This document shows positions 1-64,000 of a stretch of 64,000 nt of DNA, piece after piece. This DNA is from Actinobacteria bacterium HGW-Actinobacteria-4 (GTDB lineage: Bacteria > Actinomycetota > Actinomycetes > Actinomycetales > Demequinaceae), in contig PHEW01000004.1 in NCBI GenBank assembly GCA_002841315.1, forward strand, positions 1 through 64,000. The letters run 5' to 3'. A model generated the notes under the pieces. It made no database searches. It worked only from the letters and a program-made list of their open reading frames with translations, and had not been told where the DNA came from. The first letter of the stretch is position 1. Each line of letters opens with the position of its first letter. Made by a program: the position numbers and the translations under genes.

Positions 1-368
<368 letters not shown>

Positions 369-449
369 ACTATCAAGATCAATGTGTGTAATGCGTCCAC
401 TGTGCGGTTCCCGAGATACGGTCGGGTAACCGAAAGTAACTCCATAGAG

Positions 450-567
450 TTTCCGTAGCCATAGCAAGAGGGAAACGCCCGGTCCCATTCCGAACCCGGA
501 AGCTAAGCCTCTTTGCGCCGATGGTACTGCACTGGAGATGGTGTGGGAGAGTAGGTCGCTGCGGGAC
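450..567 (+). rRNA. rrf: 5S ribosomal RNA
   Basis: A complete 5S rRNA of about 117 nt. The internal hallmark GGTCCCATTCCGAACCCGG is at about 480-498. The closing stem pairs TTCCGTAG (451-458) with CTGCGGGA (559-566). It sits about 80 bp after the 23S end, as the last gene of an rRNA operon, and is followed directly by a strong terminator. Confidence 0.96.
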
Positions 568-576
568 ATCTTTCAA

Positions 577-615
577 CGAAGGGCCGCCCAATGATGGGCG
601 GCCCTTCGTCATTTA
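577..615 (+). terminator. Intrinsic terminator of the rRNA operon
   Basis: A perfect 14-bp inverted repeat, arm CGAAGGGCCGCCCA at 577-590 and its complement at 595-608, has a 4-nt ATGA loop and is followed by TCATTT. It lies 10 bp after 5S rRNA and before the next gene, so it most likely ends the rRNA transcript. Confidence 0.9.
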
Positions 616-681
616 TGTCACGTGAGTCACTGCCGCGAACGCGCACCCGCGGTTCGCAAGCTATGGAAGGATCGGAGCATC

Positions 682-1668
682 ATGCCTCCCGAGAACCAAG
701 GTCGCCCCGAGCGACGCGGAGACGGCCCACGCGGCCCCCGCGACGCGCGCTCAGGTGCACGCGCGGGCGGACCACGTCGAGACGGGGAACGCTCAAGTCG
801 TGGAGACAAGCCTGCTGGTGGCGGGTACAAGGGCCGTCCAGAGAATGCTCGCGGCGGCGACCGTGCGGACAGGCCCGTTAAGCGCGAAGGCAACACGCCT
901 GGGCGTGTTGGTCCTGAACTCGAAGTGCCGGACATCCCCGATGAAGTCACTTTTGACCAACTGGACCAAACCGCTCGCGCACGCCTACGTACACTCAGCA
1001 AGGACAATGCTGAAGACGTGGGCCGGCACCTTGTGATGGCAGGCAAGCTCCTGGATATTGATCCCGAGCGCGCCTACAAGCACGCCCAAGTGGCATCCGC
1101 ACGCGGCGGCCGCGTCGACATTGTTCGCGAGGCTGCAGCGCTCACGGCATATGCGACCGGGCGCTTCGCGGAGGCGCTCAAGGAGTTCCGTACCGTACGT
1201 CGCCTGAGCGGATCAGGCGAGCACCTGCCGCTCATGGCCGACTGCGAGCGCGGCCTGGGCCGTCCCGAACGTGCCATCGCCTTGTCACAAGAGAGCGACG
1301 CCGCTTCCCTCGATCCTGCGGTACAAGCCGAACTACAGATCGTTGTTGCAGGCGCCCGCATGGACATGAAGGATCCCGAGGCTGCATTGCTGGTGCTGTC
1401 AAGGGTCCGGTCCAAAGACCCGACGGTTGTCGCGCGCGTCGAAGAGGCGAAGGTCGACGTCCTGTTGGCACTTGGACGTGACGCCGAGGCCAACGACATT
1501 CACAGCGCCCTGTCCCCGGCGGAGCCCGATGACGAAGAGACGTGGGCAGACGAGGTGTGGCTGTACGACACCGAAGAGTTGCCGCCACCTGCTGCCTCGC
1601 AGCCCGCGTCCACCGTGCAAGCCGATGATGACCCGATGGTAGACGAAGGTGAGTCCACACAACAATGA
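682..1668 (+). CDS. Hypothetical protein with TPR-like helical region
   Basis: A protein of 328 aa. The first 80 or so residues are rich in Arg, Gly, Pro and Asp and look disordered and basic. Residues from about 90 to 280 form Ala/Leu-rich helical pairs resembling tetratricopeptide repeats, and the tail is acidic. I chose the ATG at 682 because an in-frame ATG at 622 lies only 14 bases after the rRNA terminator hairpin, whereas 682 has GGAAGG and GGAG upstream. The stop overlaps the next start (ATGA at 1665), so it is cotranslated with the HAD phosphatase. Proteins of this shape occur at this place in other actinobacteria; a scaffold or RNA-binding role is only a guess. Confidence 0.75.
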   Translation: MPPENQGRPERRGDGPRGPRDARSGARAGGPRRDGERSSRGDKPAGGGYKGRPENARGGDRADRPVKREGNTPGRVGPELEVPDIPDEVTFDQLDQTARARLRTLSKDNAEDVGRHLVMAGKLLDIDPERAYKHAQVASARGGRVDIVREAAALTAYATGRFAEALKEFRTVRRLSGSGEHLPLMADCERGLGRPERAIALSQESDAASLDPAVQAELQIVVAGARMDMKDPEAALLVLSRVRSKDPTVVARVEEAKVDVLLALGRDAEANDIHSALSPAEPDDEETWADEVWLYDTEELPPPAASQPASTVQADDDPMVDEGESTQQ

Positions 1669-2678
1669 CCACAAGCATGCTGCTGGGATGCGATAGCCCA
1701 CTCTTCGAAGCGTTCGATGCCGCGCTGGTCGACCTTGACGGGGTCACCTACCGAGGACCTCATGCCATAGCGAGCGCACCGCCAGCTCTTGCCGACGCAC
1801 GCGCGCACGGCATGAAGATCATCTATGTCACCAACAACGCTAGTCGCGAGCCCGAGACCGTCGCTCAACACCTCAGCCAACTCGACATTCCGACCACGGC
1901 GGACGAGGTCCTCACCGCAGCCCAGGCCGCCGCTGCACTCCTGTCTGACCACGTCCCGCCGGGTGCCACGGTGCTCATTGTGGGCGGAGCCGGGCTCCAC
2001 ACGGCGGTGCGAGACGCAGGCTATACCGTTGTCGCCTCCGCCGCAGACAAGCCTGATGCCGTAGTGCAGGGCTTCGCGCCAGAGGTGGGATGGAAGGACC
2101 TCGCGCAAGCAACGTATGCGGTCAAAGCGGGCGCCGCGTATGTCGCTTCCAACCTAGACCTCACGCTTCCCACGGAACACGGCATGGCTCCCGGCAATGG
2201 GTCCCTTGTTGGCGTCGTCACTACGGCTACTGGCGTCACTCCGTTCAGCGCAGGAAAGCCTCAACCCACCATGTTTCACTTGGCGGCTCAACGCCTAGGG
2301 GCAAGACGACCACTCGCGATTGGCGACCGCCTCGATACTGACCTTCAGGGAGCACGTTCAGCTGGCTACCCTGGGTTGATGGTGCTCACCGGTGTCAACA
2401 ATGCCAGGGACGCGCTCCTTGCCCCGCCCCACCAGCGCCCTAGCTTCATTGGCGAAGACTTGGCGTGCTTGGCGGAGTCTCACCCCACTCCCGTCTTTGA
2501 CGGCTCTCGGTGGCACGTGGGCGACGCACAATCATGGGTAGCGGACGGTCAAGTAGACATTGCGGGCGGCACGCCCATCAATCGGGTTCGAGCGGCCTGC
2601 GCCGCGGCCTGGGCGGCGGCGGACGCCGGGCAGACGATCGGTGTTGAGCGCCTACCCGATTTGGGGGTAGCCTCGTAA
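1665..2678 (+). CDS. HAD-IIA family sugar/nucleotide phosphatase (NagD/PGP-like)
   Basis: A cytosolic HAD-superfamily hydrolase of 337 aa. Motif I is LVDLDGVTYRGP near residue 22, with the nucleophilic and acid-base Asp pair. Motif II is VTNNASREP near residue 56, and motif IV is AIGDRLDTDLQGA near residue 220. The large cap between motifs II and III marks subclass IIA, the NagD/pyridoxal-phosphatase/phosphoglycolate-phosphatase group. About 90 extra C-terminal residues follow the HAD core and have no recognisable motif. It overlaps the upstream gene by 4 nt and precedes a small conserved-context gene and tlyA. Substrate is not predictable from sequence. Confidence 0.88.
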   Translation: MTTSMLLGCDSPLFEAFDAALVDLDGVTYRGPHAIASAPPALADARAHGMKIIYVTNNASREPETVAQHLSQLDIPTTADEVLTAAQAAAALLSDHVPPGATVLIVGGAGLHTAVRDAGYTVVASAADKPDAVVQGFAPEVGWKDLAQATYAVKAGAAYVASNLDLTLPTEHGMAPGNGSLVGVVTTATGVTPFSAGKPQPTMFHLAAQRLGARRPLAIGDRLDTDLQGARSAGYPGLMVLTGVNNARDALLAPPHQRPSFIGEDLACLAESHPTPVFDGSRWHVGDAQSWVADGQVDIAGGTPINRVRAACAAAWAAADAGQTIGVERLPDLGVAS

Positions 2679-2679
2679 T

Positions 2680-2850
2680 ATGGCAGACATCGAGAAGGCC
2701 CGGCACCACATGGGCGAACTGAAGTACCCCGAGAACGTGCAAGAAGCACTCGCGGCGGTCACTGAGTTGCCTGAGGACCCTGAAGAACAAGCTGAGTTCT
2801 TCGACAAGATCCAGGAATCGCTCGCAACGCGCTTGCGCGACGACTCTTAG
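2680..2850 (+). CDS. Small hypothetical protein (56 aa) between HAD phosphatase and tlyA
   Basis: A 56-aa ORF starts with ATG one base after the HAD stop and ends 6 bp before tlyA, so it fills the gap exactly and is likely cotranslated. The product is acidic and predicted helical, containing KARHHMGELKYPENVQEALA and a run of Glu/Asp. There is no signal peptide or transmembrane segment. Similar small proteins are found between the phosphatase and tlyA in other actinobacteria as I recall, but no function is known to me. Confidence 0.7.
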   Translation: MADIEKARHHMGELKYPENVQEALAAVTELPEDPEEQAEFFDKIQESLATRLRDDS

Positions 2851-2856
2851 CCGCCA

Positions 2857-3690
2857 ATGCGGCTTGACCGCGCGGTCCTCGCGCGGGGACTGGCGCGCTC
2901 TCGTACCCATGCCCAATCACTGATCGCGGCGGGGGCTATCGCCGTTGACGGCATGCCGATGACACGCGCTGCTCTGCCTGTAGGTGAGGACGCAGAGATT
3001 ACGGTGGTTGGCGCCCCCGACGCCTACGTATCCCGTGCGGCACACAAGTTGCTCGGGGCACTCGACGCGTGCGAGCCGCTTGGCCTCACCGTCCACGGCC
3101 GTACCGCACTCGACGCAGGTGCCTCGACCGGAGGCTTCACCCAGGTCCTGCTCGAGCGCGGAGTTTCAAGTGTCATTGCACTTGACGTTGGCCACAGCCA
3201 ACTCGATCCACGTCTTCGCGGCGACTCCAGGGTGACCGTCGTGGAAGGCACCAATGTGCGTGACCTCACGCGAGCATCGGCCGGAAGCGGCGTTGATCTC
3301 GTGGTCGCCGACCTCTCGTTTATCTCGTTGACGCTCGTGGTCGCACCCCTTGTCGCCTTCGCGCGGGACGGCGCTGATCTGGTCCTCATGGTCAAGCCGC
3401 AGTTCGAGGTGGGACGCGAGAGGCTGCGGAAGACTGGAGTGGTGACAGACCGTTCGCAACGCGCGGCTGCAGTGCACGCGGTGGTCTCGAGCATGCGTGA
3501 TGTGGGGCTGGCCATCCACGCGGTCGTGCGGAGCCCACTGCCTGGACCGAACGGCAATGTGGAATTCTTCGTGTGGGGCTCCTCGGCATGGCAGGCTAGG
3601 ACACAGGTGGCGCCGTCAGACGTGCCGCCTATGCTCGATGACGAGCAGGTAGCCGCGGCTATTGCTCACCAAGTAGAAGGGCTGGAATGA
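2857..3690 (+). CDS. tlyA: TlyA family 16S/23S rRNA (cytidine-2'-O)-methyltransferase
   Basis: A 277-aa protein with an N-terminal S4 RNA-binding domain (about residues 1-60, RLDRAVLARGLARSRTHAQ). It is followed by a FtsJ-like SAM-dependent methyltransferase domain: SAM-binding ALDAGASTGGFTQVLLERG at about 86-104, and the catalytic-lysine strand VMVKPQFEVG at about 178. In mycobacteria TlyA methylates C1409 of 16S and C1920 of 23S rRNA and sets capreomycin sensitivity. It overlaps nadK by 4 nt (ATGA). The order tlyA-nadK-recN is that of Mycobacterium Rv1694-Rv1696, which supports orthology. Confidence 0.95.
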   Translation: MRLDRAVLARGLARSRTHAQSLIAAGAIAVDGMPMTRAALPVGEDAEITVVGAPDAYVSRAAHKLLGALDACEPLGLTVHGRTALDAGASTGGFTQVLLERGVSSVIALDVGHSQLDPRLRGDSRVTVVEGTNVRDLTRASAGSGVDLVVADLSFISLTLVVAPLVAFARDGADLVLMVKPQFEVGRERLRKTGVVTDRSQRAAAVHAVVSSMRDVGLAIHAVVRSPLPGPNGNVEFFVWGSSAWQARTQVAPSDVPPMLDDEQVAAAIAHQVEGLE

Positions 3691-4586
3691 CGCGCCGCAT
3701 CCTCATCCTGACAAACCCTCACCGCCCCGAGACCGAAGAGGCGGGCAGGGTAGCTGCGCGCGCGCTGAGCGACGCTGGCGTGGAGCCATGCTTCGAGTAT
3801 GAGCAGGGGGTCAGCGAGCCGATCGAAGCCGCTATTGTGCTCGGCGGCGACGGCACCATGCTGCACGCAGCGCACGTCACACATGGCAGCGGAATCCCAC
3901 TTCTGGGCGTCAACCTGGGCCGAGTGGGCTTCCTCGCCGAACTGGAACGTGACGACGTTGCACATGCGGTGAGTCGCCTTGTTGGCGGCGACTACGCGAT
4001 TGAGGAGCGCGGCACACTTGAAGTGAAGGTGATGCACCCGGACGGCTCGCGAGACGAGGGATGGGCGCTTAACGAAGCCACGCTCGAGCGCGCTAACCTG
4101 CGCCGCACGCTCGAAGTCGCCGTGGAGGTTGATGGAAGGCCGTTGTCGTCCTTTGGTTGCGATGGCGTGATTGTCGCGACAGCAACAGGCTCCACCGCGC
4201 ATGCCTTCAGCGCGGGCGGGCCCGTGATGTGGCCCAACGTCGACGGTTTGCTGTTCGTGCCGCTCGCCGCGCACGCGCTGTTCTCGCGGCCGCTCGTGAT
4301 CGGTCCCAGTTCCTACTTCGCTGTCGAGGTGAACGAGCACTCAGAGTCCCACGCACTACTGGTCCTCGATGGGTCCCGCGGCATTGACGTCGAGGTTGGC
4401 GGTCGGGTCGAAGTTCGCAAGTCCACGCAGACCGTCAGACTGGCCCGCTTGAACGACGCCCCCTTTACTGAGCGCCTAGTGCAGAAGTTCTCGCTGCCGA
4501 CAGACGGCTGGCGCGGAGAGCGCGGGCGTCGCGCGCGTGCTGGCGGGCCCGCCCTCGCGACAGATGCACCTGACGAGGACGGCTGA
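3687..4586 (+). CDS. nadK: NAD kinase
   Basis: ATP/polyphosphate-NAD kinase of 299 aa, making NADP from NAD in the cytosol. The signature LGGDGTMLHAA is at about residues 52-62, LGVNLGRVGFLAEL at about 74-87, and the second conserved block DGVIVATATGSTAHAFSAGGP at about 154-174. Length is normal for the family. The start overlaps the tlyA stop (ATGA at 3687). The last 30 residues (basic, Ala/Gly-rich) are poorly conserved in the family and may extend beyond the folded domain. Confidence 0.96.
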   Translation: MTRRILILTNPHRPETEEAGRVAARALSDAGVEPCFEYEQGVSEPIEAAIVLGGDGTMLHAAHVTHGSGIPLLGVNLGRVGFLAELERDDVAHAVSRLVGGDYAIEERGTLEVKVMHPDGSRDEGWALNEATLERANLRRTLEVAVEVDGRPLSSFGCDGVIVATATGSTAHAFSAGGPVMWPNVDGLLFVPLAAHALFSRPLVIGPSSYFAVEVNEHSESHALLVLDGSRGIDVEVGGRVEVRKSTQTVRLARLNDAPFTERLVQKFSLPTDGWRGERGRRARAGGPALATDAPDEDG

Positions 4587-4587
4587 C

Positions 4588-6276
4588 GTGCTCCACGAAC
4601 TCTCCATCGAGAACCTGGGCGTCATTGAGTCTGCGCGGGTGAGCTTTGACCGCGGCCTGACGGTGGTGACCGGCGAGACCGGTGCCGGCAAGACGATGGT
4701 GTTGACGGGTCTAGGGCTCATTCTGGGCGGCAAGTCCACGCCAGCGGCGGTACGAGTGGGAGCGGACGAGGCCTCCGTGGAGGCAGTACTCGACGTCCCT
4801 GTCGACGCCCACGCCACGACAGTGCTTGCCGATGCTGGGGTCATGGTTGAGGACGACGGCTCAGTAGTGGTGGCTCGCACGGTGGGTGCGACCACCCGCT
4901 CACGCACCATCGTGGGAGGGCGCACGGTTCCGCAAGCCCTCCTCGCCCAAGTGGCAGATCAGCTGGTCACCGTGCACGGCCAGAGCGACCAGGTTCGCTT
5001 GCGATCTCCCGCACGCCAACGTGACACCCTCGATGCCTACGCGGGGGCTAACCATGCTTTGGTTGTCGCAAACTACCGTGAAGCGTGGGGCGCGTGGGGC
5101 GAAGCCCGCGCTGCGCTCGAGGCCATGGAGGCAGGCGCAGAGTCTCAGCGCTCCGAGATGGTGAGACTTCGTGATGACCTCGCCGCAATCGATGATGTTG
5201 ATCCGCAGCCAGGGGAGGACGCCGCGCTGGCAGCCGAGGCACAGGTGTTGGAGAACTCCGAGGCGGTGCGGATGGGCGTTGCTGGCGCTCAGATCGCGCT
5301 CAATAGCGACGCCGATGCCTCGGTGGTGGCTGCCGTTGAGGCCGCGCGGCGATCGCTCGCCGATGCCGCGCACCACGACAGGTCATTGGCGCCTCTGGAA
5401 GAACGCCTTGCCGAGATCTCCTACGCTGCGAGCGACGTAGCGAGTGAACTCGCCAGTTACCTGGACAACATCAGCGCCGATGCCGCGCGCCTGGACGAGG
5501 TCCACCGCCGCCGCAGCGACATTGCGACCTTGCTCCGTCGCCTCGGAATGGACTTGCCGAGCGCCCTAGACTTCAGGGCGCGCGCCCGGGAGAAGGTTGC
5601 CGAGGACGATGCCTGGGACGAGCGCCTGCACGCCCGTAGGGAGGCCGAGTCCCGCTCGCACAGCGAGGTGCTTGAGCTCGCGCGGCAGGTGTCTGCAGGC
5701 AGGCGCGAAGCGGCGACCAAGCTCGCGTCGGCGGTCAACAACGAACTCGCTCAACTCGCGATGGCGGATGCACGCTTCGCCATCAGTGTTGATGACACCG
5801 ACGTGGGGCCCTCCGGCGCAGACGTTGTCACCATGAACCTTTCAGCGCACCCTGGTGCCCCTCCGCGACCCGTCGCAGAGGCGGCATCCGGCGGTGAACT
5901 CTCCCGCATCATGCTCGCCGTGGAGGTCTCGCTCGCGCATGCAGGAACGGCACCAGGTCACACCTTTGTCTTCGATGAGGTCGATGCTGGGGTAGGAGGA
6001 AAGGCCGCGGTAGCCGTGGGCAATCGGCTCGCTGAACTCGCGAGGACCCATCAGGTTCTGGTGGTGACTCACCTCGCTCAGGTAGCGGCATTCGCCGATC
6101 ACCACGTAGTGGTGGCGAAGGCAACCGATGGCGCGGTCACCCGTGCGCACGTTCACGAGGTGGCGGGCGAGGACCGCGTTCAGGAGATCGCCCGGCTGTT
6201 GTCGGGGCAAGAAGACTCAACCACGGCACGCGCGCACGCGCTTGAGTTGCTGGAGGCCTCATCCGTGGCACGATGA
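4588..6276 (+). CDS. recN: DNA repair protein RecN
   Basis: SMC-like ATPase for double-strand break repair, 562 aa. Walker A TGETGAGKT is near residue 30; two coiled-coil arms fill the middle; the C-terminal half carries the ABC signature ASGGELSRIML, Walker B TFVFDEVDAGVGG and the H-loop VVTHLAQVAA. I placed the start at GTG 4588, two bases after nadK, because the protein then begins VLHELSIENLGVIE as RecN normally does. In-frame ATGs at 4537 and 4564 would overlap nadK and add unconserved residues. SOS control of recN is common elsewhere, but no LexA box is visible here because the gene sits inside an operon. Confidence 0.94.
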   Translation: MLHELSIENLGVIESARVSFDRGLTVVTGETGAGKTMVLTGLGLILGGKSTPAAVRVGADEASVEAVLDVPVDAHATTVLADAGVMVEDDGSVVVARTVGATTRSRTIVGGRTVPQALLAQVADQLVTVHGQSDQVRLRSPARQRDTLDAYAGANHALVVANYREAWGAWGEARAALEAMEAGAESQRSEMVRLRDDLAAIDDVDPQPGEDAALAAEAQVLENSEAVRMGVAGAQIALNSDADASVVAAVEAARRSLADAAHHDRSLAPLEERLAEISYAASDVASELASYLDNISADAARLDEVHRRRSDIATLLRRLGMDLPSALDFRARAREKVAEDDAWDERLHARREAESRSHSEVLELARQVSAGRREAATKLASAVNNELAQLAMADARFAISVDDTDVGPSGADVVTMNLSAHPGAPPRPVAEAASGGELSRIMLAVEVSLAHAGTAPGHTFVFDEVDAGVGGKAAVAVGNRLAELARTHQVLVVTHLAQVAAFADHHVVVAKATDGAVTRAHVHEVAGEDRVQEIARLLSGQEDSTTARAHALELLEASSVAR

Positions 6277-6280
6277 CCAG

Positions 6281-7441
6281 ATGGGCAGATTCCGACGCAC
6301 CAAGTCAGTAGAAGCAGGCGACCACGCCATTCGAGGGTCCGTGAAGACGGATCGTGATGTCAGGGCCCTTGCTCGCAAACTGCGGCCCGGGGACATCGCG
6401 GTGGTCGACATCATGGACATCGATCAGCGATCCGCCGAGGCGATTGCGCGTTGCCGTCCGCGTGCGGTGATTAACGCCCAGGTGTCAATCTCGGGCCGTT
6501 ATCCCACCGGCGGACCTCTGGTGTTGGTTGATGCAGGCATTGTCATCGTTGACAACGCCGGAGCCGAAGTCATGACGTGGCGCGACGGTACCGCATTGAC
6601 TATTGACGATGGACTGATCACGCCGCTCGAGGGAGAGCCAGTTCAGGGAACACGGCTCACCCGTGATGTGATCGAGAGCGCGATGGCCAGCGCCGCTGAT
6701 GGCATGCATGTGCAGCTTGCTTCATTTACTGCTAACGCCATGGACGTGGTGGCACACGATGCCGGCGTTCTTCTGGACGGGAAGGACATACCCGAGATAG
6801 GGGTGTCGCTTGCCGACAAGCACGTGGTGGTGGTGGCTCCGGGCTATCGCCATGTGGAACAGCTTGCTGCGATCAAGCGGTATGTGCGCGAGCGCAAGCC
6901 AGTGTTCATCGCCGTGGGAGAGGCCGCCGATGCTGTGGCGGCGAGCACCCGGCGTCCAGCGATCATTGTCGGCAATGTTGAATCGGTGTCGGAGAAGGTG
7001 CTGAGTGCTGCCAAGGCGATTGTGGTTCATGACCCGTCGGCCAAGGAGGCCGGCCTGAACAGGGTCGAGTCGTTGGGGCTCGACCATGCCGGTTCCAAAG
7101 CCACGATCGCGAGTGCCGATCTTGCGGTGCTGATTGCTGCGGCGGGCGGTGCCGCCGTGATCGTCACGGTAGGCATGGACGTGCGGTTGATTGACTTCCT
7201 TGAGCAAGGGCGGTCGGACATGGCCGGCACTTTCTTGGCTCGGCTCCAGGCTGGGCCAGCCATCGTTGATGCCTCGACGCTTGCGCTGGTGTACCGGCAC
7301 CAGTTCTCGTGGTGGAGCCTGAGCGCACTCGTGCTGAGCGGGCTAGCCGCGCTTGCCGTCGCGATCTCAGCGACGCCTGGCGGTCCCCAGTGGTGGCGTA
7401 GCGTGGTCGATACCGTAGCGTCCTGGGTTGGAGTGGCCTGA
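6281..7441 (+). CDS. steA: Putative cytokinetic ring protein SteA
   Basis: A 386-aa protein matching the Rv1697/SteA family by position and layout. It has an N-terminal domain with LRPGDIAVVDIMDIDQRSAEAIA, a central mixed domain (VVVVAPGYRHVEQLAAIKRYV), and one C-terminal transmembrane segment at about 347-368 (SALVLSGLAALAVAISA). In Corynebacterium glutamicum SteA and SteB act together to place the division septum. ATG 6281 lies 4 bp after recN; longer readings would run into recN. It shares one base with steB, so the two are likely made in a fixed ratio. Confidence 0.85.
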   Translation: MGRFRRTKSVEAGDHAIRGSVKTDRDVRALARKLRPGDIAVVDIMDIDQRSAEAIARCRPRAVINAQVSISGRYPTGGPLVLVDAGIVIVDNAGAEVMTWRDGTALTIDDGLITPLEGEPVQGTRLTRDVIESAMASAADGMHVQLASFTANAMDVVAHDAGVLLDGKDIPEIGVSLADKHVVVVAPGYRHVEQLAAIKRYVRERKPVFIAVGEAADAVAASTRRPAIIVGNVESVSEKVLSAAKAIVVHDPSAKEAGLNRVESLGLDHAGSKATIASADLAVLIAAAGGAAVIVTVGMDVRLIDFLEQGRSDMAGTFLARLQAGPAIVDASTLALVYRHQFSWWSLSALVLSGLAALAVAISATPGGPQWWRSVVDTVASWVGVA

Positions 7442-8424
7442 TGACTGACTTCCGTTTCCATGTGGTGTCGATCACCGCTATCTTTCTGGCACTGGCGGTG
7501 GGCGTGGTCCTCGGTTCCGGTCCCATGCGGACCGCGTTCGTGGGTGAGCTCGCGCAAGAAGTAGACATTCTCGAGGAGCAGCTTGCGCAGGCGCAGGCAG
7601 ACATTGAGTTTGAGCGCGCCCAAGCGGCCATAGGCGAGCAGTTCGTGGACGAAGCATCCAGTGCGCTGACCGGCGGCACCTTGGACGGCGCGACCGTGGC
7701 GATTGTCGCCATTCTCGACGCGGACCCCGCAGATGTGGAAGCCCAACGGGTGCGACTAGTGCAGGCTGGGGCGACTGTGGCGGCGACAGTAGTCCTAAGC
7801 GAAGGCTGGACTGACCCAGATCAGGGAGCGTTCCGTGCTGCGCTCGCGAGCCAGATCGCTGCGAACGTGGTGGATGTCGATGGGGCGAGTGCTCCAGACC
7901 GACTGCTCGCTCACGCGCTTGCTCAAGCCTTGATGCCAGACCTCGCGCTGGATTCAGAGGTCGAGGACCCCAGCGTCCTCGACCCGGGACTACCTGGCAC
8001 CGAGACTGCGACAGATCGTTCGGCAGTGCTTGTGGACTTGCTGCGCCAGGCGGACTTGCTCGCGGGCACGGTCACCAGCAGCGTCGACGGTGTGGTGTTC
8101 GTGTCTGGCCCTGGACCTTCGGACGACGATAGGCGTGCTCGATTCGCTGACGTGTTCGCCCAGATGTCAGGGGTCATCGAGGAGTATGGCGCGGCAGTGG
8201 TGGTCGCGAGCGGACCTGAGAACGCAGGTGATGTCCCGGAGGCGATCAGAAACTCGGCGAACGTGAGTGCGCGGGTGTCGAGCGTGAGCTTTGGGCTCTC
8301 GACGTATGGCCGATTCTCGGTAGTGCTAGCGCTCGCTGAGCAGTATGCCGGCGGGTATGGGCACTACGGACCGGGCGAACGGCGCGACTTTGTGCCCGAA
8401 CGTGTGGTGACGCAAGAGCCCTAA
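7441..8424 (+). CDS. steB: SteB/MctB family membrane-anchored protein
   Basis: A 327-aa protein of the SteB/MctB (Rv1698) family, named copper transporter in some annotations. An uncleaved N-terminal anchor ([19 protein letters not shown], about residues 9-27) is followed by a short coiled coil (about 33-60) and an extracytoplasmic domain. The partner SteA is encoded directly upstream. In Corynebacterium the pair controls septum site; in Mycobacterium the homologue MctB affects copper level. Both roles are known from relatives and are not shown here. The next gene pyrG has its own promoter. Confidence 0.84.
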
Positions 8425-8495
8425 TCGCGGCGAATCGCGGCGTGTTCCGCGTTTGGGGTGCCCAGCGTCGAAGCAGGGTGTTAGGCTCGAACTCC

Positions 8496-10204
<1,709 letters not shown>

Positions 10205-10208
<4 letters not shown>

Positions 10209-10843
10209 CTCACCTCGAGCCGCTGGCGGACGTTTACGCGCCGCGGCCGGTGCTTTCCAGCGAGAAGTCCTTTGGGGGCCGCGTCTGGGACGTGACCACG
10301 GACGTAGTCGACTTGGGCGACGCTGGCACGGTGACGCGCGACTATGTGGCGCACACCGGCGCGGTTGCGGTCATGGCGATGAACGGCGCTGGCCAGGTCT
10401 ACTTGGTGCGGCAGTACCGCCATCCCGTTCAACGCGAGCTGTGGGAGCCCCCTGCGGGCTTACTCGATGAGCCGGGGGAGTCGCCCCTCGATGCGGCCAA
10501 ACGGGAGTTGTGGGAAGAGGCCGATCTGGTGGCAGACACCTGGAACGTACTCATTGACTTCGCGACCTCGCCAGGCGGGAACTCGGAGGGTATCCGTATC
10601 TACCTGGCGCGCGATGTGAGCGACGCACCTGATGACGGCCGCCACGTGCGTGAGGCCGAAGAGCAGGACATGCCGGGGGAGTGGGTCGAACTTGACGCGA
10701 TCCTTGCTGCGGCGCACGAAGGACGCATCTGGGGTCCGACGACCATCGTTGGCGCCTTCGCCTTGGATGCCGCGCGGCGCTCCGGCTGGGCGTTGGTACG
10801 CCCAGCCGAAGCGCCTTGGCATTACACCCCTGGTCGCGGTTAG
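10205..10843 (+). CDS. NUDIX hydrolase, ADP-ribose pyrophosphatase-like
   Basis: A 212-aa protein with the Nudix box [20 protein letters not shown] extended by EADL (about residues 86-109), a good match to GX5EX7REUXEEXGU except that the usual Gly after EE is Ala. The preceding block [21 protein letters not shown] is typical of ADP-ribose pyrophosphatases (NudF/Rv1700 group). GTG start overlaps the pyrG stop (GTGA). In mycobacteria xerD follows this gene, but here the next gene lies on the other strand, so the operon ends here. Confidence 0.9.
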
Positions 10844-11454
10844 TAGATCCCGACAATCGTCCCGGTGCCAATGATGTGGCCCGCGGATTCCTTCAGCACA
10901 TGCCCCATGCTGGGTCGCTGATCAAACGTCAGCACGGTGTCGAGCGCCCACACGGAGTACTCATAGTGGTGGCCAGGGGACGGGGGACAGGGGCCCATGT
11001 AGCCGCCTCCACCCGACGTGTTGAGCCCGGAGTCGCCGGGGAGTTCCCGGGAGCTTCCCGCTTCGATGCTGGTTGTATCGGCTGGCAGGTTCGCGTGCAC
11101 CCAATGCACGTAGCCGCCCGCGTCGGGGTCCACCACGACGATCACGAAGGACTGCGTGCCATCAGGCACGCCTGTCCAGTTGAGGCTTGGGTTCAGGTTC
11201 TCGTTGCCTTCGCCGCAGGATGCGAACGCCGCGGCCAAGGGCCCACCGTCAACAAAGTCATCGCTGGTGACCGTCATCGCCAGTGGCACGGGGACGGGGC
11301 TTGGCGTCATAGGAGCGGCCGACGGCGCCTCGAGCGGTGTTGGCGAGGTCGTGGGCGTCGCGGCTGCGCAACCGGCGAGCCCCACGACAGTTCCAATGGC
11401 GAGCGTGGCGATGCGCATGCGGCGCAACGCGGACTGAGGTGGTGACGGGTACAT
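10840..11454 (-). CDS. YbhB/YbcL-type PEBP family lipoprotein
   Basis: A 204-aa secreted lipoprotein. The signal peptide RRMRIATLAIGTVVGLAGC carries a lipobox LAGC with Cys at about residue 29, followed by a Pro/Thr/Ser-rich linker to about residue 58. The rest is a phosphatidylethanolamine-binding (Raf-kinase-inhibitor-like) fold with FVIVVVDPDAGGYVHWVHANLPAD. ATG 11454 is preceded by GGAGGAAGC, a good ribosome binding site. The ligand of bacterial PEBP proteins is generally unknown. Its stop overlaps the convergent NUDIX gene by 4 bp. Confidence 0.88.
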   Translation of the reverse strand: MYPSPPQSALRRMRIATLAIGTVVGLAGCAAATPTTSPTPLEAPSAAPMTPSPVPVPLAMTVTSDDFVDGGPLAAAFASCGEGNENLNPSLNWTGVPDGTQSFVIVVVDPDAGGYVHWVHANLPADTTSIEAGSSRELPGDSGLNTSGGGGYMGPCPPSPGHHYEYSVWALDTVLTFDQRPSMGHVLKESAGHIIGTGTIVGIY

Positions 11455-11519
11455 GCTTCCTCCAGATGGTTGAGTGGGACATGACCACTGTGGAGGAGTT
11501 CGCCGCGCGGAGTTTGGTC

Positions 11520-12476
11520 TTACCCTTTTTGTGACGTGATCGAGACGTTGCGTGCGCCCGGCCTCTCACGTCTGAGCAGGTAGAACGCGGCAGAGTGGGC
11601 TGCGGTGAGTGCCGCGGCACCGGCTAAGTGGATCCCCACCAAGACCTCCGGGAGGCCGGTGAAATACTGGGCATAGCCGACGACCCCCTGTGCGAGGGTG
11701 ATCACGACCAGGACCACCCACGCCTTGCGGACCTCGTCGTGTTCGCCCACGGAGACGTCACGGCGTACCTTCCACACGATCCACGCAAGGACCACCACGA
11801 AGGCCCACACCGTGATGGCATGGACGCGCGCCATTTCAGCGGGGTCGAGTGCGAGCCTCACCGTTCGCTCGTAGTCCCCAGAGTGGGGGCCAGCGCCAGT
11901 GGTGATGGCGCCCAGCGTCATGAGCACTGCAAGAAGAATGAGCGAGAGGCGCAGGGGCTTCTTGATGCACCGTCCTGCGCGACGTGGCGCGGCTCGGTAG
12001 CGCAGCGCGATCTGTGTTGAGATCCACACCAATGCGATCGAGATCAGCAGGTGAGGCGCGACCAAGAATGGGTTGAGCTCGTCGTGGACCAGGATGCCAC
12101 CAAGCACGGCCTGCACGGCTACGCCTATCAGGGGGACCAGGGCCACCTTGCGCATGAGTGGCCGGTTACGCCATACGGCGATGGCAACGCCAATTGCAAT
12201 CGCGAGCAGAACGAACGTCAGCAGGCGGTTCCCGAACTCGATCAGGGGGTGCAGGTTAGTGGCGCCAAACTCCTCCGGGATGAAGGTCCCTGGCTCGCAT
12301 TGGGGCCAGGTGGAACATCCGAGGCCAGAGTCCGTGAGTCGCACGATGCCGCCGGTGACGATGATCACGCCTTGGGCCCAGACGTTGGCGATGGTGAGGC
12401 CTCGGCCACGTCGCGAAACGGCCTCGATGGAGCGCCAGAAGACTGCCGTGATGGTGGGCTTAGGTGCTGTTGTCAC
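11520..12476 (-). CDS. ctaA: Haem A synthase (COX15/CtaA)
   Basis: Membrane enzyme of 318 aa that oxidises haem O to haem A for cytochrome aa3 oxidase. It has about eight transmembrane helices. Conserved features are GGIVRLTDSGLGCSTWPQC with the Cys pair near residue 60, GNRLLTF with a haem-ligand-type region, and HLLISIALVW. Starts with GTG 12476. A -10 hexamer TAGACT (minus strand, 12488-12483) ends 6 bases before it, the leaderless arrangement. A DtxR-like box lies over the predicted -35 region (see regulatory entry). Confidence 0.93.
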   Translation of the reverse strand: MTTAPKPTITAVFWRSIEAVSRRGRGLTIANVWAQGVIIVTGGIVRLTDSGLGCSTWPQCEPGTFIPEEFGATNLHPLIEFGNRLLTFVLLAIAIGVAIAVWRNRPLMRKVALVPLIGVAVQAVLGGILVHDELNPFLVAPHLLISIALVWISTQIALRYRAAPRRAGRCIKKPLRLSLILLAVLMTLGAITTGAGPHSGDYERTVRLALDPAEMARVHAITVWAFVVVLAWIVWKVRRDVSVGEHDEVRKAWVVLVVITLAQGVVGYAQYFTGLPEVLVGIHLAGAAALTAAHSAAFYLLRRERPGARNVSITSQKG

Positions 12477-12482
12477 GATGAC

Positions 12483-12565
12483 AGTCTAGGCCCCGAACTT
12501 GCCTCGGGTTAGGCACACCTTGCTTGCGGGGAAGGGATTTAGGCACGAGAATGTTACGTATTACA
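12483..12565. promoter_or_regulatory. ctaA/sufR divergent regulatory region with DtxR-like box and repeats
   Basis: This sits between ctaA (minus) and sufR (plus). It contains the ctaA -10 TAGACT (12488-12483, minus). At 12504-12522 a 19-bp stretch matches 13 of 19 positions of the IdeR/DtxR iron box consensus TTAGGTTAGGCTAACCTAA. The octamer TTAGGCAC occurs twice, at 12509-12516 and 12539-12546, exactly 30 bp apart (about three helix turns). An imperfect inverted repeat TGTTACGTATTACA lies at 12552-12565. Iron or SufR control of the suf operon fits, but binding is inferred. Confidence 0.5.
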
Positions 12566-12636
12566 CGAGCGCCTGCGGAAGACTCCGCTTGAGCTCCGTC
12601 CCACGACCTCAGACCTACGCGCACGAAGGGAGAGCC

Positions 12637-13293
12637 ATGACCGCTGACACCACGCGCGACCGCATCCTGGGTCTCATCGTGACCGCTGGACCCGTGACGG
12701 CGGCGACACTGGCGCAAGAGCTGTCTGTGACATCGGCCGGTGTTCGCCGGCACCTGATCGCGCTGCACCACGATGGCTACATCACCGAGCACGAGCAACC
12801 GGGTCATGCCGCGCGCGGTAGGGGCCGTCCCGCGCGCTCGTATGTGGCGACACCCGAGGGCCAAGAGGCGCTCACCTCCGCCTACGCGGACGTCGCTGTT
12901 GACGCCATGGAGTTCCTGCGTTCTCACGGCGCACTCGAGGAGTTTGTCGAGGCCAAGGCTGCGGAGCTCGAATCGATTCTCGCTGCGGCCGTCCCGGCAG
13001 ACGCGTCGATGGGCGACCGCGTCGCGGCCCTGTCGCTTGCGCTTGGAGACCGCGGCTACGCCACCTCGGTGCGCCCGGGACCTGGCGGCGTCACGCTCCA
13101 ACTATGCCAAGGCCACTGCCCGGTTCAGTCGATCGCCGAGGCCGCACCCGAATGGTGCGAGGCCGAAACCCGCGTGTTCTCACGCATTCTCAATGTGCAC
13201 GTGCAACGCCTGTCAACCCTGGCAGGCGGAGCCCACGTGTGTACCACCACCATCCCCCTTGCACTCGCAAGCCAAACGGAAGGAACGCCATGA
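12637..13293 (+). CDS. sufR: SufR-type helix-turn-helix Fe-S regulator of the suf operon
   Basis: A 218-aa DeoR/ArsR-like winged helix regulator. The N-terminal HTH is [20 protein letters not shown] (about 20-39) and the wing contains [18 protein letters not shown]. The C-terminal half holds Cys157, Cys161, Cys174 and Cys202, a set suited to binding a 4Fe-4S cluster as in SufR proteins. ATG 12637 is preceded by AAGGGAGAG; an upstream in-frame GTG/TTG start is possible but would cover the regulatory repeats. The stop overlaps sufB (ATGA). Known SufR proteins repress suf when holo, giving feedback by Fe-S supply. Confidence 0.9.
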
Positions 13294-14720
13294 GCGCACC
13301 GACCAACGTCCCCCTGACCCAAGACGAGACCATCGCCTCGCTGGGAAACTATGAGTTTGGCTGGCACGACAGCGACGCCGCGGGCTCGATTGCCAAGCGT
13401 GGCATCAACGAAGACGTGGTGAAGGGCATCTCGGCGCTCAAAAGTGAGCCCCAGTGGATGCTCGACATGCGACTCAAGGGCTACAACCTGTTCGGCAAGA
13501 AGCCCATGCCGACGTTTGGCGCAGACCTCACCGGCATCGACTTCGACAACATCAAGTACTTTGTGCGGTCCACAGAGAAGCAGGCCACCACGTGGGACGA
13601 GCTTCCCGAAGACATCAAGCGCACCTACGACAAGTTGGGGATCCCGGAGGCGGAGAAGCAGCGCCTGGTATCCGGCGTGGCCGCGCAGTACGAGTCTGAG
13701 GTGGTGTACCACCAGATTCGCGAGGACCTTGAAGAGCAGGGTGTGTTGTTCCTCGACACCGACACCGCGTTGCGCGAGCACCCCGAGATGTTCGAGCAGT
13801 ACTTCGGCACGGTCATCCCGCCAGGCGATAACAAGTTTGCCGCGCTCAACACGGCGGTGTGGTCGGGTGGCTCGTTCGTCTACGTCCCCCCGGGCGTGCA
13901 CGTGGACATCCCGCTCCAGGCCTACTTCCGGATCAACACGGAGAACATGGGCCAGTTCGAGCGGACGCTGATTATCGCCGACGAAGGCTCCTACGTGCAC
14001 TACGTCGAGGGTTGTACCGCGCCCATCTACTCGAGCGACTCCCTGCACTCGGCGGTGGTCGAGATCATTGTCAAGAAGAACGCCCGCGTGCGCTACACGA
14101 CCATTCAGAACTGGTCGAACAACGTGTACAACCTGGTGACCAAGCGCGCCACTGCGGCCGAGGGCGCCACCATGGAGTGGGTGGACGGCAACATCGGCTC
14201 CAAGGTGACCATGAAGTACCCGGCCATCTTCATGCTGGGGGAGCACGCCCGCGGCGAGACGCTATCTATCGCCTTCGCAGGCGAGGGCCAGCACCAGGAC
14301 GCCGGCGCCAAGATGGTTCACGCTGCACCCAACACCTCCTCAAGCATCGTTTCGAAGTCGGTGGCGCGCGGGGGAGGGCGCACGTCCTACCGCGGCCTCG
14401 TCCAGGTGCTCGAGGGCGCCAAGGGCTCCAAGTCCAACGTGCTGTGCGACGCGCTGCTCGTTGACCAAATCTCGCGCTCGGACACCTACCCCTATGTGGA
14501 TGTTCGCGAAGACGACGTCTCGATGGCCCACGAGGCCACCGTGTCGCGGGTGAGCGAGGATCAGCTGTTCTACCTCATGTCCCGGGGTTTGGATGAGTTC
14601 GAGGCCATGGCGATGATTGTGCGCGGGTTCGTGGAGCCCATCGCGCGCGAGCTTCCCATGGAGTACGCGCTCGAACTCAACCGCCTCATCGAAATGCAAA
14701 TGGAAGGATCCGTCGGGTGA
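13290..14720 (+). CDS. sufB: Fe-S cluster assembly scaffold SufB
   Basis: A 476-aa component of the SufBCD scaffold on which Fe-S clusters form. Family landmarks include YEFGWHDSD near the N-terminus, [30 protein letters not shown] with a conserved Cys, and [22 protein letters not shown] near the C-terminus. Start ATG 13290 gives the usual N-terminus and overlaps sufR by 4 nt. It overlaps sufD by GTGA at 14717. Confidence 0.97.
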
Positions 14721-15901
14721 CCATCACCACAGACCACTCCCAGGCCAAGGCCGACGGGACTCACAGCCACGGCCTCGTGTCCACGCCGCCCAACAAGTCG
14801 CGGGCCTCGCGCCCGCACTCGTTTGACGTGGCTCAGTTCCCCATGCCCACAGGTCGTGAGGAGAACTGGCGCTTCAGCGCGTTCAAGACACTCACTCCAC
14901 TGTTCGCTGAGGAACCTGCAACGGGACACCTCGAGTGGACCACGAGCGAACTCCCCGCAGGCGTGACCCTCGCGGACGTCGATTCGGCCGATGCCGTGGC
15001 CCGTTCCGTCCAAGCCCCCGGCGATCGAGCATCGGCCCTCGCAGTGAAGTTATCTGGAGGCGCCAAGGTGTTGACCATCGCGCCTGGCACGGTCGTCGAC
15101 GAGCCGATCCAGATCACGATGAACGGGACCGGCGGCGATGTGCGTGGTCACGTGCTCATCGAGTCTGGCGCGGGTTCCGAGGCGACTGTGGTGATCGAGC
15201 GCACTGGAACTGCCACGTACTCTGAGTTCGTCTCGGTCAACGTGGGCGACAACGCGGGGCTCAACTTGGTGATGCTGCAACTATGGGAGACCGACGCCGT
15301 TCACGCGGGCGAAGTCACCGCGCGCCTTGGTCGCGACTCACGCCTGCGCGGCTCGGTAGTGACTCTTGGTGGCAAGGTCGTCCGTCTCAACACGACTGCA
15401 GCATTCGCGGGCGAGGGCGCCTCGGTTGACCTCTTTGGCCTGTACTTCGCTGACTCGGGCCAGCACCACGAGCACCAGCTCTTTGTGGACCACGCTGTCG
15501 CCAACTGCCGTTCGCGCGTGACGTACAAGGGTGCGCTCGCTGGCGCATCCGCCCGCACTGTCTGGATTGGCGACGTGCTGATCCGCGCTGCTGCCGAAGG
15601 TACCGACACGTACGAACTCAACCGCAACCTGATCCTCGCGGATGGCGCGCGGGCTGACTCGGTTCCGAACCTCGAGATCGAGACGGGCCTCATCGAGGGG
15701 GCAGGGCATGCGTCGGCGACGGGTCGTTTTGACGACGAGCAGATGTTCTACCTGCGCTCACGGGGCATCCCCGAAGCCCTGGCCCGCAAGCTTGTGGTCC
15801 GCGGCTTCTTCGCTGACCTGATCCACGAAATTGGCGTCCCAGCGGTCGAGGCAGGCCTGTTGCGAGCTATTGACCTTGAACTGGAGCACGTGAATGACTG
15901 A
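14717..15901 (+). CDS. sufD: Fe-S cluster assembly protein SufD
   Basis: A 394-aa SufB paralogue and partner in the SufBC2D complex. It has the shared beta-helix core and C-terminal motif [33 protein letters not shown]. Blocks such as [13 protein letters not shown] near residue 47 and [19 protein letters not shown] are typical of actinobacterial SufD. GTG start overlaps sufB by 4 nt; the end overlaps the Rieske gene by 8 nt, so all are likely translationally coupled. Confidence 0.95.
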
Positions 15902-16250
15902 GCAACATGCCTGCGATATCGCAGACATCCCCAAGGGTTCCGTGCGGCGCGCGGACCTGACGCTGGCCGACGGCACCGACGTGGTCGTGGCCGTGGCGCA
16001 CACCGTTGACGGCGAGTTCTTCGCGATCAACGACGTCTGCTCGCACGGCGAAGTGTCGCTGTCCGAAGGTGAGCTCGACGGCTGCCAGCTCGAATGCTGG
16101 GCACACGGCGGCCGCTTCGACGTCCGCACCGGTGCCGTCACCGCGCTGCCCCCCATCGACCCTGTTCCTTCCTACCCCGTACGCATCGACGGCGACCGCA
16201 TTCTTGTGGACGTCGACGCCCCCGTTCTTTCCAAGGAGTCAGTCATATGA
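15894..16250 (+). CDS. Rieske-type [2Fe-2S] ferredoxin of the suf operon
   Basis: A 118-aa non-haem Rieske ferredoxin. The cluster motif is CSH (about residues 45-47) and CWAH (about 65-68), that is C-X-H then C-X2-H, within VCSHGEVSLSEG and LECWAHGGRFD. It resembles the small subunit ferredoxins of dioxygenases, but its place between sufD and sufC is standard in actinobacterial suf operons, suggesting electron supply for cluster assembly. It overlaps both neighbours (8 nt and 4 nt). Confidence 0.93.
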   Translation: MTEQHACDIADIPKGSVRRADLTLADGTDVVVAVAHTVDGEFFAINDVCSHGEVSLSEGELDGCQLECWAHGGRFDVRTGAVTALPPIDPVPSYPVRIDGDRILVDVDAPVLSKESVI

Positions 16251-17002
16251 GCACCCTGATCATCACTAACCTGCACGTCACCGTCGACACCCCCGAGGGC
16301 ACCATCGAGATCCTCAAGGGCGTGGACTTGACCATCGAGTCCGGCCAGACCCACGCAATCATGGGCCCCAACGGCTCGGGAAAGTCGACCCTCGCCTACT
16401 CGATCGCGGGTCACCCCAAGTACACCGTCACCAAGGGCTCGGTCACCCTTGATGGTGACGATGTCCTTGCGATGAGTGTGGACGAACGCGCCAAGGCAGG
16501 TCTGTTCCTCGCGATGCAGTACCCCGTCGAGGTACCCGGTGTTTCCGTGACGAACTTCTTGCGCACCGCGAAGACAGCAATCGACGGCGAGGCACCCAAG
16601 CTGCGCACGTGGGTTAAGGACGTCAAGGGCGCGATGGAGGATCTCCGCATGGACCCATCGTTCGCCGAGCGCAACGTCAACGAAGGCTTCTCTGGCGGCG
16701 AGAAGAAGCGCCACGAGATCCTGCAGATGGAGCTCCTTAAGCCCAAGTTCGCGATCCTCGACGAGACCGACTCCGGTCTTGACGTGGACGCGCTACGCGT
16801 GGTGTCCGAAGGCGTGAACCGCGCCAAGCAGAACACCAACGCAGGCATTCTGCTGATCACGCACTACACGCGGATCCTCAACTACATCACGCCGGACTTC
16901 GTCCACGTGTTCATCGACGGCAAGGTCGCAGAAGAAGGCGGCCCGGAGCTCGCCGAGCGCCTCGAAACTGAGGGCTACGACCGCTACCTCACCACGGCAT
17001 AA
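16247..17002 (+). CDS. sufC: Fe-S cluster assembly ATPase SufC
   Basis: A 251-aa soluble ABC-type ATPase that drives SufBCD conformational change. Walker A is MGPNGSGKST (about 37-46), the signature is NEGFSGGEKKRHEILQME (about 145-162), Walker B is AILDETDSGLDVDAL, and the H-loop His is in LLITHYTRIL. ATG 16247 has AAGGAG about 8 bases upstream and overlaps the Rieske stop. Confidence 0.97.
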   Translation: MSTLIITNLHVTVDTPEGTIEILKGVDLTIESGQTHAIMGPNGSGKSTLAYSIAGHPKYTVTKGSVTLDGDDVLAMSVDERAKAGLFLAMQYPVEVPGVSVTNFLRTAKTAIDGEAPKLRTWVKDVKGAMEDLRMDPSFAERNVNEGFSGGEKKRHEILQMELLKPKFAILDETDSGLDVDALRVVSEGVNRAKQNTNAGILLITHYTRILNYITPDFVHVFIDGKVAEEGGPELAERLETEGYDRYLTTA

Positions 17003-17011
17003 GCTCAGCCG

Positions 17012-18283
17012 ATGTTGCCCGACCTCCGCGCCGACTTCCCGCTCCTGACTCGCACCGTCAGGAACGGGAAGCCGTTGGTGTACCTGGACTCAGCCGCCAC
17101 GTCACAGAAGCCGCACGTGGTGCTGAACGCCGAGGCAGAGTTCTATCAGTTTCACAACGCTGCGGTGGCGCGCGGCGCGCATCTCATTGCCGAAGAGGCG
17201 ACCGAGGCCTTTGCTTCCGCGCGTGCTGATGTTGCCGCCTTTGTGAATGCGGAGACGGACGAGATCGTGTGGACAGAGAACGCCACTGCTGGCATCAACA
17301 CTGTGGCGAACGGCATGGCCAACGCCTCCGCAGGTATTGGTGGCACAGCATCCGCGCGTTTCCGGGTGGGGCCTGGGGACGAGATCGTGGTGACAGAGAC
17401 CGAACACCACGCGAACTTGATTCCGTGGCAACAGTTGGCGGCGCGTACGGGCGCGACGTTGACGTGGATCCCTGTGGACGACGACGGGCGCATGATTCTG
17501 GATGATCTGGCATCGGTGGTGACGGAGCGCTGCAAGGTCCTTGCCTTCACTCATGCGAGCAACGTGACGGGGATCATCTCTGATGTGGCCGCGCTGGTGG
17601 CGCGCGCGCGTGACGTCGGAGCGCTGACGTTGCTCGACGCCTGCCAGAGCACGCCGCACCTGCCCGTCGATGTCAAGGCGCTGGGCGTTGACTTCCTGGT
17701 GATGAGCGCCCACAAGATGCTGGGGCCCACAGGCATCGGAGCACTGTGGGGGCGCAAGGAGTTGCTCGACGCACTGCCGCCGTCAGTGTTCGGCGGGTCA
17801 ACCATCAAGACCGTCACGATGACCGAGACTTCGTGGCTCGACGCGCCGAGTCGGTTCGAGGCTGGATCACAGCCCGTGGCGCAGATTGTGGGCTTCGCCG
17901 CAGCAGTGAGGTATCTGAGCGCACTCGGCATGGACAACGTTGCCGCCCATGAGCGTGCCATTGCGCGCATTCTGCGCGAGGGAGCTGCGGCGCTTCCCGG
18001 CGTGCGCCTGCTTGGACCGGTGGGGAACGACCCTCTCGAGAACATGCTAGGCCTTGCGGCTGTGGTGGTGGACGGCGTTCATGCTCACGACGTTGGCCAG
18101 GTGCTGGACGACGCGGGCATCGCCGTCCGTGTGGGCCACCATTGCAACCAACCCCTGCACCGGCGGTTTGGTGTTGCTAGCTCGACCCGAGCATCGGCGC
18201 ATGTTTACAACACCGAGGATGACGCGCGCGCCTTTGTCGCCGCGCTCGCCACGGTTCGCACGTTTTTTGGAGTCGCAGCATGA
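17012..18283 (+). CDS. sufS: Cysteine desulfurase SufS
   Basis: PLP enzyme of 423 aa that takes sulfur from cysteine. The PLP lysine is in VMSAHKMLGPTGIGALWG; TETEHHANLIPWQ carries PLP-contacting His residues; the persulfide Cys is in VGHHCNQPLHRRFG, typical of group II desulfurases. It starts 9 bp after sufC and overlaps sufU by 4 nt, matching the SufS-SufU pair in which SufU accepts the persulfide. Confidence 0.96.
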   Translation: MLPDLRADFPLLTRTVRNGKPLVYLDSAATSQKPHVVLNAEAEFYQFHNAAVARGAHLIAEEATEAFASARADVAAFVNAETDEIVWTENATAGINTVANGMANASAGIGGTASARFRVGPGDEIVVTETEHHANLIPWQQLAARTGATLTWIPVDDDGRMILDDLASVVTERCKVLAFTHASNVTGIISDVAALVARARDVGALTLLDACQSTPHLPVDVKALGVDFLVMSAHKMLGPTGIGALWGRKELLDALPPSVFGGSTIKTVTMTETSWLDAPSRFEAGSQPVAQIVGFAAAVRYLSALGMDNVAAHERAIARILREGAAALPGVRLLGPVGNDPLENMLGLAAVVVDGVHAHDVGQVLDDAGIAVRVGHHCNQPLHRRFGVASSTRASAHVYNTEDDARAFVAALATVRTFFGVAA

Positions 18284-18747
18284 GCCAACTCGAGCAGATG
18301 TACCAGCAGGTCATCATGGACCACGCGCGGGCCGTTCACGGTCGCGGTCTCAAGGATCCTGGCCTGGTGTCTGTGGGGGAGTCCTTCCAAGTGAATCCCA
18401 CCTGCGGTGACGAGGTGCGCATGCGCGTAGGGCTCGATGGCGAGCGCATTGCCTCGGTGTCATGGGAGGGACAAGGCTGCTCGATCTCCCAGGCGTCGGT
18501 GTCGGTGCTTCACGAGTTGGTCGAAGGTGAGACCCTTGAGGAAGCGGACCGGATCATCGAAGCCTTCCGCGCGCTCATGCAGGCCAAGGGCGAAGGGCTC
18601 GACGAAGAACGCGAAGACTTGCTCGGGGACGCGACCGCGTTCGTGGGAGTAGGGAAGTATCCGGCGCGCATCAAGTGCGCACTATTGGGGTGGATGGCGC
18701 TCAAAGACGCCATCATCCAGGCAGGAAGGGACACGGATCATGACTGA
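18280..18747 (+). CDS. sufU: Zinc-dependent sulfurtransferase SufU
   Basis: A 155-aa IscU-like protein. The three conserved cysteines are in NPTCGDEV, GQGCSISQAS and RIKCALLGWMALKDA, with the Asp of GDEV as the fourth zinc ligand. The characteristic insertion between the second and third Cys distinguishes SufU from scaffold IscU. It receives sulfur from SufS and passes it to SufBCD. It overlaps sufS by 4 nt and the next gene by 8 nt. Confidence 0.95.
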   Translation: MSQLEQMYQQVIMDHARAVHGRGLKDPGLVSVGESFQVNPTCGDEVRMRVGLDGERIASVSWEGQGCSISQASVSVLHELVEGETLEEADRIIEAFRALMQAKGEGLDEEREDLLGDATAFVGVGKYPARIKCALLGWMALKDAIIQAGRDTDHD

Positions 18748-19066
18748 CACCAAGACCCCGGCGAACGCCGCCGACGTAGAAGAGGCGATGCACGACGTCA
18801 TTGACCCGGAGCTCGGCATCAATGTTGTCGACCTGGGGCTGGTCTATGGCGTGTCGCTCGACGCCAACCAGCACGCCGTCATCGACATGACCCTCACCTC
18901 TGCGGCGTGCCCGCTCACCGACGTGATCGAGGATCAGACGCGTGAGGCGCTCGCCAGTGTGGTGGACGGGTTCCGTATCAACTGGGTGTGGATGCCGCCG
19001 TGGGGGCCGGACAAGATCACCGACGACGGCAAGGAACAGCTCCGAGCGCTGGGATTCAACGTCTAG
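18740..19066 (+). CDS. sufT: SufT-like MIP18 family (DUF59) Fe-S maturation protein
   Basis: A 108-aa protein with the DUF59/MIP18 hallmark VIDPELGINVVDLGLVYGV and the conserved Cys in TSAACPLTDVIEDQ. Such proteins help deliver Fe-S clusters to targets. It is the last gene of the suf operon and overlaps sufU by 8 nt. The short sequence TCTAGAG occurs on both sides of its stop (about 19062-19083), in the 12-bp gap before the convergent metallopeptidase. Confidence 0.93.
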   Translation: MTDTKTPANAADVEEAMHDVIDPELGINVVDLGLVYGVSLDANQHAVIDMTLTSAACPLTDVIEDQTREALASVVDGFRINWVWMPPWGPDKITDDGKEQLRALGFNV

Positions 19067-19078
19067 AGAAGTCAGGCT

Positions 19079-19957
19079 CTAGAGCACGCCGAACTGATCG
19101 CACGCGACCACGTCGCCGTTGGTGTACCCCTCCATGAACCACGCCTGGCGCTCGGCGGACGTGCCGTGCGTGTACGTGTGCGGATTCGTTTCGCCCTGAC
19201 GCGCTTCCTGAATTCTGTCATCGCCCACCGCGCCGGCCGCAGACAGGGCGTCCTGGATGTCCGCTTCCGTCAGGGGTGCAAGGAACGGCTGCCCAGTCGC
19301 GTCCGGCACCGTCGAGGCGTGACCCGCCCACACACCTGCGAGGCAGTCGGCCATCAACTCGACTTTGACGCTGTCGGAGTCGGCGCCCGTGTCGCCGCGG
19401 TCGGCAACTCCGAACACGCCAAGCTGGTTCTGGAGGTGGTGGCCGTACTCGTGTGCAATGACGTACATCTCGGCCAGAGGGCCGCCGCTCGCCCCAAACT
19501 GTGTGCTCAGCACGTCCCAGAAGGCAACATCGACGTAGATCGACTGATCGGCAGGGCAGTAGAACGGCCCTGTTGCTGCGGAGGCCTGACCACATGCGCT
19601 CGTGGTGGCCTGATCAAAGATGACGATACCGGGCAGCGCCAACTCCGTTCCCACGGTGGGGAGCTCTGCGGCCCAGAACGCGTCAAGGGAGTTCATCGCA
19701 CCCACCACCCGGCAGTCGGCGTACGCGTTGGCATCTGCGCCAGTGGCGCAACGGTCATCGAAATCGCCGTGCGCGGAGTCATCGCTGCCAGGCCCGGGCG
19801 GATTCAGTAGTTCGGCGTCGCCTGGCTCCCCACCAAACAGGACGAACAGCAGCACCAGAAGCATGCCAACGAGGCCACCGCCCGCCGCGACGCCTCCGCC
19901 CTTGCCACGCCGTTGAACGCGCGAAGGATCAAGGCGGGAGGACTCGTTGAAGGTCAT
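19079..19957 (-). CDS. YpfJ-family neutral zinc metallopeptidase, membrane anchored
   Basis: A 292-aa protein. A short basic N-terminus (FNESSRLDPSRVQRRGKGGG) precedes one transmembrane segment (about 27-43, VGMLLVLLFVLFGG). The outer domain contains the zinc motif HEYGHH (in MYVIAHEYGHHLQNQLGV, near residue 168) and SVKVELMADCLAGVWAG with the third ligand. The family is annotated as neutral zinc metallopeptidase (YpfJ/DUF2342-like), of unknown substrate. ATG 19957 is 6 bases after TAGGGT, a leaderless -10. Confidence 0.9.
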   Translation of the reverse strand: MTFNESSRLDPSRVQRRGKGGGVAAGGGLVGMLLVLLFVLFGGEPGDAELLNPPGPGSDDSAHGDFDDRCATGADANAYADCRVVGAMNSLDAFWAAELPTVGTELALPGIVIFDQATTSACGQASAATGPFYCPADQSIYVDVAFWDVLSTQFGASGGPLAEMYVIAHEYGHHLQNQLGVFGVADRGDTGADSDSVKVELMADCLAGVWAGHASTVPDATGQPFLAPLTEADIQDALSAAGAVGDDRIQEARQGETNPHTYTHGTSAERQAWFMEGYTNGDVVACDQFGVL

Positions 19958-19966
19958 GAGATGACC

Positions 19967-20617
19967 CTAGTGCTTGACACGGCGCGCACGCCGGTAGGGG
20001 GCGGGATTGTCGCCCTCTTCGGCAATGCCACGAGCGTGCAGAGCCTGGCCCAGGTCCAGCGCGAAGCCCACCGTTCGCGTGGTGGTGGGGATGAGCACGG
20101 CGCGAAAGCTACGGTCCAGGCCCCGAGCCTTGGCGGCGCTGCGAGACTCGGACATCATGCGGGCGACCTCCGGCACCGCACGCACGGTGATCGCGAACAT
20201 GAGGCCCATGGTCTCGGGGGGAATCACGCGCCTCAGTGGGCGCAGGATCCGTGAGACCAGGTCCAGCATGTGCTCCATCGGTGTAGAGGACGTCACCGCG
20301 AGCGCAAGTGCCACGAGTCCCACAAGGTCAGCGGCGAGGTCGATCGCACGGTCAATCTCGCCCCGCCACACGTGGAAGCCACCGCTGAGTGCCGCGATGA
20401 TCACGATACCTAACAGCCCCTGGGCTGTGGCCTTCAGCGGAGGGCCGGTTGAGATCAGCAGCAAGACGCAGGCCGCCATCAGTCCGACGCTTGTGATCGG
20501 GTCCGTGAAGAGCACGAAGACAGCGGCGATGACGACCAACAGCACGGCCTTGAACCATGCCGGGGCTTGGTGCATCGGCGTGTTCCGCGGGCGGTACATG
20601 CCGAGGGTGGGGTTCAT
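19967..20617 (-). CDS. ECF transporter transmembrane component EcfT (CbiQ/BioN family)
   Basis: A 216-aa membrane protein with about five transmembrane helices in the first two thirds, then the EcfT coupling helices containing SRSAAKARGLDRS (Ala-Arg-Gly motif that contacts the ATPase). The start overlaps the ATPase stop (ATGA at 20617). This is the T-component of an energy-coupling-factor vitamin/metal transporter; no S-component gene is adjacent, which is unusual for dedicated systems. Confidence 0.87.
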   Translation of the reverse strand: MNPTLGMYRPRNTPMHQAPAWFKAVLLVVIAAVFVLFTDPITSVGLMAACVLLLISTGPPLKATAQGLLGIVIIAALSGGFHVWRGEIDRAIDLAADLVGLVALALAVTSSTPMEHMLDLVSRILRPLRRVIPPETMGLMFAITVRAVPEVARMMSESRSAAKARGLDRSFRAVLIPTTTRTVGFALDLGQALHARGIAEEGDNPAPYRRARRVKH

Positions 20618-21321
20618 GTGGCGGGCTCGCCAACAGCCCGATCAAGCATCAGGGCGCGATAGTACTCAACCGCTTCCGCGGGGTCGCCGTCGAAGACCAC
20701 GGCCCCATGGTCGACCACGATGGTTCGCTGTGCGCGTGCGGCGGCCTCCAGATCATGGGTGATCTCGATCACCTGAAGGGGCAACGAGCGCAGCAAGGCC
20801 CCCACGTGAGCCCGCCAGCGCAGGTCGAGCAAGGTAGTGGGCTCGTCGGCGACGATGATCCGCGGCGTGATAGCAAGCACGCCGGCCAAGGCGAGCATCT
20901 GACGTTGCCCGCCACTCAGCGCGTTCACCGAAACGTCGGCTTTGTCCGCGAGGCCGATGTCGCCCAGGATCTGCATCGCGGCCGCTTCACGTTCCGTGCG
21001 GTCCTTGATGCTTCGCCGCAAGGACAAGGTGATGTCCTCGATCGCGGTCGGCATGATGAGCTGAGACGAGGGTTCAGTGAAAAGGAAGCCCACCACTCGG
21101 CGGACTTTGGCTCCCTGCTTGACAGTATCCATCCCGTCCACGCGTACGCTTCCGGAGGTGGGAGTCGCGAGCCCATTGATCATGCGCGCCAAGGTGGACT
21201 TGCCCGAGCCATTCGCGCCGATAATTGAGATGCGTCGTTCGTCGAGCGTCAAGGTGGTGGGCTCAAGGATGCGCGCCCCGGAATCGGGCGCGGTGAACTC
21301 CGCGTCCAAGAATTCGATCAT
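20614..21321 (-). CDS. ECF transporter ATPase EcfA (BioM/CbiO family)
   Basis: A 235-aa ABC ATPase. Walker A is IIGANGSGKST (about 33-43), the Q-loop is LFTEPSSQLIMPTAIEDI (ECF-like), the signature is LSGGQRQMLALAG, Walker B is IIVADEPTTLLD, and the switch His is in IEITHD. It precedes and overlaps ecfT. ATG 21321 has no Shine-Dalgarno sequence but TAGCCT (21333-21328 on the minus strand) ends 6 bases upstream, so it is probably leaderless. The ATPase resembles the second copy at 36846-37532. Confidence 0.9.
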   Translation of the reverse strand: MIEFLDAEFTAPDSGARILEPTTLTLDERRISIIGANGSGKSTLARMINGLATPTSGSVRVDGMDTVKQGAKVRRVVGFLFTEPSSQLIMPTAIEDITLSLRRSIKDRTEREAAAMQILGDIGLADKADVSVNALSGGQRQMLALAGVLAITPRIIVADEPTTLLDLRWRAHVGALLRSLPLQVIEITHDLEAAARAQRTIVVDHGAVVFDGDPAEAVEYYRALMLDRAVGEPAT

Positions 21322-21652
21322 TAGTTAAGGCTAAGCGCTCGCGGCGGCTCTGGTGTCCACACGAGCGTCTGATTTGTCCGAAACGTGTACGGCACCGAGC
21401 AGCTCTCGGAGGGCGCGGCGGCCGGAAGCCGCAACGACGGGCCCTCCCATGGCATTGATCACCGCGAGCGAACCGATAGCGCGATGGTGGTTCCCCGTGA
21501 AGTGCTTGTCAAGTGACGGGCCTGCTCCCTGAAATAATGGTCAGGCGGACGCACTACCTGTCCTGCAAGGAATCGGGCCACTTCCGGCCCAAACCCTGCG
21601 AATCTTGCGGGAACCCTACCAAATCAGCCACCCGGCAGAGGAGTCCGTCTTC
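21322..21652. other. 331-bp intergenic region between divergent ecfA and ABC-F genes
   Basis: The longest gap without a clear gene. It holds the leaderless -10 of ecfA (TAGCCT, 21328-21333, minus) and the GAGGAG ribosome binding site of the ABC-F gene (21638-21643). On the plus strand a 39-codon ORF (21537-21656) ends over the ABC-F start. On the minus strand an open frame of about 60 codons ends at 21331, with codon use like real genes but no start signal. I see no tRNA, hairpin terminator or riboswitch. Confidence 0.6.
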
Positions 21653-21656
21653 GTGA
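21537..21656 (+). CDS. Candidate small ORF/leader peptide upstream of ABC-F gene
   Basis: A possible 39-aa ORF from ATG 21537 (or GTG 21513) whose TGA overlaps the GTG start of the ABC-F gene (GTGA). The product is basic and contains three cysteines, one pair as CESC at about residues 21-24, with a single Cys at 10, which looks like a small zinc knuckle. No Shine-Dalgarno sequence is visible. The overlap suggests translational coupling or a leader peptide, but chance is a fair alternative in a GC-rich genome. Confidence 0.3.
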   Translation: MVRRTHYLSCKESGHFRPKPCESCGNPTKSATRQRSPSS

Positions 21657-23251
21657 TAGTCGCCAACAACTTGGAGATTCGCATCGCGGCGAGAGTGCTC
21701 CTGCACCCAACGTCGTTCCAAGTGGCACCAGGCGACCGCATCGGCCTCGTGGGACGCAACGGAGCGGGAAAGACCACGTTGACGAAGATCCTCGCAGGCG
21801 AGGCGCCGCCCACCGCAGGCACCGTGGTCGCCCGCGGTTCCGTGGGGTATCTGCCCCAGGATCCTCGTACGGGAGACCTCGACGAGCGCGCGATGGACAG
21901 GATTCTTGGGATCCGGGACCTCGGCAATCTTGCGCGCAAGATGCGCGAGGCTGAAGAGGCGATGGCCGGGGACGACGCCAAAGCCCGAGACAAGGCCATG
22001 GATCAGTACTCGCGCATCCAAGAGCGCTTCACTGCCGCCGGTGGGTACGCGGCCGAGTCTGAGGCCGCTCGCATTGCCGCGAATCTCGGCTTGGACGCGC
22101 GTACGCTAGCTCAACCGCTTGGAACCCTTTCTGGCGGCCAGCGACGGCGTGTTGAGCTGTCGCGAATCCTGTTCTCGGACGCGTCGATATTGTTGCTCGA
22201 CGAGCCTACTAACCACCTCGATGCAGACTCGATCGCATGGCTGCGGAGCTTCCTCGGTTCCTACTCTGGTGGGCTCATCGTGATCTCGCACGACACTGAT
22301 CTGCTCCGCGCCACGGTCAACAAAGTCATGCACCTCGATGCCAATCGGGGCGAGATGGATCAGTACGCGCTCGGGTGGGACACCTACCTGAAGCAACGCG
22401 AGACCGACGAGCGCCGCCGCAAGCGCGAGCGGGACAACACCGAAAAGAAGGCCGATGTCCTGCTCGCCCAGGCTAACAAGATGCGAGCCAAGGCGACCAA
22501 GGCGGTTGCTGCCCAGAACATGATCAAGCGCGCGGAACGGATGCTCGGAGAACTCGAAGGCGCGCGCGTCCAAGACAAGGTGGCAGCGTTGCGCTTTCCC
22601 ACGCCCGCACCCTGTGGGAAGACGCCGTTGCGGGCGTCTGAGCTGTCCAAGACTTATGGTTCGCTTGAGGTCTTCACCGACGTCAACCTCGCTATCGATC
22701 GCGGTTCCCGTGTGGTGGTGCTGGGACTCAACGGCGCGGGCAAGACCACCTTGCTGCGTCTCCTCGCTGGCGTGGAGGCATCCGACACCGGGCAGGTTGA
22801 GCCTGGGCATGGACTCAAGTTGGGCTACTACGCCCAAGAGCACGACATGCTCGATATGAATGCGACGGTGCTCGAGAACCTCAAGCACGCGGCGCCGGAC
22901 CTCGGGGACACCGACGTCCGCAAGGTACTGGGCTCGTTCCTGTTCTCGGGCGACGATGCGATGAAGCCCGCGAAGGTGTTGTCAGGTGGCGAGAAAACGA
23001 GGCTTTCGCTCGCCACGCTCGTGGTCAGTCAAGCGAACGTACTGCTGCTCGATGAGCCTACGAACAACCTCGACCCGGCCTCGCGTGCCGAGATCCTTGG
23101 TGCGTTGCGGACCTTTGAAGGTGCCGTCGTGCTCGTGACTCACGACGTTGGCGCTGTCGATGCCCTCGAGCCGGAGCGGGTGTTGCTGTTGCCCGACGCC
23201 GACGAAGACCTGTGGAACGACTCCTACCGAGACCTCATCGACCTTGCCTGA
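21653..23251 (+). CDS. ABC-F family ATP-binding protein (ribosome-associated type)
   Basis: A 532-aa protein with two ABC domains and no membrane segment. Walker A motifs are LVGRNGAGKTTL (about 29) and VLGLNGAGKTTLL (about 360). Signatures are LSGGQRRRVELSR and LSGGEKTRLSLAT. The basic inter-domain linker (about 240-315, RKRERDNTEKKADVLLAQAN) is the arm that reaches the peptidyl transferase centre in this family. GTG 21653 is chosen because it gives the usual IVANNLEIR start and has GAGGAG 9 bases upstream. It may be a translation factor or an antibiotic resistance ABC-F; sequence alone does not decide. Confidence 0.92.
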   Translation: MIVANNLEIRIAARVLLHPTSFQVAPGDRIGLVGRNGAGKTTLTKILAGEAPPTAGTVVARGSVGYLPQDPRTGDLDERAMDRILGIRDLGNLARKMREAEEAMAGDDAKARDKAMDQYSRIQERFTAAGGYAAESEAARIAANLGLDARTLAQPLGTLSGGQRRRVELSRILFSDASILLLDEPTNHLDADSIAWLRSFLGSYSGGLIVISHDTDLLRATVNKVMHLDANRGEMDQYALGWDTYLKQRETDERRRKRERDNTEKKADVLLAQANKMRAKATKAVAAQNMIKRAERMLGELEGARVQDKVAALRFPTPAPCGKTPLRASELSKTYGSLEVFTDVNLAIDRGSRVVVLGLNGAGKTTLLRLLAGVEASDTGQVEPGHGLKLGYYAQEHDMLDMNATVLENLKHAAPDLGDTDVRKVLGSFLFSGDDAMKPAKVLSGGEKTRLSLATLVVSQANVLLLDEPTNNLDPASRAEILGALRTFEGAVVLVTHDVGAVDALEPERVLLLPDADEDLWNDSYRDLIDLA

Positions 23252-23266
23252 CGGGCGCCTGGCGTA

Positions 23267-24097
23267 CTAAAGCGCATCCTCGATGTCTTCGTCGCTGAGG
23301 CCTCGCTTGCCGGACGCCCGGTTCTTGGGTGCGCGGACGGGGCGTGAAGGCGACACCTCTCGACGGAGGAGCAGCGTAGCCCCAACCGGAGCCAACGCGG
23401 CGAAGACCCACCACTGCCATGCGTAAGACAGATGCGGGCCGGTGGAGAGGTAGGGCAGCGGCACGTCTGCGAGTCCGAGACTGCTGACGCAAGGACCGCT
23501 GGCCTCGCATGAGTCACGTAGCATGCCGTACGCGGGAACTGGCGGTGCCGGCGGCGGCGGCACTTGCGCCGTATGGATCCGAGTCGCACCGGCGTCACGA
23601 CGGCCGTCGTCTGGCTCCCATTCTCGAAGGATGACGTCAATGGTGACCTCGGAGCGCGGTAGTTCGGGAGCTGGGGGCTCGCCTCCCGCTGACGGAGCTT
23701 CCTGCCAGCCGGCGTTCACCAGCAGAGCACTCCCCTCGGTCGTGATAAACCAGGCCAGGTATTGGTAGGTGGGCGATTGGTCGACGGGGCGGTTGCGCAG
23801 CAGTGTGGGTTGCTCAGGGGAGAAGTGTCCGGTGGCCGAGACTCGTCGCCATGTCGCCTCGAGCGCGAGGCGGTCATCGCGTGGCGAGGTGACGTCGCTC
23901 AACGTCGCCGCAGGGCGTTCCTCTGCGAGTTCGTACCATGTCAGGGCCTCGGCGCGCTCCAGATGACGCCCGTACTGCCACAGTCCTGCGATGACGCTGA
24001 CGCCCATGATCGCCACCGTAACCGCCGCGGTGGTGAGTAGTCGGACGCCAGCATGCCCGCTGTTGTGTGAGGGAGCCGAGTGCTGCGAGGAAGTCAC
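23267..24097 (-). CDS. SURF1 family cytochrome oxidase biogenesis protein
   Basis: A 276-aa protein with a transmembrane segment near each end (about 21-42 and about 227-243), enclosing the SURF1 domain. Family features are GLWQYGRHLERAEAL after the first helix and HLSYAWQWWVFA before the second. SURF1 helps assemble cytochrome c oxidase; the haem A synthase at 11520-12476 belongs to the same process. A Pro-rich stretch (VPPPPAPPVPAYG) and a CEASGPC insert are specific to this copy. It starts with GTG, 6 bases after TAGCAT, the leaderless pattern. Confidence 0.87.
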   Translation of the reverse strand: MTSSQHSAPSHNSGHAGVRLLTTAAVTVAIMGVSVIAGLWQYGRHLERAEALTWYELAEERPAATLSDVTSPRDDRLALEATWRRVSATGHFSPEQPTLLRNRPVDQSPTYQYLAWFITTEGSALLVNAGWQEAPSAGGEPPAPELPRSEVTIDVILREWEPDDGRRDAGATRIHTAQVPPPPAPPVPAYGMLRDSCEASGPCVSSLGLADVPLPYLSTGPHLSYAWQWWVFAALAPVGATLLLRREVSPSRPVRAPKNRASGKRGLSDEDIEDAL

Positions 24098-24170
24098 CTC
24101 ACGATGCTAACGCCGCAGCCCAAGGCGACTTCGCGCTGAGTAGAGCCTGCACGCGGCGTCGCGAGACGGC

Positions 24171-24205
24171 AAGAGGGCCGCACCCTGCGCGGGTGCGGCC
24201 CTCTT
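24171..24205 (-). terminator. Intrinsic hairpin terminator after the lipoprotein gene
   Basis: A perfect 15-bp inverted repeat, AAGAGGGCCGCACCC at 24171-24185 and its complement at 24191-24205, has a 5-nt loop. It lies 15 bp after the stop of the lipoprotein gene on the minus strand. The uridine run is short, so the hairpin strength must carry termination. Confidence 0.8.
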
Positions 24206-24219
24206 GGTCATCGTGTGAA

Positions 24220-25236
24220 CTAGGCGTCGACTGCGGCTTCCTCGTCGTCGGTAGCCTCGTCGTCCTCTGATCCACCGAAGCCCAGATCGATCGGGCCTAC
24301 CTCGGCGGGGAAGAGGAGCTCGTAGTCATAGATCCAGAAACGGGCAGCGGCATCGCCAAAGTACGGCGGGCACTGGTCGTTGACGAGCGTGATCGTCGCT
24401 GACGGGTTGGTCCCGAACCCAGGCAGGAGGATCTCGTAGCGGATGAAGAGCTCCGAACTCTCGTCCACATCGATGACCTCGTTACCTGCGTAGAGACGGG
24501 TTTGCGCGGTTTCCTTGTCTGTGACCATCAGGTACTCAGTGCCGTCGTCGTCGACGGCTCGCAAGTAGTCGAACTTGAGGCCCTCGAACTGCAAGGGAAG
24601 GTTGTTCTCTTCGATGAAGTCAGCAACGCTCGTCACGGTGCTCAGCGTCAAGCGGCCATCCGGAGTCTCGAGCCAGCGCCTGCCGCGTTCCACGTAGCTG
24701 TGAATGGGGGCAACTGACTGGTCGAGGTCAGCGAGGTGCTTCGCGAGCTCGGCCTTGACCGCAGCCATGTCATCGGCAGTCGTGATGCCAAACTTCGCGT
24801 CAAAATCGGGGTGCGTCATCTGGTACATCGTCTCGAGGCTGCCCTGGAGTCGCTCACGACGAGTACGCTCGCGCTGCTCTTCACGAGCAGTCAGCCCAGT
24901 GAGCACAGCGTTGGGGTCCGGTTCGGAGTTCTGTACTTCGAAGAGGAACAGGTTCACCAGTCCACCGGTGTTGCTGTACGGCCTGGCGCGTGACTCGAAT
25001 CCGTTTCCTGCGGTCGGTGCGCTGCAGGTGGGGACCAGATCTTCGTCGAACAGGTCAGCCTTGACAGGTGCGTAGATGGGGTCGCCGTTGTCCCACCATG
25101 CATCGATGTAGCCATCGGAAGAGCCGCAGGCGCTCAGAGTAAAGGCGGCAATGATGGCTACCGCGCCAGCCTTCAGGCGACGCATACGGGTAGTGGTCAA
25201 GCGACGGTGTGGTGAGTCAACGTCGTTGGTGGTCAT
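24220..25236 (-). CDS. Hypothetical acidic lipoprotein
   Basis: A 338-aa secreted lipoprotein. The N-region RRLTTTRMRRLKAGAVA is followed by a hydrophobic core and a lipobox LSAC with Cys at about residue 37. The mature part is acidic, has helical segments (TAREEQRERTRRERLQGSLE, about 118-137) and an Asp/Glu-rich tail (GSEDDEATDDEEAAVDA). I recognise no domain. ATG 25236 has AAGGGAGA upstream. A terminator follows at 24171-24205, so it is monocistronic. Confidence 0.8.
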   Translation of the reverse strand: MTTNDVDSPHRRLTTTRMRRLKAGAVAIIAAFTLSACGSSDGYIDAWWDNGDPIYAPVKADLFDEDLVPTCSAPTAGNGFESRARPYSNTGGLVNLFLFEVQNSEPDPNAVLTGLTAREEQRERTRRERLQGSLETMYQMTHPDFDAKFGITTADDMAAVKAELAKHLADLDQSVAPIHSYVERGRRWLETPDGRLTLSTVTSVADFIEENNLPLQFEGLKFDYLRAVDDDGTEYLMVTDKETAQTRLYAGNEVIDVDESSELFIRYEILLPGFGTNPSATITLVNDQCPPYFGDAAARFWIYDYELLFPAEVGPIDLGFGGSEDDEATDDEEAAVDA

Positions 25237-25398
25237 GGTTCTCCCTTTCGCGCCATTGCGCAGTGTTCAAAACAGCTCAGCGACACCCTACCAAGGTTCC
25301 TCGTCAAACCCGGCAGGTCTTGCGTCCTGGTTGATCGAATACTACCGCGCGCGTGTCACGGCTTTCTCCTTAGTTGCCAGTCGGCTACCGTTGCCACC

Positions 25399-26103
25399 AT
25401 GAGTAGACACGTCGTCGTCACCGGAGCCAATCGGGGCATTGGCCGCGCCATCGCTACCGCGTTCGTGGAGGCGGGCTATACGGTCTCGTCGATCTACCGC
25501 GGCGGCGAGTTGCCCGATGGTGTCCATGGTGCTGTTGCCGACGTCACGGACACAGACGCGGTCAACGCCGCGTTCGACGCGCTCGAGGCGGCCCACGGCA
25601 GGGTTGGCGTGCTGGTAGCCAACGCAGGTGTCACCCGTGACGGATTGCTGATGCGGATGAGCGACGAGGACTTCGAGCAGGTTCTCGACGTCAACCTCAC
25701 CGGTACGTTTCGGTGTGTGCGGCGCGCTGTGCAGTCAATGATCCGCGAGAAGTACGGTCGCGTGGTTCTCATCGGATCGGTGGTTGGGCTGTTGGGTAAC
25801 GCGGGACAGGTCAACTACTCCGCGTCCAAGTCAGCGCTGGTAGGTATGGCGCGTTCCATCACTCACGAACTGGGTTCGCGTGGCATCACCGCGAACGTCA
25901 TCGCACCCGGCTTCATCACTACTGCGATGACCGAAGAACTCAGTGCAGACGTCGTGAGTCAGTACGAAGCAAACATCCCTGCTAAGCGTTTTGGAAGCCC
26001 GGAAGAAGTCGCCGCAGTAGTGACCTTCCTTGCCTCGGATCAGGCTGGCTATATCTCGGGAGCGGTGATCCCGGTTGATGGCGGACTCGGGATGGGCCAC
26101 TGA
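25399..26103 (+). CDS. fabG: 3-oxoacyl-[ACP] reductase FabG
   Basis: NADPH-dependent ketoacyl-ACP reductase of fatty acid synthesis II, 234 aa, SDR fold. The cofactor motif is TGANRGIGRA (about 8-17), the NAG motif is VANAGVTRDGLLMRM, and the catalytic YSASK is at about 141-145 with upstream Ser in LIGSVVGLLG. Followed 49 bp later by fabI, as mabA-inhA in mycobacteria. ATG 25399 lies 7 bases after TACCGT with no Shine-Dalgarno sequence, so the mRNA is probably leaderless. Confidence 0.95.
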   Translation: MSRHVVVTGANRGIGRAIATAFVEAGYTVSSIYRGGELPDGVHGAVADVTDTDAVNAAFDALEAAHGRVGVLVANAGVTRDGLLMRMSDEDFEQVLDVNLTGTFRCVRRAVQSMIREKYGRVVLIGSVVGLLGNAGQVNYSASKSALVGMARSITHELGSRGITANVIAPGFITTAMTEELSADVVSQYEANIPAKRFGSPEEVAAVVTFLASDQAGYISGAVIPVDGGLGMGH

Positions 26104-26152
26104 CGGATCGTTGCACGTCCCCACGCTAGGCTTCACTCCAGGAGGAACACAC

Positions 26153-26920
26153 ATGGGCATGCTTGAAGGTAAGAACATTCTGGTGACCGGGGTCCTCACC
26201 GAGGGCTCCATCGCTTTTGACGTGGCTCGGTTGTGCCAGGAGCAGGGCGCGACGGTGGTGCTGACCGGGATGGGCAAGACGATGAAGATCACCCAGTCCA
26301 TGGGTCGCAGGCTTCCCGTCGAAGCCCAGGTGGTTGAGCTCGACGTCACCGATCAGGAGCAAATCGATTCGCTCGCCGACCGTGTGAAGGAGATCGTTCC
26401 TCACCTTGATGGCGCTGTTCATTCGATTGGCTTTGCACCGCAGTCCGTGATGGGCGGAAACTTCATGGCGGGAGCGTGGGAGGACGTCTCCGTGGCCATG
26501 CACATCTCTGCATACTCGTTGAAGGCACTTGCGGCATCTGTGGCTCCGCTCATGGTTAACGGCGGCTCGATCGTAGGGCTCACGTTTGATGGCCGCTACG
26601 CGTGGCCCGTCTATGACTGGATGGGAGTCGCCAAGGCTGCGTTCGAGGCGACCTCGCGCTATGTTGCACGGGACCTAGGGCCGCAAGGAATCAGGTGCAA
26701 CTTGGTCTCCGCGGGACCGATCAAGACCACCGCAGCGAAGCACATTCCTGGTTTTGATCAGATGGAAAGCAAGTGGAGCGAGCGAGCGCCGCTTGGCTGG
26801 GACTCTGATGCCGCGGAGCCTACCGCGCGTGCCGTGACCGCCTTGCTCTCTGACTGGTTCCCTGCCACCACAGGAGAAGTTGTTCACGTCGACGGCGGCG
26901 TGCACGCCATGGGGCAGTAG
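26153..26920 (+). CDS. fabI: Enoyl-[ACP] reductase (NADH) FabI/InhA
   Basis: A 255-aa enoyl-ACP reductase that completes each elongation cycle. The N-terminus GMLEGKNILVTGVLTEGSIA is the cofactor site; the active site is YDWMGVAKAAFE with Tyr and Lys six residues apart as in InhA/FabI. The sequence is closer to InhA than to Escherichia coli FabI in this region. ATG 26153 is set by GGAGGA (26141-26146); TAGGCT at 26127-26132 could give it its own promoter with a short leader. Confidence 0.95.
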   Translation: MGMLEGKNILVTGVLTEGSIAFDVARLCQEQGATVVLTGMGKTMKITQSMGRRLPVEAQVVELDVTDQEQIDSLADRVKEIVPHLDGAVHSIGFAPQSVMGGNFMAGAWEDVSVAMHISAYSLKALAASVAPLMVNGGSIVGLTFDGRYAWPVYDWMGVAKAAFEATSRYVARDLGPQGIRCNLVSAGPIKTTAAKHIPGFDQMESKWSERAPLGWDSDAAEPTARAVTALLSDWFPATTGEVVHVDGGVHAMGQ

Positions 26921-26931
26921 GAGGATCGCGC

Positions 26932-27444
26932 ATGCCCACACTGGTGTTGGTTCGTCACGCGAAGGCGGAGCGACCAGTCGCGGATCAGCCCGACCATGAC
27001 CGCGCACTGACACTAGCGGGCCGCGCCTCCGCCACTCAACTGGGTGAGCGGTTGGCACGTGCGGGCGTGAACCCCGATTACGCGATCGTGTCTTCAGCGC
27101 TGCGTACTCAGCAGACTTGGCAACTGATGGCGGCAGCCTTCGGCGAGGCCGAGGTCGTGACGTCGCGCGATGTCTACGACACGGACGACGAGGGCCTCCA
27201 CGAACTGATCCGCGAGGTTCCAGACTCGGTTGAGACTTTGGTTGTCGTAGGCCACGAGCCGACGATCTCTGCGACCACCGCAGCCCTCGCGGCCCAGGGC
27301 TCCGATACGCGTGCTCTTCAGCGTGTGGCGCATGGCTTTCCTACGGGAACGGCGGCCGTGCTTGAACTTGAGGGCGCGTGGGCAGACCTCGAACTTCGTG
27401 GTGCACAGCTGAACGCCATGCTGTCCGCCGATGTTCAGTACTGA
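26932..27444 (+). CDS. SixA-like phosphohistidine phosphatase family protein
   Basis: A 170-aa histidine phosphatase superfamily protein. The N-terminal RHG-type motif is LVRHAKAE (about 7-14), the second Arg is in ALRTQQTWQL, and the second catalytic His is in VVVGHEPTIS. The RHAKAE form is typical of SixA, which removes phosphate from phosphohistidine of a phosphorelay. It starts 11 bp after fabI and its 3' end overlaps the next gene by 14 nt. Substrate here is unknown. Confidence 0.88.
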   Translation: MPTLVLVRHAKAERPVADQPDHDRALTLAGRASATQLGERLARAGVNPDYAIVSSALRTQQTWQLMAAAFGEAEVVTSRDVYDTDDEGLHELIREVPDSVETLVVVGHEPTISATTAALAAQGSDTRALQRVAHGFPTGTAAVLELEGAWADLELRGAQLNAMLSADVQY

Positions 27445-28378
27445 CGCACTGATCTGGCAGGCGCTGCTCGCGATGCAGCGCCACCCTTGGGAGCAAGGCG
27501 TAGCCTCACACGCCGCGCTCGACGCTGGCCGTGATGACGTGGCCGTTCTCCTTGCGCACGATGCCATGGTGCGTCAGGACGCGGAAGGTCGCCTGGGTGC
27601 CACGGAGTCGGCGGGGCTCGTCAACTCCGGTGCTTGTGGGGAAGCGGTGGCACTTCTCGTGCGGGCCGGAGTCGCGGGGGCTGCGGAAGCGCTCGAGCGG
27701 CAGCGCTGGTGGATTCTGCGGGACTGCCCGCGCGCAGACTCCGGCGTGCTCTACCACCTCGATGGTGTTCCAGAAGTGTGGGTCGACACCATCTACATGG
27801 TGGTCCCCTTCCTCGTCGCGACTGGCGACTTCGCGCCTGCTGACATGCAGTACCGGATGCATCGCCAGCATCTTTGGAACCCGTCAACCGGCTTGTACGG
27901 GCATCGCTATAACGTTGAGTTGAAGACTGCGGTGCGCGACGCACCGTGGGCGTCTGGCAACGGCTGGGTGGTGGCGGGCATCGCTCGAGCATTGCGTGTG
28001 GGTGGCGAGGGTGTGCCGGCGCAGATGCGTGAGCGATGGCGCGACGAGACACAGGAACTGCTGACCCGATGCGCCGAGCATGAACGTCCTGATGGGCGGT
28101 TCCACGACGTGCTCACCGACGATTCGACCTTTGTGGACGGGGCTGCCGGCCTGATGCTTTCCTACGCCGCGTTCACCGGAGTAGCCGACGGCTGGCTTGA
28201 TCCGGCGTGGCTACCGCGCGCCGAGCGTTGGCTCACAGCCGCGCTCGATCGCGTTGACGCCATTGGGCTGGTGAGGGAGGTGTGCGGAAGCCCTCACTTT
28301 GACCGGCAGGGAACCTCAGCGGAGGCCCAGGCTTTCGCGCTCATGGCGAGGAGCGCGCACCAGCGCTCGATGGCCTAG
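27431..28378 (+). CDS. GH105/GH88-type unsaturated glucuronyl hydrolase-like protein
   Basis: A 315-aa alpha6/alpha6-barrel protein resembling YteR-type unsaturated rhamnogalacturonyl hydrolases. Supporting motifs are VWVDTIYMVVPFLV (catalytic Asp region, about 113-126), HRYNVELKTAVRDAPWASGNGWVV (His and GNGW block) and DGAAGLMLSYAAFTG. There is no signal peptide, so it would act in the cytosol on imported unsaturated disaccharides. It overlaps the phosphatase gene by 14 nt. No polysaccharide lyase or sugar transporter is near, so the substrate stays open. Confidence 0.82.
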   Translation: MFSTDALIWQALLAMQRHPWEQGVASHAALDAGRDDVAVLLAHDAMVRQDAEGRLGATESAGLVNSGACGEAVALLVRAGVAGAAEALERQRWWILRDCPRADSGVLYHLDGVPEVWVDTIYMVVPFLVATGDFAPADMQYRMHRQHLWNPSTGLYGHRYNVELKTAVRDAPWASGNGWVVAGIARALRVGGEGVPAQMRERWRDETQELLTRCAEHERPDGRFHDVLTDDSTFVDGAAGLMLSYAAFTGVADGWLDPAWLPRAERWLTAALDRVDAIGLVREVCGSPHFDRQGTSAEAQAFALMARSAHQRSMA

Positions 28379-28381
28379 CGG

Positions 28382-29014
28382 TCAGTATTCGATGACGTCA
28401 AGCACCGCTTCGAGGCTCGCGGCATTGACGGCGACGTCGGCCAGCTGTTGCACCTTGGGCTTCGCGTTGAAGGCGATTCCCAGACCTGCTGCCGCCATCA
28501 TGCCGAGGTCGTTCGCACCGTCCCCAATCGCTATGGTGTGCGCGATCGGGATGTTGAGCTGGCCCGCGAACTCCTCGAGGGCATGCGCCTTGGCGGCAGA
28601 GTCAACGACGGGCCCGACGGTGCGACCGGTCAGGATTCCGTCGACAGCCTCGAGTCGGTTGGCGCGAAAGAGAGTGATGTTGACCTTGGCGGCAAGGGGT
28701 TCCACCACTTCGACAAACCCGCCGGAAACGAGCGCCGCGGTCCACCCCCGCTGTTGAAAGGTCGCCACCAGCGCCTGGGCGCCGGGAGTGAACTCGATCT
28801 CGTCGAGGACGTCGGCAAACACTGAGGTGGGCAGGCCAGCAAGCGTCGCGACGCGTTGCTTCAGGGATTCGGCGAAGTCGATCTCGCCGCGCATCGCGAG
28901 GTCGGTGACGGCAGCGACCTCGGCTCGGCTTCCCGCACGTTCAGCGAGAAGCTCGATGACCTCAGCGGTGATGAGAGTGGAGTCGACGTCAAGAACAACA
29001 AGGTGCGCGGGCAT
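28382..29014 (-). CDS. serB: Phosphoserine phosphatase SerB
   Basis: A 210-aa HAD phosphatase for the last step of serine synthesis. Motif I is VVLDVDSTLIT (about 6-16), motif II is ALVSGGF with Ser, the Lys is in SAAKAHAL, and motif IV is TIAIGDGANDLGMMAAAGLGIAF. This is the short form, without the N-terminal ACT domains found in mycobacterial SerB2. Its start shares one base with the glgC stop (ATGA), so it is coupled to glgC, an unexpected partner. It ends 3 bp from the convergent GH105-like gene. Confidence 0.92.
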   Translation of the reverse strand: MPAHLVVLDVDSTLITAEVIELLAERAGSRAEVAAVTDLAMRGEIDFAESLKQRVATLAGLPTSVFADVLDEIEFTPGAQALVATFQQRGWTAALVSGGFVEVVEPLAAKVNITLFRANRLEAVDGILTGRTVGPVVDSAAKAHALEEFAGQLNIPIAHTIAIGDGANDLGMMAAAGLGIAFNAKPKVQQLADVAVNAASLEAVLDVIEY

Positions 29015-30252
29015 CAGGTCACGATGGTGCCCTTGGGCACCACGGTCAGGCCCGACTCAGTGACGGTGAACCCCCGCTCGAGGTCTTTTTCGCGATCGAT
29101 TCCCACGCGGGCGCCTTCTTCGATCACCACGTTCTTGTCGATGATCGCGCGGTGGACCTGCGCATGGCGGTTGACGATCACGTTGTCGAGCAGGATTGAG
29201 TCTGACACCGTTGACCACGAGTGGAGCCGCACGCCAGGCGAGAGCACCGACCCCGTGACGGTGGCGCCGGACACGATCACTCCCGGCGACACAATGGAGT
29301 CGGCAGCGTGACCGAGCCGGCCCTCCTCGGAGTGGATGAACTTCGCAGGGGGCTCGGTGATGAGCCCCTGATGAAGTGGCCAGCGGTGGTTGTAGACGTT
29401 GAAGATGGGCTGCACCGCGATGAGGTCAACGTGCGCCTCATAGTAGGAGTCAATGGTTCCGACGTCTCGCCAGTAGTCACGGTCGCGATCAGTCGATCCG
29501 GGAACGTCGTTGCGTTGGAAGTCGTAGAAGCCGCACGTTCCCTTGTCGACGAAGTACGGCACGATGTCGCCGCCCATGTCGTGCCTGGAGTCGTCGTTCT
29601 TGGCGTCGAGCTCGAGTGCCTTGACCAGTGCATCTGCGTTTGCGACATAGTTGCCCATGGAAGCGAGCACCTCGTGTGGGCTGTCGGGGAGGCCTTCGGG
29701 ATCGCTGGGCTTCTCAAGGAATGCGCGGATGCGATCGGGCTGATCTGCGCCCACGTCGATGACACCGAACTGGTCGGCCAGGTCAATGGGCTGCCGGATC
29801 CCTGCCACAGAAAACTCTGCGCCTGACTCGATGTGCGCCCGCACCATTTGAGAGAAGTCCATTCGGTACACGTGGTCGGCACCCACCACCACCACGAGGT
29901 CGGGGTTCTCGTCTTCGATGATGTTGACGCATTGGTGAATGGCGTCCGCGCTGCCGAGGTACCAGTGCTTGCCACGCCGCTGCTGCGCGGGGACTGGCGC
30001 CACGTAGTTCCCGAGCAATGGGGACATGCGCCAGGTCCTGGCAATGTGCCGGTCCATCGAGTGGGACTTGTACTGCGTGAGCACAATCACGTGCAGGTAG
30101 CCCGAGTTCACGAGGTTGCTCAGCGCGAAGTCCACGAGGCGGTAGGTGCCGCCAAAAGGCACGGCAGGCTTGGCGCGTGAGGCGGTCAGGGGCATGAGGC
30201 GCTTGCCCTCACCTCCCGCGAGGACAATGGCGAGTACTTTGGGTGCGGGCAT
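29014..30252 (-). CDS. glgC: Glucose-1-phosphate adenylyltransferase (ADP-glucose synthase)
   Basis: A 412-aa ADP-glucose pyrophosphorylase, the committed step toward glycogen. The N-terminal nucleotidyltransferase motif is [24 protein letters not shown] contains the substrate Lys, [12 protein letters not shown] is the metal site, and IRAFLEKP is the glucose-phosphate site. The C-terminal part has left-handed beta-helix repeats ([20 protein letters not shown]). ATG 30252 gives the usual start and lies 6 bases after TATGCT on the minus strand. It is divergent from the glycogen synthase gene. Confidence 0.96.
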
Positions 30253-30323
30253 CTCCCCAGCATACGGTGCGGTGCAAGCGTGGGGCGGGCGAATCACCGC
30301 GGAGAGCGGCTACCGTGGGACGT
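30253..30323. promoter_or_regulatory. Divergent glgC/glgA promoter region
   Basis: A 71-bp gap holds a leaderless-type -10 for each gene: TATGCT for glgC (minus strand, 30264-30259, 6 bases from ATG) and TACCGT for glgA (30311-30316, 7 bases from ATG). The two promoters face away from each other, so the -35 regions lie within the shared middle. I saw no clear palindrome. Confidence 0.6.
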
Positions 30324-31526
30324 ATGCGCGTTGACATCCTCACCAGGGAGTACCCCCCACACATCTATGGCGGAGCCGGAGTCCACGTCACCGAACTCGC
30401 CGCAGTCCTACGGTCTCACGTGGACGTCGAGGTGCGATGCTTCGATGGCCCTCGTGATGACACGGGTGTGACGGGTTATGACTCGGCCGATTCACGCGTG
30501 CGCGATGCGGCACTGCGGGTACTTGCGACGAACCTTCCCATGGCCCAGGACTGCGCTGGTGCCGACCTGGTGCATTCCCACACGTGGTACGCAAATATGG
30601 CCGGCAATCTCGCGGCACAACTCCACGGGATTCCGCATGTGCTGAGTGCTCACTCGTTGGAGCCGATGCGGCCTTGGAAGGCAGAACAGCTCGGTGGTGG
30701 CTATGCGCTGTCCTCCTGGATAGAGAAGACTGCCTATGAGGCTGCGCATGGAGTGATCGCCGTTAGCGCGGGGATGCGCGACGACGTCCTGCGTTGCTAC
30801 CCCAACGTGGACCCTGGCAAGGTGCACGTGGTTCACAACGGCATTGACGTCGACGCCTGGGCGGCGCCCAGCACGGAAGAAGAGCGAGCGAAGGCCGATG
30901 CCGTGGTCGCCGAGTGGGGGATTGACCCGTCCCGCCCTGCCATTGTGTTCGTGGGGCGGATCACTCGACAGAAGGGCCTGCCTTACTTCTTGAGGGCTGT
31001 CGAAAAATTGCCAGCGGATATCCAGGTGGTGCTGTGTGCCGGTGCTCCCGACACGAAGGAGATTGCGGCGGAGGTCGCAGGCGCGGTCGCCACGCTACAA
31101 GAAACTCGTGGTGGCGTGATCTGGATCGAAAAGATGTTGCCGCGCGATGAGTTGGTTGCGGTGCTCGATGCGTGCACAGCGTTTGTGTGCCCGTCGGTGT
31201 ACGAGCCGCTCGGAATCGTCAACCTCGAGGCGATGGCCGTGGGTTTACCGGTGGTTGCCACGGCGACCGGAGGCATACCGGAGGTGGTGGTCCCCGGAGA
31301 GACGGGCAGTCTGGTCGCGATCGATCAGGCCACAGACGGAACGGGCACCCCTGTGGAGCCCGAGCAGTTTGTTGACGATATGGCCGCGGCTCTCACCGAC
31401 ATGGTCGCCGATCCCGAGCGTGCGGCGCGCATGGGCGCAGCCGGACGCACGCGGGCCACCGAGCACTTCTCGTGGCACACCATTGGCGAGCGCACCCTTG
31501 ACGTCTATCGCGATGTGCTCGGTTAG
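30324..31526 (+). CDS. glgA: GlgA/GlgM-type glycosyltransferase family 4 (glycogen or maltose-1-phosphate synthase)
   Basis: A 400-aa GT-B glycosyltransferase. N-terminal REYPPHIYGGAGVHVTELA binds the donor; the C-terminal half has VGRITRQKGLPYFL and the GT4 motif VCPSVYEPLGIVNLEAMAVGLPVVA with the EX7E pair. The short GT4 form and the divergent layout with glgC match mycobacterial Rv1212c-Rv1213, where the enzyme (GlgM) makes maltose-1-phosphate from ADP-glucose for the GlgE pathway. So GlgM activity is at least as likely as classical glycogen synthase. ATG 30324 is 7 bases after TACCGT. Confidence 0.9.
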   Translation: MRVDILTREYPPHIYGGAGVHVTELAAVLRSHVDVEVRCFDGPRDDTGVTGYDSADSRVRDAALRVLATNLPMAQDCAGADLVHSHTWYANMAGNLAAQLHGIPHVLSAHSLEPMRPWKAEQLGGGYALSSWIEKTAYEAAHGVIAVSAGMRDDVLRCYPNVDPGKVHVVHNGIDVDAWAAPSTEEERAKADAVVAEWGIDPSRPAIVFVGRITRQKGLPYFLRAVEKLPADIQVVLCAGAPDTKEIAAEVAGAVATLQETRGGVIWIEKMLPRDELVAVLDACTAFVCPSVYEPLGIVNLEAMAVGLPVVATATGGIPEVVVPGETGSLVAIDQATDGTGTPVEPEQFVDDMAAALTDMVADPERAARMGAAGRTRATEHFSWHTIGERTLDVYRDVLG

Positions 31527-31535
31527 GCTCGCCCC

Positions 31536-32324
31536 ATGACCGAAGTGCTTCGATTTGACGACGTCACCGTGACCCGAGACGGCAACGAGATCCTTGGTGG
31601 GCTGTCGTGGACCGTCAACGAAGGTGAGCGCTGGGTGGTGCTAGGGCCCAACGGTGCGGGCAAGACCACGCTGATTACGCTGGCGGGCGCCCGCATGAAC
31701 CCCACGAGCGGCACGGTCTCGATCTTGGGCCAAGACCTTGCGGCGTCGGATACCCAGGACCTCCGGATTCGTGTGGGCCTGTCAAGTGCCGCGCTCGCGG
31801 ATCACATTCCGCCCGACGAATGGGTGAGCGACGTCGTGATGACTGCCGCGCACGGCATCACTAAGCGTTGGCAGGAGGAATACGAGGGCATGGATGTCGA
31901 TCGCGCGGGTGACCTACTCGCGGCGTTCGGCATGAGTCAGTTCGCCGAGCGTCAGTTCTGGACCCTCAGCGAAGGTGAGCGCAAGCGCGTCCAGATTGCC
32001 AGGGCGCTGATGGCCGATCCCGAGGTCTTGTTGCTCGACGAGCCGGGCGCCGGCCTTGACCTTGCGGGGCGCGAAGAGCTCCTCATGGCGCTTACCGAGC
32101 TCGCCGGGGACAAGCGTTCGCCTGCCATCGTGCTCGTGACTCACCACGTGGAAGAGATTCCGCGTGGGTTCACTCACGCACTGCTGTTGCGCGACGGCGC
32201 GGTGGTGGCGCAAGGCCCCTTGGTGCAGACGCTGTCGAACACGAACCTCACCGCGACCTATGGAATGCCGGTCGAACTCCACTCCGAGGGCGGGCGCTGG
32301 ACCGCTCGGAGAGCCTCGTCCTAA
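31536..32324 (+). CDS. Stand-alone ABC transporter ATP-binding protein
   Basis: A 262-aa ABC ATPase of the YlmA/ModF-like type. Walker A is LGPNGAGKTTL (about 36-46), the signature is LSEGERKRVQIAR, Walker B is LLLDEPGAGLDL, and the switch His is in VTHHVEEIP. No permease gene is adjacent, so partner and substrate are unknown; it may be a cytosolic ATPase. ATG 31536 lies 6 bases after TAGGCT (31524-31529), which overlaps the glgA stop region, so it has its own leaderless promoter. It overlaps the convergent glycosidase gene by 4 bp. Confidence 0.88.
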   Translation: MTEVLRFDDVTVTRDGNEILGGLSWTVNEGERWVVLGPNGAGKTTLITLAGARMNPTSGTVSILGQDLAASDTQDLRIRVGLSSAALADHIPPDEWVSDVVMTAAHGITKRWQEEYEGMDVDRAGDLLAAFGMSQFAERQFWTLSEGERKRVQIARALMADPEVLLLDEPGAGLDLAGREELLMALTELAGDKRSPAIVLVTHHVEEIPRGFTHALLLRDGAVVAQGPLVQTLSNTNLTATYGMPVELHSEGGRWTARRASS

Positions 32325-33682
32325 CTGACGCTGCGCACCACGGGAGCGTTGTCATCGGCTGAGTACGTCACGGTTGATACGAGCGCACCATCGAGATCGA
32401 ACACGAGCACCATCGTGGTGGACGGCCCGATGTCAAAGTCGGTGGTGGTGTCGAGGCCTACAGGCATCGCCAGGCCGCACGTGCCTGACGCCTCTGCGCC
32501 TTCAGCGAGGCCGATGCTGCAGGTCAGTGTCGACGACGTATCGATGTTCATGACCATCGCCGTCACGCGACCATCGCCCCGATCCACCGAGCCAAATGCC
32601 CGCACCGTTTCGGTTGAGGAAGCGACCGCTTGATACGTGCCACTGAAGTAGTGGGACACCATCTGCATGTGCCAGTACGAAGGACGTGGCTCAAGGGTGA
32701 GGCTCAAGAAGCCATGATCGGAGCCGTGGCACTGGCCGCCGCTTTCCTGAATCGACCACAGTGCCCCGTAGCTCCCGCCGAACTCCATGATGGCGCCATA
32801 GACGGAAGCGATCATTTGGCCGTTCTCGAAGCTGCACACCCGCGCGCCGCCCCTCCCGTTGAACTCTCCGATGCCCCATTCCAGGGCGTCGGCGCCGGTC
32901 CTGTCGTTGGCTGCGTTGGCTTGGTCGACCAGCGCACGTGTTCGCTCAATGCGACTGCGATACTCCTGGAAGCCAGTGGTGGTGAGAGCGTCGATTCCGA
33001 TTTCCTCCGGTGGGTAGCCAACGTAGAGGTGCCACGCCACGCCATCGGTGTAGTAGTAGTCTTCGCCGGGAACCTTGCCCGAGATATCGGAGGCAGAGCC
33101 GTCGCCTGAGAAGAGTTCCCCGTAATAGTCCTCGTAGAAATCGCACTCGTTGGGACCGAAGATCTTGATGGTGGGGTCGACTTCCTTCATCGCGGCCGCA
33201 ATGGGCTTCCAGTACTCGGCAACCTGTGCGGCAGACTCTGGCGTGACCACACGACAGAATGGTTCGTTGCCGATTCCCCAATAGACAACGGGACGGTCGG
33301 TGTCAACGTTGAAGTGCGCGACAAGTTTGGCAGCTTCTTCTGGCGTGCCAAACCTTGAGACTTGAAGCTGCGGTTCCGCTCCCATGTCGAAGGCCTCTTG
33401 AACCCACATATCGAGCAGGGAGTTTGGCGCCAGCGCATTGTCATAGGCGATGCCGCCTACACGCAGGAACTGAAGCCCCGCTTCTCCCGTGACCTGCCAG
33501 GCGGCTTCGGACGGGATGTGCCACACGTTGTTGCCGACCAATGTTGAACTGATGTCAGGTCCATCGGCGTGGGGTGGGCCAGCATCGCACGCACTGAGTC
33601 CCACGGTGACTGCGAGCGCTAGAGCAATTCGCGAGACGAGGTTGCGTGTGGATGCGCCTTCGCGGCGGGAAGGTGTTGTCAT
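32321..33682 (-). CDS. Secreted lipoprotein glycoside hydrolase (clan GH-A like)
   Basis: A 453-aa extracellular lipoprotein. The signal peptide (VSRIALALAVTVGLSAC) has its lipobox Cys at about residue 32. The body is a TIM-barrel glycosidase: VVYWGIGNEPFCR carries the acid/base Glu (Asn-Glu-Pro motif) and ALEWGIGEFNGRGG the nucleophile-type Glu; a beta-sandwich tail follows (SSTETVRAFGSVDR onward), as in GH39/GH44/GH51 relatives. The family cannot be fixed by eye; xylan- or arabinan-type substrates are plausible. ATG 33682 is 6 bases after TACCCT (leaderless pattern); a longer frame to 33760 passes over that promoter. Confidence 0.82.
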   Translation of the reverse strand: MTTPSRREGASTRNLVSRIALALAVTVGLSACDAGPPHADGPDISSTLVGNNVWHIPSEAAWQVTGEAGLQFLRVGGIAYDNALAPNSLLDMWVQEAFDMGAEPQLQVSRFGTPEEAAKLVAHFNVDTDRPVVYWGIGNEPFCRVVTPESAAQVAEYWKPIAAAMKEVDPTIKIFGPNECDFYEDYYGELFSGDGSASDISGKVPGEDYYYTDGVAWHLYVGYPPEEIGIDALTTTGFQEYRSRIERTRALVDQANAANDRTGADALEWGIGEFNGRGGARVCSFENGQMIASVYGAIMEFGGSYGALWSIQESGGQCHGSDHGFLSLTLEPRPSYWHMQMVSHYFSGTYQAVASSTETVRAFGSVDRGDGRVTAMVMNIDTSSTLTCSIGLAEGAEASGTCGLAMPVGLDTTTDFDIGPSTTMVLVFDLDGALVSTVTYSADDNAPVVRSVS

Positions 33683-33841
33683 GCGCTCAGGGTACTTGAT
33701 CGGTCGGAGACCAACGGCGCTGGTGAACCACCAGGACGGCGCGAGTCTGGTGCGAATCATCCCAGAGCGGTCGCCGGCTCATCCCGGGGAATGATGCCGG
33801 AGTTTGGGTGGGCCTGCTAGCGTTCTGACAGGAGGTTAACT

Positions 33842-34276
33842 ATGCAATCCATTTGGTGGTTTGTGGGAGCAATGCTGCTGGGCGTCATCGAGATATTCAC
33901 GCTCGACTTGATGCTGATCATGCTCGCTGGAGGTGCGCTCGCTGCCGGTGTTGCCGCCCTGTTTGGGGCACCGCTGTGGGTGAGCATCATGGTGTTCTGC
34001 CTGGTGTCAGCGATGTTGCTGTTCACCTTGCGGCCGTATCTGTTGAAGGCTTTGCGGTCGCGGGGCGAGGTTATTGAGACCAACGCAGCGGCGCTCGTGG
34101 GTCGCGACGCTCGTGCCATCGACGACATCACCGCGATTGCTGGGCGAGTCAAGCTGGCGGGCGAGGTGTGGTCGGCGCGAATCGTTGACGACGCTGCTGT
34201 CATTCCAGAAGGTTCATCGGTCACTGTGGTGGCCATCAAGGGCGCGACGGCCATCGTTGCGCCGGAAAAGGGGTAG
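33842..34276 (+). CDS. NfeD family membrane protein (short form)
   Basis: A 144-aa NfeD-type protein. Two or three transmembrane helices cover about residues 4-65 (WWFVGAMLLGVIEIFTLDLMLI region), followed by a soluble OB-fold domain (ALVGRDARAIDDITAIAGRV onward). NfeD proteins work with SPFH proteins in membrane microdomains; the SPFH gene starts 5 bp downstream. The start has a strong ribosome binding site, GGAGG, 8 bases before ATG, unlike most first genes here; TAGCGT at about 33818 is a likely -10. Confidence 0.9.
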   Translation: MQSIWWFVGAMLLGVIEIFTLDLMLIMLAGGALAAGVAALFGAPLWVSIMVFCLVSAMLLFTLRPYLLKALRSRGEVIETNAAALVGRDARAIDDITAIAGRVKLAGEVWSARIVDDAAVIPEGSSVTVVAIKGATAIVAPEKG

Positions 34277-34281
34277 AGGCT

Positions 34282-35346
34282 ATGGAGCCTGGTCAGATTA
34301 TTGGAATCGTCGCGCTTGTTGTTCTCGCGATCTTTGTCATCAGCGCCATCGGGCGCGCGGTACGCATTGTGCCGCAGGCAGTGGCAGTGATCGTTGAGCG
34401 ACTGGGGCGTTATAGCCGCACCATGGATGCAGGCCTGCACCTGCTCATTCCGTTCATCGACAAGGTCCGTGCGGGCGTCGACTTGCGCGAGCAAGTGGTG
34501 TCGTTCGCGCCGCAGTCGGTCATTACCTCCGACAACCTGGTGGTCGAGATCGACACCGTCATCTACTTCCAGGTCACCGATCCTCGTGCCGCGGTCTATG
34601 AGATCGCGAATTACATCTTGGGTATCGAGCAGTTGACTACTACCACCATTCGTAACGTCATCGGCACCATGGACCTCGAGCAGACCTTGACGAGCCGTGA
34701 CCAGATCAACGGTCAGCTCCGTGGGGTCCTCGATGAGGCGACCGGCAAGTGGGGCATCCGCGTCAACCGCGTGGAGCTCAAGGCCATTGAGCCGCCCATG
34801 TCGATCAAGGACTCGATGGAGAAGCAGATGCGTGCCGAGCGTGACCGTCGTGCCGCGATCCTTACGGCAGAGGGTGTCAAGCAATCGCAGATCCTCACGG
34901 CAGAAGGTGAGAAGCAGGCCGCGATCCTCACGGCAGAAGGTCAGGCTCAAAGCGCGATCTTGCGCGCTGAGGGTGAGTCGCGGGCTATTTTGCAAGTCTT
35001 TGACGCTATTCACACGGGTGACGCAGACAGCAAGTTGCTCGCGTACCAGTACCTGCAGATGCTTCCCGAGATTGCCAAGAACGACGCCAACAAGATGTGG
35101 TTCATTCCCACGGAGTTCACCGGTGCGCTCAAGGCGGTTTCCGCAGGCTTTGGCCACATCGACGAGCCCGAGGCGCTCACCAAGGGCGCCAACCGCAAGG
35201 CGTACAAGCTCGAATCGGCACTCACTGACCCGCGTGAAGCGCTCGCAGCAGCCAAGCGCGAGGCGGCTGAGGCCACGGAGGACGCCACCGATGCTGGGTC
35301 AAGGTCGGGCCGTCGCCCAGACCCCAACGCGGAAAAGGGCCAGTAG
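34282..35346 (+). CDS. SPFH domain / band 7 protein (stomatin-paraslipin type)
   Basis: A 354-aa membrane-attached protein. One N-terminal transmembrane helix (about 4-24, IIGIVALVVLAIFVISAIG) is followed by the SPFH/band 7 domain (about 28-185, VAVIVERLGRYSRTMDAGLH). A coiled-coil region has four 11-residue repeats beginning ILTAEG (see repeat entry). Such proteins form oligomeric cages in the membrane and often control proteases or fluid domains, together with the NfeD protein encoded just upstream. The C-terminal tail is charged and Ala-rich. A terminator follows at 35366-35399. Confidence 0.92.
   Translation: MEPGQIIGIVALVVLAIFVISAIGRAVRIVPQAVAVIVERLGRYSRTMDAGLHLLIPFIDKVRAGVDLREQVVSFAPQSVITSDNLVVEIDTVIYFQVTDPRAAVYEIANYILGIEQLTTTTIRNVIGTMDLEQTLTSRDQINGQLRGVLDEATGKWGIRVNRVELKAIEPPMSIKDSMEKQMRAERDRRAAILTAEGVKQSQILTAEGEKQAAILTAEGQAQSAILRAEGESRAILQVFDAIHTGDADSKLLAYQYLQMLPEIAKNDANKMWFIPTEFTGALKAVSAGFGHIDEPEALTKGANRKAYKLESALTDPREALAAAKREAAEATEDATDAGSRSGRRPDPNAEKGQ
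34858..34989 (+). repeat. Four 33-bp tandem repeats inside the SPFH gene
   Basis: Four units of 33 bp (34858, 34891, 34924 and 34957) encode 11-residue repeats ILTAEGVKQSQ, ILTAEGEKQAA, ILTAEGQAQSA and ILRAEGESRAI. Units two and three share ATCCTCACGGCAGAAGGT. The 11-residue period suits a right-handed coiled coil, and similar ILxAEG repeats are common in this family, so this is protein architecture and not a mobile or CRISPR repeat. Confidence 0.9.
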
Positions 35347-35365
35347 GTCCCAAGAAGCTCTGACT

Positions 35366-35399
35366 CGAGGGCCCCGGAGACTACTCTCCGGGGCCCTCG
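35366..35399 (+). terminator. Intrinsic terminator after nfeD-SPFH
   Basis: A perfect 15-bp inverted repeat, CGAGGGCCCCGGAGA at 35366-35380 and its complement at 35385-35399, has a CTAC loop. It lies 19 bp after the SPFH stop and before trmH. The T-run is absent, as is usual in this GC-rich genome. Confidence 0.82.
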
Positions 35400-35422
35400 T
35401 GCATGACTGACACAATGAGCCC

Positions 35423-36223
35423 ATGACCGTGATTACCATTGCTGACGTCGACGATGAACGCCTGACCGATTACCGCGATCTCACAGACGTCGCGTTGCGC
35501 ACGCGCATCGAGCCCGAACGAGGGCTCTACATCGCGGAAGGCGCCAAGGTGATCGGGCGTGCCGTGGTCGCCGGTCACGTTCCTCGCTCCTTCTTGGTGT
35601 CGCCTAGGTGGCTCGATTCCCTTGGCAGGCCCATCGCCGCGTGGCCCGATGTCCCCGTGTTGGTTGGCTCCGAGGATCTCCTTGAGCAGATCGCTGGCTT
35701 CAACGTGCACCGGGGTGCCCTCGCCGCGATGCACCGCCCGGTCTTGCCCTCGGTTGCGGACGTGACCGCGGGGGCCCGTCGCATTGCCGTTCTTGAAGAT
35801 GTCATGAACCACACCAATGTGGGTGCGGTGTTCCGCTCGGCGGCGGCGATGGGCATTGACGCGGTGCTGGTAAGCCCGCGCTGCGCTGACCCTCTCTACC
35901 GGCGGAGCGTGAGGGTCTCGATGGGTACGGTGTTTCAGGTGCCGTGGACCCGCCTTGAGTCGTGGCCTGCGGGGTTGGGTGCGCTCAAGGAAGCAGGATT
36001 CACGGTGGCGGCGCTAGCGCTGGGGGACGATGCCATAGCCCTGGATGAGTTCGAAGCGCACCCGCCAGCCCGGTTGGCTTGGCTACTCGGCACCGAAGGC
36101 GACGGGCTCTCCGCCGCAGCGGTGCAGGCAGCAGACGTCTCCGTGACGATCCCCATGGCGAGGGGAGTGGACTCGCTCAACGTAGCCGCGGCATCGGCCG
36201 TAGCCTTTTGGGCATTGCGCTAG
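35423..36223 (+). CDS. SpoU/TrmH family RNA 2'-O-methyltransferase
   Basis: A 266-aa SPOUT-class RNA methyltransferase. The N-terminal part (to about 95) is a substrate-binding domain; the C-terminal knot has the three SpoU motifs: MNHTNVGAVFRSAAAMGIDAVLV, LAWLLGTEGDGLS and VTIPMARGVDSLNVAAASAVAFW. The target is probably 23S rRNA 2'-O-ribose, but tRNA cannot be excluded. CACAAT ends 6 bases before the ATG, a weak leaderless -10. It ends in the convergent hairpin at 36218-36254. Confidence 0.92.
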   Translation: MTVITIADVDDERLTDYRDLTDVALRTRIEPERGLYIAEGAKVIGRAVVAGHVPRSFLVSPRWLDSLGRPIAAWPDVPVLVGSEDLLEQIAGFNVHRGALAAMHRPVLPSVADVTAGARRIAVLEDVMNHTNVGAVFRSAAAMGIDAVLVSPRCADPLYRRSVRVSMGTVFQVPWTRLESWPAGLGALKEAGFTVAALALGDDAIALDEFEAHPPARLAWLLGTEGDGLSAAAVQAADVSVTIPMARGVDSLNVAAASAVAFWALR

Positions 36224-36254
36224 CCGTCGAGTGGACCGAAGTAGACGGCTAGCG
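36218..36254. terminator. Bidirectional hairpin between trmH and the ecfT operon
   Basis: An 11-bp perfect inverted repeat, CGCTAGCCGTC at 36218-36228 and GACGGCTAGCG at 36244-36254, has a 15-nt loop. It overlaps the trmH stop codon and lies 1 bp from the ecfT stop on the other strand. Position between convergent genes suggests a shared terminator, though the loop is long and a U-run is missing. Confidence 0.6.
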
Positions 36255-36255
36255 G

Positions 36256-36852
36256 TCATCGGACTCCGCGCGCCGTCAGCGCGTCACCGAGCGCATCCGC
36301 GTGCTTAAGCGAGACCACGAGGAACGGAATCGCGAACAAGCGCAGACTCCGCCCACCGCCCCGGGCGTTCTGCGCCTCGCGTACCTCGCGCTCGAGCCGC
36401 ACGAGCACGGGGAGGGTGCTCAGCGTTACGGCAATTGTCAGCGCCGCGCGCTGTGGATCGACCCGTAGCCGTGCCAATGGCGACAGTCCCCGTTCGAGCG
36501 CTTCTAGGAGTTCGCTCACCGGCGTGGTCAATGCGAGCAGCCCGCTGATGACCACGGCGGCGCAAATCCGAACGGTGTTCGCTACGCCAGTTTCCGCGCC
36601 CAGGAACAGGAGCTGACCAGCGAGAGTCACCGCGAGGATCCAGCGGATGGCGATCCCCTGGCGCACAAGCGCCCCCATCCCTGCCCCACGAACGGCATAG
36701 CAAGCGAGGCAGACCCCAGCAGTCAACGCCGCACCCCACCAGCTCGCCGGAACCACGCTCACGCCGAGCACGATCAGCCCAAGCACCGCGGACTTCCGCC
36801 CCGCGGTGAGTCGGTGCCAAGGGCCGTCGCCGGGTCGGTACAGGGTCAGCAT
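36256..36852 (-). CDS. bioN: ECF transporter T-component (BioN-like)
   Basis: A 198-aa membrane protein, last gene of the bioY operon. It has about four or five transmembrane helices (SAVLGLIVLGVSVVPASWW; VVISGLLALTTPVSELLEAL) and the coupling motif REAQNARGGGRSLR, in which the Ala-Arg-Gly motif contacts the ATPase. It overlaps the ATPase gene by 7 nt. With BioM and BioY it would form a three-part biotin importer. It is shorter than, and clearly different from, the EcfT at 19967-20617. Confidence 0.88.
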   Translation of the reverse strand: MLTLYRPGDGPWHRLTAGRKSAVLGLIVLGVSVVPASWWGAALTAGVCLACYAVRGAGMGALVRQGIAIRWILAVTLAGQLLFLGAETGVANTVRICAAVVISGLLALTTPVSELLEALERGLSPLARLRVDPQRAALTIAVTLSTLPVLVRLEREVREAQNARGGGRSLRLFAIPFLVVSLKHADALGDALTARGVR

Positions 36853-37532
36853 CGGAGCCTCTCTTCATAGGCCGCGATGGTCGCGTCAGGCGGTCCGACG
36901 GCGACGATGGTTCCGTCGTGTACCAGGACTGCGCTGTCGCAGCGTTGGGCGAGGGTCATGTCGTGCGTCACCAACAGCAATCGATGCGCCCCTTCCTCAA
37001 AGAGGTGGTCCGCAACGCGACGGGCGTTGCGTGCATCAAGATACGCAGTCGGTTCGTCAGCGATCACCAAATCAGGACGGCGGACGAACGCGCCGCACAG
37101 CGCGAGCAGTTGCTTCTGCCCGCCGGACAGGTCGTGAGATGCGTGATCTGCGACGGCGGTGAGACCGAACCTTTCCAAGGCTTCGGTGACTCTTTGCGCC
37201 TTCTCCTCGCGCGGCAGCTTCTCAGACCGCAATGAGAACGCGACATCCTCGATCACGGTAGGCATCACGATCTGGGTGTCGGGATTGCTGAACACGACGG
37301 CGATGCGGCGCCGGAGTCTGGAGGCATCCTGGGCGGGGTCAAGGCCAAGGATCCGGATCGCGCCGCTCTCGGCGCGGGCGAGCCCTCCAACCAGGCGCGC
37401 AAATGTGGACTTGCCGGACCCGTTCTCGCCGATGACGGCAACAGTGCGTTGGTCTAGCGAACACGTCACGTTGCGGAGCACCTGCGTGTCCCCAAGGCGC
37501 ACGTGGACGTCGTCCAGGTCGAGGTAGCTCAT
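36846..37532 (-). CDS. bioM: ECF transporter ATPase (BioM-like)
   Basis: A 228-aa ABC ATPase. Walker A is VIGENGSGKSTFARL (about 33-47), the Q-loop is FSNPDTQIVMPTVIEDV, the signature is LSGGQKQLLALCG, Walker B is LVIADEPTAYLDA, and the switch His is in LLVTHDMTLA. ATG 37532 overlaps the thiolase stop (ATGA); a longer frame to 37673 lies inside the thiolase gene. It powers the adjacent EcfT/BioY pair by its operon position. Confidence 0.9.
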   Translation of the reverse strand: MSYLDLDDVHVRLGDTQVLRNVTCSLDQRTVAVIGENGSGKSTFARLVGGLARAESGAIRILGLDPAQDASRLRRRIAVVFSNPDTQIVMPTVIEDVAFSLRSEKLPREEKAQRVTEALERFGLTAVADHASHDLSGGQKQLLALCGAFVRRPDLVIADEPTAYLDARNARRVADHLFEEGAHRLLLVTHDMTLAQRCDSAVLVHDGTIVAVGPPDATIAAYEERLRC

Positions 37533-38656
37533 CGCAACACCTCCACCACAGCGGCGACGCCCATCCCGCCGCCGACGGAGGCCGCCGCGACTCCGAGGGT
37601 TCCCGGACGTGCCCCGCCACGCACCAGTCGGCTGAACAGCCGCACCACGCTGACCGCGCCGCTCGCCCCCCACGGATGTCCCAGCGCGAGTGCGCCGCCG
37701 TCGGCGCAGACGCGCGGATCGTCGTCGGCGAGACCGATGCGGTCGAGTACCGCGAGCGACTGCGAAGCGAACGCTTCGACGATCTCGATGGCGGTAACGT
37801 CGCCAATCTTGACGCTGGCGTTCTCGAGTGCCGCGATCACCGCTGGTGCCGCGCCTATTCCTGGCAAGGCCGGGTCGCAGCCGACAATCGCATAGCCGCG
37901 GATCACTAGGCCCGCCGCTCCGCCTCTGAGGTGGTGCGGGACGACGGCAACGGTTGCGGCACCATCGCTGATCCGCGTCGACGTCCCCGCAGTGACGGTG
38001 CCGCCCGGGAACAGAGGGAGTAGACGCGCCAGCAGCGGCTCGGCTACACCGATCGAGTCGTCGGAGGCAACGCCGTCCAGCGTCACGATCTCGGCATCGA
38101 ACCGTCCGTTGTCGCGTGCCTCGCGAGCCCGTTGGTGGCTACGCGCGGCGTGCGCGTCCTGTCGATCTCGCGTGATTCCATCTGCCCTGGACAGGTCCTC
38201 AGCGGCTTGCAGCATGTCAGGATCGGGCCAGCCCGCTGGCGCAAACGGTGCTCGCTCGTAGGGCACGCCGTCGATGGATCTGGTGGGAGCAGTCGAACCG
38301 CTCTCGACGCCGCCGGCGATGCGCGCACGGTGGTCCCCGGCGCGGATTGCAGACACCGCGTCGATGATGGCAGCGAGGCCGCTGCCGCACTGTCGATCCA
38401 CAGTTGTGCCAGGCACGCTAACGTCAAGCCCGGCGGCGAGGGCGCTGATGCGCGCGGGGTTGCCTCCAGGCCCCATGCAGTTTCCAAGGATGACGTCGGC
38501 GATGGTGAGCGTCGATCCGGTGGCGGCTTCCGCGTCGGCGAGAGCGGCGCGGATGATCGGTCCGGCCAGCTGGTCAACAGTGAGATCGGACAGGGCGCGG
38601 CTACGGGTGCCGATTGGTGAGCGCCGCGCGGCAACGATGACTGGCTCGTCACGCAA
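37529..38656 (-). CDS. Thiolase family protein with altered active site (YhfS-like)
   Basis: A 375-aa thiolase-fold protein. The nucleophile Cys90 (VDRQCGSG) and His327 (GGALALGHPWGASGA) are present. The Asn of the usual NEAF motif is Val293 (IVEAFA), and the second catalytic Cys of the C-x-GGG motif is Ser360 (ASVGGGMG). Ordinary acetoacetyl-CoA thiolase activity is therefore doubtful. It overlaps the ligase and the ATPase genes. Bacillus subtilis has a similar biotin-regulated set, yhfU (BioY), yhfT (ligase) and yhfS (thiolase), whose job is unknown; handling of a biotin precursor acyl chain is a reasonable guess. Confidence 0.88.
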   Translation of the reverse strand: MRDEPVIVAARRSPIGTRSRALSDLTVDQLAGPIIRAALADAEAATGSTLTIADVILGNCMGPGGNPARISALAAGLDVSVPGTTVDRQCGSGLAAIIDAVSAIRAGDHRARIAGGVESGSTAPTRSIDGVPYERAPFAPAGWPDPDMLQAAEDLSRADGITRDRQDAHAARSHQRAREARDNGRFDAEIVTLDGVASDDSIGVAEPLLARLLPLFPGGTVTAGTSTRISDGAATVAVVPHHLRGGAAGLVIRGYAIVGCDPALPGIGAAPAVIAALENASVKIGDVTAIEIVEAFASQSLAVLDRIGLADDDPRVCADGGALALGHPWGASGAVSVVRLFSRLVRGGARPGTLGVAAASVGGGMGVAAVVEVLR

Positions 38657-39770
38657 GGCGGGTCACCTCGCTGTCGAGGACCTGACGCCGAGCTTCCGCT
38701 CGCGCGGGCTTGCCGGATGCAGTTCGTGGCAGTCGCCCCGCGAACCACACGCGTGGCCGGTGAGAGGGCGCGAACTGGGTCGCAGCCATGGAGCGGAGCT
38801 GGCTAGCGGTCGGGGGCGGGGCCTCAGCATCCATTTCGACCATCGCGGCGACCAGCGCGCCAACGGTACCGGCGGGAATCCCGAACACCACCGCGTCGGC
38901 AATTCCGGGGAGCGTCCTGAGGCCCGCTTCGACGTCGTCAGGAATCACCGTGGCCGATGCTGTGAGAATGGCGTCGTCGGCCCGCCCGCGTAGCATCAGG
39001 ACACCGTCGTCGAGGGTTGCGAGGTCGCCGACCGTCACCCAGGCTCCGTCGGCGCGCAACGGACCCGGCTGACCCAGGTAACCGAGCGCGGTATATGGCG
39101 AGCGGACCCACAACTCGCCGTCCCTCGCCTCCATCGTCACGCCGGGAAAGGCGCGCAGTCCCCGGCCCTCATCCATGGCAACAAACGATAATTCCGCCGC
39201 CCCGTAGTACGAGAGAACCCGGACACCTCGAGACTCCGCGTCCGCGCGTAGCCCTGGATCAAGGCGGGACCCGCCAACCAGAGCGGTCTGTAGCTCCGGG
39301 AGAGAGCCTGCGTTGAGCATCGTCCGTAGCGCCTGTGGCGTGCCGTGGAACAGGGTTGCTTCCGCAGCGGCGCTCTGCCCGGGGAAGACTGGCTGCGGCC
39401 CACTCCCGGCGAGCGCGTGGGCGAGAGAGTACAGGGTCAGCGAGGACGCTGGAGGGGACGGCAGCATGATCAACTGCTCCGTGCCGCCCCGTTGGGAGAC
39501 CAGATTGGATACCGGGGCGAAGGACCGCTCCCACGATGCTGCGGTGCGCAACACGATGCGAGCAGTCCCGCTCGTTCCCGACGTGAGACCTGCCCAGGCT
39601 GCGCCGTGCGGGATGGGGCCTGCTGTGGCGAGTTCACGCACCGCAGCCCACTGTGCCGCAGGCCACCGGTCGTCACCGATGAGCGGGACGTCGCCAGCGG
39701 CGCGCACGGCCCGAATCCGGTCTATCAGTTGGACCGGCGAGCCCTGCAACACCACGATCCGCGCGCTCAT
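38649..39770 (-). CDS. Compact AMP-forming acyl-CoA ligase-like protein (YhfT-like)
   Basis: A 373-aa member of the adenylate-forming superfamily. Motifs: P-loop GLTSGTSGTARIVLRT (about 61-76, Lys replaced by Arg/Val), VLSYYGAAELSFV (Tyr-Gly-x-x-Glu), GDLATLDDGVLMLRGRADD (ribose-binding Asp and hinge), and C-terminal catalytic block PRTASGKPARAEARR with the Lys. It is about 100 residues shorter than usual at the N-terminus: the start ATG 39770 overlaps the bioY stop (ATGA) and a longer frame would lie inside bioY. It probably activates a fatty acid, perhaps pimelate-like, for the thiolase downstream. Substrate is unproven. Confidence 0.87.
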   Translation of the reverse strand: MSARIVVLQGSPVQLIDRIRAVRAAGDVPLIGDDRWPAAQWAAVRELATAGPIPHGAAWAGLTSGTSGTARIVLRTAASWERSFAPVSNLVSQRGGTEQLIMLPSPPASSLTLYSLAHALAGSGPQPVFPGQSAAAEATLFHGTPQALRTMLNAGSLPELQTALVGGSRLDPGLRADAESRGVRVLSYYGAAELSFVAMDEGRGLRAFPGVTMEARDGELWVRSPYTALGYLGQPGPLRADGAWVTVGDLATLDDGVLMLRGRADDAILTASATVIPDDVEAGLRTLPGIADAVVFGIPAGTVGALVAAMVEMDAEAPPPTASQLRSMAATQFAPSHRPRVWFAGRLPRTASGKPARAEARRQVLDSEVTRLA

Positions 39771-40393
39771 TGTGCTGCGGTGACACTCACGGGGTTGGGC
39801 TCTCGGGGCGAAAGCCATGTGCGCCGGAACGCACGGGGGTAGGCGCGCAGGAGCGTGGCTATGGTCATTGTCGCGAGCGCTGCCTTCACAAGGTCCATAG
39901 GGACGAACACCAGGTTCAGCAGTGCGATCTGCCCCAGCGACAGGCCCTCGATCAGGCTCCGCACCGGGATACCGACGGCGTAGACCACGAGAATACCGCC
40001 TACGACCATGCCGATCGCGATTCGCCACACGGCGGGTTTACGGGCCGATGCGTGCACGATGAGGCCCACCACGAGCGCCCCGGCGATCCAGCCAAAGAGG
40101 TACCCCGCCGACGGCGCGACAAACCAGCTAACGCCGCCACGCCCGCCGGCTAGGAGAGGGAGCCCCACCGCGACGAGGGCGAGAAAGACGATCATGCACA
40201 GGGCTCCCAGCCGTGGGCCAAGAATCGCGCCGGCGAGCATGACGCCGAACGTCTGCGCGGTGATCGGCACGCTGCCGAACACGCTGAAGGCTCCCGGTAG
40301 GCCGAGCGCGGCCATGAGGGCAACAAAGACGGCGACGCGGGCAATGTCCGTCGCATCGAGCACCCACGTGCGTGGCCGGTGGTCGTCAATCAT
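39767..40393 (-). CDS. bioY: Biotin transporter S-component BioY
   Basis: A 208-aa membrane protein with about six transmembrane helices. BioY landmarks are FGSVPITAQTFGVMLAGAILGPRLGALCMIVFLALVAVG and PLLAGGRGGVSWFVAPSAGYLFGW, containing the residues around the biotin pocket. ATG 40393 is preceded by AGGGAGAG, a good ribosome binding site; the longer open frame to 40933 runs through the operators and the TetR gene and is not real. It is the first gene of the five-gene minus-strand operon bioY-ligase-thiolase-ecfA-ecfT. Two palindromes at 40410-40437 lie just upstream. Confidence 0.93.
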   Translation of the reverse strand: MIDDHRPRTWVLDATDIARVAVFVALMAALGLPGAFSVFGSVPITAQTFGVMLAGAILGPRLGALCMIVFLALVAVGLPLLAGGRGGVSWFVAPSAGYLFGWIAGALVVGLIVHASARKPAVWRIAIGMVVGGILVVYAVGIPVRSLIEGLSLGQIALLNLVFVPMDLVKAALATMTIATLLRAYPRAFRRTWLSPREPNPVSVTAAQ

Positions 40394-40409
40394 CGTCTCT
40401 CCCTCTACC

Positions 40410-40437
40410 TGAACGTTGTTCACCTGAACGGTGTTCA
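40410..40437. promoter_or_regulatory. Two tandem TGAAC-N3-GTTCA palindromes, probable BioQ operators
   Basis: Two perfect 13-bp palindromes, TGAACGTTGTTCA (40410-40422) and TGAACGGTGTTCA (40425-40437), are spaced 15 bp centre to centre. They lie between divergent bioY and the TetR gene. Next to them CACTATAGTG (40439-40448) is itself palindromic and gives a TATAGT -10 on each strand. The half-site agrees with the motif reported for the actinobacterial TetR biotin repressor BioQ, as I recall it. Binding is inferred. Confidence 0.75.
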
Positions 40438-40453
40438 TCACTATAGTGGCGAC

Positions 40454-41083
40454 ATGGCCGTTTCGGGGACAGCGCGCAGACGAAGCCGCGATGACGTCTC
40501 CGAGATGGCCCTGCGCCTCCTGGATGAATACGGATTGCCCGATCTCACCATGCGGCATCTCGCGACCGCCCTTGGCGTTCAGCAGAGCGCTTTGTACTGG
40601 CATTTCCCCAATAAGCAAGCGCTTCTCGCGGCAGTGAGCGAACGGGTTCTCGCGCCGATGGGCGAGGTACCGGTGGGCGGATTGTCCATGTACGACGCAG
40701 TGCGCGTGGTGGGTGCGAGGTTGCGCGAGTGCCTGCTTGCGTACCGGGATGCCTCCGAACTTGTGTCGAGCTCCCTCGCTTTGGGGCTGGTGAACTCGCC
40801 CGTGCGACCCGCGTTGATGGACGTTGCCCGCCACCAAGGTGTGCCCAGTTCGCTGGCGGAGGTGGCCGCCGATGCCGTGACGCACTTCGTGGTCGGCTTC
40901 ACGTTCCATGAGCAGCAACGGCTGGCGGCGCACCGACTCGGACTACTGCAGGAGCCGCTTGTCCCGAGTTCCGCAGCGGCGGGCGCGAATCCCAGTGTCG
41001 ACGGCGGCTTTTCCGAGGCGCTGACGATGATCGGGCACGGCCTCGACGTGTCCATCACCGAGTACAGGAGCCTGCGGCACTAG
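40454..41083 (+). CDS. bioQ: TetR family regulator, probable biotin repressor BioQ
   Basis: A 209-aa TetR-type repressor. The HTH is LTMRHLATALGVQQSALYWHFPNKQALLAAV (about residues 30-60). The C-terminal ligand domain resembles the TetR_C class. ATG 40454 is 6 bases after TATAGT (40442-40447), so the message is probably leaderless; the larger frame to 40379 reads across both operators. Divergent placement from bioY and the paired palindromes suggest that it represses both itself and the bioY operon. BioQ function is inferred from context and operator shape. Confidence 0.82.
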   Translation: MAVSGTARRRSRDDVSEMALRLLDEYGLPDLTMRHLATALGVQQSALYWHFPNKQALLAAVSERVLAPMGEVPVGGLSMYDAVRVVGARLRECLLAYRDASELVSSSLALGLVNSPVRPALMDVARHQGVPSSLAEVAADAVTHFVVGFTFHEQQRLAAHRLGLLQEPLVPSSAAAGANPSVDGGFSEALTMIGHGLDVSITEYRSLRH

Positions 41084-41137
41084 CTCTGAAGCCCTCCATT
41101 TGACATGTCATCCAGTGTCGGAGTCTACTGAGATAAT

Positions 41138-41151
41138 CGAACATGTGTTCG
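41138..41151 (+). promoter_or_regulatory. LexA (SOS) box of the mutasome operon
   Basis: CGAACATGTGTTCG matches the Gram-positive/actinobacterial SOS box GAAC-N4-GTTC at every defined base. It lies 14 bp upstream of the imuA' start and directly after a possible promoter (TTGACA at 41100-41105 and TCTACT at 41124-41129). LexA bound here would block initiation. The downstream genes are classic SOS genes, which supports it strongly. Confidence 0.9.
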
Positions 41152-41165
41152 ATTGGAGGACTGCG

Positions 41166-41930
41166 ATGACGGCTGAATCAACCCTGAGTGCCGAGGCTCT
41201 GGCGGCTGACCGTCTGCAGCGCGCGCGGGCAGCGCTCCAGGGTGTCGAGGTCCGCATGGGCGCACCATCGCAGGGTTGGCAGGCACCCACATTCCCGTGT
41301 GCGGAAAACCTTGAGGCGGTGATTCCAGCAGGGCTCCGGCGCGGCCAGGTGGTGTCGGTCACGGGATCCACCTCGCTGATGCTTGCGCTGGTGGCGGAGG
41401 CTTCGCGTGACGGGGCGTGGACCGCGATGATCGGCATGCCCCACGTGGGAGTGGTCGCTGCGTCGCGGCGCGGGATCGAACTCAGCCGGTTGGCGCTGGT
41501 TCCGTACCCAGGGGTTCACGCGGCGGCGGCTGCAGGCGCATGCCTCGAAGGCATGGAGGTAGTGCTGCTGGGAGAAGGGCTTGCGCTGTCCTTTGCTGAC
41601 CGGCGCCGGCTCATGACGCGCGTGCGGGAACGCGGCGCCGTGCTGGTGGTGGCGGGACCGTGGGAGGGGGCTCACACCTCGCTCACGGTGGAGTCTCACC
41701 GCTGGCTCGGGCTGGGCGCTGGGGACGGGCGGCTGCGCGAGCGGCAGCTCACTGTTGCGGTGGGAGGGCGCGCTCACGGCAATGCCCGGCGGGTGACGCT
41801 CACGCTCGATGAAGACTCGGGCGCGCGCTGGGTGCGTCCCGGGGTGCGCCAAACGCTCGGTGTACATCAAACCCTCGGTGTGAATCAAACCCTCGGTGTG
41901 AATCAAACACTTGACGAAGGCGTGGCATGA
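41166..41930 (+). CDS. imuA': ImuA' (SOS mutasome accessory, RecA/SulA-like)
   Basis: A 254-aa RecA-fold-related protein, first gene of the imuA'-imuB-dnaE2 operon. Blocks include LEAVIPAGLRRGQVVSVTGS (degenerate P-loop region), SRLALVPYPG and LLVGRAHGN-like basic strand. ATG 41166 has GGAGG upstream (41156-41160) and follows the SOS box. The C-terminus is unusual: four hexapeptide-like copies beginning QTLG (about residues 229-251) make a repetitive tail (see repeat entry). It overlaps imuB by 4 nt. In mycobacteria ImuA' and ImuB link DnaE2 to translesion synthesis. Confidence 0.88.
   Translation: MTAESTLSAEALAADRLQRARAALQGVEVRMGAPSQGWQAPTFPCAENLEAVIPAGLRRGQVVSVTGSTSLMLALVAEASRDGAWTAMIGMPHVGVVAASRRGIELSRLALVPYPGVHAAAAAGACLEGMEVVLLGEGLALSFADRRRLMTRVRERGAVLVVAGPWEGAHTSLTVESHRWLGLGAGDGRLRERQLTVAVGGRAHGNARRVTLTLDEDSGARWVRPGVRQTLGVHQTLGVNQTLGVNQTLDEGVA
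41850..41915 (+). repeat. 18-bp tandem repeat coding for the ImuA' tail
   Basis: Units start at 41850, 41868, 41886 and 41904 (the last partial). Units two and three are identical (CAAACCCTCGGTGTGAAT); unit one differs by a few bases. They encode QTLGVH, QTLGVN, QTLGVN, QTLDEG. The near-identity points to recent expansion by slippage, and copy number is likely to vary between strains. Confidence 0.92.
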
Positions 41931-43573
41931 GCGCGCCAGCCGTTGTGGTGACGGTGCGCAGGGCGGTGTTGTGGGTTCCCGACTGGCCGGTAGTGGCAGC
42001 CATGGTCGCGGCAGGGGTGGGGGCCGATGCTCCGGCGGCTGTGCTTCACGGGCGCGGACTTGTCGCGGTGTCGGCGGCGGCACGCAGGTCGGGGGTCAAG
42101 CGCGGCATGCGCAAGCGGGTTGCCCAGCGCACCTGCCCCGAGGTGGAGCTGTTGCCCCACGACGAAGGCCGCGATGCGCGGGAGTTCGAGGCCGTGGCAG
42201 CCGCGGCCGAACGCGTGGTCGCTGGCGTCGAGATCTCTCGCCCTGGCCTGTTGATGATTCCCGCTGACGGTGCCGCCCGCTTTCATGGCTCGGAAGAGGC
42301 CTTGGCCGAGGCGCTCGTCACCGAGGTGGCCGCTGCCGGATACGAGTGCGCGGTGGGGGCCGCAGACGGACTGTTGGCGGCGATCATGGCCGCGAGGAGC
42401 TCGGCGTTGGTGCCGGCAGGGCACTCGCAAGAGTTCCTGGCGCCTGCGGGCGTGCAGTCGCTGAGCCTGGCCGCGATGGAGCGCACTCAGCGCACCGCCG
42501 TGGATGATCTCGCGAGTGTGCTGACCCGGCTGGGGATATACACCCTGCGCGACTTCACCGCGTTGCCAGCGGGCGACGTGCTCGCGCGCTTTGGCCAGGT
42601 GGGGATGTGGGCGTACCGGATTGCCCGTGGCGAAGATGTGCGCCCGCCGGTACTGCGCCGGGCCGAGGAAGACATCGCGGTGGAGTACGTGTTCGAGGAT
42701 CCAGCTCAGCGCGTGGAACAGCTCGCGCTTGTGGCGGGGCTGGTCGCGGGGCAGCTGGACCAGGCGCTGCTCGATGCTGGGGTGAGGTGCGGCAAGGTGA
42801 GGATTACGGCGCGCACTGAACGCGGCGAGAGCCTCGAGCGGGTGTGGCGCACTGATGTGGGCTCGCGCGCGGGGGCGTTCGGGCGGCACATGACGGATCG
42901 CGTGAGGTGGCAGCTCGAGGGCTGGCTGTCCGGCACCGGGCAGGGTGGTGGGCCGGAGCCCGCGCCGCTCATGTCGCTGGGAGTCACGGCCGAAGACGTG
43001 GTCGCTCTGGGCGCTGAGCAGAACTATCTGTGGGGAGGCACCTCCGGAGCCGATTCCCGCGCCGCGCGCTCGCTGGACCGCGTGCAGGGGCTGCTGGGTG
43101 CCGAGGGAGTACTGACGGTGAGCGAGCAGGGCGGCAGGTCTCCGCGGGACAGGGTGCTGGCGCTCGCGTGGGGGCAAGAGGCTCCACCTGCACGCAAGGT
43201 GGCCCACCCGTGGCCAGGCCGCATTCCTGACCCCGCCCCGGCCACCGTCCTGGCGATTCCGGAGCCCATTGCGGTGCTCGATGCCGGCGGCTCGCCCGTG
43301 GTCGTCAACCGGCGGCTTGCCCTGAGTGCCCCACCCACCTGGGTGAGGCACCTGGTGACCTCGCCCAAGCATCGGCGGCCTGACGAGGGCGGACCCATCT
43401 ACGGGGAAGTAGTGCCCGTGGACTCGTGGGCGGGGCCATGGCCGGTGGTCGAGCGGTGGTGGTCTGAAGACGGCTCGCGTAGCGCCTACCTCCAGGTGGC
43501 GCTCGATGACGGCCCGGCGCTGTTGGTGGCGTTCAGCGACGGTGGCTGGGTGCTCGAGGCGATCTATGACTGA
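41927..43573 (+). CDS. imuB: ImuB (catalytically inactive Y-family polymerase-like mutasome hub)
   Basis: A 548-aa DinB-related protein. The palm region (VLWVPDWPVVAAMVAA) lacks the acidic metal ligands of active Y-polymerases, as in all ImuB. The little-finger part spans about 235-345. A clamp-binding motif QNYLWG is at residues 365-370, matching the QxxLW-type beta-clamp motif expected in ImuB. The C-terminal 130 residues contain SAPPTWVRHL and a WW block (VVERWWSEDGSRSAYLQVAL) typical of the family. It overlaps imuA' by 4 nt and is followed 26 bp later by dnaE2. Confidence 0.93.
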   Translation: MSAPAVVVTVRRAVLWVPDWPVVAAMVAAGVGADAPAAVLHGRGLVAVSAAARRSGVKRGMRKRVAQRTCPEVELLPHDEGRDAREFEAVAAAAERVVAGVEISRPGLLMIPADGAARFHGSEEALAEALVTEVAAAGYECAVGAADGLLAAIMAARSSALVPAGHSQEFLAPAGVQSLSLAAMERTQRTAVDDLASVLTRLGIYTLRDFTALPAGDVLARFGQVGMWAYRIARGEDVRPPVLRRAEEDIAVEYVFEDPAQRVEQLALVAGLVAGQLDQALLDAGVRCGKVRITARTERGESLERVWRTDVGSRAGAFGRHMTDRVRWQLEGWLSGTGQGGGPEPAPLMSLGVTAEDVVALGAEQNYLWGGTSGADSRAARSLDRVQGLLGAEGVLTVSEQGGRSPRDRVLALAWGQEAPPARKVAHPWPGRIPDPAPATVLAIPEPIAVLDAGGSPVVVNRRLALSAPPTWVRHLVTSPKHRRPDEGGPIYGEVVPVDSWAGPWPVVERWWSEDGSRSAYLQVALDDGPALLVAFSDGGWVLEAIYD

Positions 43574-43599
43574 GGCTGCATCATGAACGAGGGCGCGAG

Positions 43600-46500
43600 A
43601 TGACGCAGCCCGTGGAGTGCGTCGAGTACGCCGAGCTCCATGCTCACAGTGCTTTCAGCTTCCTGGACGGCGCGAGCCAGCCCGAAGAGATGGCCGCGGA
43701 GGCTGGCCGGCTGGGCCTCAGCGCGCTCGCCATCACCGATCACGATGGCCTTTACGGCGCGGTGCGGTTCGCCAACGCGGCGCGTGCGGTGGGACTGCCC
43801 ACGGTGTTCGGAGCGGAACTGCACCTTCCCGCGCCCGTGGGTCCAGGCGGCGCGCCCGTGCTGGACGCGCCCACGGGAGTGCCCGACCCTCGCTCGACCC
43901 ACCTGGTGGTGCTCGCGCGCGGCCCCGCCGGGTACGCGCGGCTCAGCCACGCGATCGGCATGGGACACCTGGCCGCAGGGGAGAAGGGCGCGGCTCACTA
44001 CACGCTCGAATCCCTCGCGGAGCAGGCAGCGGGGCAGTGGCTGGTCTTGACGGGGTGCCGCAAGGGCGCGGTACGCAGGGCGCTTGCCGGCATCGGCGTG
44101 CCCGGAGCGAGCCTCAATGGCGCCGATGCCATGGCCGGGGCGGTCTCGCGCGAGGGCTTTGCGGCGGCGCGGGCGGAGGTGGACAGATTGGTCGCGCTAT
44201 TCGGCCACGACAACGTCGCGGTGGAGATCACTGAGGGCGGCGATCCCTTCGACTCGGAGCGCAACGCCGCCCTCGCGGACCTTGCCTTCGACGCCGGGCT
44301 ACCGCTCGTGGCAACCACCAACGCCCATTACGCAACCCCTCGCGATGCGGACCTCGCGGCGGCGCTGGCTGCGGTGCGAGCCCGCTCCTCGCTGGATGAG
44401 ATGGACGGCTGGCTCCCAGCATCGTCCGGACTGCACCTGCGTAGCGCCGCAGAAATGCTCTACCGCCACCGGCGCCACCCCCAAGCGGTGACCACGGCCG
44501 CGAAGCTCGCCGCCGAATGCGCCTTTGACCTTCATCTGGTGGCACCTAACCTGCCGCCCTACCCGGTCCCTGAAGGGCATAACGAGGCCTCGTGGCTGCG
44601 AGAACTCACGCGTCGCGGCGCCACCGAGCGCTACGGTTCGCGCGAAGCAGAGCGGGTTCCGGGGGCCTGGAAGCAGATCGACCGCGAGCTGGACGTGATC
44701 GAGGCGCTCGACTTTCCCGGCTACTTCCTGATCGTTCACGACATCGTGAGCTTCTGCCGCGAGAACGACATCCTGTGCCAGGGGCGCGGCTCGGCTGCCA
44801 ACAGCGCTGTGTGTTACGCGCTAGGAGTGACCGCGGTGGATGCCGTCACCCACGGACTGCTGTTCGAGCGCTTCTTGGCTGCCGAACGCGACGGGCCGCC
44901 AGACATCGACGTGGACATCGAGTCGGACCGCCGCGAAGAGGTGATCCAGTACGTGTTCCAGCGCTTTGGGCGCATCAATGCCGCGATGGTCGCGAACGTC
45001 ATCCAGTACCGGCCACGCTCCGCCGTGCGAGACGCCGCGAAGGCGCTGGGATACGACGTGGGCCAGCAGGACGCGTGGTCCTCGAGCATCGACCGGTGGG
45101 GAGACCTGCGCGTGCCGGTGGAGGCCCAGCAGGAGTGGGCAGCCAAGCAGCGCGACGCGATGTGGCCTGAGCCGCCTCCCACGAGCGACCTTGACCACAT
45201 CCCCGCGCCAGTGCTGGACCTCGCGGACCGCTTCATGCGGCTCCCGCGACACCTGGGGATTCACCCCGGCGGCATGGTGCTGTGCGACCGGCCCGTCATT
45301 GACGTGTGCCCCGTGGAATGGGGGCGCATGCCCGGGCGCACCGTGCTCCAGTGGGACAAAGACGATTGCGCCGATGCCGGGCTCGTGAAGTTCGATCTGC
45401 TGGGGCTCGGGATGCTCTCGGCGCTCAAGTACGCCTTTGGGTACATCCGCGAGACCCAGGGCCTTGAGGTGGGCCTGCATTCACTGCCCCAAGAGGACCC
45501 CGAGGTCTACGACCTCCTGTGCGCCGCTAACACCGTTGGCGTGTTTCAGGTGGAGTCACGTGCGCAGCAGGCCACACTGCCGCGCCTGCGCCCGCGTCGG
45601 TTCTACGACATCGTGATCGAGGTGGCGCTGATCCGCCCTGGTCCCATCCAGGGCGGTGCGGTCCACCCCTATATCAATCGCGTGAGGGGACGCGAGGAGG
45701 TCACCTACCTGCACCCGTTGCTTGAGCCGGCCCTCAAGAAGACCATGGGCATCCCGTTGTTCCAAGAGCAGCTGATGCAGATGGCGATGGACGCGGCAGG
45801 GTTCGACGGCACCCTCGCTGACCAGTTGCGCCGGGCGATGGGCTCCAAGCGCAGCCCGGAGCGCATGGAGGCGCTGCGTGCGCGCTTCCTGGTGGGTGCC
45901 AACGGGAAGGGCGTCCCGGCGGACGTAGCGCTCCAGATCTTCGACAAACTCAAAGCCTTTGCGGACTTTGGCTTTCCCGAGTCTCACTCGTTCTCCTTTG
46001 CCTACTTGGTCTATGCGTCCTCGTGGCTCAAGGTGCGCCAGCCCGCCGCGTTCTACGCGGGACTGCTTGCCGCCCAGCCCATGGGGTTCTACTCGCCGCA
46101 GTCGTTGGCCGCCGATGCCCGCCGTCACGGCCAGACGGTGCTGCGCCCGTGCGTGACGCGCTCCGAGGTGTTGGCCCGCGTGGAACGGCTTGAGGAGCCG
46201 GCACCGGAGCCGGGGGAGCGGCGCGAGGATCTGGCGCGGTTGTCCCACGTTGACCCCACGCTCGCGGTGCGCATGGGTCTCGTCGCGGTGCGCGGGCTCG
46301 GCAAGGATGCCGCGCAGGCCATTGTGGACGCTCGCGCTGACGGGCCGTTCGTGTCCGTCACTGACATGGCGCGGCGGGTGAGGGTGAGGCCGGCTGGGGT
46401 CAAGGGCGAGGCCGGGCTTGCACCCGAACGCGGGCTCACTACCGCTCAGTGGGAGACGCTTGCCACGGCGGGCGCGCTCGAGTCGCTGGGAATCACCCGG

Positions 46501-47010
46501 CGCGAGGGGCTGTGGGCCGCGGGTGCGTTGTCCCGCGAGGGCCCGGACACGCTCGAAGGGGCTTCCACCGGAATCCAGGCGCCCACACTGCCAGGCATGA
46601 GCATGGTAGAGCAGGCGGTTGCCGACGTCTGGGCGGCCGGAGTGTCCCCGGACAGCTACCCCACGGTGTTTGTGCGTGAAGGGCTCGACAAGCACGGCGT
46701 GCTGCGCGTCAAAGACGTCATCACCCACGAGGCCGAGCGGCGCATCACCGTGGCTGGAGTAGTCACTCACCGTCAGCGACCCGGCACCGCACGCGGCGTC
46801 ACGTTCCTGTCCCTCGAGGACGAGACAGGCTTCTTGAACGTGATCTGCTCGGTGGGGGTGTGGAAGAGGTTCCAGGCGGTGGCGCGGCGGTCACCGGGAC
46901 TCGTGGTGCGCGGGCGCATCGAACGCGCCGACGGCGCCACCAACCTGGTGGCCGAACACCTGGCACCGCTGTCCCTCAAAGTGGCAACCACCTCGCGCGA
47001 CTTTCGCTGA
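43600..47010 (+). CDS. dnaE2: Error-prone DNA polymerase DnaE2
   Basis: A C-family replicative-type polymerase of 1136 aa used for damage-induced mutagenesis. The PHP domain starts with AELHAHSAFSFLDGASQPEE. The active site contains GRGSAANSAVCYALGVTAVD and PPDIDVDIESDRREE with the metal-binding Asp pair. GIHPGGMVLCDRPVIDVCP, fingers (FGFPESHSFSFAYLVYASSWL) and a C-terminal OB domain (ITVAGVVTHRQRPGTARGVTFLSLED) are in the usual order. The C-terminal beta-clamp motif of DnaE1 is not apparent, consistent with dependence on ImuB. Regulated by the SOS box upstream of imuA'. Confidence 0.96.
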   Translation: MTQPVECVEYAELHAHSAFSFLDGASQPEEMAAEAGRLGLSALAITDHDGLYGAVRFANAARAVGLPTVFGAELHLPAPVGPGGAPVLDAPTGVPDPRSTHLVVLARGPAGYARLSHAIGMGHLAAGEKGAAHYTLESLAEQAAGQWLVLTGCRKGAVRRALAGIGVPGASLNGADAMAGAVSREGFAAARAEVDRLVALFGHDNVAVEITEGGDPFDSERNAALADLAFDAGLPLVATTNAHYATPRDADLAAALAAVRARSSLDEMDGWLPASSGLHLRSAAEMLYRHRRHPQAVTTAAKLAAECAFDLHLVAPNLPPYPVPEGHNEASWLRELTRRGATERYGSREAERVPGAWKQIDRELDVIEALDFPGYFLIVHDIVSFCRENDILCQGRGSAANSAVCYALGVTAVDAVTHGLLFERFLAAERDGPPDIDVDIESDRREEVIQYVFQRFGRINAAMVANVIQYRPRSAVRDAAKALGYDVGQQDAWSSSIDRWGDLRVPVEAQQEWAAKQRDAMWPEPPPTSDLDHIPAPVLDLADRFMRLPRHLGIHPGGMVLCDRPVIDVCPVEWGRMPGRTVLQWDKDDCADAGLVKFDLLGLGMLSALKYAFGYIRETQGLEVGLHSLPQEDPEVYDLLCAANTVGVFQVESRAQQATLPRLRPRRFYDIVIEVALIRPGPIQGGAVHPYINRVRGREEVTYLHPLLEPALKKTMGIPLFQEQLMQMAMDAAGFDGTLADQLRRAMGSKRSPERMEALRARFLVGANGKGVPADVALQIFDKLKAFADFGFPESHSFSFAYLVYASSWLKVRQPAAFYAGLLAAQPMGFYSPQSLAADARRHGQTVLRPCVTRSEVLARVERLEEPAPEPGERREDLARLSHVDPTLAVRMGLVAVRGLGKDAAQAIVDARADGPFVSVTDMARRVRVRPAGVKGEAGLAPERGLTTAQWETLATAGALESLGITRREGLWAAGALSREGPDTLEGASTGIQAPTLPGMSMVEQAVADVWAAGVSPDSYPTVFVREGLDKHGVLRVKDVITHEAERRITVAGVVTHRQRPGTARGVTFLSLEDETGFLNVICSVGVWKRFQAVARRSPGLVVRGRIERADGATNLVAEHLAPLSLKVATTSRDFR

Positions 47011-47045
47011 GGCTCACGGTGCTAGAAACAGCGCGAGCCTCAGCG
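47005..47045 (+). terminator. Hairpin at the end of the mutasome operon
   Basis: Perfect 11-bp arms CGCTGAGGCTC (47005-47015) and GAGCCTCAGCG (47035-47045) enclose a 19-nt loop and include the dnaE2 stop codon. There is no T-run; it could end transcription, or act for both this operon and the convergent lipoprotein gene. Confidence 0.5.
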
Positions 47046-47076
47046 CAAGAAGACACCCAGTAAGCGGCACAGATTG

Positions 47077-47643
47077 CTAAGGATTGAGCAGCAACTCCGC
47101 CCCCTGGCGGGCCAGGTCAAAGTTGATCGATCCATCGGTGTCGATCACAAAGATCTGGAAGTAGTAGTGCTCTCCACCTGGATCCACGAGCAGGCCACCG
47201 TCGTTGGTGCTTTCTGCCCGCGCGCCCAGACCGTCAATGGGGCCTGTGCCAAAGTCATCCGTCGCGATGGCGGCGTCCCACTGATCAATTGGCCATGCCC
47301 ACGCGGACAGGGTGCGTCCGTTGTTGTCAGCCGTCCAGCTACAGCTTCCCAGCATGTTCCCGGCGGCTCCTGATGCACGAGGCTCGCGCAGCTCGTCTGC
47401 GAGCAACGCGGCCACACGTTCGGCGCCAAGAAGGGCACAGACGTCGACCTCTCCGCCGGGATCCACCGCAGGCGCTTCGGCCTGAACTTCGTCCTCGATA
47501 ATCTCGGCTACATCGATGTCTGCGATGGCCTCAAAGGACTCCGCTTCTTCGGCTGAGCAGGCGGCAAGGACAAGTGCCCCCGCCATGATCATCGCAGCAA
47601 GTGTCATGGCACGGGTGCGTCGATTGATCGTGGAGGTTTGCAA
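47077..47643 (-). CDS. Hypothetical secreted lipoprotein
   Basis: A 188-aa lipoprotein. The signal sequence (INRRTRAMTLAAMIMAGALVLAAC) ends in a lipobox LAAC with Cys at about residue 29; the mature protein begins with an acidic stretch (EEAESFEAIADIDVAEIIED). Two further Cys (VCALLGAE and GSCSWTAD) could form a disulfide. The CALLG...CSW layout resembles DUF3558-type mycobacterial lipoproteins. It starts with TTG 47643, which has GGAAGG 7 bases upstream. Confidence 0.78.
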   Translation of the reverse strand: MQTSTINRRTRAMTLAAMIMAGALVLAACSAEEAESFEAIADIDVAEIIEDEVQAEAPAVDPGGEVDVCALLGAERVAALLADELREPRASGAAGNMLGSCSWTADNNGRTLSAWAWPIDQWDAAIATDDFGTGPIDGLGARAESTNDGGLLVDPGGEHYYFQIFVIDTDGSINFDLARQGAELLLNP

Positions 47644-47740
47644 AGGGGGACCTTCCGGTAAGAGCGGATCGCGTGGCGCAACCCGTTCATTGACCGTACC
47701 AGTGGTCCAAAGGCCTGGTAGACGGGGTTCTCAGGGAGCG

Positions 47741-48952
47741 CTACCGATGCGCGCGGGAGTTCGACATTGCTTGGGCAAGTATCGCGAGCACCACACCGGC
47801 CACCACCACGAGCCCCAAACCGGTGCGCAGGCTCGTGGCGTCGGCGATGATGCCCACCACGAAAGGGGACAGGATGAAACCTACTCGCAGCGCCCAGCTG
47901 ACGATCGTCAGTCCAGTGCCGTTGCGGAACCCCGGTAGTTCGTCGGCCGCATGCATGGCTGCTGGAATCGTGGTCGCCACGCCAAGCCCGGCGAGCCCAA
48001 AGCCAATGATGGTGAGCGGGATCGAGGGGAATGCGAGCGCGAGGCCCATGCCCACCGCGGTGATGAGACCGCCCACACGCACTACGGTGCGCTGGCCGTA
48101 AAGATCGGTGAGGCGGTCGCCCACCATCCGCCCCACGAAGTGCATGGCCATCAGGGCTACGAATCCGAACGACGCCACAGTAGCTCCGGCGCCGAGTTCG
48201 TCAAACAGGTAGCTCGCAGACCACGAGATGCCGGAGTCCTCGACCCAAGCTCCAGCGATGGCGACCAACGACAGCATGCCGAGCGTGACCCACACCGCTC
48301 GCGACACGCGCGGGAACGCGCGTTGCTTGGTCTCGCCAGGGGTCACCGGGGATTCCGGTTCTGGACCGCGCAGCAGAAGCTGGTAGCCATAGAGGTTGAC
48401 GGCGATGAGTAGCACCGCGACGCCCGCGAGGTGCACAGCGACGGGAATCTTGAGACCAGCGGCCACACCGCCCATGAGCCCGCCCAGCACGGCACCTACG
48501 CTCCACATCGCGTGGAAGGAATTCACGATGGTGCGGCCGTACTCGCGCTGGACTCGCAGTCCATGGGAGTTCTGTGCGACGTCCACCCACGAGTCGATGG
48601 CTCCGAGCGCAAACAGCAGCAATGCAAACACGATGCCGTTGGGCGCGAGCGGCACCAGTGCAGCGGCACCGGCCATGGCGATCATCGCGGTTACGCCTAC
48701 GCGAGCCGACGTGAAGCGGCGGATCAGCGCCGCGGCGGTAAGTCCCAAGGCGAGCGCTCCCAAGCCGCCGAACATCACGGCCGTGCCGAACTCTCCGTAG
48801 GTGAGTCCAATCGACGTGCGGATCTCTGGATAGCGCGGAGCGAGGTTGGCCCACACCAGTCCGTTTGACATGAAGATGAGGGTTACGCCTAGTCGTGCAC
48901 GCCGCAATCGCATGGCGGCAGCAGCGTCAAGGTGGGCGAGAGATGCGGTCAC
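47741..48952 (-). CDS. MFS transporter
   Basis: A 403-aa permease with about 12 hydrophobic segments. Helix 1 contains GVTLIFMSNGLVWANLAPRYPEI and the family feature VGDRLTDLYGQRTVVRVGG occurs in the central loop. The fucose-permease-like N-terminus (LAPRYPEIR) is common in actinobacterial MFS proteins annotated as possible efflux or sugar carriers; the substrate is unknown. GTG 48952 has AGGAAG 5-6 bases upstream. No regulator is adjacent. Confidence 0.88.
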   Translation of the reverse strand: MTASLAHLDAAAAMRLRRARLGVTLIFMSNGLVWANLAPRYPEIRTSIGLTYGEFGTAVMFGGLGALALGLTAAALIRRFTSARVGVTAMIAMAGAAALVPLAPNGIVFALLLFALGAIDSWVDVAQNSHGLRVQREYGRTIVNSFHAMWSVGAVLGGLMGGVAAGLKIPVAVHLAGVAVLLIAVNLYGYQLLLRGPEPESPVTPGETKQRAFPRVSRAVWVTLGMLSLVAIAGAWVEDSGISWSASYLFDELGAGATVASFGFVALMAMHFVGRMVGDRLTDLYGQRTVVRVGGLITAVGMGLALAFPSIPLTIIGFGLAGLGVATTIPAAMHAADELPGFRNGTGLTIVSWALRVGFILSPFVVGIIADATSLRTGLGLVVVAGVVLAILAQAMSNSRAHR

Positions 48953-49044
48953 GGCGGCTTCCTGGATCAGGCGGAATGTTAACGCGAACGAGCGGGTGAT
49001 TTGAGACCACTGTACCCCTGGCGTCGCTCGCGCTTTCGCTACTC

Positions 49045-49821
49045 CTACGCGACCACGAGACTTAACACCAGCGCGCTAATGATCAGCGTCTGCATCGAGT
49101 GTGTAATGATGCCGAACCACGCGCTGCGATAGCGATGGGTGGTGTACGAAAAGACAGTGGAGGCCAGGAAGGTATTGGCCATGGTCCAAGGTTGGTGCAC
49201 GTGATACAGCGCAAAGAGCACAGAGTTGACGATCCACCCACGATTGCCGAAGGCGCCGTACATGCGAGGCAGAAGCAGCCCGCGAAACAGGAGTTCCTCA
49301 CCAAGCACGGTGTTGAACACGAGCATCACGACCACGAGGGCGAACCATCCCCAGTTGCCCGCAAAGAAATCGGCGCCAGCATCGGTCTGAAGCACGAGCG
49401 CCAAGTTTCGTTCGTCTGGACCGGCACTGATGCTCGGGATAGCCTGCGTGGCCGTGAGAACGAGGATCGCCGGGATGAGCATCCACCACGCGCGACGCGA
49501 CCTCACCTCACGCCGCGGGCTGTACGGGACCTGGAGCCACAGCGCCTCGCGCACCACGGGCCACCGCAGGGTTCCTTGTTCGCGGTACACCAAGAAGGCG
49601 ACCATGAGGAACTGCCAGATGAGGGCACACGTCAGTGCGAGCAGAATTCCTCGCAGGAGGCCGTTGCCGTCGTTCCACTTGCTGGCAAGCCATGGGGCAA
49701 TTACCCAGGCCCCAGCGCCCATGGGCAAGGTCGCGACCGCCCAGGTAACCAGGATGCGGCGGACGGAGTACTGGGCGATCGGTTGCACAAGCGCGGATGG
49801 CGCGGAAGAGGTGATGGTCAT
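49045..49821 (-). CDS. CPBP family intramembrane glutamic endopeptidase
   Basis: A 258-aa membrane protein with six to eight helices. The Abi/CPBP catalytic motif EELLFRGLLLPRM is near residue 174, followed by SVLFALYHVHQPW with the His ligands. Such proteases are linked to CAAX-like processing and bacteriocin self-protection in other bacteria; the role here is unknown. The extended N-terminal half (about 130 residues, four helices) precedes the CPBP core. ATG 49821 lies 7 bases after TAGTCT on the minus strand, the leaderless pattern. Confidence 0.88.
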   Translation of the reverse strand: MTITSSAPSALVQPIAQYSVRRILVTWAVATLPMGAGAWVIAPWLASKWNDGNGLLRGILLALTCALIWQFLMVAFLVYREQGTLRWPVVREALWLQVPYSPRREVRSRRAWWMLIPAILVLTATQAIPSISAGPDERNLALVLQTDAGADFFAGNWGWFALVVVMLVFNTVLGEELLFRGLLLPRMYGAFGNRGWIVNSVLFALYHVHQPWTMANTFLASTVFSYTTHRYRSAWFGIITHSMQTLIISALVLSLVVA

Positions 49822-50032
49822 GGCATTGAGACTACGGACGCGGCCGCCGTCGCAGCGTCACCCGCAGGAGTGAACACCGTCGTTCGCAAGGACGATTCAA
49901 GGCGCTCGAATCCATCGGCCATCGGGACGATCCGGCGGCCACTGTGGGGCCATCGGGGTTTCCGCGCCACTCACGCCGCGTGCTACGATTACGGTCGCGC
50001 TGAGAGACCATTGAGGGCTCCCAGTACACCTT

Positions 50033-50119
50033 GTCCGGGTGGCGGAATTGGCAGACGCGCTAGCTTGAGGTGCTAGTGCCTTCACGGGCGTGGGGGTTCA
50101 AGTCCCCCCTCGGACACCA
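50033..50119 (+). tRNA. tRNA-Leu (anticodon GAG)
   Basis: An 87-nt class II tRNA with CCA encoded (50117-50119). The acceptor pairs GTCCGGG with CTCGGAC. The D-arm has TGGCAGA, the anticodon stem CTAGC/GCTAG closes loop TTGAGGT with GAG at positions 34-36, a long variable arm follows, and the T-arm is GGGGGTTCAAGTCCCCC. Upstream, TACGAT at 49984-49989 is a possible -10. A terminator follows at 50136-50167. Confidence 0.97.
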
Positions 50120-50135
50120 GCAGTTGACACACAAG

Positions 50136-50167
50136 AAAGCGGGCCCACCCTGAGGTGAGCCCGCTTT
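50136..50167. terminator. Bidirectional terminator between tRNA-Leu and hppA
   Basis: Arms AAAGCGGGCCCACC (50136-50149) and GGTGAGCCCGCTTT (50154-50167), 13 of 14 paired, have a 4-nt loop. T-runs occur on both sides (TTTTCT on plus; TTTCTTG on minus). It serves both the tRNA and the convergent hppA gene. Confidence 0.85.
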
Positions 50168-50179
50168 TCTCGTGGAGGA

Positions 50180-52405
50180 CTAGACGAGGCTGAACGAGAC
50201 GGCCACGCCGGCTACAACAATGGCCTCCATGCTCATCAGCTTGACGAGGATGTTGAGACTGGGCCCAGAGGTGTCCTTGAAGGGGTCACCGACTGTGTCG
50301 CCGATCACGGCGGCCTTGTGGGCCTCGGAGCCCTTGCCTCCAAAGTGTCCCTCTTCAATGTGCTTCTTGGCGTTGTCCCACGCGCCGCCCGAGTTGGCCA
50401 TGAACATCGACAGCGAGAAGCCCGCGGCGCCGCCTCCGGCGAGGAGGCCAAGGACGCCGGGGACGCCAAAGATGAGCCCCACCACGACCGGCGCAGCGAT
50501 GGCCAGAATCGAGGGCAGCATCATCTCGCGCTGCGCTGCCTTGGTAGAGATGCGCACGCAGGCCGCGTAATCCGGGTCTGCTTTTCCGGTCATGATGCCC
50601 GGAATCTCGCGGAACTGGCGGCGAACCTCGTCGACCATCAGCCCGGCTGCGCGCCCCACCGCCTTCATGGTGAGTCCGCTGAACACAAACGCGAGCATCG
50701 CGCCCACGAACATGCCCACCACCACCTTGGGGTTAATGAGCACCACCTCGTAGTTGTCCATCATGTCCATGAGATCGAACCGTCCCAGCTCGACGATGCC
50801 ATCGTCTCCCGAGACCTCCACGCCGTTGGGGAACGCATAAGCGTTGCCCTTCTCGAGCACGTGCCGGATCGCGATCTTGACTTCTTCGACATATGACGCG
50901 AGCAGCGCGATGCCCGTCAGCGCCGCAGAGCCGATCGCGAATCCCTTGCCGGTCGCAGCAGTGGTGTTGCCGAGCGCGTCGAGGGCGTCGGTGCGCTGGC
51001 GAACCTCGGGCGGGAGGCCCGCCATCTCGGCGTTGCCGCCTGCGTTGTCCGCGATGGGCCCGTAGGCGTCTGTGGCGAGAGTGATGCCCAGAGTGCTCAG
51101 CATGCCGACGGCAGCGATGCCGATGCCGTACAGGCCAAGGCCGATGCCGTCGGTCGAGAACTGGTATCCGGAGCCAAAGTAGAACGCCATCGAGATGCCG
51201 CTCACCACAGCTAGGACGGGGATGGCGACAGACAGCATGCCCTCGCCTAGGCCGCTGATGATGACGGTCGCGGGTCCGGTCTTGGCCTGCTCGGCAATGC
51301 GTTGGGTGGGCCTGTACGCCTGCGAGGTGAAGTGCTCAGCGGCCCGCCCGATGACGATGCCGATCAACAAGCCCACCACGAGCGCTAGCCACAGTCCAAC
51401 GAAGTTTGGTAGTCCCATCGCCCACAAGATGAAGAAGGAGGTAACTGCGATCATCACCGCACTGCCGTTGACGCCGCGGCCAAGGGCGGCGAGGAGCTCC
51501 TTGCTGGAGGCTCCTTCTCGGGTCCGAACAAAGAACACGCCGATGATCGACAACAAGGTCCCGACGGCACCGATGACCATCGGAGCCAATACGGCTTGGA
51601 GCTGAACCTCGGAGCCCGTGTGGACGTACGCGGCTGCACCCAGTGCCGCGCTAGCAAGGATCACGCCCACATAGGACTCGTAGAGGTCCGCGCCCATGCC
51701 AGCGACGTCACCCACGTTGTCGCCCACGTTGTCCGCAATGGTCGCGGGGTTGCGTGCGTCGTCCTCCGGGATGCCAGCCTCAGTTTTGCCGACCAAGTCG
51801 GCCCCAACATCGGCCGCCTTGGTGAAGATACCGCCACCCACGCGGGCAAACAGCGATTGCACGGCGGCACCCATGCCGAACGTCAGCATGGTGGTGGTGA
51901 TGACGATGAGGTTGTGGGAGTCGTCAAGTGGGTAGAACCAGCTGAGTACCAGGAACCACGCCGCGACGTCGAGCAGGCCAAGGCCCACCACGACGAGCCC
52001 CATCACCGCGCCACTACGGAAGGCGACACGCAAGCCCGCGTTGAGGGAGTGGCGGGCGGCGTTCGCTGTGCGTGCCGAGGCGAACGTTGCGGTACGCATG
52101 CCGATGAAGCCAGCAAGCGCGGAGAAGAACCCGCCCGTGAGGAAGGCGAAGGGCACCCAGGGGTTCTGCAGATGGAAGACGTACGCAAGGATCGCGAAGA
52201 CTCCTGTGAGCGCCGCGAACACGATGCCGACCACCTTGTACTGCTGCTTCAAGTACGCGAGTGCCCCTTCGCGCACGTGGGCAGCGATACGCGCCATCGT
52301 GACGGTGCCTTCGCTCTCTTTCATCATCTGCTTGAAGAAGTAGTACGCCGCGCCTAGCGCCATGACGGACGCGACGGGGACAAGCCAGAACCAAAGGGTG
52401 ATCAC
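50180..52405 (-). CDS. hppA: Membrane-bound proton/sodium-translocating pyrophosphatase
   Basis: A pump of about 741 aa that couples PPi hydrolysis to cation export, with about 16 transmembrane helices. The substrate motifs are [20 protein letters not shown] and [19 protein letters not shown]. The segment [19 protein letters not shown] has Ala and Gly at the two positions (460 and 463 in the usual numbering) that mark K+-dependent enzymes; K+-independent ones have Lys and Thr. Whether it pumps H+ or Na+ is not settled. GTG 52405 gives the usual short N-terminus; the longer frame starts in the upstream gene. Confidence 0.93.
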
Positions 52406-52421
52406 AGTTGAGCCGTTTCTG

Positions 52422-53201
52422 CTAGTGGCCGAAGGTGGAAAGAGCTGAGCGCCACCAGGCGTAGTACTCGCGCTCAAGCCGGTCCTTGGATGGCATGGGG
52501 AAACTCACGAGAGACTGGGCGTCGCCCACGTAGAAGCCGTGCTCCACGGTGCGGAACAGGACATCTTGGGTCATCTGACGCATCACAGTCTTGGTGGGCT
52601 TCACTGGACCGGCGATGAGCTCACGCAGGCAGTCGCGGAGGTGGCCCAAGTTGGGATAGGGGAGGTCGTCTATGTCACGAGACGAAGGATCATCGTGAAG
52701 AGCGCCCAAGGTGAGGTCGCAGAACACGATGCGCGGCACGTTGACCGGCTGGGCAGGGTTAGTGATGAAATCGGTGAATTCCTGAGGGTCAAGGCGGCTC
52801 ACGATGCGAGGCGAGACGGGGCAGAACTCCTGGAAGAGATGAATCTGGGCGTCGCTCGTAGCCTCGTACGGCTGTGGAGACAAGGTGAGAACTCGGCCGT
52901 CTTCTGTCGCGAGGTGCAGTTTGAGCAACGCCGACGTCGGAATGTGCTCAAGCGTGCGGTAGATACTGAGGTAGATCGACGTCTTGGGGGAGCCGTCGGC
53001 ATGGGGAACGCAGCGATCATCGATGTCGCCAAGCGGGAAGAAGTCCGTCGACAACTGATCGCGATCAACGGAGAAAAAGATCGCCTGTCCACGGGAGCGC
53101 TTGGCACTACCGATGGCGTAATAGGAACCGAACTCGTCCGGGGGGAGCATCGAGGCGACCAGCGCCTCCGGGATGAGAGACAGGTAAAGATACGTCTTCA
53201 T
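52422..53201 (-). CDS. Conserved-looking hypothetical protein
   Basis: A 259-aa soluble protein, not recognised. It begins [20 protein letters not shown] and contains [48 protein letters not shown] and a final [15 protein letters not shown]. Aromatic and His-rich composition and the lack of membrane segments suggest an enzyme or binding protein. The start ATG 53201 has a good ribosome binding site (CCAGGAGT). It ends 17 bp before hppA on the same strand, so the two could share a transcript. Codon use is somewhat less GC-rich than neighbours. Confidence 0.75.
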
Positions 53202-53339
53202 GCGGCACTCCTGGCCTCCGCGGAACCTCCAGTGATCCCGTCACTTAGACGCTAATGACGCGCAAGGGGCTTCTCGGAGGACATAGGTCCCGAAGGTACG
53301 GCGCGCTGCGCGCCTCAGCGAAGCGGATAGCCTGTGAAG

Positions 53340-54641
53340 GTGAAGCCAGCCCACGATGTGGTCCGCATCTGCCAGGACCTGATCCGTATCGATACGTCCA
53401 ACTACGGCGACGAGTCCGGCCCCGGCGAGCGCGCCGCCGCCGAGTACGTGGCCGCATTCCTCTCAGACCTGGGTCTGGACCCTGTCATTCGAGAATCGGA
53501 GCCTGGCCGGGCGTCGCTCACGTGCCTGTGGGAGGGCACTGATCGCACCCGTGATCCGCTGGTGGTGCACGGCCACCTGGACGTGGTGCCGGCCTTCCCC
53601 GAGGACTGGAGCGTTGACCCGTTCGCAGCTGAGATCAAGCAAGGCATGATCTGGGGCCGCGGCGCCGTCGACATGAAGAACATGGACGCCATGATTCTGG
53701 CGTGCGTTGCGTCGATGATGGAGGCGAAGGTCAAACCTGCCCGCGACATCGTGCTCGCCTTCTTCGCGGATGAGGAGCACGGTGGCGGGCACGGGGCCAA
53801 GTGGATGGCCGCGAACCACCGAGATGACTTCCGCGGTGCCACGGAAGCCATCAGCGAAGTGGGCGGGTTCTCGACGGAGATCAACGGGCGGCGTGCCTAC
53901 CTGATCCAGACGGCCGAGAAGGGCATCCAGTGGTTGCGCCTGGTATCGACAGGCAAGCAGGGGCACGGCAGCCTTATCCACGATGACAACGCCGTCACCC
54001 ACCTGGCTGCGGCGTTGGCGCGCATCGGCACCTACGCGTGGCCCCTGGATGTGACGCCCACCGTTGAACACTTGTTGCGGGGCGTGGCGGACCTCACCGG
54101 CGATACGTACGAGCCCACCGAAGAGTGCGTATCGCGGCTGATCGGACAGCTGGGATCAACCGCCCGCTTTGTGGAAGCCACGGTGCGCAACACGGCGAAT
54201 CCCACGATGATGACGGCCGGGTACAAGACCAATGTGATCCCCGATGCCGCAACCGGGTTTGTCGACACCCGATTCCTTGCGGGCCAGCAAGAGCAAGTGC
54301 TCCGCACCGTCGAGGAGCTGGCTGGCACCCACGTCAAAGTGGAGCCATACATCATGGAACGGGCACTCGACTTCCCATTCGAGTCAACGTTGGTGGACAA
54401 GATGGTGAGCGCACTGGGAGCTGAGGACCCGGGTGCGCCCATCCTGCCGTACGCGCTGTCGGGCGGAACGGACAACAAGCACTTGGCAGGGATCGGCATT
54501 GCAGGGTACGGGTTTGCGCCGCTGCAACTGCCCCCGGAACTGGACTTTCCGTCTCTCTTTCACGGCGTCGATGAGCGCGTACCGATCGACGGCCTTCACT
54601 TTGGGGTCAAGGTGCTCGAGAGGTTCCTGAAGGACTGCTAG
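53340..54641 (+). CDS. M20/M25/M40 family metallo-peptidase (dipeptidase-like)
   Basis: A 433-aa zinc peptidase. VHGHLDVVPAFPEDWSVDPF carries the first metal His and Asp, GRGAVDMKNMDAMIL the bridging Asp, and FFADEEHGGGHGAKW the general-base Glu pair; the last metal His is in FPSLFHGVDERVPID. It acts on dipeptides or acylated amino acids in the cytosol. I chose GTG 53340 over GTG 53334 because TAGCCT (53328-53333) lies exactly 6 bases before it, as in other leaderless genes here; the product differs by two residues. Confidence 0.92.
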   Translation: MKPAHDVVRICQDLIRIDTSNYGDESGPGERAAAEYVAAFLSDLGLDPVIRESEPGRASLTCLWEGTDRTRDPLVVHGHLDVVPAFPEDWSVDPFAAEIKQGMIWGRGAVDMKNMDAMILACVASMMEAKVKPARDIVLAFFADEEHGGGHGAKWMAANHRDDFRGATEAISEVGGFSTEINGRRAYLIQTAEKGIQWLRLVSTGKQGHGSLIHDDNAVTHLAAALARIGTYAWPLDVTPTVEHLLRGVADLTGDTYEPTEECVSRLIGQLGSTARFVEATVRNTANPTMMTAGYKTNVIPDAATGFVDTRFLAGQQEQVLRTVEELAGTHVKVEPYIMERALDFPFESTLVDKMVSALGAEDPGAPILPYALSGGTDNKHLAGIGIAGYGFAPLQLPPELDFPSLFHGVDERVPIDGLHFGVKVLERFLKDC

Positions 54642-54649
54642 GGCGCCGG

Positions 54650-54910
54650 CTATAAGACGTCGGTGCGCTCCAGGCGCATCGTTCGCCGGCGCAACCACAC
54701 ACGCCTAGCGCCGCCCACAAACCGCACGGAGCGCGCGAGCTCCCATTGGCCGTACTCGGCTTGCTCGGTGAGCATGGTGCGGGCTTCGGCCTTCGACGTG
54801 TCGCGGTGAATGTCCACCACTCGCCACTCAAAACGGCTTGCGCGACCGCGCGGTCGCAACGTGGGGGAGACCACGTGAGCACCGCCGATGCTAGAAATTT
54901 CCTTCATCAC
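54650..54910 (-). CDS. DUF5703 family small protein
   Basis: An 86-aa basic protein with RASRFEWRVVDIHRDTSKAEARTMLTEQAEYGQWELARSVRF, matching by memory the actinobacterial DUF5703 family (typical EYGHWELARLR-like block). The C-terminus RRVWLRRRTMRLERTDVL is strongly basic. Starts at GTG 54910 or ATG 54907. It ends 8 bp from the M20 gene (convergent). Function unknown. Confidence 0.78.
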   Translation of the reverse strand: MMKEISSIGGAHVVSPTLRPRGRASRFEWRVVDIHRDTSKAEARTMLTEQAEYGQWELARSVRFVGGARRVWLRRRTMRLERTDVL

Positions 54911-54948
54911 GTTCCCATTTCACCAGATAGCCGAGTACCGTCGTGACT

Positions 54949-55275
54949 ATGACGCACAATTCGCGAGACGCACTGAGGCACCTGATCGACGCGTTTGAGG
55001 AGCACCTCGAGGCCGTCGCGTCCAGACGCGGGCCTGATGACGCCGCCGTTGATGAGGCGTATGAGGCTCTCGCAGAGTCCTTTGAACGGTACGAGATTGC
55101 CCTCGATGTCGAGTACGGCGAGTCCTTGCCCATCGTGATTGACGACAGTGAAGACTTCGACGGCGACGGGGACGACGACATCCTCACCGATATCGATGAG
55201 GAACTCGATCCGCATGCCGACGAAGACGAAGACGATCTTGACGATGACCTAGAGGTCTTTGACCTCAACTCGTAG
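54949..55275 (+). CDS. Hypothetical acidic protein
   Basis: A 108-aa protein. The first 65 residues are helical (NSRDALRHLIDAFEEHLEAV), and the last 45 are dominated by Asp and Glu (DEELDPHADEDEDDLDDDLE). No known domain, signal peptide or Cys. The acidic tail could mimic nucleic acid or buffer cations, but nothing supports a given role. ATG 54949 is exactly 7 bases after TACCGT (54936-54941), fitting the leaderless pattern; the GTG two codons earlier is less likely. Confidence 0.75.
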   Translation: MTHNSRDALRHLIDAFEEHLEAVASRRGPDDAAVDEAYEALAESFERYEIALDVEYGESLPIVIDDSEDFDGDGDDDILTDIDEELDPHADEDEDDLDDDLEVFDLNS

Positions 55276-55297
55276 CACTGCAACGTCATCGGCTGAA

Positions 55298-56260
55298 TCA
55301 CCTCCGCTCGGGGTAACCCATCGAGGGAGTTGTCACCTCGTCAAGTGCGTCCCAGATTGCTTCAGGCAACTCAATGTCAGCGGCCGCGAGCGACGGCTCA
55401 AGTTGATGGGCGGTACGAGCGCCAACCACGGCGCTGGTGATTGTCGGTTGTGCCAAGACCCAAGCGAGCGCCACTTCTTGCATGGTGCGGCCCAAGCCTT
55501 CTGACGCGGTGGCCAGTGCTTCCACCGTGGCCGCGCAGTGCTCGGTCAAGTACGGTTCGACAAAGCCTGCGAGGTGCTCGGACGCGGCGCGCGAGTCCAT
55601 GGGAATCGCCGTCCGGTACTTGCCCGTCAGGACCCCGCGTCCCAGTGGCGACCAGGCGAAGACCCCCATACCGAGCGCGGCGGCGGCAGGCAAGACCTCG
55701 CGCTCGATGCCGCGTTCCAGCAGGGAGTACTCAACCTGGGTTGCGGTGACGGCCGGCCGCGCGCCCGCGAGCGTGGCGATGCGTGATGTGGCCCAGCCGG
55801 GGAAGTTGGACACGCCCACGTAGCGAGCGCGCCCGGAGTTGACGGCGATCTCGAGCGCATGCAGAGTCTCATCGAGCGGCGTGGACGGGTCAAAGGCGTG
55901 CACGAGCCACAGGTCCACGTAGTCGGTGCCAAGGCGAGCCAGGGACCCATCGAGGGTGGACAGCATCGAGTCTCGAGAGGCATCGACGCTTCCCCCGGTC
56001 GCGGTCCGCCGGACCCCTGCCTTGGTGCAGATCTGGATGTCCTCCCGGCTCAGCGTCCCGCCCAACAGCGCCCCGATGAGCTCTTCTGCGCCACCGTCAG
56101 CGTAGGAGGCGGCTGTGTCGAGCATCGTGCCACCCGCGGCGAGGAAGAGGTCAAGTTGCTGCCCGGCCTCGTCGGCGCTGGTGTCGCGACTCCAGGTCAT
56201 CGTGCCCAACGTGAGGCGAGATACTTCGAGGCCACTATCTCCGACTCGACTGCGTTGCAT
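55298..56260 (-). CDS. Aldo/keto reductase
   Basis: A 320-aa NADP-dependent oxidoreductase of the AKR family (YajO/Tas-like). It has LGTMTWSRDTSADEAGQQL at the N-terminus, the catalytic Asp/Tyr in FLAAGGTMLDTAASYADGGAEE, Lys in IQICTKAG, and a C-terminal cofactor-binding block (AWVLAQPTITSAVVGARTAHQLE). ATG 56260 is supported by TAGCGT 7 bases upstream on the minus strand; the longer frame to 56299 crosses that promoter. It is divergent from uppP. Substrate unknown. Confidence 0.9.
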   Translation of the reverse strand: MQRSRVGDSGLEVSRLTLGTMTWSRDTSADEAGQQLDLFLAAGGTMLDTAASYADGGAEELIGALLGGTLSREDIQICTKAGVRRTATGGSVDASRDSMLSTLDGSLARLGTDYVDLWLVHAFDPSTPLDETLHALEIAVNSGRARYVGVSNFPGWATSRIATLAGARPAVTATQVEYSLLERGIEREVLPAAAALGMGVFAWSPLGRGVLTGKYRTAIPMDSRAASEHLAGFVEPYLTEHCAATVEALATASEGLGRTMQEVALAWVLAQPTITSAVVGARTAHQLEPSLAAADIELPEAIWDALDEVTTPSMGYPERR

Positions 56261-56325
56261 GAAAACGACGCTACCCGGCCCGGTGGTGACCGCGGCCACG
56301 ACGCGCGGGCAGTACTGTTGCCGCT

Positions 56326-57192
56326 ATGGATTGGTGGGAAGCAGTCGTTCTGGGGCTCGTTCAAGCACTGACCGAATACCTGCCGGTCTCGTCGAGCGCG
56401 CACGTCCGGGTGATAGGGCCGCTCTTGCCCCACGGTAGCGATCCAGGCGCGGCATTTACCGCCATTATCCAGCTCGGCACCGAAGCCGCTGTCTTGCTGT
56501 ACTTCCGCCACGACATCGCGCGCATCGTGAGAGCGTGGTTCGGTGCTCTAGCCGGTCGCGACGGACGTGACCGCGCGGCTCGCTTGGGATCCCAGAATGC
56601 CGACGCCCGATTGGGTTGGTGGGTGATCCTGGGTACCGTGCCGATTGTGATCTTGGGGGTCATGTTCTCGGATGCCATCGAGACCAACCTTCGCCATCTC
56701 TACCTCACGGCCGCAAGCCTCGCGGTGTTCGGCGTTGTGTTGGGCGTTGCCGACAGGCGCGGGGCCAAGGTGCGCGAGTTGAAGGAACTGCGTGGCAAGG
56801 ACGCCGTGCTGCTGGGGTTTGCCCAAGCTGCCGCGCTGATCCCTGGTGTGTCGCGATCCGGCGGCACGATCACCATGGGACTGTTCCTAGGCCTCACCCG
56901 GGAGGCTGCAGCCCGGTACTCATTCTTGCTTGCCATCCCCGCAGTGATCGGCTCGGCAGGCTATGAACTCGCCACGAACGCGAGCGAACTGACCGTTTCC
57001 GGTGGCCCTGGCTTCCTCGCGACAGGGATTGCCACTGTGGTGTCCTTTGCGCTCGGATACTTCGTGATCATCTGGTTCTTGAAGCTCGTGACGCACCGGT
57101 CGTTCTTGCCATTCGTTGTGTATCGGCTGGTGTTCGCAGCAGTGATTGTCGTGCTGGTCATGACCGGCACGGTGCCAGCTCTGGGCGGCTAG
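56326..57192 (+). CDS. uppP: Undecaprenyl-diphosphatase UppP/BacA
   Basis: A 288-aa membrane phosphatase that recycles undecaprenyl pyrophosphate for cell-wall synthesis. Motifs are LVQALTEYLPVSSSAHV near residue 12 (catalytic Glu/Ser/His region) and LIPGVSRSGGTITMGLFLGLTREAAARYSF near residue 166. About seven or eight transmembrane helices; length is normal. ATG 56326 lies 7 bases after TACTGT (56313-56318). Overproduction of this enzyme gives bacitracin resistance in other bacteria. Confidence 0.95.
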   Translation: MDWWEAVVLGLVQALTEYLPVSSSAHVRVIGPLLPHGSDPGAAFTAIIQLGTEAAVLLYFRHDIARIVRAWFGALAGRDGRDRAARLGSQNADARLGWWVILGTVPIVILGVMFSDAIETNLRHLYLTAASLAVFGVVLGVADRRGAKVRELKELRGKDAVLLGFAQAAALIPGVSRSGGTITMGLFLGLTREAAARYSFLLAIPAVIGSAGYELATNASELTVSGGPGFLATGIATVVSFALGYFVIIWFLKLVTHRSFLPFVVYRLVFAAVIVVLVMTGTVPALGG

Positions 57193-57217
57193 TGGGAGTC
57201 ACCGCACCGTAGCGGGG

Positions 57218-58081
57218 TCACTTGCTGCCTGGCCCGTCACGGCGGCGCAAGAACTGCTCAAACTCCGCTGCAATGGCTTCGCCCGAGGCCTCCGGCAGGT
57301 TGGCCGCATCCATGGACTCCTCCAGCTGGCGCACATGCGCGGCGATCTCGTCGTCGTCCTCAGCGAGCTCGTCGGCGCCGCGCTGCCATGCCTCGACCTC
57401 GTAGGGGAGGTCGGCAAGGTCAATCGGCTCACCGATGAACCTCTCGATGCTTCCGAGCAGCGCGACCGTAGCTTTGGGACTTGGAGGATGTGCGATGTAG
57501 TGAGGCACGCCCACCCATATCGATAACACTCGAATGCCACGCAGCGTGGCCTCATGGCCCAACACGCCAAGGATTCCGGTGGGACCCTCATAGTCGCTCC
57601 GGTCCAGATCGAACAGCGCACGTGTGGCCTGGTCCTCGCACGTCACAAAGGTGGGAAGAGGTCGGGTGTGAGGGACGTCGACCAGCAACGAGCCGCAGGT
57701 GATGAGCGTCGTCACATCGAGGTCCTCTGCGTAATCCAGGATCTCACCAGCGAACTGCCGCCACCGCATCGACGGCTCAATCCCGCGCACCAGCGCCAAG
57801 TTGCGATCGGTGAGCCAGGGGCCGGTTGAGGTTGAGATGACGGTGCCGGGCCAGGAAACAACCCGGTCCCCGGACGGCATTCTTGAGATGATCGGGCGGC
57901 TCACCTGGAAGTCGTGGTACTCCTCCGAGTCCAGCGCCGCGTACTCGCGCGCGTTCCACTCATGGACCAGGTGGTCAAGCGCCTGGGATGCTGCGGAGCC
58001 AGCGTCGTTCCAACCCTCGAACGCGGCGATCATGATGGATTCGTGCGCGTCAAGGGAGCGGGGCTCGGTCTCCTCGGTCAT
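57218..58081 (-). CDS. PAC2 family protein (proteasome assembly chaperone-like)
   Basis: A 287-aa protein of the bacterial PAC2/DUF75 family. Features are MIAAFEGWNDAGSAASQALDHLV, ITCGSLLVDVPHTRPLPTFVT, GPTGILGVLGHEATLRGI and VGVPHYIAHPPSPKATVALLG. The acidic tail (ELAEDDDEIAAHVRQLEESM) is helical. Similar genes lie near the Pup/proteasome cluster in mycobacteria, as here with arc and dop 4-6 kb away; the function is not known. ATG 58081 lies 6 bases after TAGGCT (minus strand). Confidence 0.9.
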   Translation of the reverse strand: MTEETEPRSLDAHESIMIAAFEGWNDAGSAASQALDHLVHEWNAREYAALDSEEYHDFQVSRPIISRMPSGDRVVSWPGTVISTSTGPWLTDRNLALVRGIEPSMRWRQFAGEILDYAEDLDVTTLITCGSLLVDVPHTRPLPTFVTCEDQATRALFDLDRSDYEGPTGILGVLGHEATLRGIRVLSIWVGVPHYIAHPPSPKATVALLGSIERFIGEPIDLADLPYEVEAWQRGADELAEDDDEIAAHVRQLEESMDAANLPEASGEAIAAEFEQFLRRRDGPGSK

Positions 58082-58087
58082 TGGCCC

Positions 58088-58097
58088 AGCCTAGACT
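58088..58097. promoter_or_regulatory. Overlapping divergent -10 elements (PAC2 / HAD)
   Basis: AGCCTAGACT contains TAGGCT on the minus strand (58093-58088) for the PAC2 gene and TAGACT on the plus strand (58092-58097) for the HAD gene; the TA at 58092-58093 is shared. Both start codons follow at the leaderless distance (6 and 8 bases). RNA polymerase could use only one at a time. Confidence 0.65.
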
Positions 58098-58105
58098 GAA
58101 CGCCT

Positions 58106-58795
58106 ATGGATACACATATCAGACGCCCCGCTGCGGTGCTATGGGACATGGACGGCACTCTGATCGACTCTGAGCCGTACTGGATCGCGGCAGAAACCGA
58201 GTTCGCGGCACGCTATGGCGTTGAGTGGACCCACGAAGACGGACTTGCGATGGTGGGCAACTCCCTCTCGATGACCGCCGTGATGCTCCAGGAACGCGGA
58301 ATTGCCGTCCATGAGGATGAGATCATCGCCGCGATACTCGCTCAAGTGGTCGACAACGTGAAGGCGCACCTGCCATGGCAGCCCGACGCCAAGGCCCTGC
58401 TCGATGAGGTGATTCAGGCAGGAATTCCGTGTGCGCTTGTCACCATGTCCTACCGCGTGCTCGCCGATGCCATGATCGACCACATCCCCGGGGTGTTCTC
58501 CGTCGTGATTACGGGTGACGAGGTAGAGCGCGGCAAGCCGCACCCGGATCCCTACTTGATCGCGGCGGCCCAGCTGGGCGTGTCTATCGCCGACTGCGTC
58601 GCCATCGAGGACTCGCCTGCCGGTACCCAGTCAGCCCACGCCTCCGGCGCGGCCACGCTGGCGGTGCTCCGTGAGGCACCCGTCGAGCCGTTGCCGGGAA
58701 TGTCCCGCGTGACCTCGCTTGCGGGCATTGGAGTTGCTGGCCTGGCCGAACTCGTCGATGGCCGGGTGCTCGATCAAACCGGCGCACGCCGCTAG
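58106..58795 (+). CDS. HAD family hydrolase (beta-phosphoglucomutase/GPH-like)
   Basis: A 229-aa HAD subfamily I phosphatase. Motif I is VLWDMDGTLIDSEPYWIAAE (about 11-30), the Ser/Thr motif is ALVTMSYRVLAD, the Lys motif is DEVERGKPHPDPYL, and motif IV is CVAIEDSPAGTQSAHAS. A helical cap occupies residues 28-90. The layout suggests 2-phosphoglycolate or sugar phosphate substrates. ATG 58106 is 8 bases after TAGACT. Its 3' end overlaps the convergent RecB-like gene by 4 bp. Confidence 0.9.
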   Translation: MDTHIRRPAAVLWDMDGTLIDSEPYWIAAETEFAARYGVEWTHEDGLAMVGNSLSMTAVMLQERGIAVHEDEIIAAILAQVVDNVKAHLPWQPDAKALLDEVIQAGIPCALVTMSYRVLADAMIDHIPGVFSVVITGDEVERGKPHPDPYLIAAAQLGVSIADCVAIEDSPAGTQSAHASGAATLAVLREAPVEPLPGMSRVTSLAGIGVAGLAELVDGRVLDQTGARR

Positions 58796-59622
58796 TTGGT
58801 GGGCGAGAGGCCAAGGGCGAGTGTGACCTTGGCAGGGTCGAGGGCCGGGGGAGTGCCGCCAAACTCTGGGCAGTGATCCTGGAACGAGCACCAACCGCAC
58901 AGTGCTGAGCGTCGCGGCCTGAAGTCGCCCGCCTCCGCAACCCTCCGGATCTCTTCCCACAGTTCACGGATTTCGACTTCGACGCGCGCGAGGTCGTCGT
59001 CGGTGGGGTGCAGCACCAGAGTGCCGCCGTCGCGCAAGTACAACAGTTGCAGCATTGCAGGACGCCTGCCGCGAAGACGTTCCACCAGCAGCGCGTAGAA
59101 CCGCATCTGGAACGTTGCCTGGGTGCCGAACTGGGGCTTGGGCTTCTTTCCGGTCTTGTAGTCCACAATTCTGATGGAACCGTCGGGGGCAATGTCCACA
59201 CGGTCAATGACGCCGCGTAGCAGGGGACCGTCTTCCAATTGAAACTCGACGAGCTCTTCGCGCGAGTGTGGCTCCAGACGTTGCGGGTTCTCCAGCGCGA
59301 AGTAGGTGCGCAACCGCTCCACCCCGTCGTGAAGCCACGACTGGACCGCAGCATCGTCCGAATGGAGAACTGCGAGTCCGGGGTCTTGGGTGAGCATCTG
59401 CGACCATAACTCGGGAAGCAGGGCGTGGGCGGCGGCTTCCGTCCTTTCGTGTGCGGGCAGATCAAACAACTGCTCGAGCACTGCGTGCACCAGGGTGCCG
59501 AGCGTCGCGGCCGCGGAAGGGTCTTCGGGCAGTTTGTCGACCACGCGCAGCCTGAACATGAGTGGGCATTGCCGGAAGTCGCTTGCGCGTGACGGGGACA
59601 AAGCTGGGGGACGGGCAACCAT
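58792..59622 (-). CDS. RecB-like PD-(D/E)XK nuclease with Fe-S cysteines
   Basis: A 276-aa single-domain exonuclease of the RecB/Cas4-like family. The nuclease core is in GVIDRVDIAPDGSIRIVDYKTGKK (Asp and Asp-x-Lys) and QMRFYALLVERL. Cys19 together with Cys242, Cys245 and Cys251 (CGWCSFQDHC) makes the four-Cys set that binds 4Fe-4S in AddB/Cas4 enzymes. A homologue lies next to trmI in mycobacteria (Rv2119). No cas genes are near. ATG 59622 is 6 bases after TACGTT on the minus strand. Confidence 0.9.
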   Translation of the reverse strand: MVARPPALSPSRASDFRQCPLMFRLRVVDKLPEDPSAAATLGTLVHAVLEQLFDLPAHERTEAAAHALLPELWSQMLTQDPGLAVLHSDDAAVQSWLHDGVERLRTYFALENPQRLEPHSREELVEFQLEDGPLLRGVIDRVDIAPDGSIRIVDYKTGKKPKPQFGTQATFQMRFYALLVERLRGRRPAMLQLLYLRDGGTLVLHPTDDDLARVEVEIRELWEEIRRVAEAGDFRPRRSALCGWCSFQDHCPEFGGTPPALDPAKVTLALGLSPTN

Positions 59623-59681
59623 AGGGTAAACGTAGCGTGCGCCGCCCCCATCGGTGCTGAGCCACCGGCTACGGTGGACCC

Positions 59682-60797
59682 ATGACAGACCCTTCTCCGC
59701 CAGCCACCCGTGGCATCCGGATCGGTACCCTCATGGGCGCACGCGTCATCGTTCAGCCCAGCACCGTGCTCATGCTCGGCGTGCTTGCGCTGGTCTTCAG
59801 TACTGGTTCGGGGGTGGAACTCACCCGCAGGACTTTCACTCAGGGCCTGCTCTTGGCGGCGCTGCTGTTCCTGTCAGTGTTCCTGCACGAATGCGCGCAC
59901 GCACTCACCGCCCGTGCGTTCCGGCGTGACGTCAGTGAGATCGTCATCACCCTCTGGGGAGGCCACACCTCCTTCGATGCAACGCGACTGACTCCGGTGG
60001 TGAGCGGAGCGACCGCCGCGGCTGGCCCGCTGGCAAATCTGCTCATCGCCATCGGTCTTCAGACGGCGCTGAGCGCTGGATGGGTGGGGGAGTCCGCAAT
60101 CGGAGTTGTCACATGGCTGGCGTTCGCGAACGTGCTGTTGGCGATCTTCAACGCTCTGCCAGGTATTCCGATGGACGGCGGGCGCGTGCTCGAGGCGGTG
60201 GTGTGGGCTGCGACCGGAAGTCAGTACAAGGCGATGCGCGTCGCAGCCTGGGGAGGGCGCGTGGTGGCGCTCGCCGTGGTGGCACTTGCATTGCTGTTGC
60301 CGCTCACGCGGGGCGCCACGCCTGGCCTGTTCGAACTGGTCTGGGCTGCGTTCATCTTCATGATCCTGTGGCCAGCCGCGTCCCAGGCGCTGGCGTTGTC
60401 ACGAATCATGGTGAAGCGCGAGTCGGCCAAGGTCAGGACCTTCATGGTGTCCGCGATCACCGTGAGGTTCGATGCCACGGTGGCCCAGGCGAGGGAGCAG
60501 GCGACCGCCGCCAACGCTGTGGAGGTGGTGGTGACTGCCGCCGACGGCACCCCAGCCGGGCACTTCCCGGTGGCCCTTACCGACGCGGTGGAGCCTGGAG
60601 TGCGTGACTCGACCCCGCTTCAGGCAGTGACGATGCCCCTGCCGCGCGGCGCGATTGTGCCCGTCGGCCTAGAAGGGCGTGACGTGATCGACGCGCTCAA
60701 GCAGTGGTGGGGCAAGTCTGACGTCTGGGTGGTGACGGACAATGATCGCGTGGTTGGCTTGGTGAAGCTTATTGACGTGCTGAATGAGGTGCAGTAG
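59682..60797 (+). CDS. Site-2 protease family (M50) membrane metalloprotease
   Basis: A 371-aa intramembrane protease. The zinc motif HECAH is at residues 69-73 (FLHECAHALTARAF) and the third ligand is in NALPGIPMDGGRVLEA near residue 165. About six transmembrane helices occupy residues 22-240. The C-terminal part (about 255-371) looks like a CBS-type sensor domain (FMVSAITVRFDATVAQAREQ; WVVTDNDRVVGLVKLIDVL). Such proteases cut anti-sigma factors or other membrane substrates. ATG 59682 is 6 bases after TACGGT. Confidence 0.92.
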   Translation: MTDPSPPATRGIRIGTLMGARVIVQPSTVLMLGVLALVFSTGSGVELTRRTFTQGLLLAALLFLSVFLHECAHALTARAFRRDVSEIVITLWGGHTSFDATRLTPVVSGATAAAGPLANLLIAIGLQTALSAGWVGESAIGVVTWLAFANVLLAIFNALPGIPMDGGRVLEAVVWAATGSQYKAMRVAAWGGRVVALAVVALALLLPLTRGATPGLFELVWAAFIFMILWPAASQALALSRIMVKRESAKVRTFMVSAITVRFDATVAQAREQATAANAVEVVVTAADGTPAGHFPVALTDAVEPGVRDSTPLQAVTMPLPRGAIVPVGLEGRDVIDALKQWWGKSDVWVVTDNDRVVGLVKLIDVLNEVQ

Positions 60798-60816
60798 CGC
60801 GCTCTAGACTGGGACG

Positions 60817-61836
60817 ATGACTCCTTCGACCTTGTCGCCCACGGGTGCGCCCGAAAGGCGGGGTCCGCTGCGTGCGGGTGACCGCATTCAGCTCACCGAT
60901 GCCAAGGGTCGTCACCATACGATCGTGCTGACGGAAGGCAAGACCTTCCACACACACCGTGGCCAGTTCACTCACGACGAGATCATCGGTCAGCCAGAGG
61001 GGACAGTGGTCCGCAACACCGCAGGAGTCGATTACCTGGTGCTACGTCCGCTCTTGAGTGACTTCGTGATGTCGATGCCCCGTGGTGCCGCGGTGATCTA
61101 TCCCAAGGATGCGGGCCAGATCATTCAGATGGCAGACATCTACCCGGGTGCGACGGTGGTGGAGGCGGGAGTTGGTTCTGGTGCCCTCACCATGTCGCTC
61201 CTGCGCGCGGTGGGAGACGGCGGACGGTTGATCTCGATTGAGCGCCGCGAGGACTTCGCAGATATTGCCCGCGCCAACGTCGAGTCTCACTTTGGAGGTT
61301 CGCACCCCGCGTGGGAGCTCGCGATTGGTGACTTTGCGGATCGTGTGGTCGATGTCGTGGAAGCCGGGACCGTCGACCGCATCGTGCTCGACATGCTCGC
61401 ACCGTGGGAGAACATTGACGCCTCGCACCGCGCCCTCGCGCCAGGCGGAGTCTTCTTGACGTACGTGGCCACCGCGACGCAGCTCTCGCGCACTGCCGAG
61501 GCGCTGCGCGATCACGGCGGCTTCACCGAGCCGCAAGCGTGGGAGACCATGGTGCGCACCTGGCACCTCGAGGGTCTCGCTGTGCGTCCCGATCACCGCA
61601 TGATTGGCCACACCGGATTCTTGATGACGTCCCGCCGCATGGCCGACGGCGTTGAGGCGCCCCTTCGCCATCGACGGCCGGCCAAGGGTGCCTACCCTGT
61701 GGACGGCACGTCGCCCATCGAAGGCGACTGGTCCCCTGAAGACTTGGGTGAGCGTGCCGTCAGCGACAAGAAGGTCCGCCGGGTGCGGCGAGATGTAACG
61801 GGGCAACAAGCGGAAGCAGAAGCGAGGGAATCGTAA
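60817..61836 (+). CDS. trmI: tRNA (adenine(58)-N1)-methyltransferase TrmI
   Basis: A 339-aa enzyme that makes m1A58 in the T-loop of tRNA. The N-terminal beta-domain (RAGDRIQLTDAKGRHHTIVL) precedes the Rossmann methyltransferase with VVEAGVGSGALTMSLLRAVG near residue 112 and DRIVLDMLAPWENI. It is the usual upstream neighbour of the proteasome ATPase gene in actinobacteria. The C-terminal 60 residues are basic and less conserved. ATG 60817 is 6 bases after TAGACT (60805-60810). The TAA stop shares one base with the arc start. Confidence 0.94.
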   Translation: MTPSTLSPTGAPERRGPLRAGDRIQLTDAKGRHHTIVLTEGKTFHTHRGQFTHDEIIGQPEGTVVRNTAGVDYLVLRPLLSDFVMSMPRGAAVIYPKDAGQIIQMADIYPGATVVEAGVGSGALTMSLLRAVGDGGRLISIERREDFADIARANVESHFGGSHPAWELAIGDFADRVVDVVEAGTVDRIVLDMLAPWENIDASHRALAPGGVFLTYVATATQLSRTAEALRDHGGFTEPQAWETMVRTWHLEGLAVRPDHRMIGHTGFLMTSRRMADGVEAPLRHRRPAKGAYPVDGTSPIEGDWSPEDLGERAVSDKKVRRVRRDVTGQQAEAEARES

Positions 61837-63245
61837 TGGTGGTAGACGGAGCCGACAAGACCGCGGCGCTCACCAATCGCAACGCTGAACTGGTGCGCCT
61901 GCTTGAGACGGCGCGCGACCAACTGGGTGACCTGCGCGAAAAGCTCGCCCAAGCATCGGCTCCACCACAGACCTTTGCCACCTTTGTGCAGTGGGCGGGT
62001 GAACACGCCGATGTTGTGAGCAACGGCAGGCGCATGCGGGTCTCGGTGATGCCGTCCCTTGAGGCCCAGCTAGAGCCGGGTGACGAGGTACTGCTCAACC
62101 CTATGAGCGTGCTGGTCGATAAGGCCGAGCCCGAGCGTTCCGGACAGGCGGCGATTGTTCGCGAGGTCCTCGACGACGACCGGGTGTTGGTGGTCACTCG
62201 GGGCGAGGATGAGCGGATCGTGGTGTTGATGGGCGGCGACGCACGTCAGCGCGTCCACGAAGGCGACACGGTGGTCATTGACCCGCGTACCGGGTTCGCC
62301 TCAGAGAAGATCGAGCGTACGGGTGTTGAGGCGCTCCTGCTCGAGGAGGTCCCCGACGTCGACTACTCGTCTATTGGTGGGTTGGGCTCGCAGATCGAGC
62401 GCATTCGAGACGCCATTGAACTTCCCCTGCGCCACCCCGAGCTCTACCGTGAGCACCGCTTGCAGCCCCCGCGAGGCATGCTGTTGTACGGACCACCCGG
62501 GTGCGGCAAGACGCTCATCGCGAAGGCCGTGGCCCACTCCCTGGCCGATGCCGTGGGTGCCGATCGCTCGTACTTCCTGTCGGTCAAGGGTCCAGAACTT
62601 CTCAATAAGTACGTGGGTGAGACTGAACGCTACATCCGCACCATCTTTGAGCGGGCCCGGGCTAAGGCATCTTCGGGGGCGCCCGTGGTGATCTTCTTTG
62701 ACGAGATGGACGCGCTGTTCCGCGCGCGTGGCTCTGGCGTGAGCTCGGACATGGAGACCACGATCGTGCCGCAGTTGCTCACCGAACTCGACGGAGTGGA
62801 GGCGCTCAGCAACGTGCTCGTCATTGGTGCCTCGAACCGCGAGGACATGATCGACCCCGCGATCGTCCGGCCCGGCAGACTCGACGTCAAGATCGAGATC
62901 GCGCGCCCCAACGAGGCCGCGACCATGGACATCTTCTCCAAATACCTCACCCCTGAGTTGCCGCTCAATGCGGCTGAACTCGAGGCACACCGGGGCGACC
63001 GTGTGGTGACCGTGCGCTCGATGATTGCGACGGCGGTGGACTGCCTGTTCAGCGAGTCGGACTCGCAGAGGTTTATTTCCGGCGCTCTGATCCGCAACGT
63101 GGTGGACCGTGCCAAGACGGGCGCGATCAAGTCGGTGGTCGCTGGCGACGCTGGCGGGATCTCGACCGCGCACGTGCGAGCTGCTTGCGAGCAAGAGATG
63201 CTTGAGGCGCGTGCGGTGGTTGCCGGCGCGATCGGCCAGGTCTAG
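61836..63245 (+). CDS. arc: ARC/Mpa-type proteasomal AAA+ ATPase lacking the docking tail
   Basis: A 469-aa AAA+ unfoldase for Pup-tagged proteins. The N-terminal coiled coil (about 4-45) recruits Pup; two OB-like domains follow (about 55-170). Walker A is GPPGCGKT (219-226), Walker B is VVIFFDEMDALF, and the second region of homology is GASNREDMIDPAIVRPGRLD. Mpa proteins that feed the 20S proteasome end in a Tyr-containing GQYL-type tail; this one ends ...AGAIGQV. The length is also short for the family. It may work without a proteasome, as Corynebacterium ARC does. Confidence 0.94.
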   Translation: MVVDGADKTAALTNRNAELVRLLETARDQLGDLREKLAQASAPPQTFATFVQWAGEHADVVSNGRRMRVSVMPSLEAQLEPGDEVLLNPMSVLVDKAEPERSGQAAIVREVLDDDRVLVVTRGEDERIVVLMGGDARQRVHEGDTVVIDPRTGFASEKIERTGVEALLLEEVPDVDYSSIGGLGSQIERIRDAIELPLRHPELYREHRLQPPRGMLLYGPPGCGKTLIAKAVAHSLADAVGADRSYFLSVKGPELLNKYVGETERYIRTIFERARAKASSGAPVVIFFDEMDALFRARGSGVSSDMETTIVPQLLTELDGVEALSNVLVIGASNREDMIDPAIVRPGRLDVKIEIARPNEAATMDIFSKYLTPELPLNAAELEAHRGDRVVTVRSMIATAVDCLFSESDSQRFISGALIRNVVDRAKTGAIKSVVAGDAGGISTAHVRAACEQEMLEARAVVAGAIGQV

Positions 63246-63254
63246 GCGGTTCTG

Positions 63255-64000
63255 GTGCGCATTGTTGGCATCGAGACTGAGTACGGCATCACGCGGCCGG
63301 ACGATCCTCACGCCAACCCGATTCTGCTCTCGGCCCAACTGGTCGCAGGCTGCCGTGCATGGGCGGGTCAGCAGCGGACGTTGTGGGATTACGGGGGAGA
63401 GGACCCGCTGCAAGACTTGCGCGGGATTCGCCGTGCGCGGGCCTCGGCATCGGCAGACATGCTTACCGACACTCCCGGCGTTGACGGCACCACAGGCCAG
63501 GTGACCTTGCGTCGCAGGCGTGGCTCGTGGGAGGACCCCGCACACCTCAACGCGGTGCTGTCCAATGGTGCGCGCTTCTACGTCGATCACGCCCATCCCG
63601 AGTACTCGGGTCCGGAGGTGAAGTCAGCCCACGACGCCGTGGTGTGGGACCGCGCAGGAGACCTGATCACGCTGGCTGCCGCTGAGCACTACGCGGCCGA
63701 TGCCGGGCACCCCCTCGCGCTCTACAAGAACAACGTGGACGGCAAGGGTGCTAGTTACGGTACCCACGAGAACTTCCAGGTTGATCGCGCCACCGACTTT
63801 GGGGACCTCACCCGTCGCCTCACGCCGCATCTCGTGACCCGGCAGGTGTTCACCGGCGCTGGCCGGGTGGGGCTTGGCCAACAAGGTGAGCACGCGGGCT
63901 TCCAGATCTCGCAGCGTGCGGACTACATCGAAGCGGAAGTGGGACTCGAGACTACGCTACGCCGGCCCATCATCAACACCCGTGACGAGCCGCATTCCGA
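63255..64000 (+). CDS. dop: Pup deamidase/depupylase Dop (partial, runs off the window)
   Basis: The first 248 residues of a Pup ligase-family protein; the 3' end is beyond 64000. It begins [16 protein letters not shown] with the glutamine-synthetase-like metal site Glu, has a Dop-specific loop with acidic and basic residues (about 55-95), then [33 protein letters not shown] and the ATP/Pup-binding region. The HPEYSGPE motif and long loop favour Dop over the ligase PafA. GTG 63255 follows arc by 9 bp. Dop deamidates Pup-Gln and removes Pup from substrates. Confidence 0.93.

What the first reader, a model, noticed from the sequence alone, without database searches (positions are those of the whole stretch)
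36256..40437. Biotin-type locus merging a yhfUTS-like set with its own ECF module
One minus-strand operon carries bioY, a compact acyl-CoA ligase, a thiolase, an ECF ATPase and an EcfT, each overlapping or abutting the next. Bacillus subtilis has the biotin-regulated yhfU-yhfT-yhfS (BioY2, ligase, thiolase) without dedicated EcfAT. Here the ligase and thiolase are cotranslated with a complete transporter, suggesting that uptake and activation of a biotin precursor (for example a pimelate-like acid) or a related acyl compound are coupled. This pairing is the best candidate in the window for an incompletely described pathway.
Basis: partly seen in the sequence, partly recalled or inferred. Interest (0 to 1): 0.7.

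Follow-up and report, generated by a model that had tools for sequence, protein, structure and literature searches.

The report
Biotin-uptake operon with acyl-activating enzymes
A bacterium in which we found none of the biotin-making genes we tested carries a biotin importer joined in one operon with two acid-processing enzymes, and the pattern across bacteria suggests that the pair may repair damaged biotin rather than make it from scratch.

Summary
The five genes are as described: bioY, an AMP-forming acyl ligase, a thiolase-fold enzyme, bioM (EcfA) and bioN (EcfT), overlapping by 4, 8, 4 and 7 bp. The arrangement recurs across Actinomycetota; the ligase-thiolase pair also lies near bioY in Bacillota (yhfUTS type) and Alphaproteobacteria. 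The pimelate idea fails in this host: no BioB, BioF or BioD match, and in a sample of 149 genomes of the order 25 of 28 carriers lack BioB. The 'thiolase' is not a normal one: the base cysteine (Cys378 of Zoogloea) is gone in 105 of 105 readable family members, while 24 of 24 other thiolases from seven of these genomes keep it. In three Paenibacillus loci the pair is followed by hotdog/MaoC, FabG-like and FabK-like genes, in genomes without a BioB match. Best reading: uptake and activation of a ring-intact biotin relative, then two-carbon chain extension (for example bisnorbiotin to biotin). Chemistry is inferred, not shown. Against it: a review reports B. subtilis YhfT as a fatty-acid-activating enzyme, so a lipid role stays a close rival.

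The parts
39767..40393 (-). bioY, S component of a biotin-type ECF transporter (208 aa)
   Evidence: Pfam BioY 3.2e-33; the only BioY match of the genome
38649..39770 (-). compact AMP-forming acyl ligase, YhfT-like (373 aa); adenylation motifs and C-terminal Lys kept
37529..38656 (-). thiolase-fold enzyme, YhfS-like (375 aa): Cys90 (38387-38389) and His327 (37676-37678) kept; Asn316-equivalent is Val293 (37778-37780), Cys378-equivalent is Ser360 (37577-37579)
36846..37532 (-). bioM, ECF ATPase (228 aa)
   Evidence: Pfam ABC_tran; best NCBIfam model ECF_ATPase_1, under its cut-off
36256..36852 (-). bioN, EcfT transmembrane component (198 aa)
   Evidence: Pfam CbiQ 1.3e-13
40410..40422 (.). BioQ-type operator, exact TGAAC-N3-GTTCA, 16 bp upstream of the bioY start
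   Evidence: consensus read in PMC3398298
40425..40437 (.). second BioQ-type operator, exact, 16 bp upstream of the TetR start
40454..41083 (+). TetR-family regulator, divergent, BioQ candidate
   Evidence: Pfam TetR_N, TetR_C_1 (read from 40457); best PDB sequences 5xs9, 5yek, 5yej at 6e-25 to 8e-25 (that these are M. smegmatis BioQ is recalled)

Best explanation
A BioQ-controlled biotin-scavenging operon. BioYMN imports biotin and, by inference, ring-intact relatives with a damaged side chain. The ligase adenylates the side-chain carboxylate and passes it to CoA or, as a review reports for B. subtilis YhfT, to an acyl carrier protein. The thiolase-fold enzyme takes the acyl group on Cys90 and acts as a condensing enzyme that adds two carbons; because its base cysteine is missing, the donor is more likely a malonyl thioester (decarboxylation makes the carbanion) than acetyl-CoA. 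Reduction, dehydration and a second reduction follow, by housekeeping fatty-acid enzymes in this host, and by operon-borne hotdog/MaoC, SDR and FabK-like enzymes in some Paenibacillus. The net result would be repair of truncated biotin, for example bisnorbiotin to biotin. Shown here: gene order, operators, missing biotin synthesis matches, family-wide loss of the base cysteine, the extra genes in Bacillota loci. Inferred: every substrate and every reaction. The confidence is for this specific mechanism; that the pair does not serve pimelate use in this host is much safer (about 0.85).
For: Exact BioQ palindromes upstream of bioY here and in 16 of 64 named loci with a bioY match, against 0.2 expected from shuffles. 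In the host: one BioY, one BirA, no BioB, BioF or BioD match, so an import that is to yield biotin must already carry the ring. BioB is missing in 25 of 28 carriers of the order sample, the host among them, and in 22 of 50 named carriers tested, out of 80 found. Bacillota: of 16 named loci, 5 carry two hotdog/MaoC ORFs plus an SDR (L087, L092, L115, L118, L120) and 3 of these also a FabK-like gene (L087, L115, L120); 4 of the 5 and 3 of the 3 genomes lack a BioB match, against 1 of the other 11 and 2 of the other 13 (Fisher 0.013 and 0.018, not corrected for kinship, and three of the five are Paenibacillus). Together these are the enzyme types of one fatty-acid elongation round (MaoC and SDR types also occur elsewhere). 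Cys90 kept in 107 of 107, Cys378-equivalent lost in 105 of 105 readable; 24 of 24 other thiolases of seven of the genomes keep it. At E 1e-10 the host has no other thiolase and no 3-hydroxyacyl-CoA dehydrogenase.
Against: No reaction or substrate is shown. A review says that B. subtilis YhfT forms acyl adenylates of fatty acids, no CoA thioesters, and serves surfactin synthesis (PMC10988940, passages): direct biochemistry for a fatty-acid substrate in a relative. In the host's branch Asn316 is also replaced (V here; 54 of 106 readable members keep N), which weakens any carbon-carbon chemistry and fits plain acyl transfer as well. No reductive partner adjoins the cassette in the actinobacterial, alphaproteobacterial or cyanobacterial loci, going by matches to the Bacillota genes (L083 and L099 have a MaoC match 3-4 kb away, L070 a short SDR match at the edge), nor in 3 of 16 Bacillota loci (L097, L101, L121). 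Many carriers do have BioB (28 of 50). Whether BioY takes bisnorbiotin is unknown. In the listings I saw no paper on bacterial bisnorbiotin use. B. subtilis YhfU has been reported as a pantothenate transporter subunit (PMC11487621, passages).
Confidence: 0.3

Rival explanations
1. Biotin-starvation lipid response. When biotin is short, acetyl-CoA carboxylase fails; the ligase and its partners activate or elongate outside fatty acids to spare biotin.
For: A review reports that B. subtilis YhfT adenylates fatty acids and hands them to ACP for surfactin, and that its loss lowers surfactin (PMC10988940, passages; also PMC9936203, passages). FabG-, FabK- and MaoC-like partners are fatty-acid enzyme types. 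Papers call the S. [quoted passage not shown]
Against: A malonyl-independent condensation needs the base that is missing in every readable family member. It does not explain why the pair sits between bioY and bioMN, nor the link of the elongation genes with BioB loss.
Confidence: 0.26
2. Acyl transfer only. The ligase activates biotin (or a vitamer) and the thiolase-fold enzyme passes it from Cys90 to an unknown acceptor, or stores or traps it in the cell. No carbon-carbon bond is made.
For: Cys90 and His327 are kept, while both the base cysteine and, in the host's branch, the oxyanion-hole Asn are lost. No reductive genes adjoin the actinobacterial operons. The host lacks a 3-hydroxyacyl-CoA dehydrogenase match.
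Against: Does not explain the dehydratase, ketoreductase and enoyl-reductase genes in Paenibacillus loci; no acceptor is known.
Confidence: 0.2
3. Pimelate or glutarate feeding: the pair makes or activates a pimeloyl precursor for de novo biotin synthesis.
For: Many Bacillota carriers have BioB (11 of 16); a two-carbon extension of glutaryl-CoA would give a pimeloyl chain, as BioZ does (recalled).
Against: 25 of 28 order carriers, the host among them, lack BioB; the host lacks BioF and BioD matches. No E. coli-type BioA/B/C/D/F hit in any of 80 loci.
Confidence: 0.06
4. Pantothenate route: the BioY relative imports pantothenate and the ligase activates its carboxyl group.
For: B. subtilis YhfU was renamed PanU after genetic tests (PMC11487621, passages).
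Against: The host has a single BioY, has BirA but no BioB, and has BioQ-type sites at the operon.
Confidence: 0.05
5. Breakdown of the biotin side chain by beta-oxidation for carbon.
For: Ligase plus thiolase is the usual start and end of beta-oxidation.
Against: No 3-hydroxyacyl-CoA dehydrogenase match in the host (26 of 28 carriers do have one); thiolysis needs the lost cysteine; biotin-type repression points to supply, not disposal.
Confidence: 0.04

Closest known systems
Bacillus subtilis yhfU-yhfT-yhfS and Staphylococcus yhfT-yhfS (BirA regulon)
   Same: Same families in the same order; the window thiolase forms one clade with seven Bacillota relatives and shares the lost base cysteine with all 16 Bacillota loci. 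B. subtilis 168's own proteins were not fetched.
   Different: Compact ligase (373 aa; the Bacillota ones listed are mostly about 450-525), own bioMN, BioQ-type instead of BirA control, Val and Ser at the two active-site positions (Asn and Gly in the 16 Bacillota loci).
Corynebacterium glutamicum bioYMN with BioQ
   Same: Dedicated BioYMN transporter, TetR-type BioQ and the TGAAC-N3-GTTCA operator (PMC3398298, abstract start and passages).
   Different: An operon of bioY, bioM and bioN only, as named there; C. glutamicum is an auxotroph with the later ring-assembly steps (same abstract) and gives BioB and BioD matches (controls).
Sinorhizobium meliloti bioY(bioB)-SMc00965-SMc00966
   Same: BioY, AMP-binding and thiolase genes that change together in expression (PMC12445080, passages); the Sinorhizobium and Ensifer loci here show the same order.
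   Different: Linked there to NolR; function not discussed in the passages seen.
Fatty-acid elongation enzymes (FabG, HadAB/MaoC, FabK)
   Same: Paenibacillus loci carry these types after the pair.
   Different: The condensing enzyme would be a thiolase-fold protein of a biotin-linked cassette.
Canonical thiolases (AtoB, FadA, Zoogloea)
   Same: Full fold, nucleophilic Cys and catalytic His.
   Different: Base cysteine and, in this branch, oxyanion Asn are replaced; residues 143-153 read WPDPDMLQAAE where AtoB and FadA have their usual motif.

Membership tests
BioMNY-type ECF biotin transporter | BioY, EcfT and EcfA genes in one operon | tested here: met
BioMNY-type ECF biotin transporter | transports biotin | not testable with these tools
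   single BioY in a genome without a BioB match makes it likely
BioQ regulon | TGAAC-N3-GTTCA palindrome upstream of bio genes | tested here: met
   two exact copies 15 bp apart
BioQ regulon | regulator is a BioQ orthologue | tested here: inconclusive
   best PDB sequences 5xs9/5yek/5yej, recalled as BioQ; the listing says only TetR family; TetR matches with similar operators next to bioY in L048, L049, L093
YhfS family as a clade | groups with Bacillota YhfS-type proteins, apart from other thiolases | tested here: met
   31 family rows (of 108 at hand) against 26 others, one branch, support 100/99
NCBIfam PRK06690 / PRK07638 (that these are YhfS and YhfT is inferred) | score above curated cut-off | tested here: not met
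   273 of 498 bits and 89 of 518 bits; the four Bacillota proteins tested also fall short
Canonical thiolase | nucleophile Cys89 and His348 | tested here: met
   Cys90, His327
Canonical thiolase | base Cys378 (role read in PMC3406046) | tested here: not met
   Ser360; 0 Cys in 105 readable members
Canonical thiolase | oxyanion-hole Asn316 (or His) | tested here: not met
   Val293 here; N in 54 of 106 readable members
Pimelate-dependent biotin synthesis | BioF, BioD, BioB in the genome | tested here: not met
   BioA not tested
Truncated-biotin salvage (proposed) | ligase and condensing enzyme act on bisnorbiotin | not testable with these tools
   needs enzymology

The most novel reading that the evidence does not exclude
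The BioY-ligase-thiolase cassette is an undescribed vitamin-repair pathway that rebuilds the side chain of truncated biotin by one round of two-carbon elongation, with a thiolase-fold enzyme that has lost its base cysteine and works as a decarboxylating condensing enzyme; it lets biotin auxotrophs live on biotin breakdown products.
Probability: 0.26. Interest if true: 0.87.

Novelty: new variant of a known kind. Interest (0 to 1): 0.6.

Why it matters
yhfT and yhfS are known members of the biotin regulon whose role there is not explained in the papers seen; they are called putative fatty acid ligase and acetyltransferase. The comparison here narrows the question: in carriers without BioB the substrate cannot usefully be pimelate, and the 'thiolase' annotation is chemically doubtful for the whole clade. 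If the repair reading holds, biotin breakdown products would be usable vitamers for many soil, plant and animal-associated bacteria, which would change predictions of who depends on whom for biotin. Even if the lipid rival is right, it would explain why a fatty-acid enzyme pair is wired to biotin supply.

Tried and rejected
Pimelate feeding: rejected for this host. Beta-oxidation: rejected for this host, no 3-hydroxyacyl-CoA dehydrogenase match and only one thiolase. BioF as a second marker in Bacillota and others was inconclusive: 20 of 21 genomes match, 6 over the cut-off, with relatives scoring close to it, two of these six (L118, L120) in genomes without BioB; so I rely on BioB. Upstream of bioY, BirA-like sites came in 2 of 64 loci (L101, L121; 0.1 expected) and BioR-like sites in 2 of 64 (L086, L118, both Bacillota; 1.6 expected, so chance); these two motif forms are recalled and crude. 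Rfam found no riboswitch in the window. Literature: in the listings of searches, and in the passages read from them, I saw no paper that gives the pair a function in biotin metabolism; YhfT is linked to surfactin, and the one mention of the word in PMC11089781 is bisnorbiotinol as a selection agent. The library holds open-licence papers only; three ids I tried, meant as the BirA regulon, BioMNY and ECF papers, were not held. Structure models confirm folds only.

Limits: one search scored at most 13 candidates a genome, so 28 carriers is a lower bound, and 'no thiolase' in congeners means none at E 1e-60 among those scored. Not counted: position 360 in L098 and L105, position 293 in L109, where no residue was aligned; L109 (frame broken) gives the one non-His at 327 and was left in at 360. 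In one search, 30 of 31 thiolase matches had a locus; the 31st is the family member L009. The upstream stretch of L053 was only 34 bases. Shuffles were mononucleotide.
Full report
Observation. Upstream of bioY, between it and a divergent TetR gene, lie two exact copies of the published BioQ palindrome TGAAC-N3-GTTCA (consensus in PMC3398298, passages). The TetR protein's best sequence matches among solved structures are 5xs9, 5yek and 5yej, which I recall as Mycobacterium smegmatis BioQ.

Host. The window lies in a 2.52 Mb genome, 98.75% complete. It has one BioY, one BirA, no BioB at E 1e-40, no BioF at 1e-20, no BioD at 1e-5, and at 1e-10 one thiolase, this one, and no 3-hydroxyacyl-CoA dehydrogenase. 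So it looks like a biotin auxotroph without beta-oxidation. BioA was not tested.

Origin in this genome. None of 10 congeners sampled has the thiolase at E 1e-60, while 10 of 10 have BioY. In the 5 congeners whose loci I could read, BioY is followed by bioM and bioN with nothing between, and its identity to the window's BioY is only 32-38%. The closest named relatives are from Promicromonospora: up to 83% for the thiolase and 78% for the ligase. The five-gene operon was therefore probably acquired from elsewhere and stands in for a three-gene one (inference). Operon GC is 0.68 against 0.65 for the window.

Conservation. In 149 genomes of the order, 28 (the host included) have the thiolase at E 1e-60 or better, and all 28 have BioY, against 134 of 149 overall. 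Of the 27 relatives, 26 have the ligase next to it and 24 have bioM and bioN, two of these on the opposite strand. A scan of public genomes kept 80 named loci: a ligase match in 79, bioY in 64, and bioY, ligase, bioM and bioN together in 50. They include Actinomycetota, Bacillota such as Paenibacillus, Bacillus and Staphylococcus, Alphaproteobacteria, one cyanobacterium and one gammaproteobacterial draft; a record titled Marinimicrobia may be mislabelled. No locus had an E. coli-type BioA, B, C, D or F hit at 1e-4.

Regulation. An exact BioQ palindrome lies upstream of bioY in 16 of 64 named loci, 0.2 expected from shuffles. In Bacillota the corresponding genes are reported BirA targets (PMC4016012, PMC6391492 and PMC7235819, passages). 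Different biotin regulators thus seem to control the same cassette, which ties it to biotin.

Biotin synthesis. Of the 28 order carriers, 3 have BioB (G005, G062, G085), and 14 of 121 non-carriers do, no difference. BioD is in 2 of 28. BioF is over the cut-off in 0 of 28, with lower-scoring matches in 17. Among 50 of the 80 named carriers, BioB is in 28. The cassette therefore does not need, and in the order sample does not follow, biotin synthesis.

Partners in Bacillota. Of 16 Bacillota loci, 5 (L087, L092, L115, L118, L120) carry two hotdog/MaoC-type ORFs and an SDR after the thiolase; L086 and L094 have the SDR alone; L114 has the hotdog pair alone. The five Staphylococcus loci have two small ORFs with weak hotdog similarity; two such ORFs that I tested had no Pfam match. 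L097, L101 and L121 have none of these. L087, L115 and L120 also have a FabK-like gene; the one tested scores 287 against a cut-off of 453. In L115 the locus reads bioY, ligase, thiolase, hotdog, MaoC, SDR, two ECF ATPases, EcfT, a small ORF, then the FabK-like ORF, cut by the end of the locus. L087 and L120 have no bioY match in the stretch fetched. The reductive set goes with lack of BioB: 4 of 5 against 1 of 11; for FabK 3 of 3 against 2 of 13. The genomes are related, so the Fisher values of 0.013 and 0.018 overstate the evidence.

Mechanism. Ligase, condensing enzyme, ketoreductase, dehydratase and enoyl reductase make one round of chain extension. In a cell without BioB the product can only help biotin supply if the substrate already has the ring. 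The known biotin breakdown products bisnorbiotin and tetranorbiotin (side chain shorter by two and four carbons; recalled) fit. The missing base fits a decarboxylating condensation, as in ketosynthases (established knowledge of the superfamily), and does not fit an acetyl-CoA-dependent one. I put this at three in ten, because no substrate is shown, the host's branch has also lost the Asn, and the one relative with reported biochemistry acts on fatty acids. Close rivals are a lipid response to biotin shortage and plain acyl transfer without carbon-carbon bond formation.

Against my reading, told fully: YhfT's fatty-acid activity; YhfU of B. subtilis was found needed for high-affinity pantothenate uptake (PMC11487621, passages); 28 of 50 named carriers have BioB; most loci lack the reductive genes.

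Noticed in passing
window 41100-47010 (+): Next to the TetR gene: a 276 aa ORF without a Pfam match, an ImuB-like Y-family polymerase (Pfam IMS) and a 1136 aa ORF, which together look like an imuA-imuB-dnaE2 mutagenesis cassette (first and last by position and size only).
   Followed up: partly
window 33842-35346 (+): NfeD-like gene followed by an SPFH/Band 7 gene.
   Followed up: partly
window 1-567 (+): End of a 23S rRNA gene and a 5S rRNA gene.
   Followed up: no
L056, L059, L060, L061, L063, L064, L065, L070, L074, L083: In Nocardia and Rhodococcus loci a second acyl-ligase match (28-36%) lies just after bioN.
   Followed up: no
L109: [Actinomadura] parvosata record: the thiolase frame is broken between two matching pieces.
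   Followed up: no
L162, L163, L164, L167, L168: Congeners of the host carry bioY-bioM-bioN with a distant BioY and no ligase or thiolase between.
   Followed up: partly
   Followed up: partly
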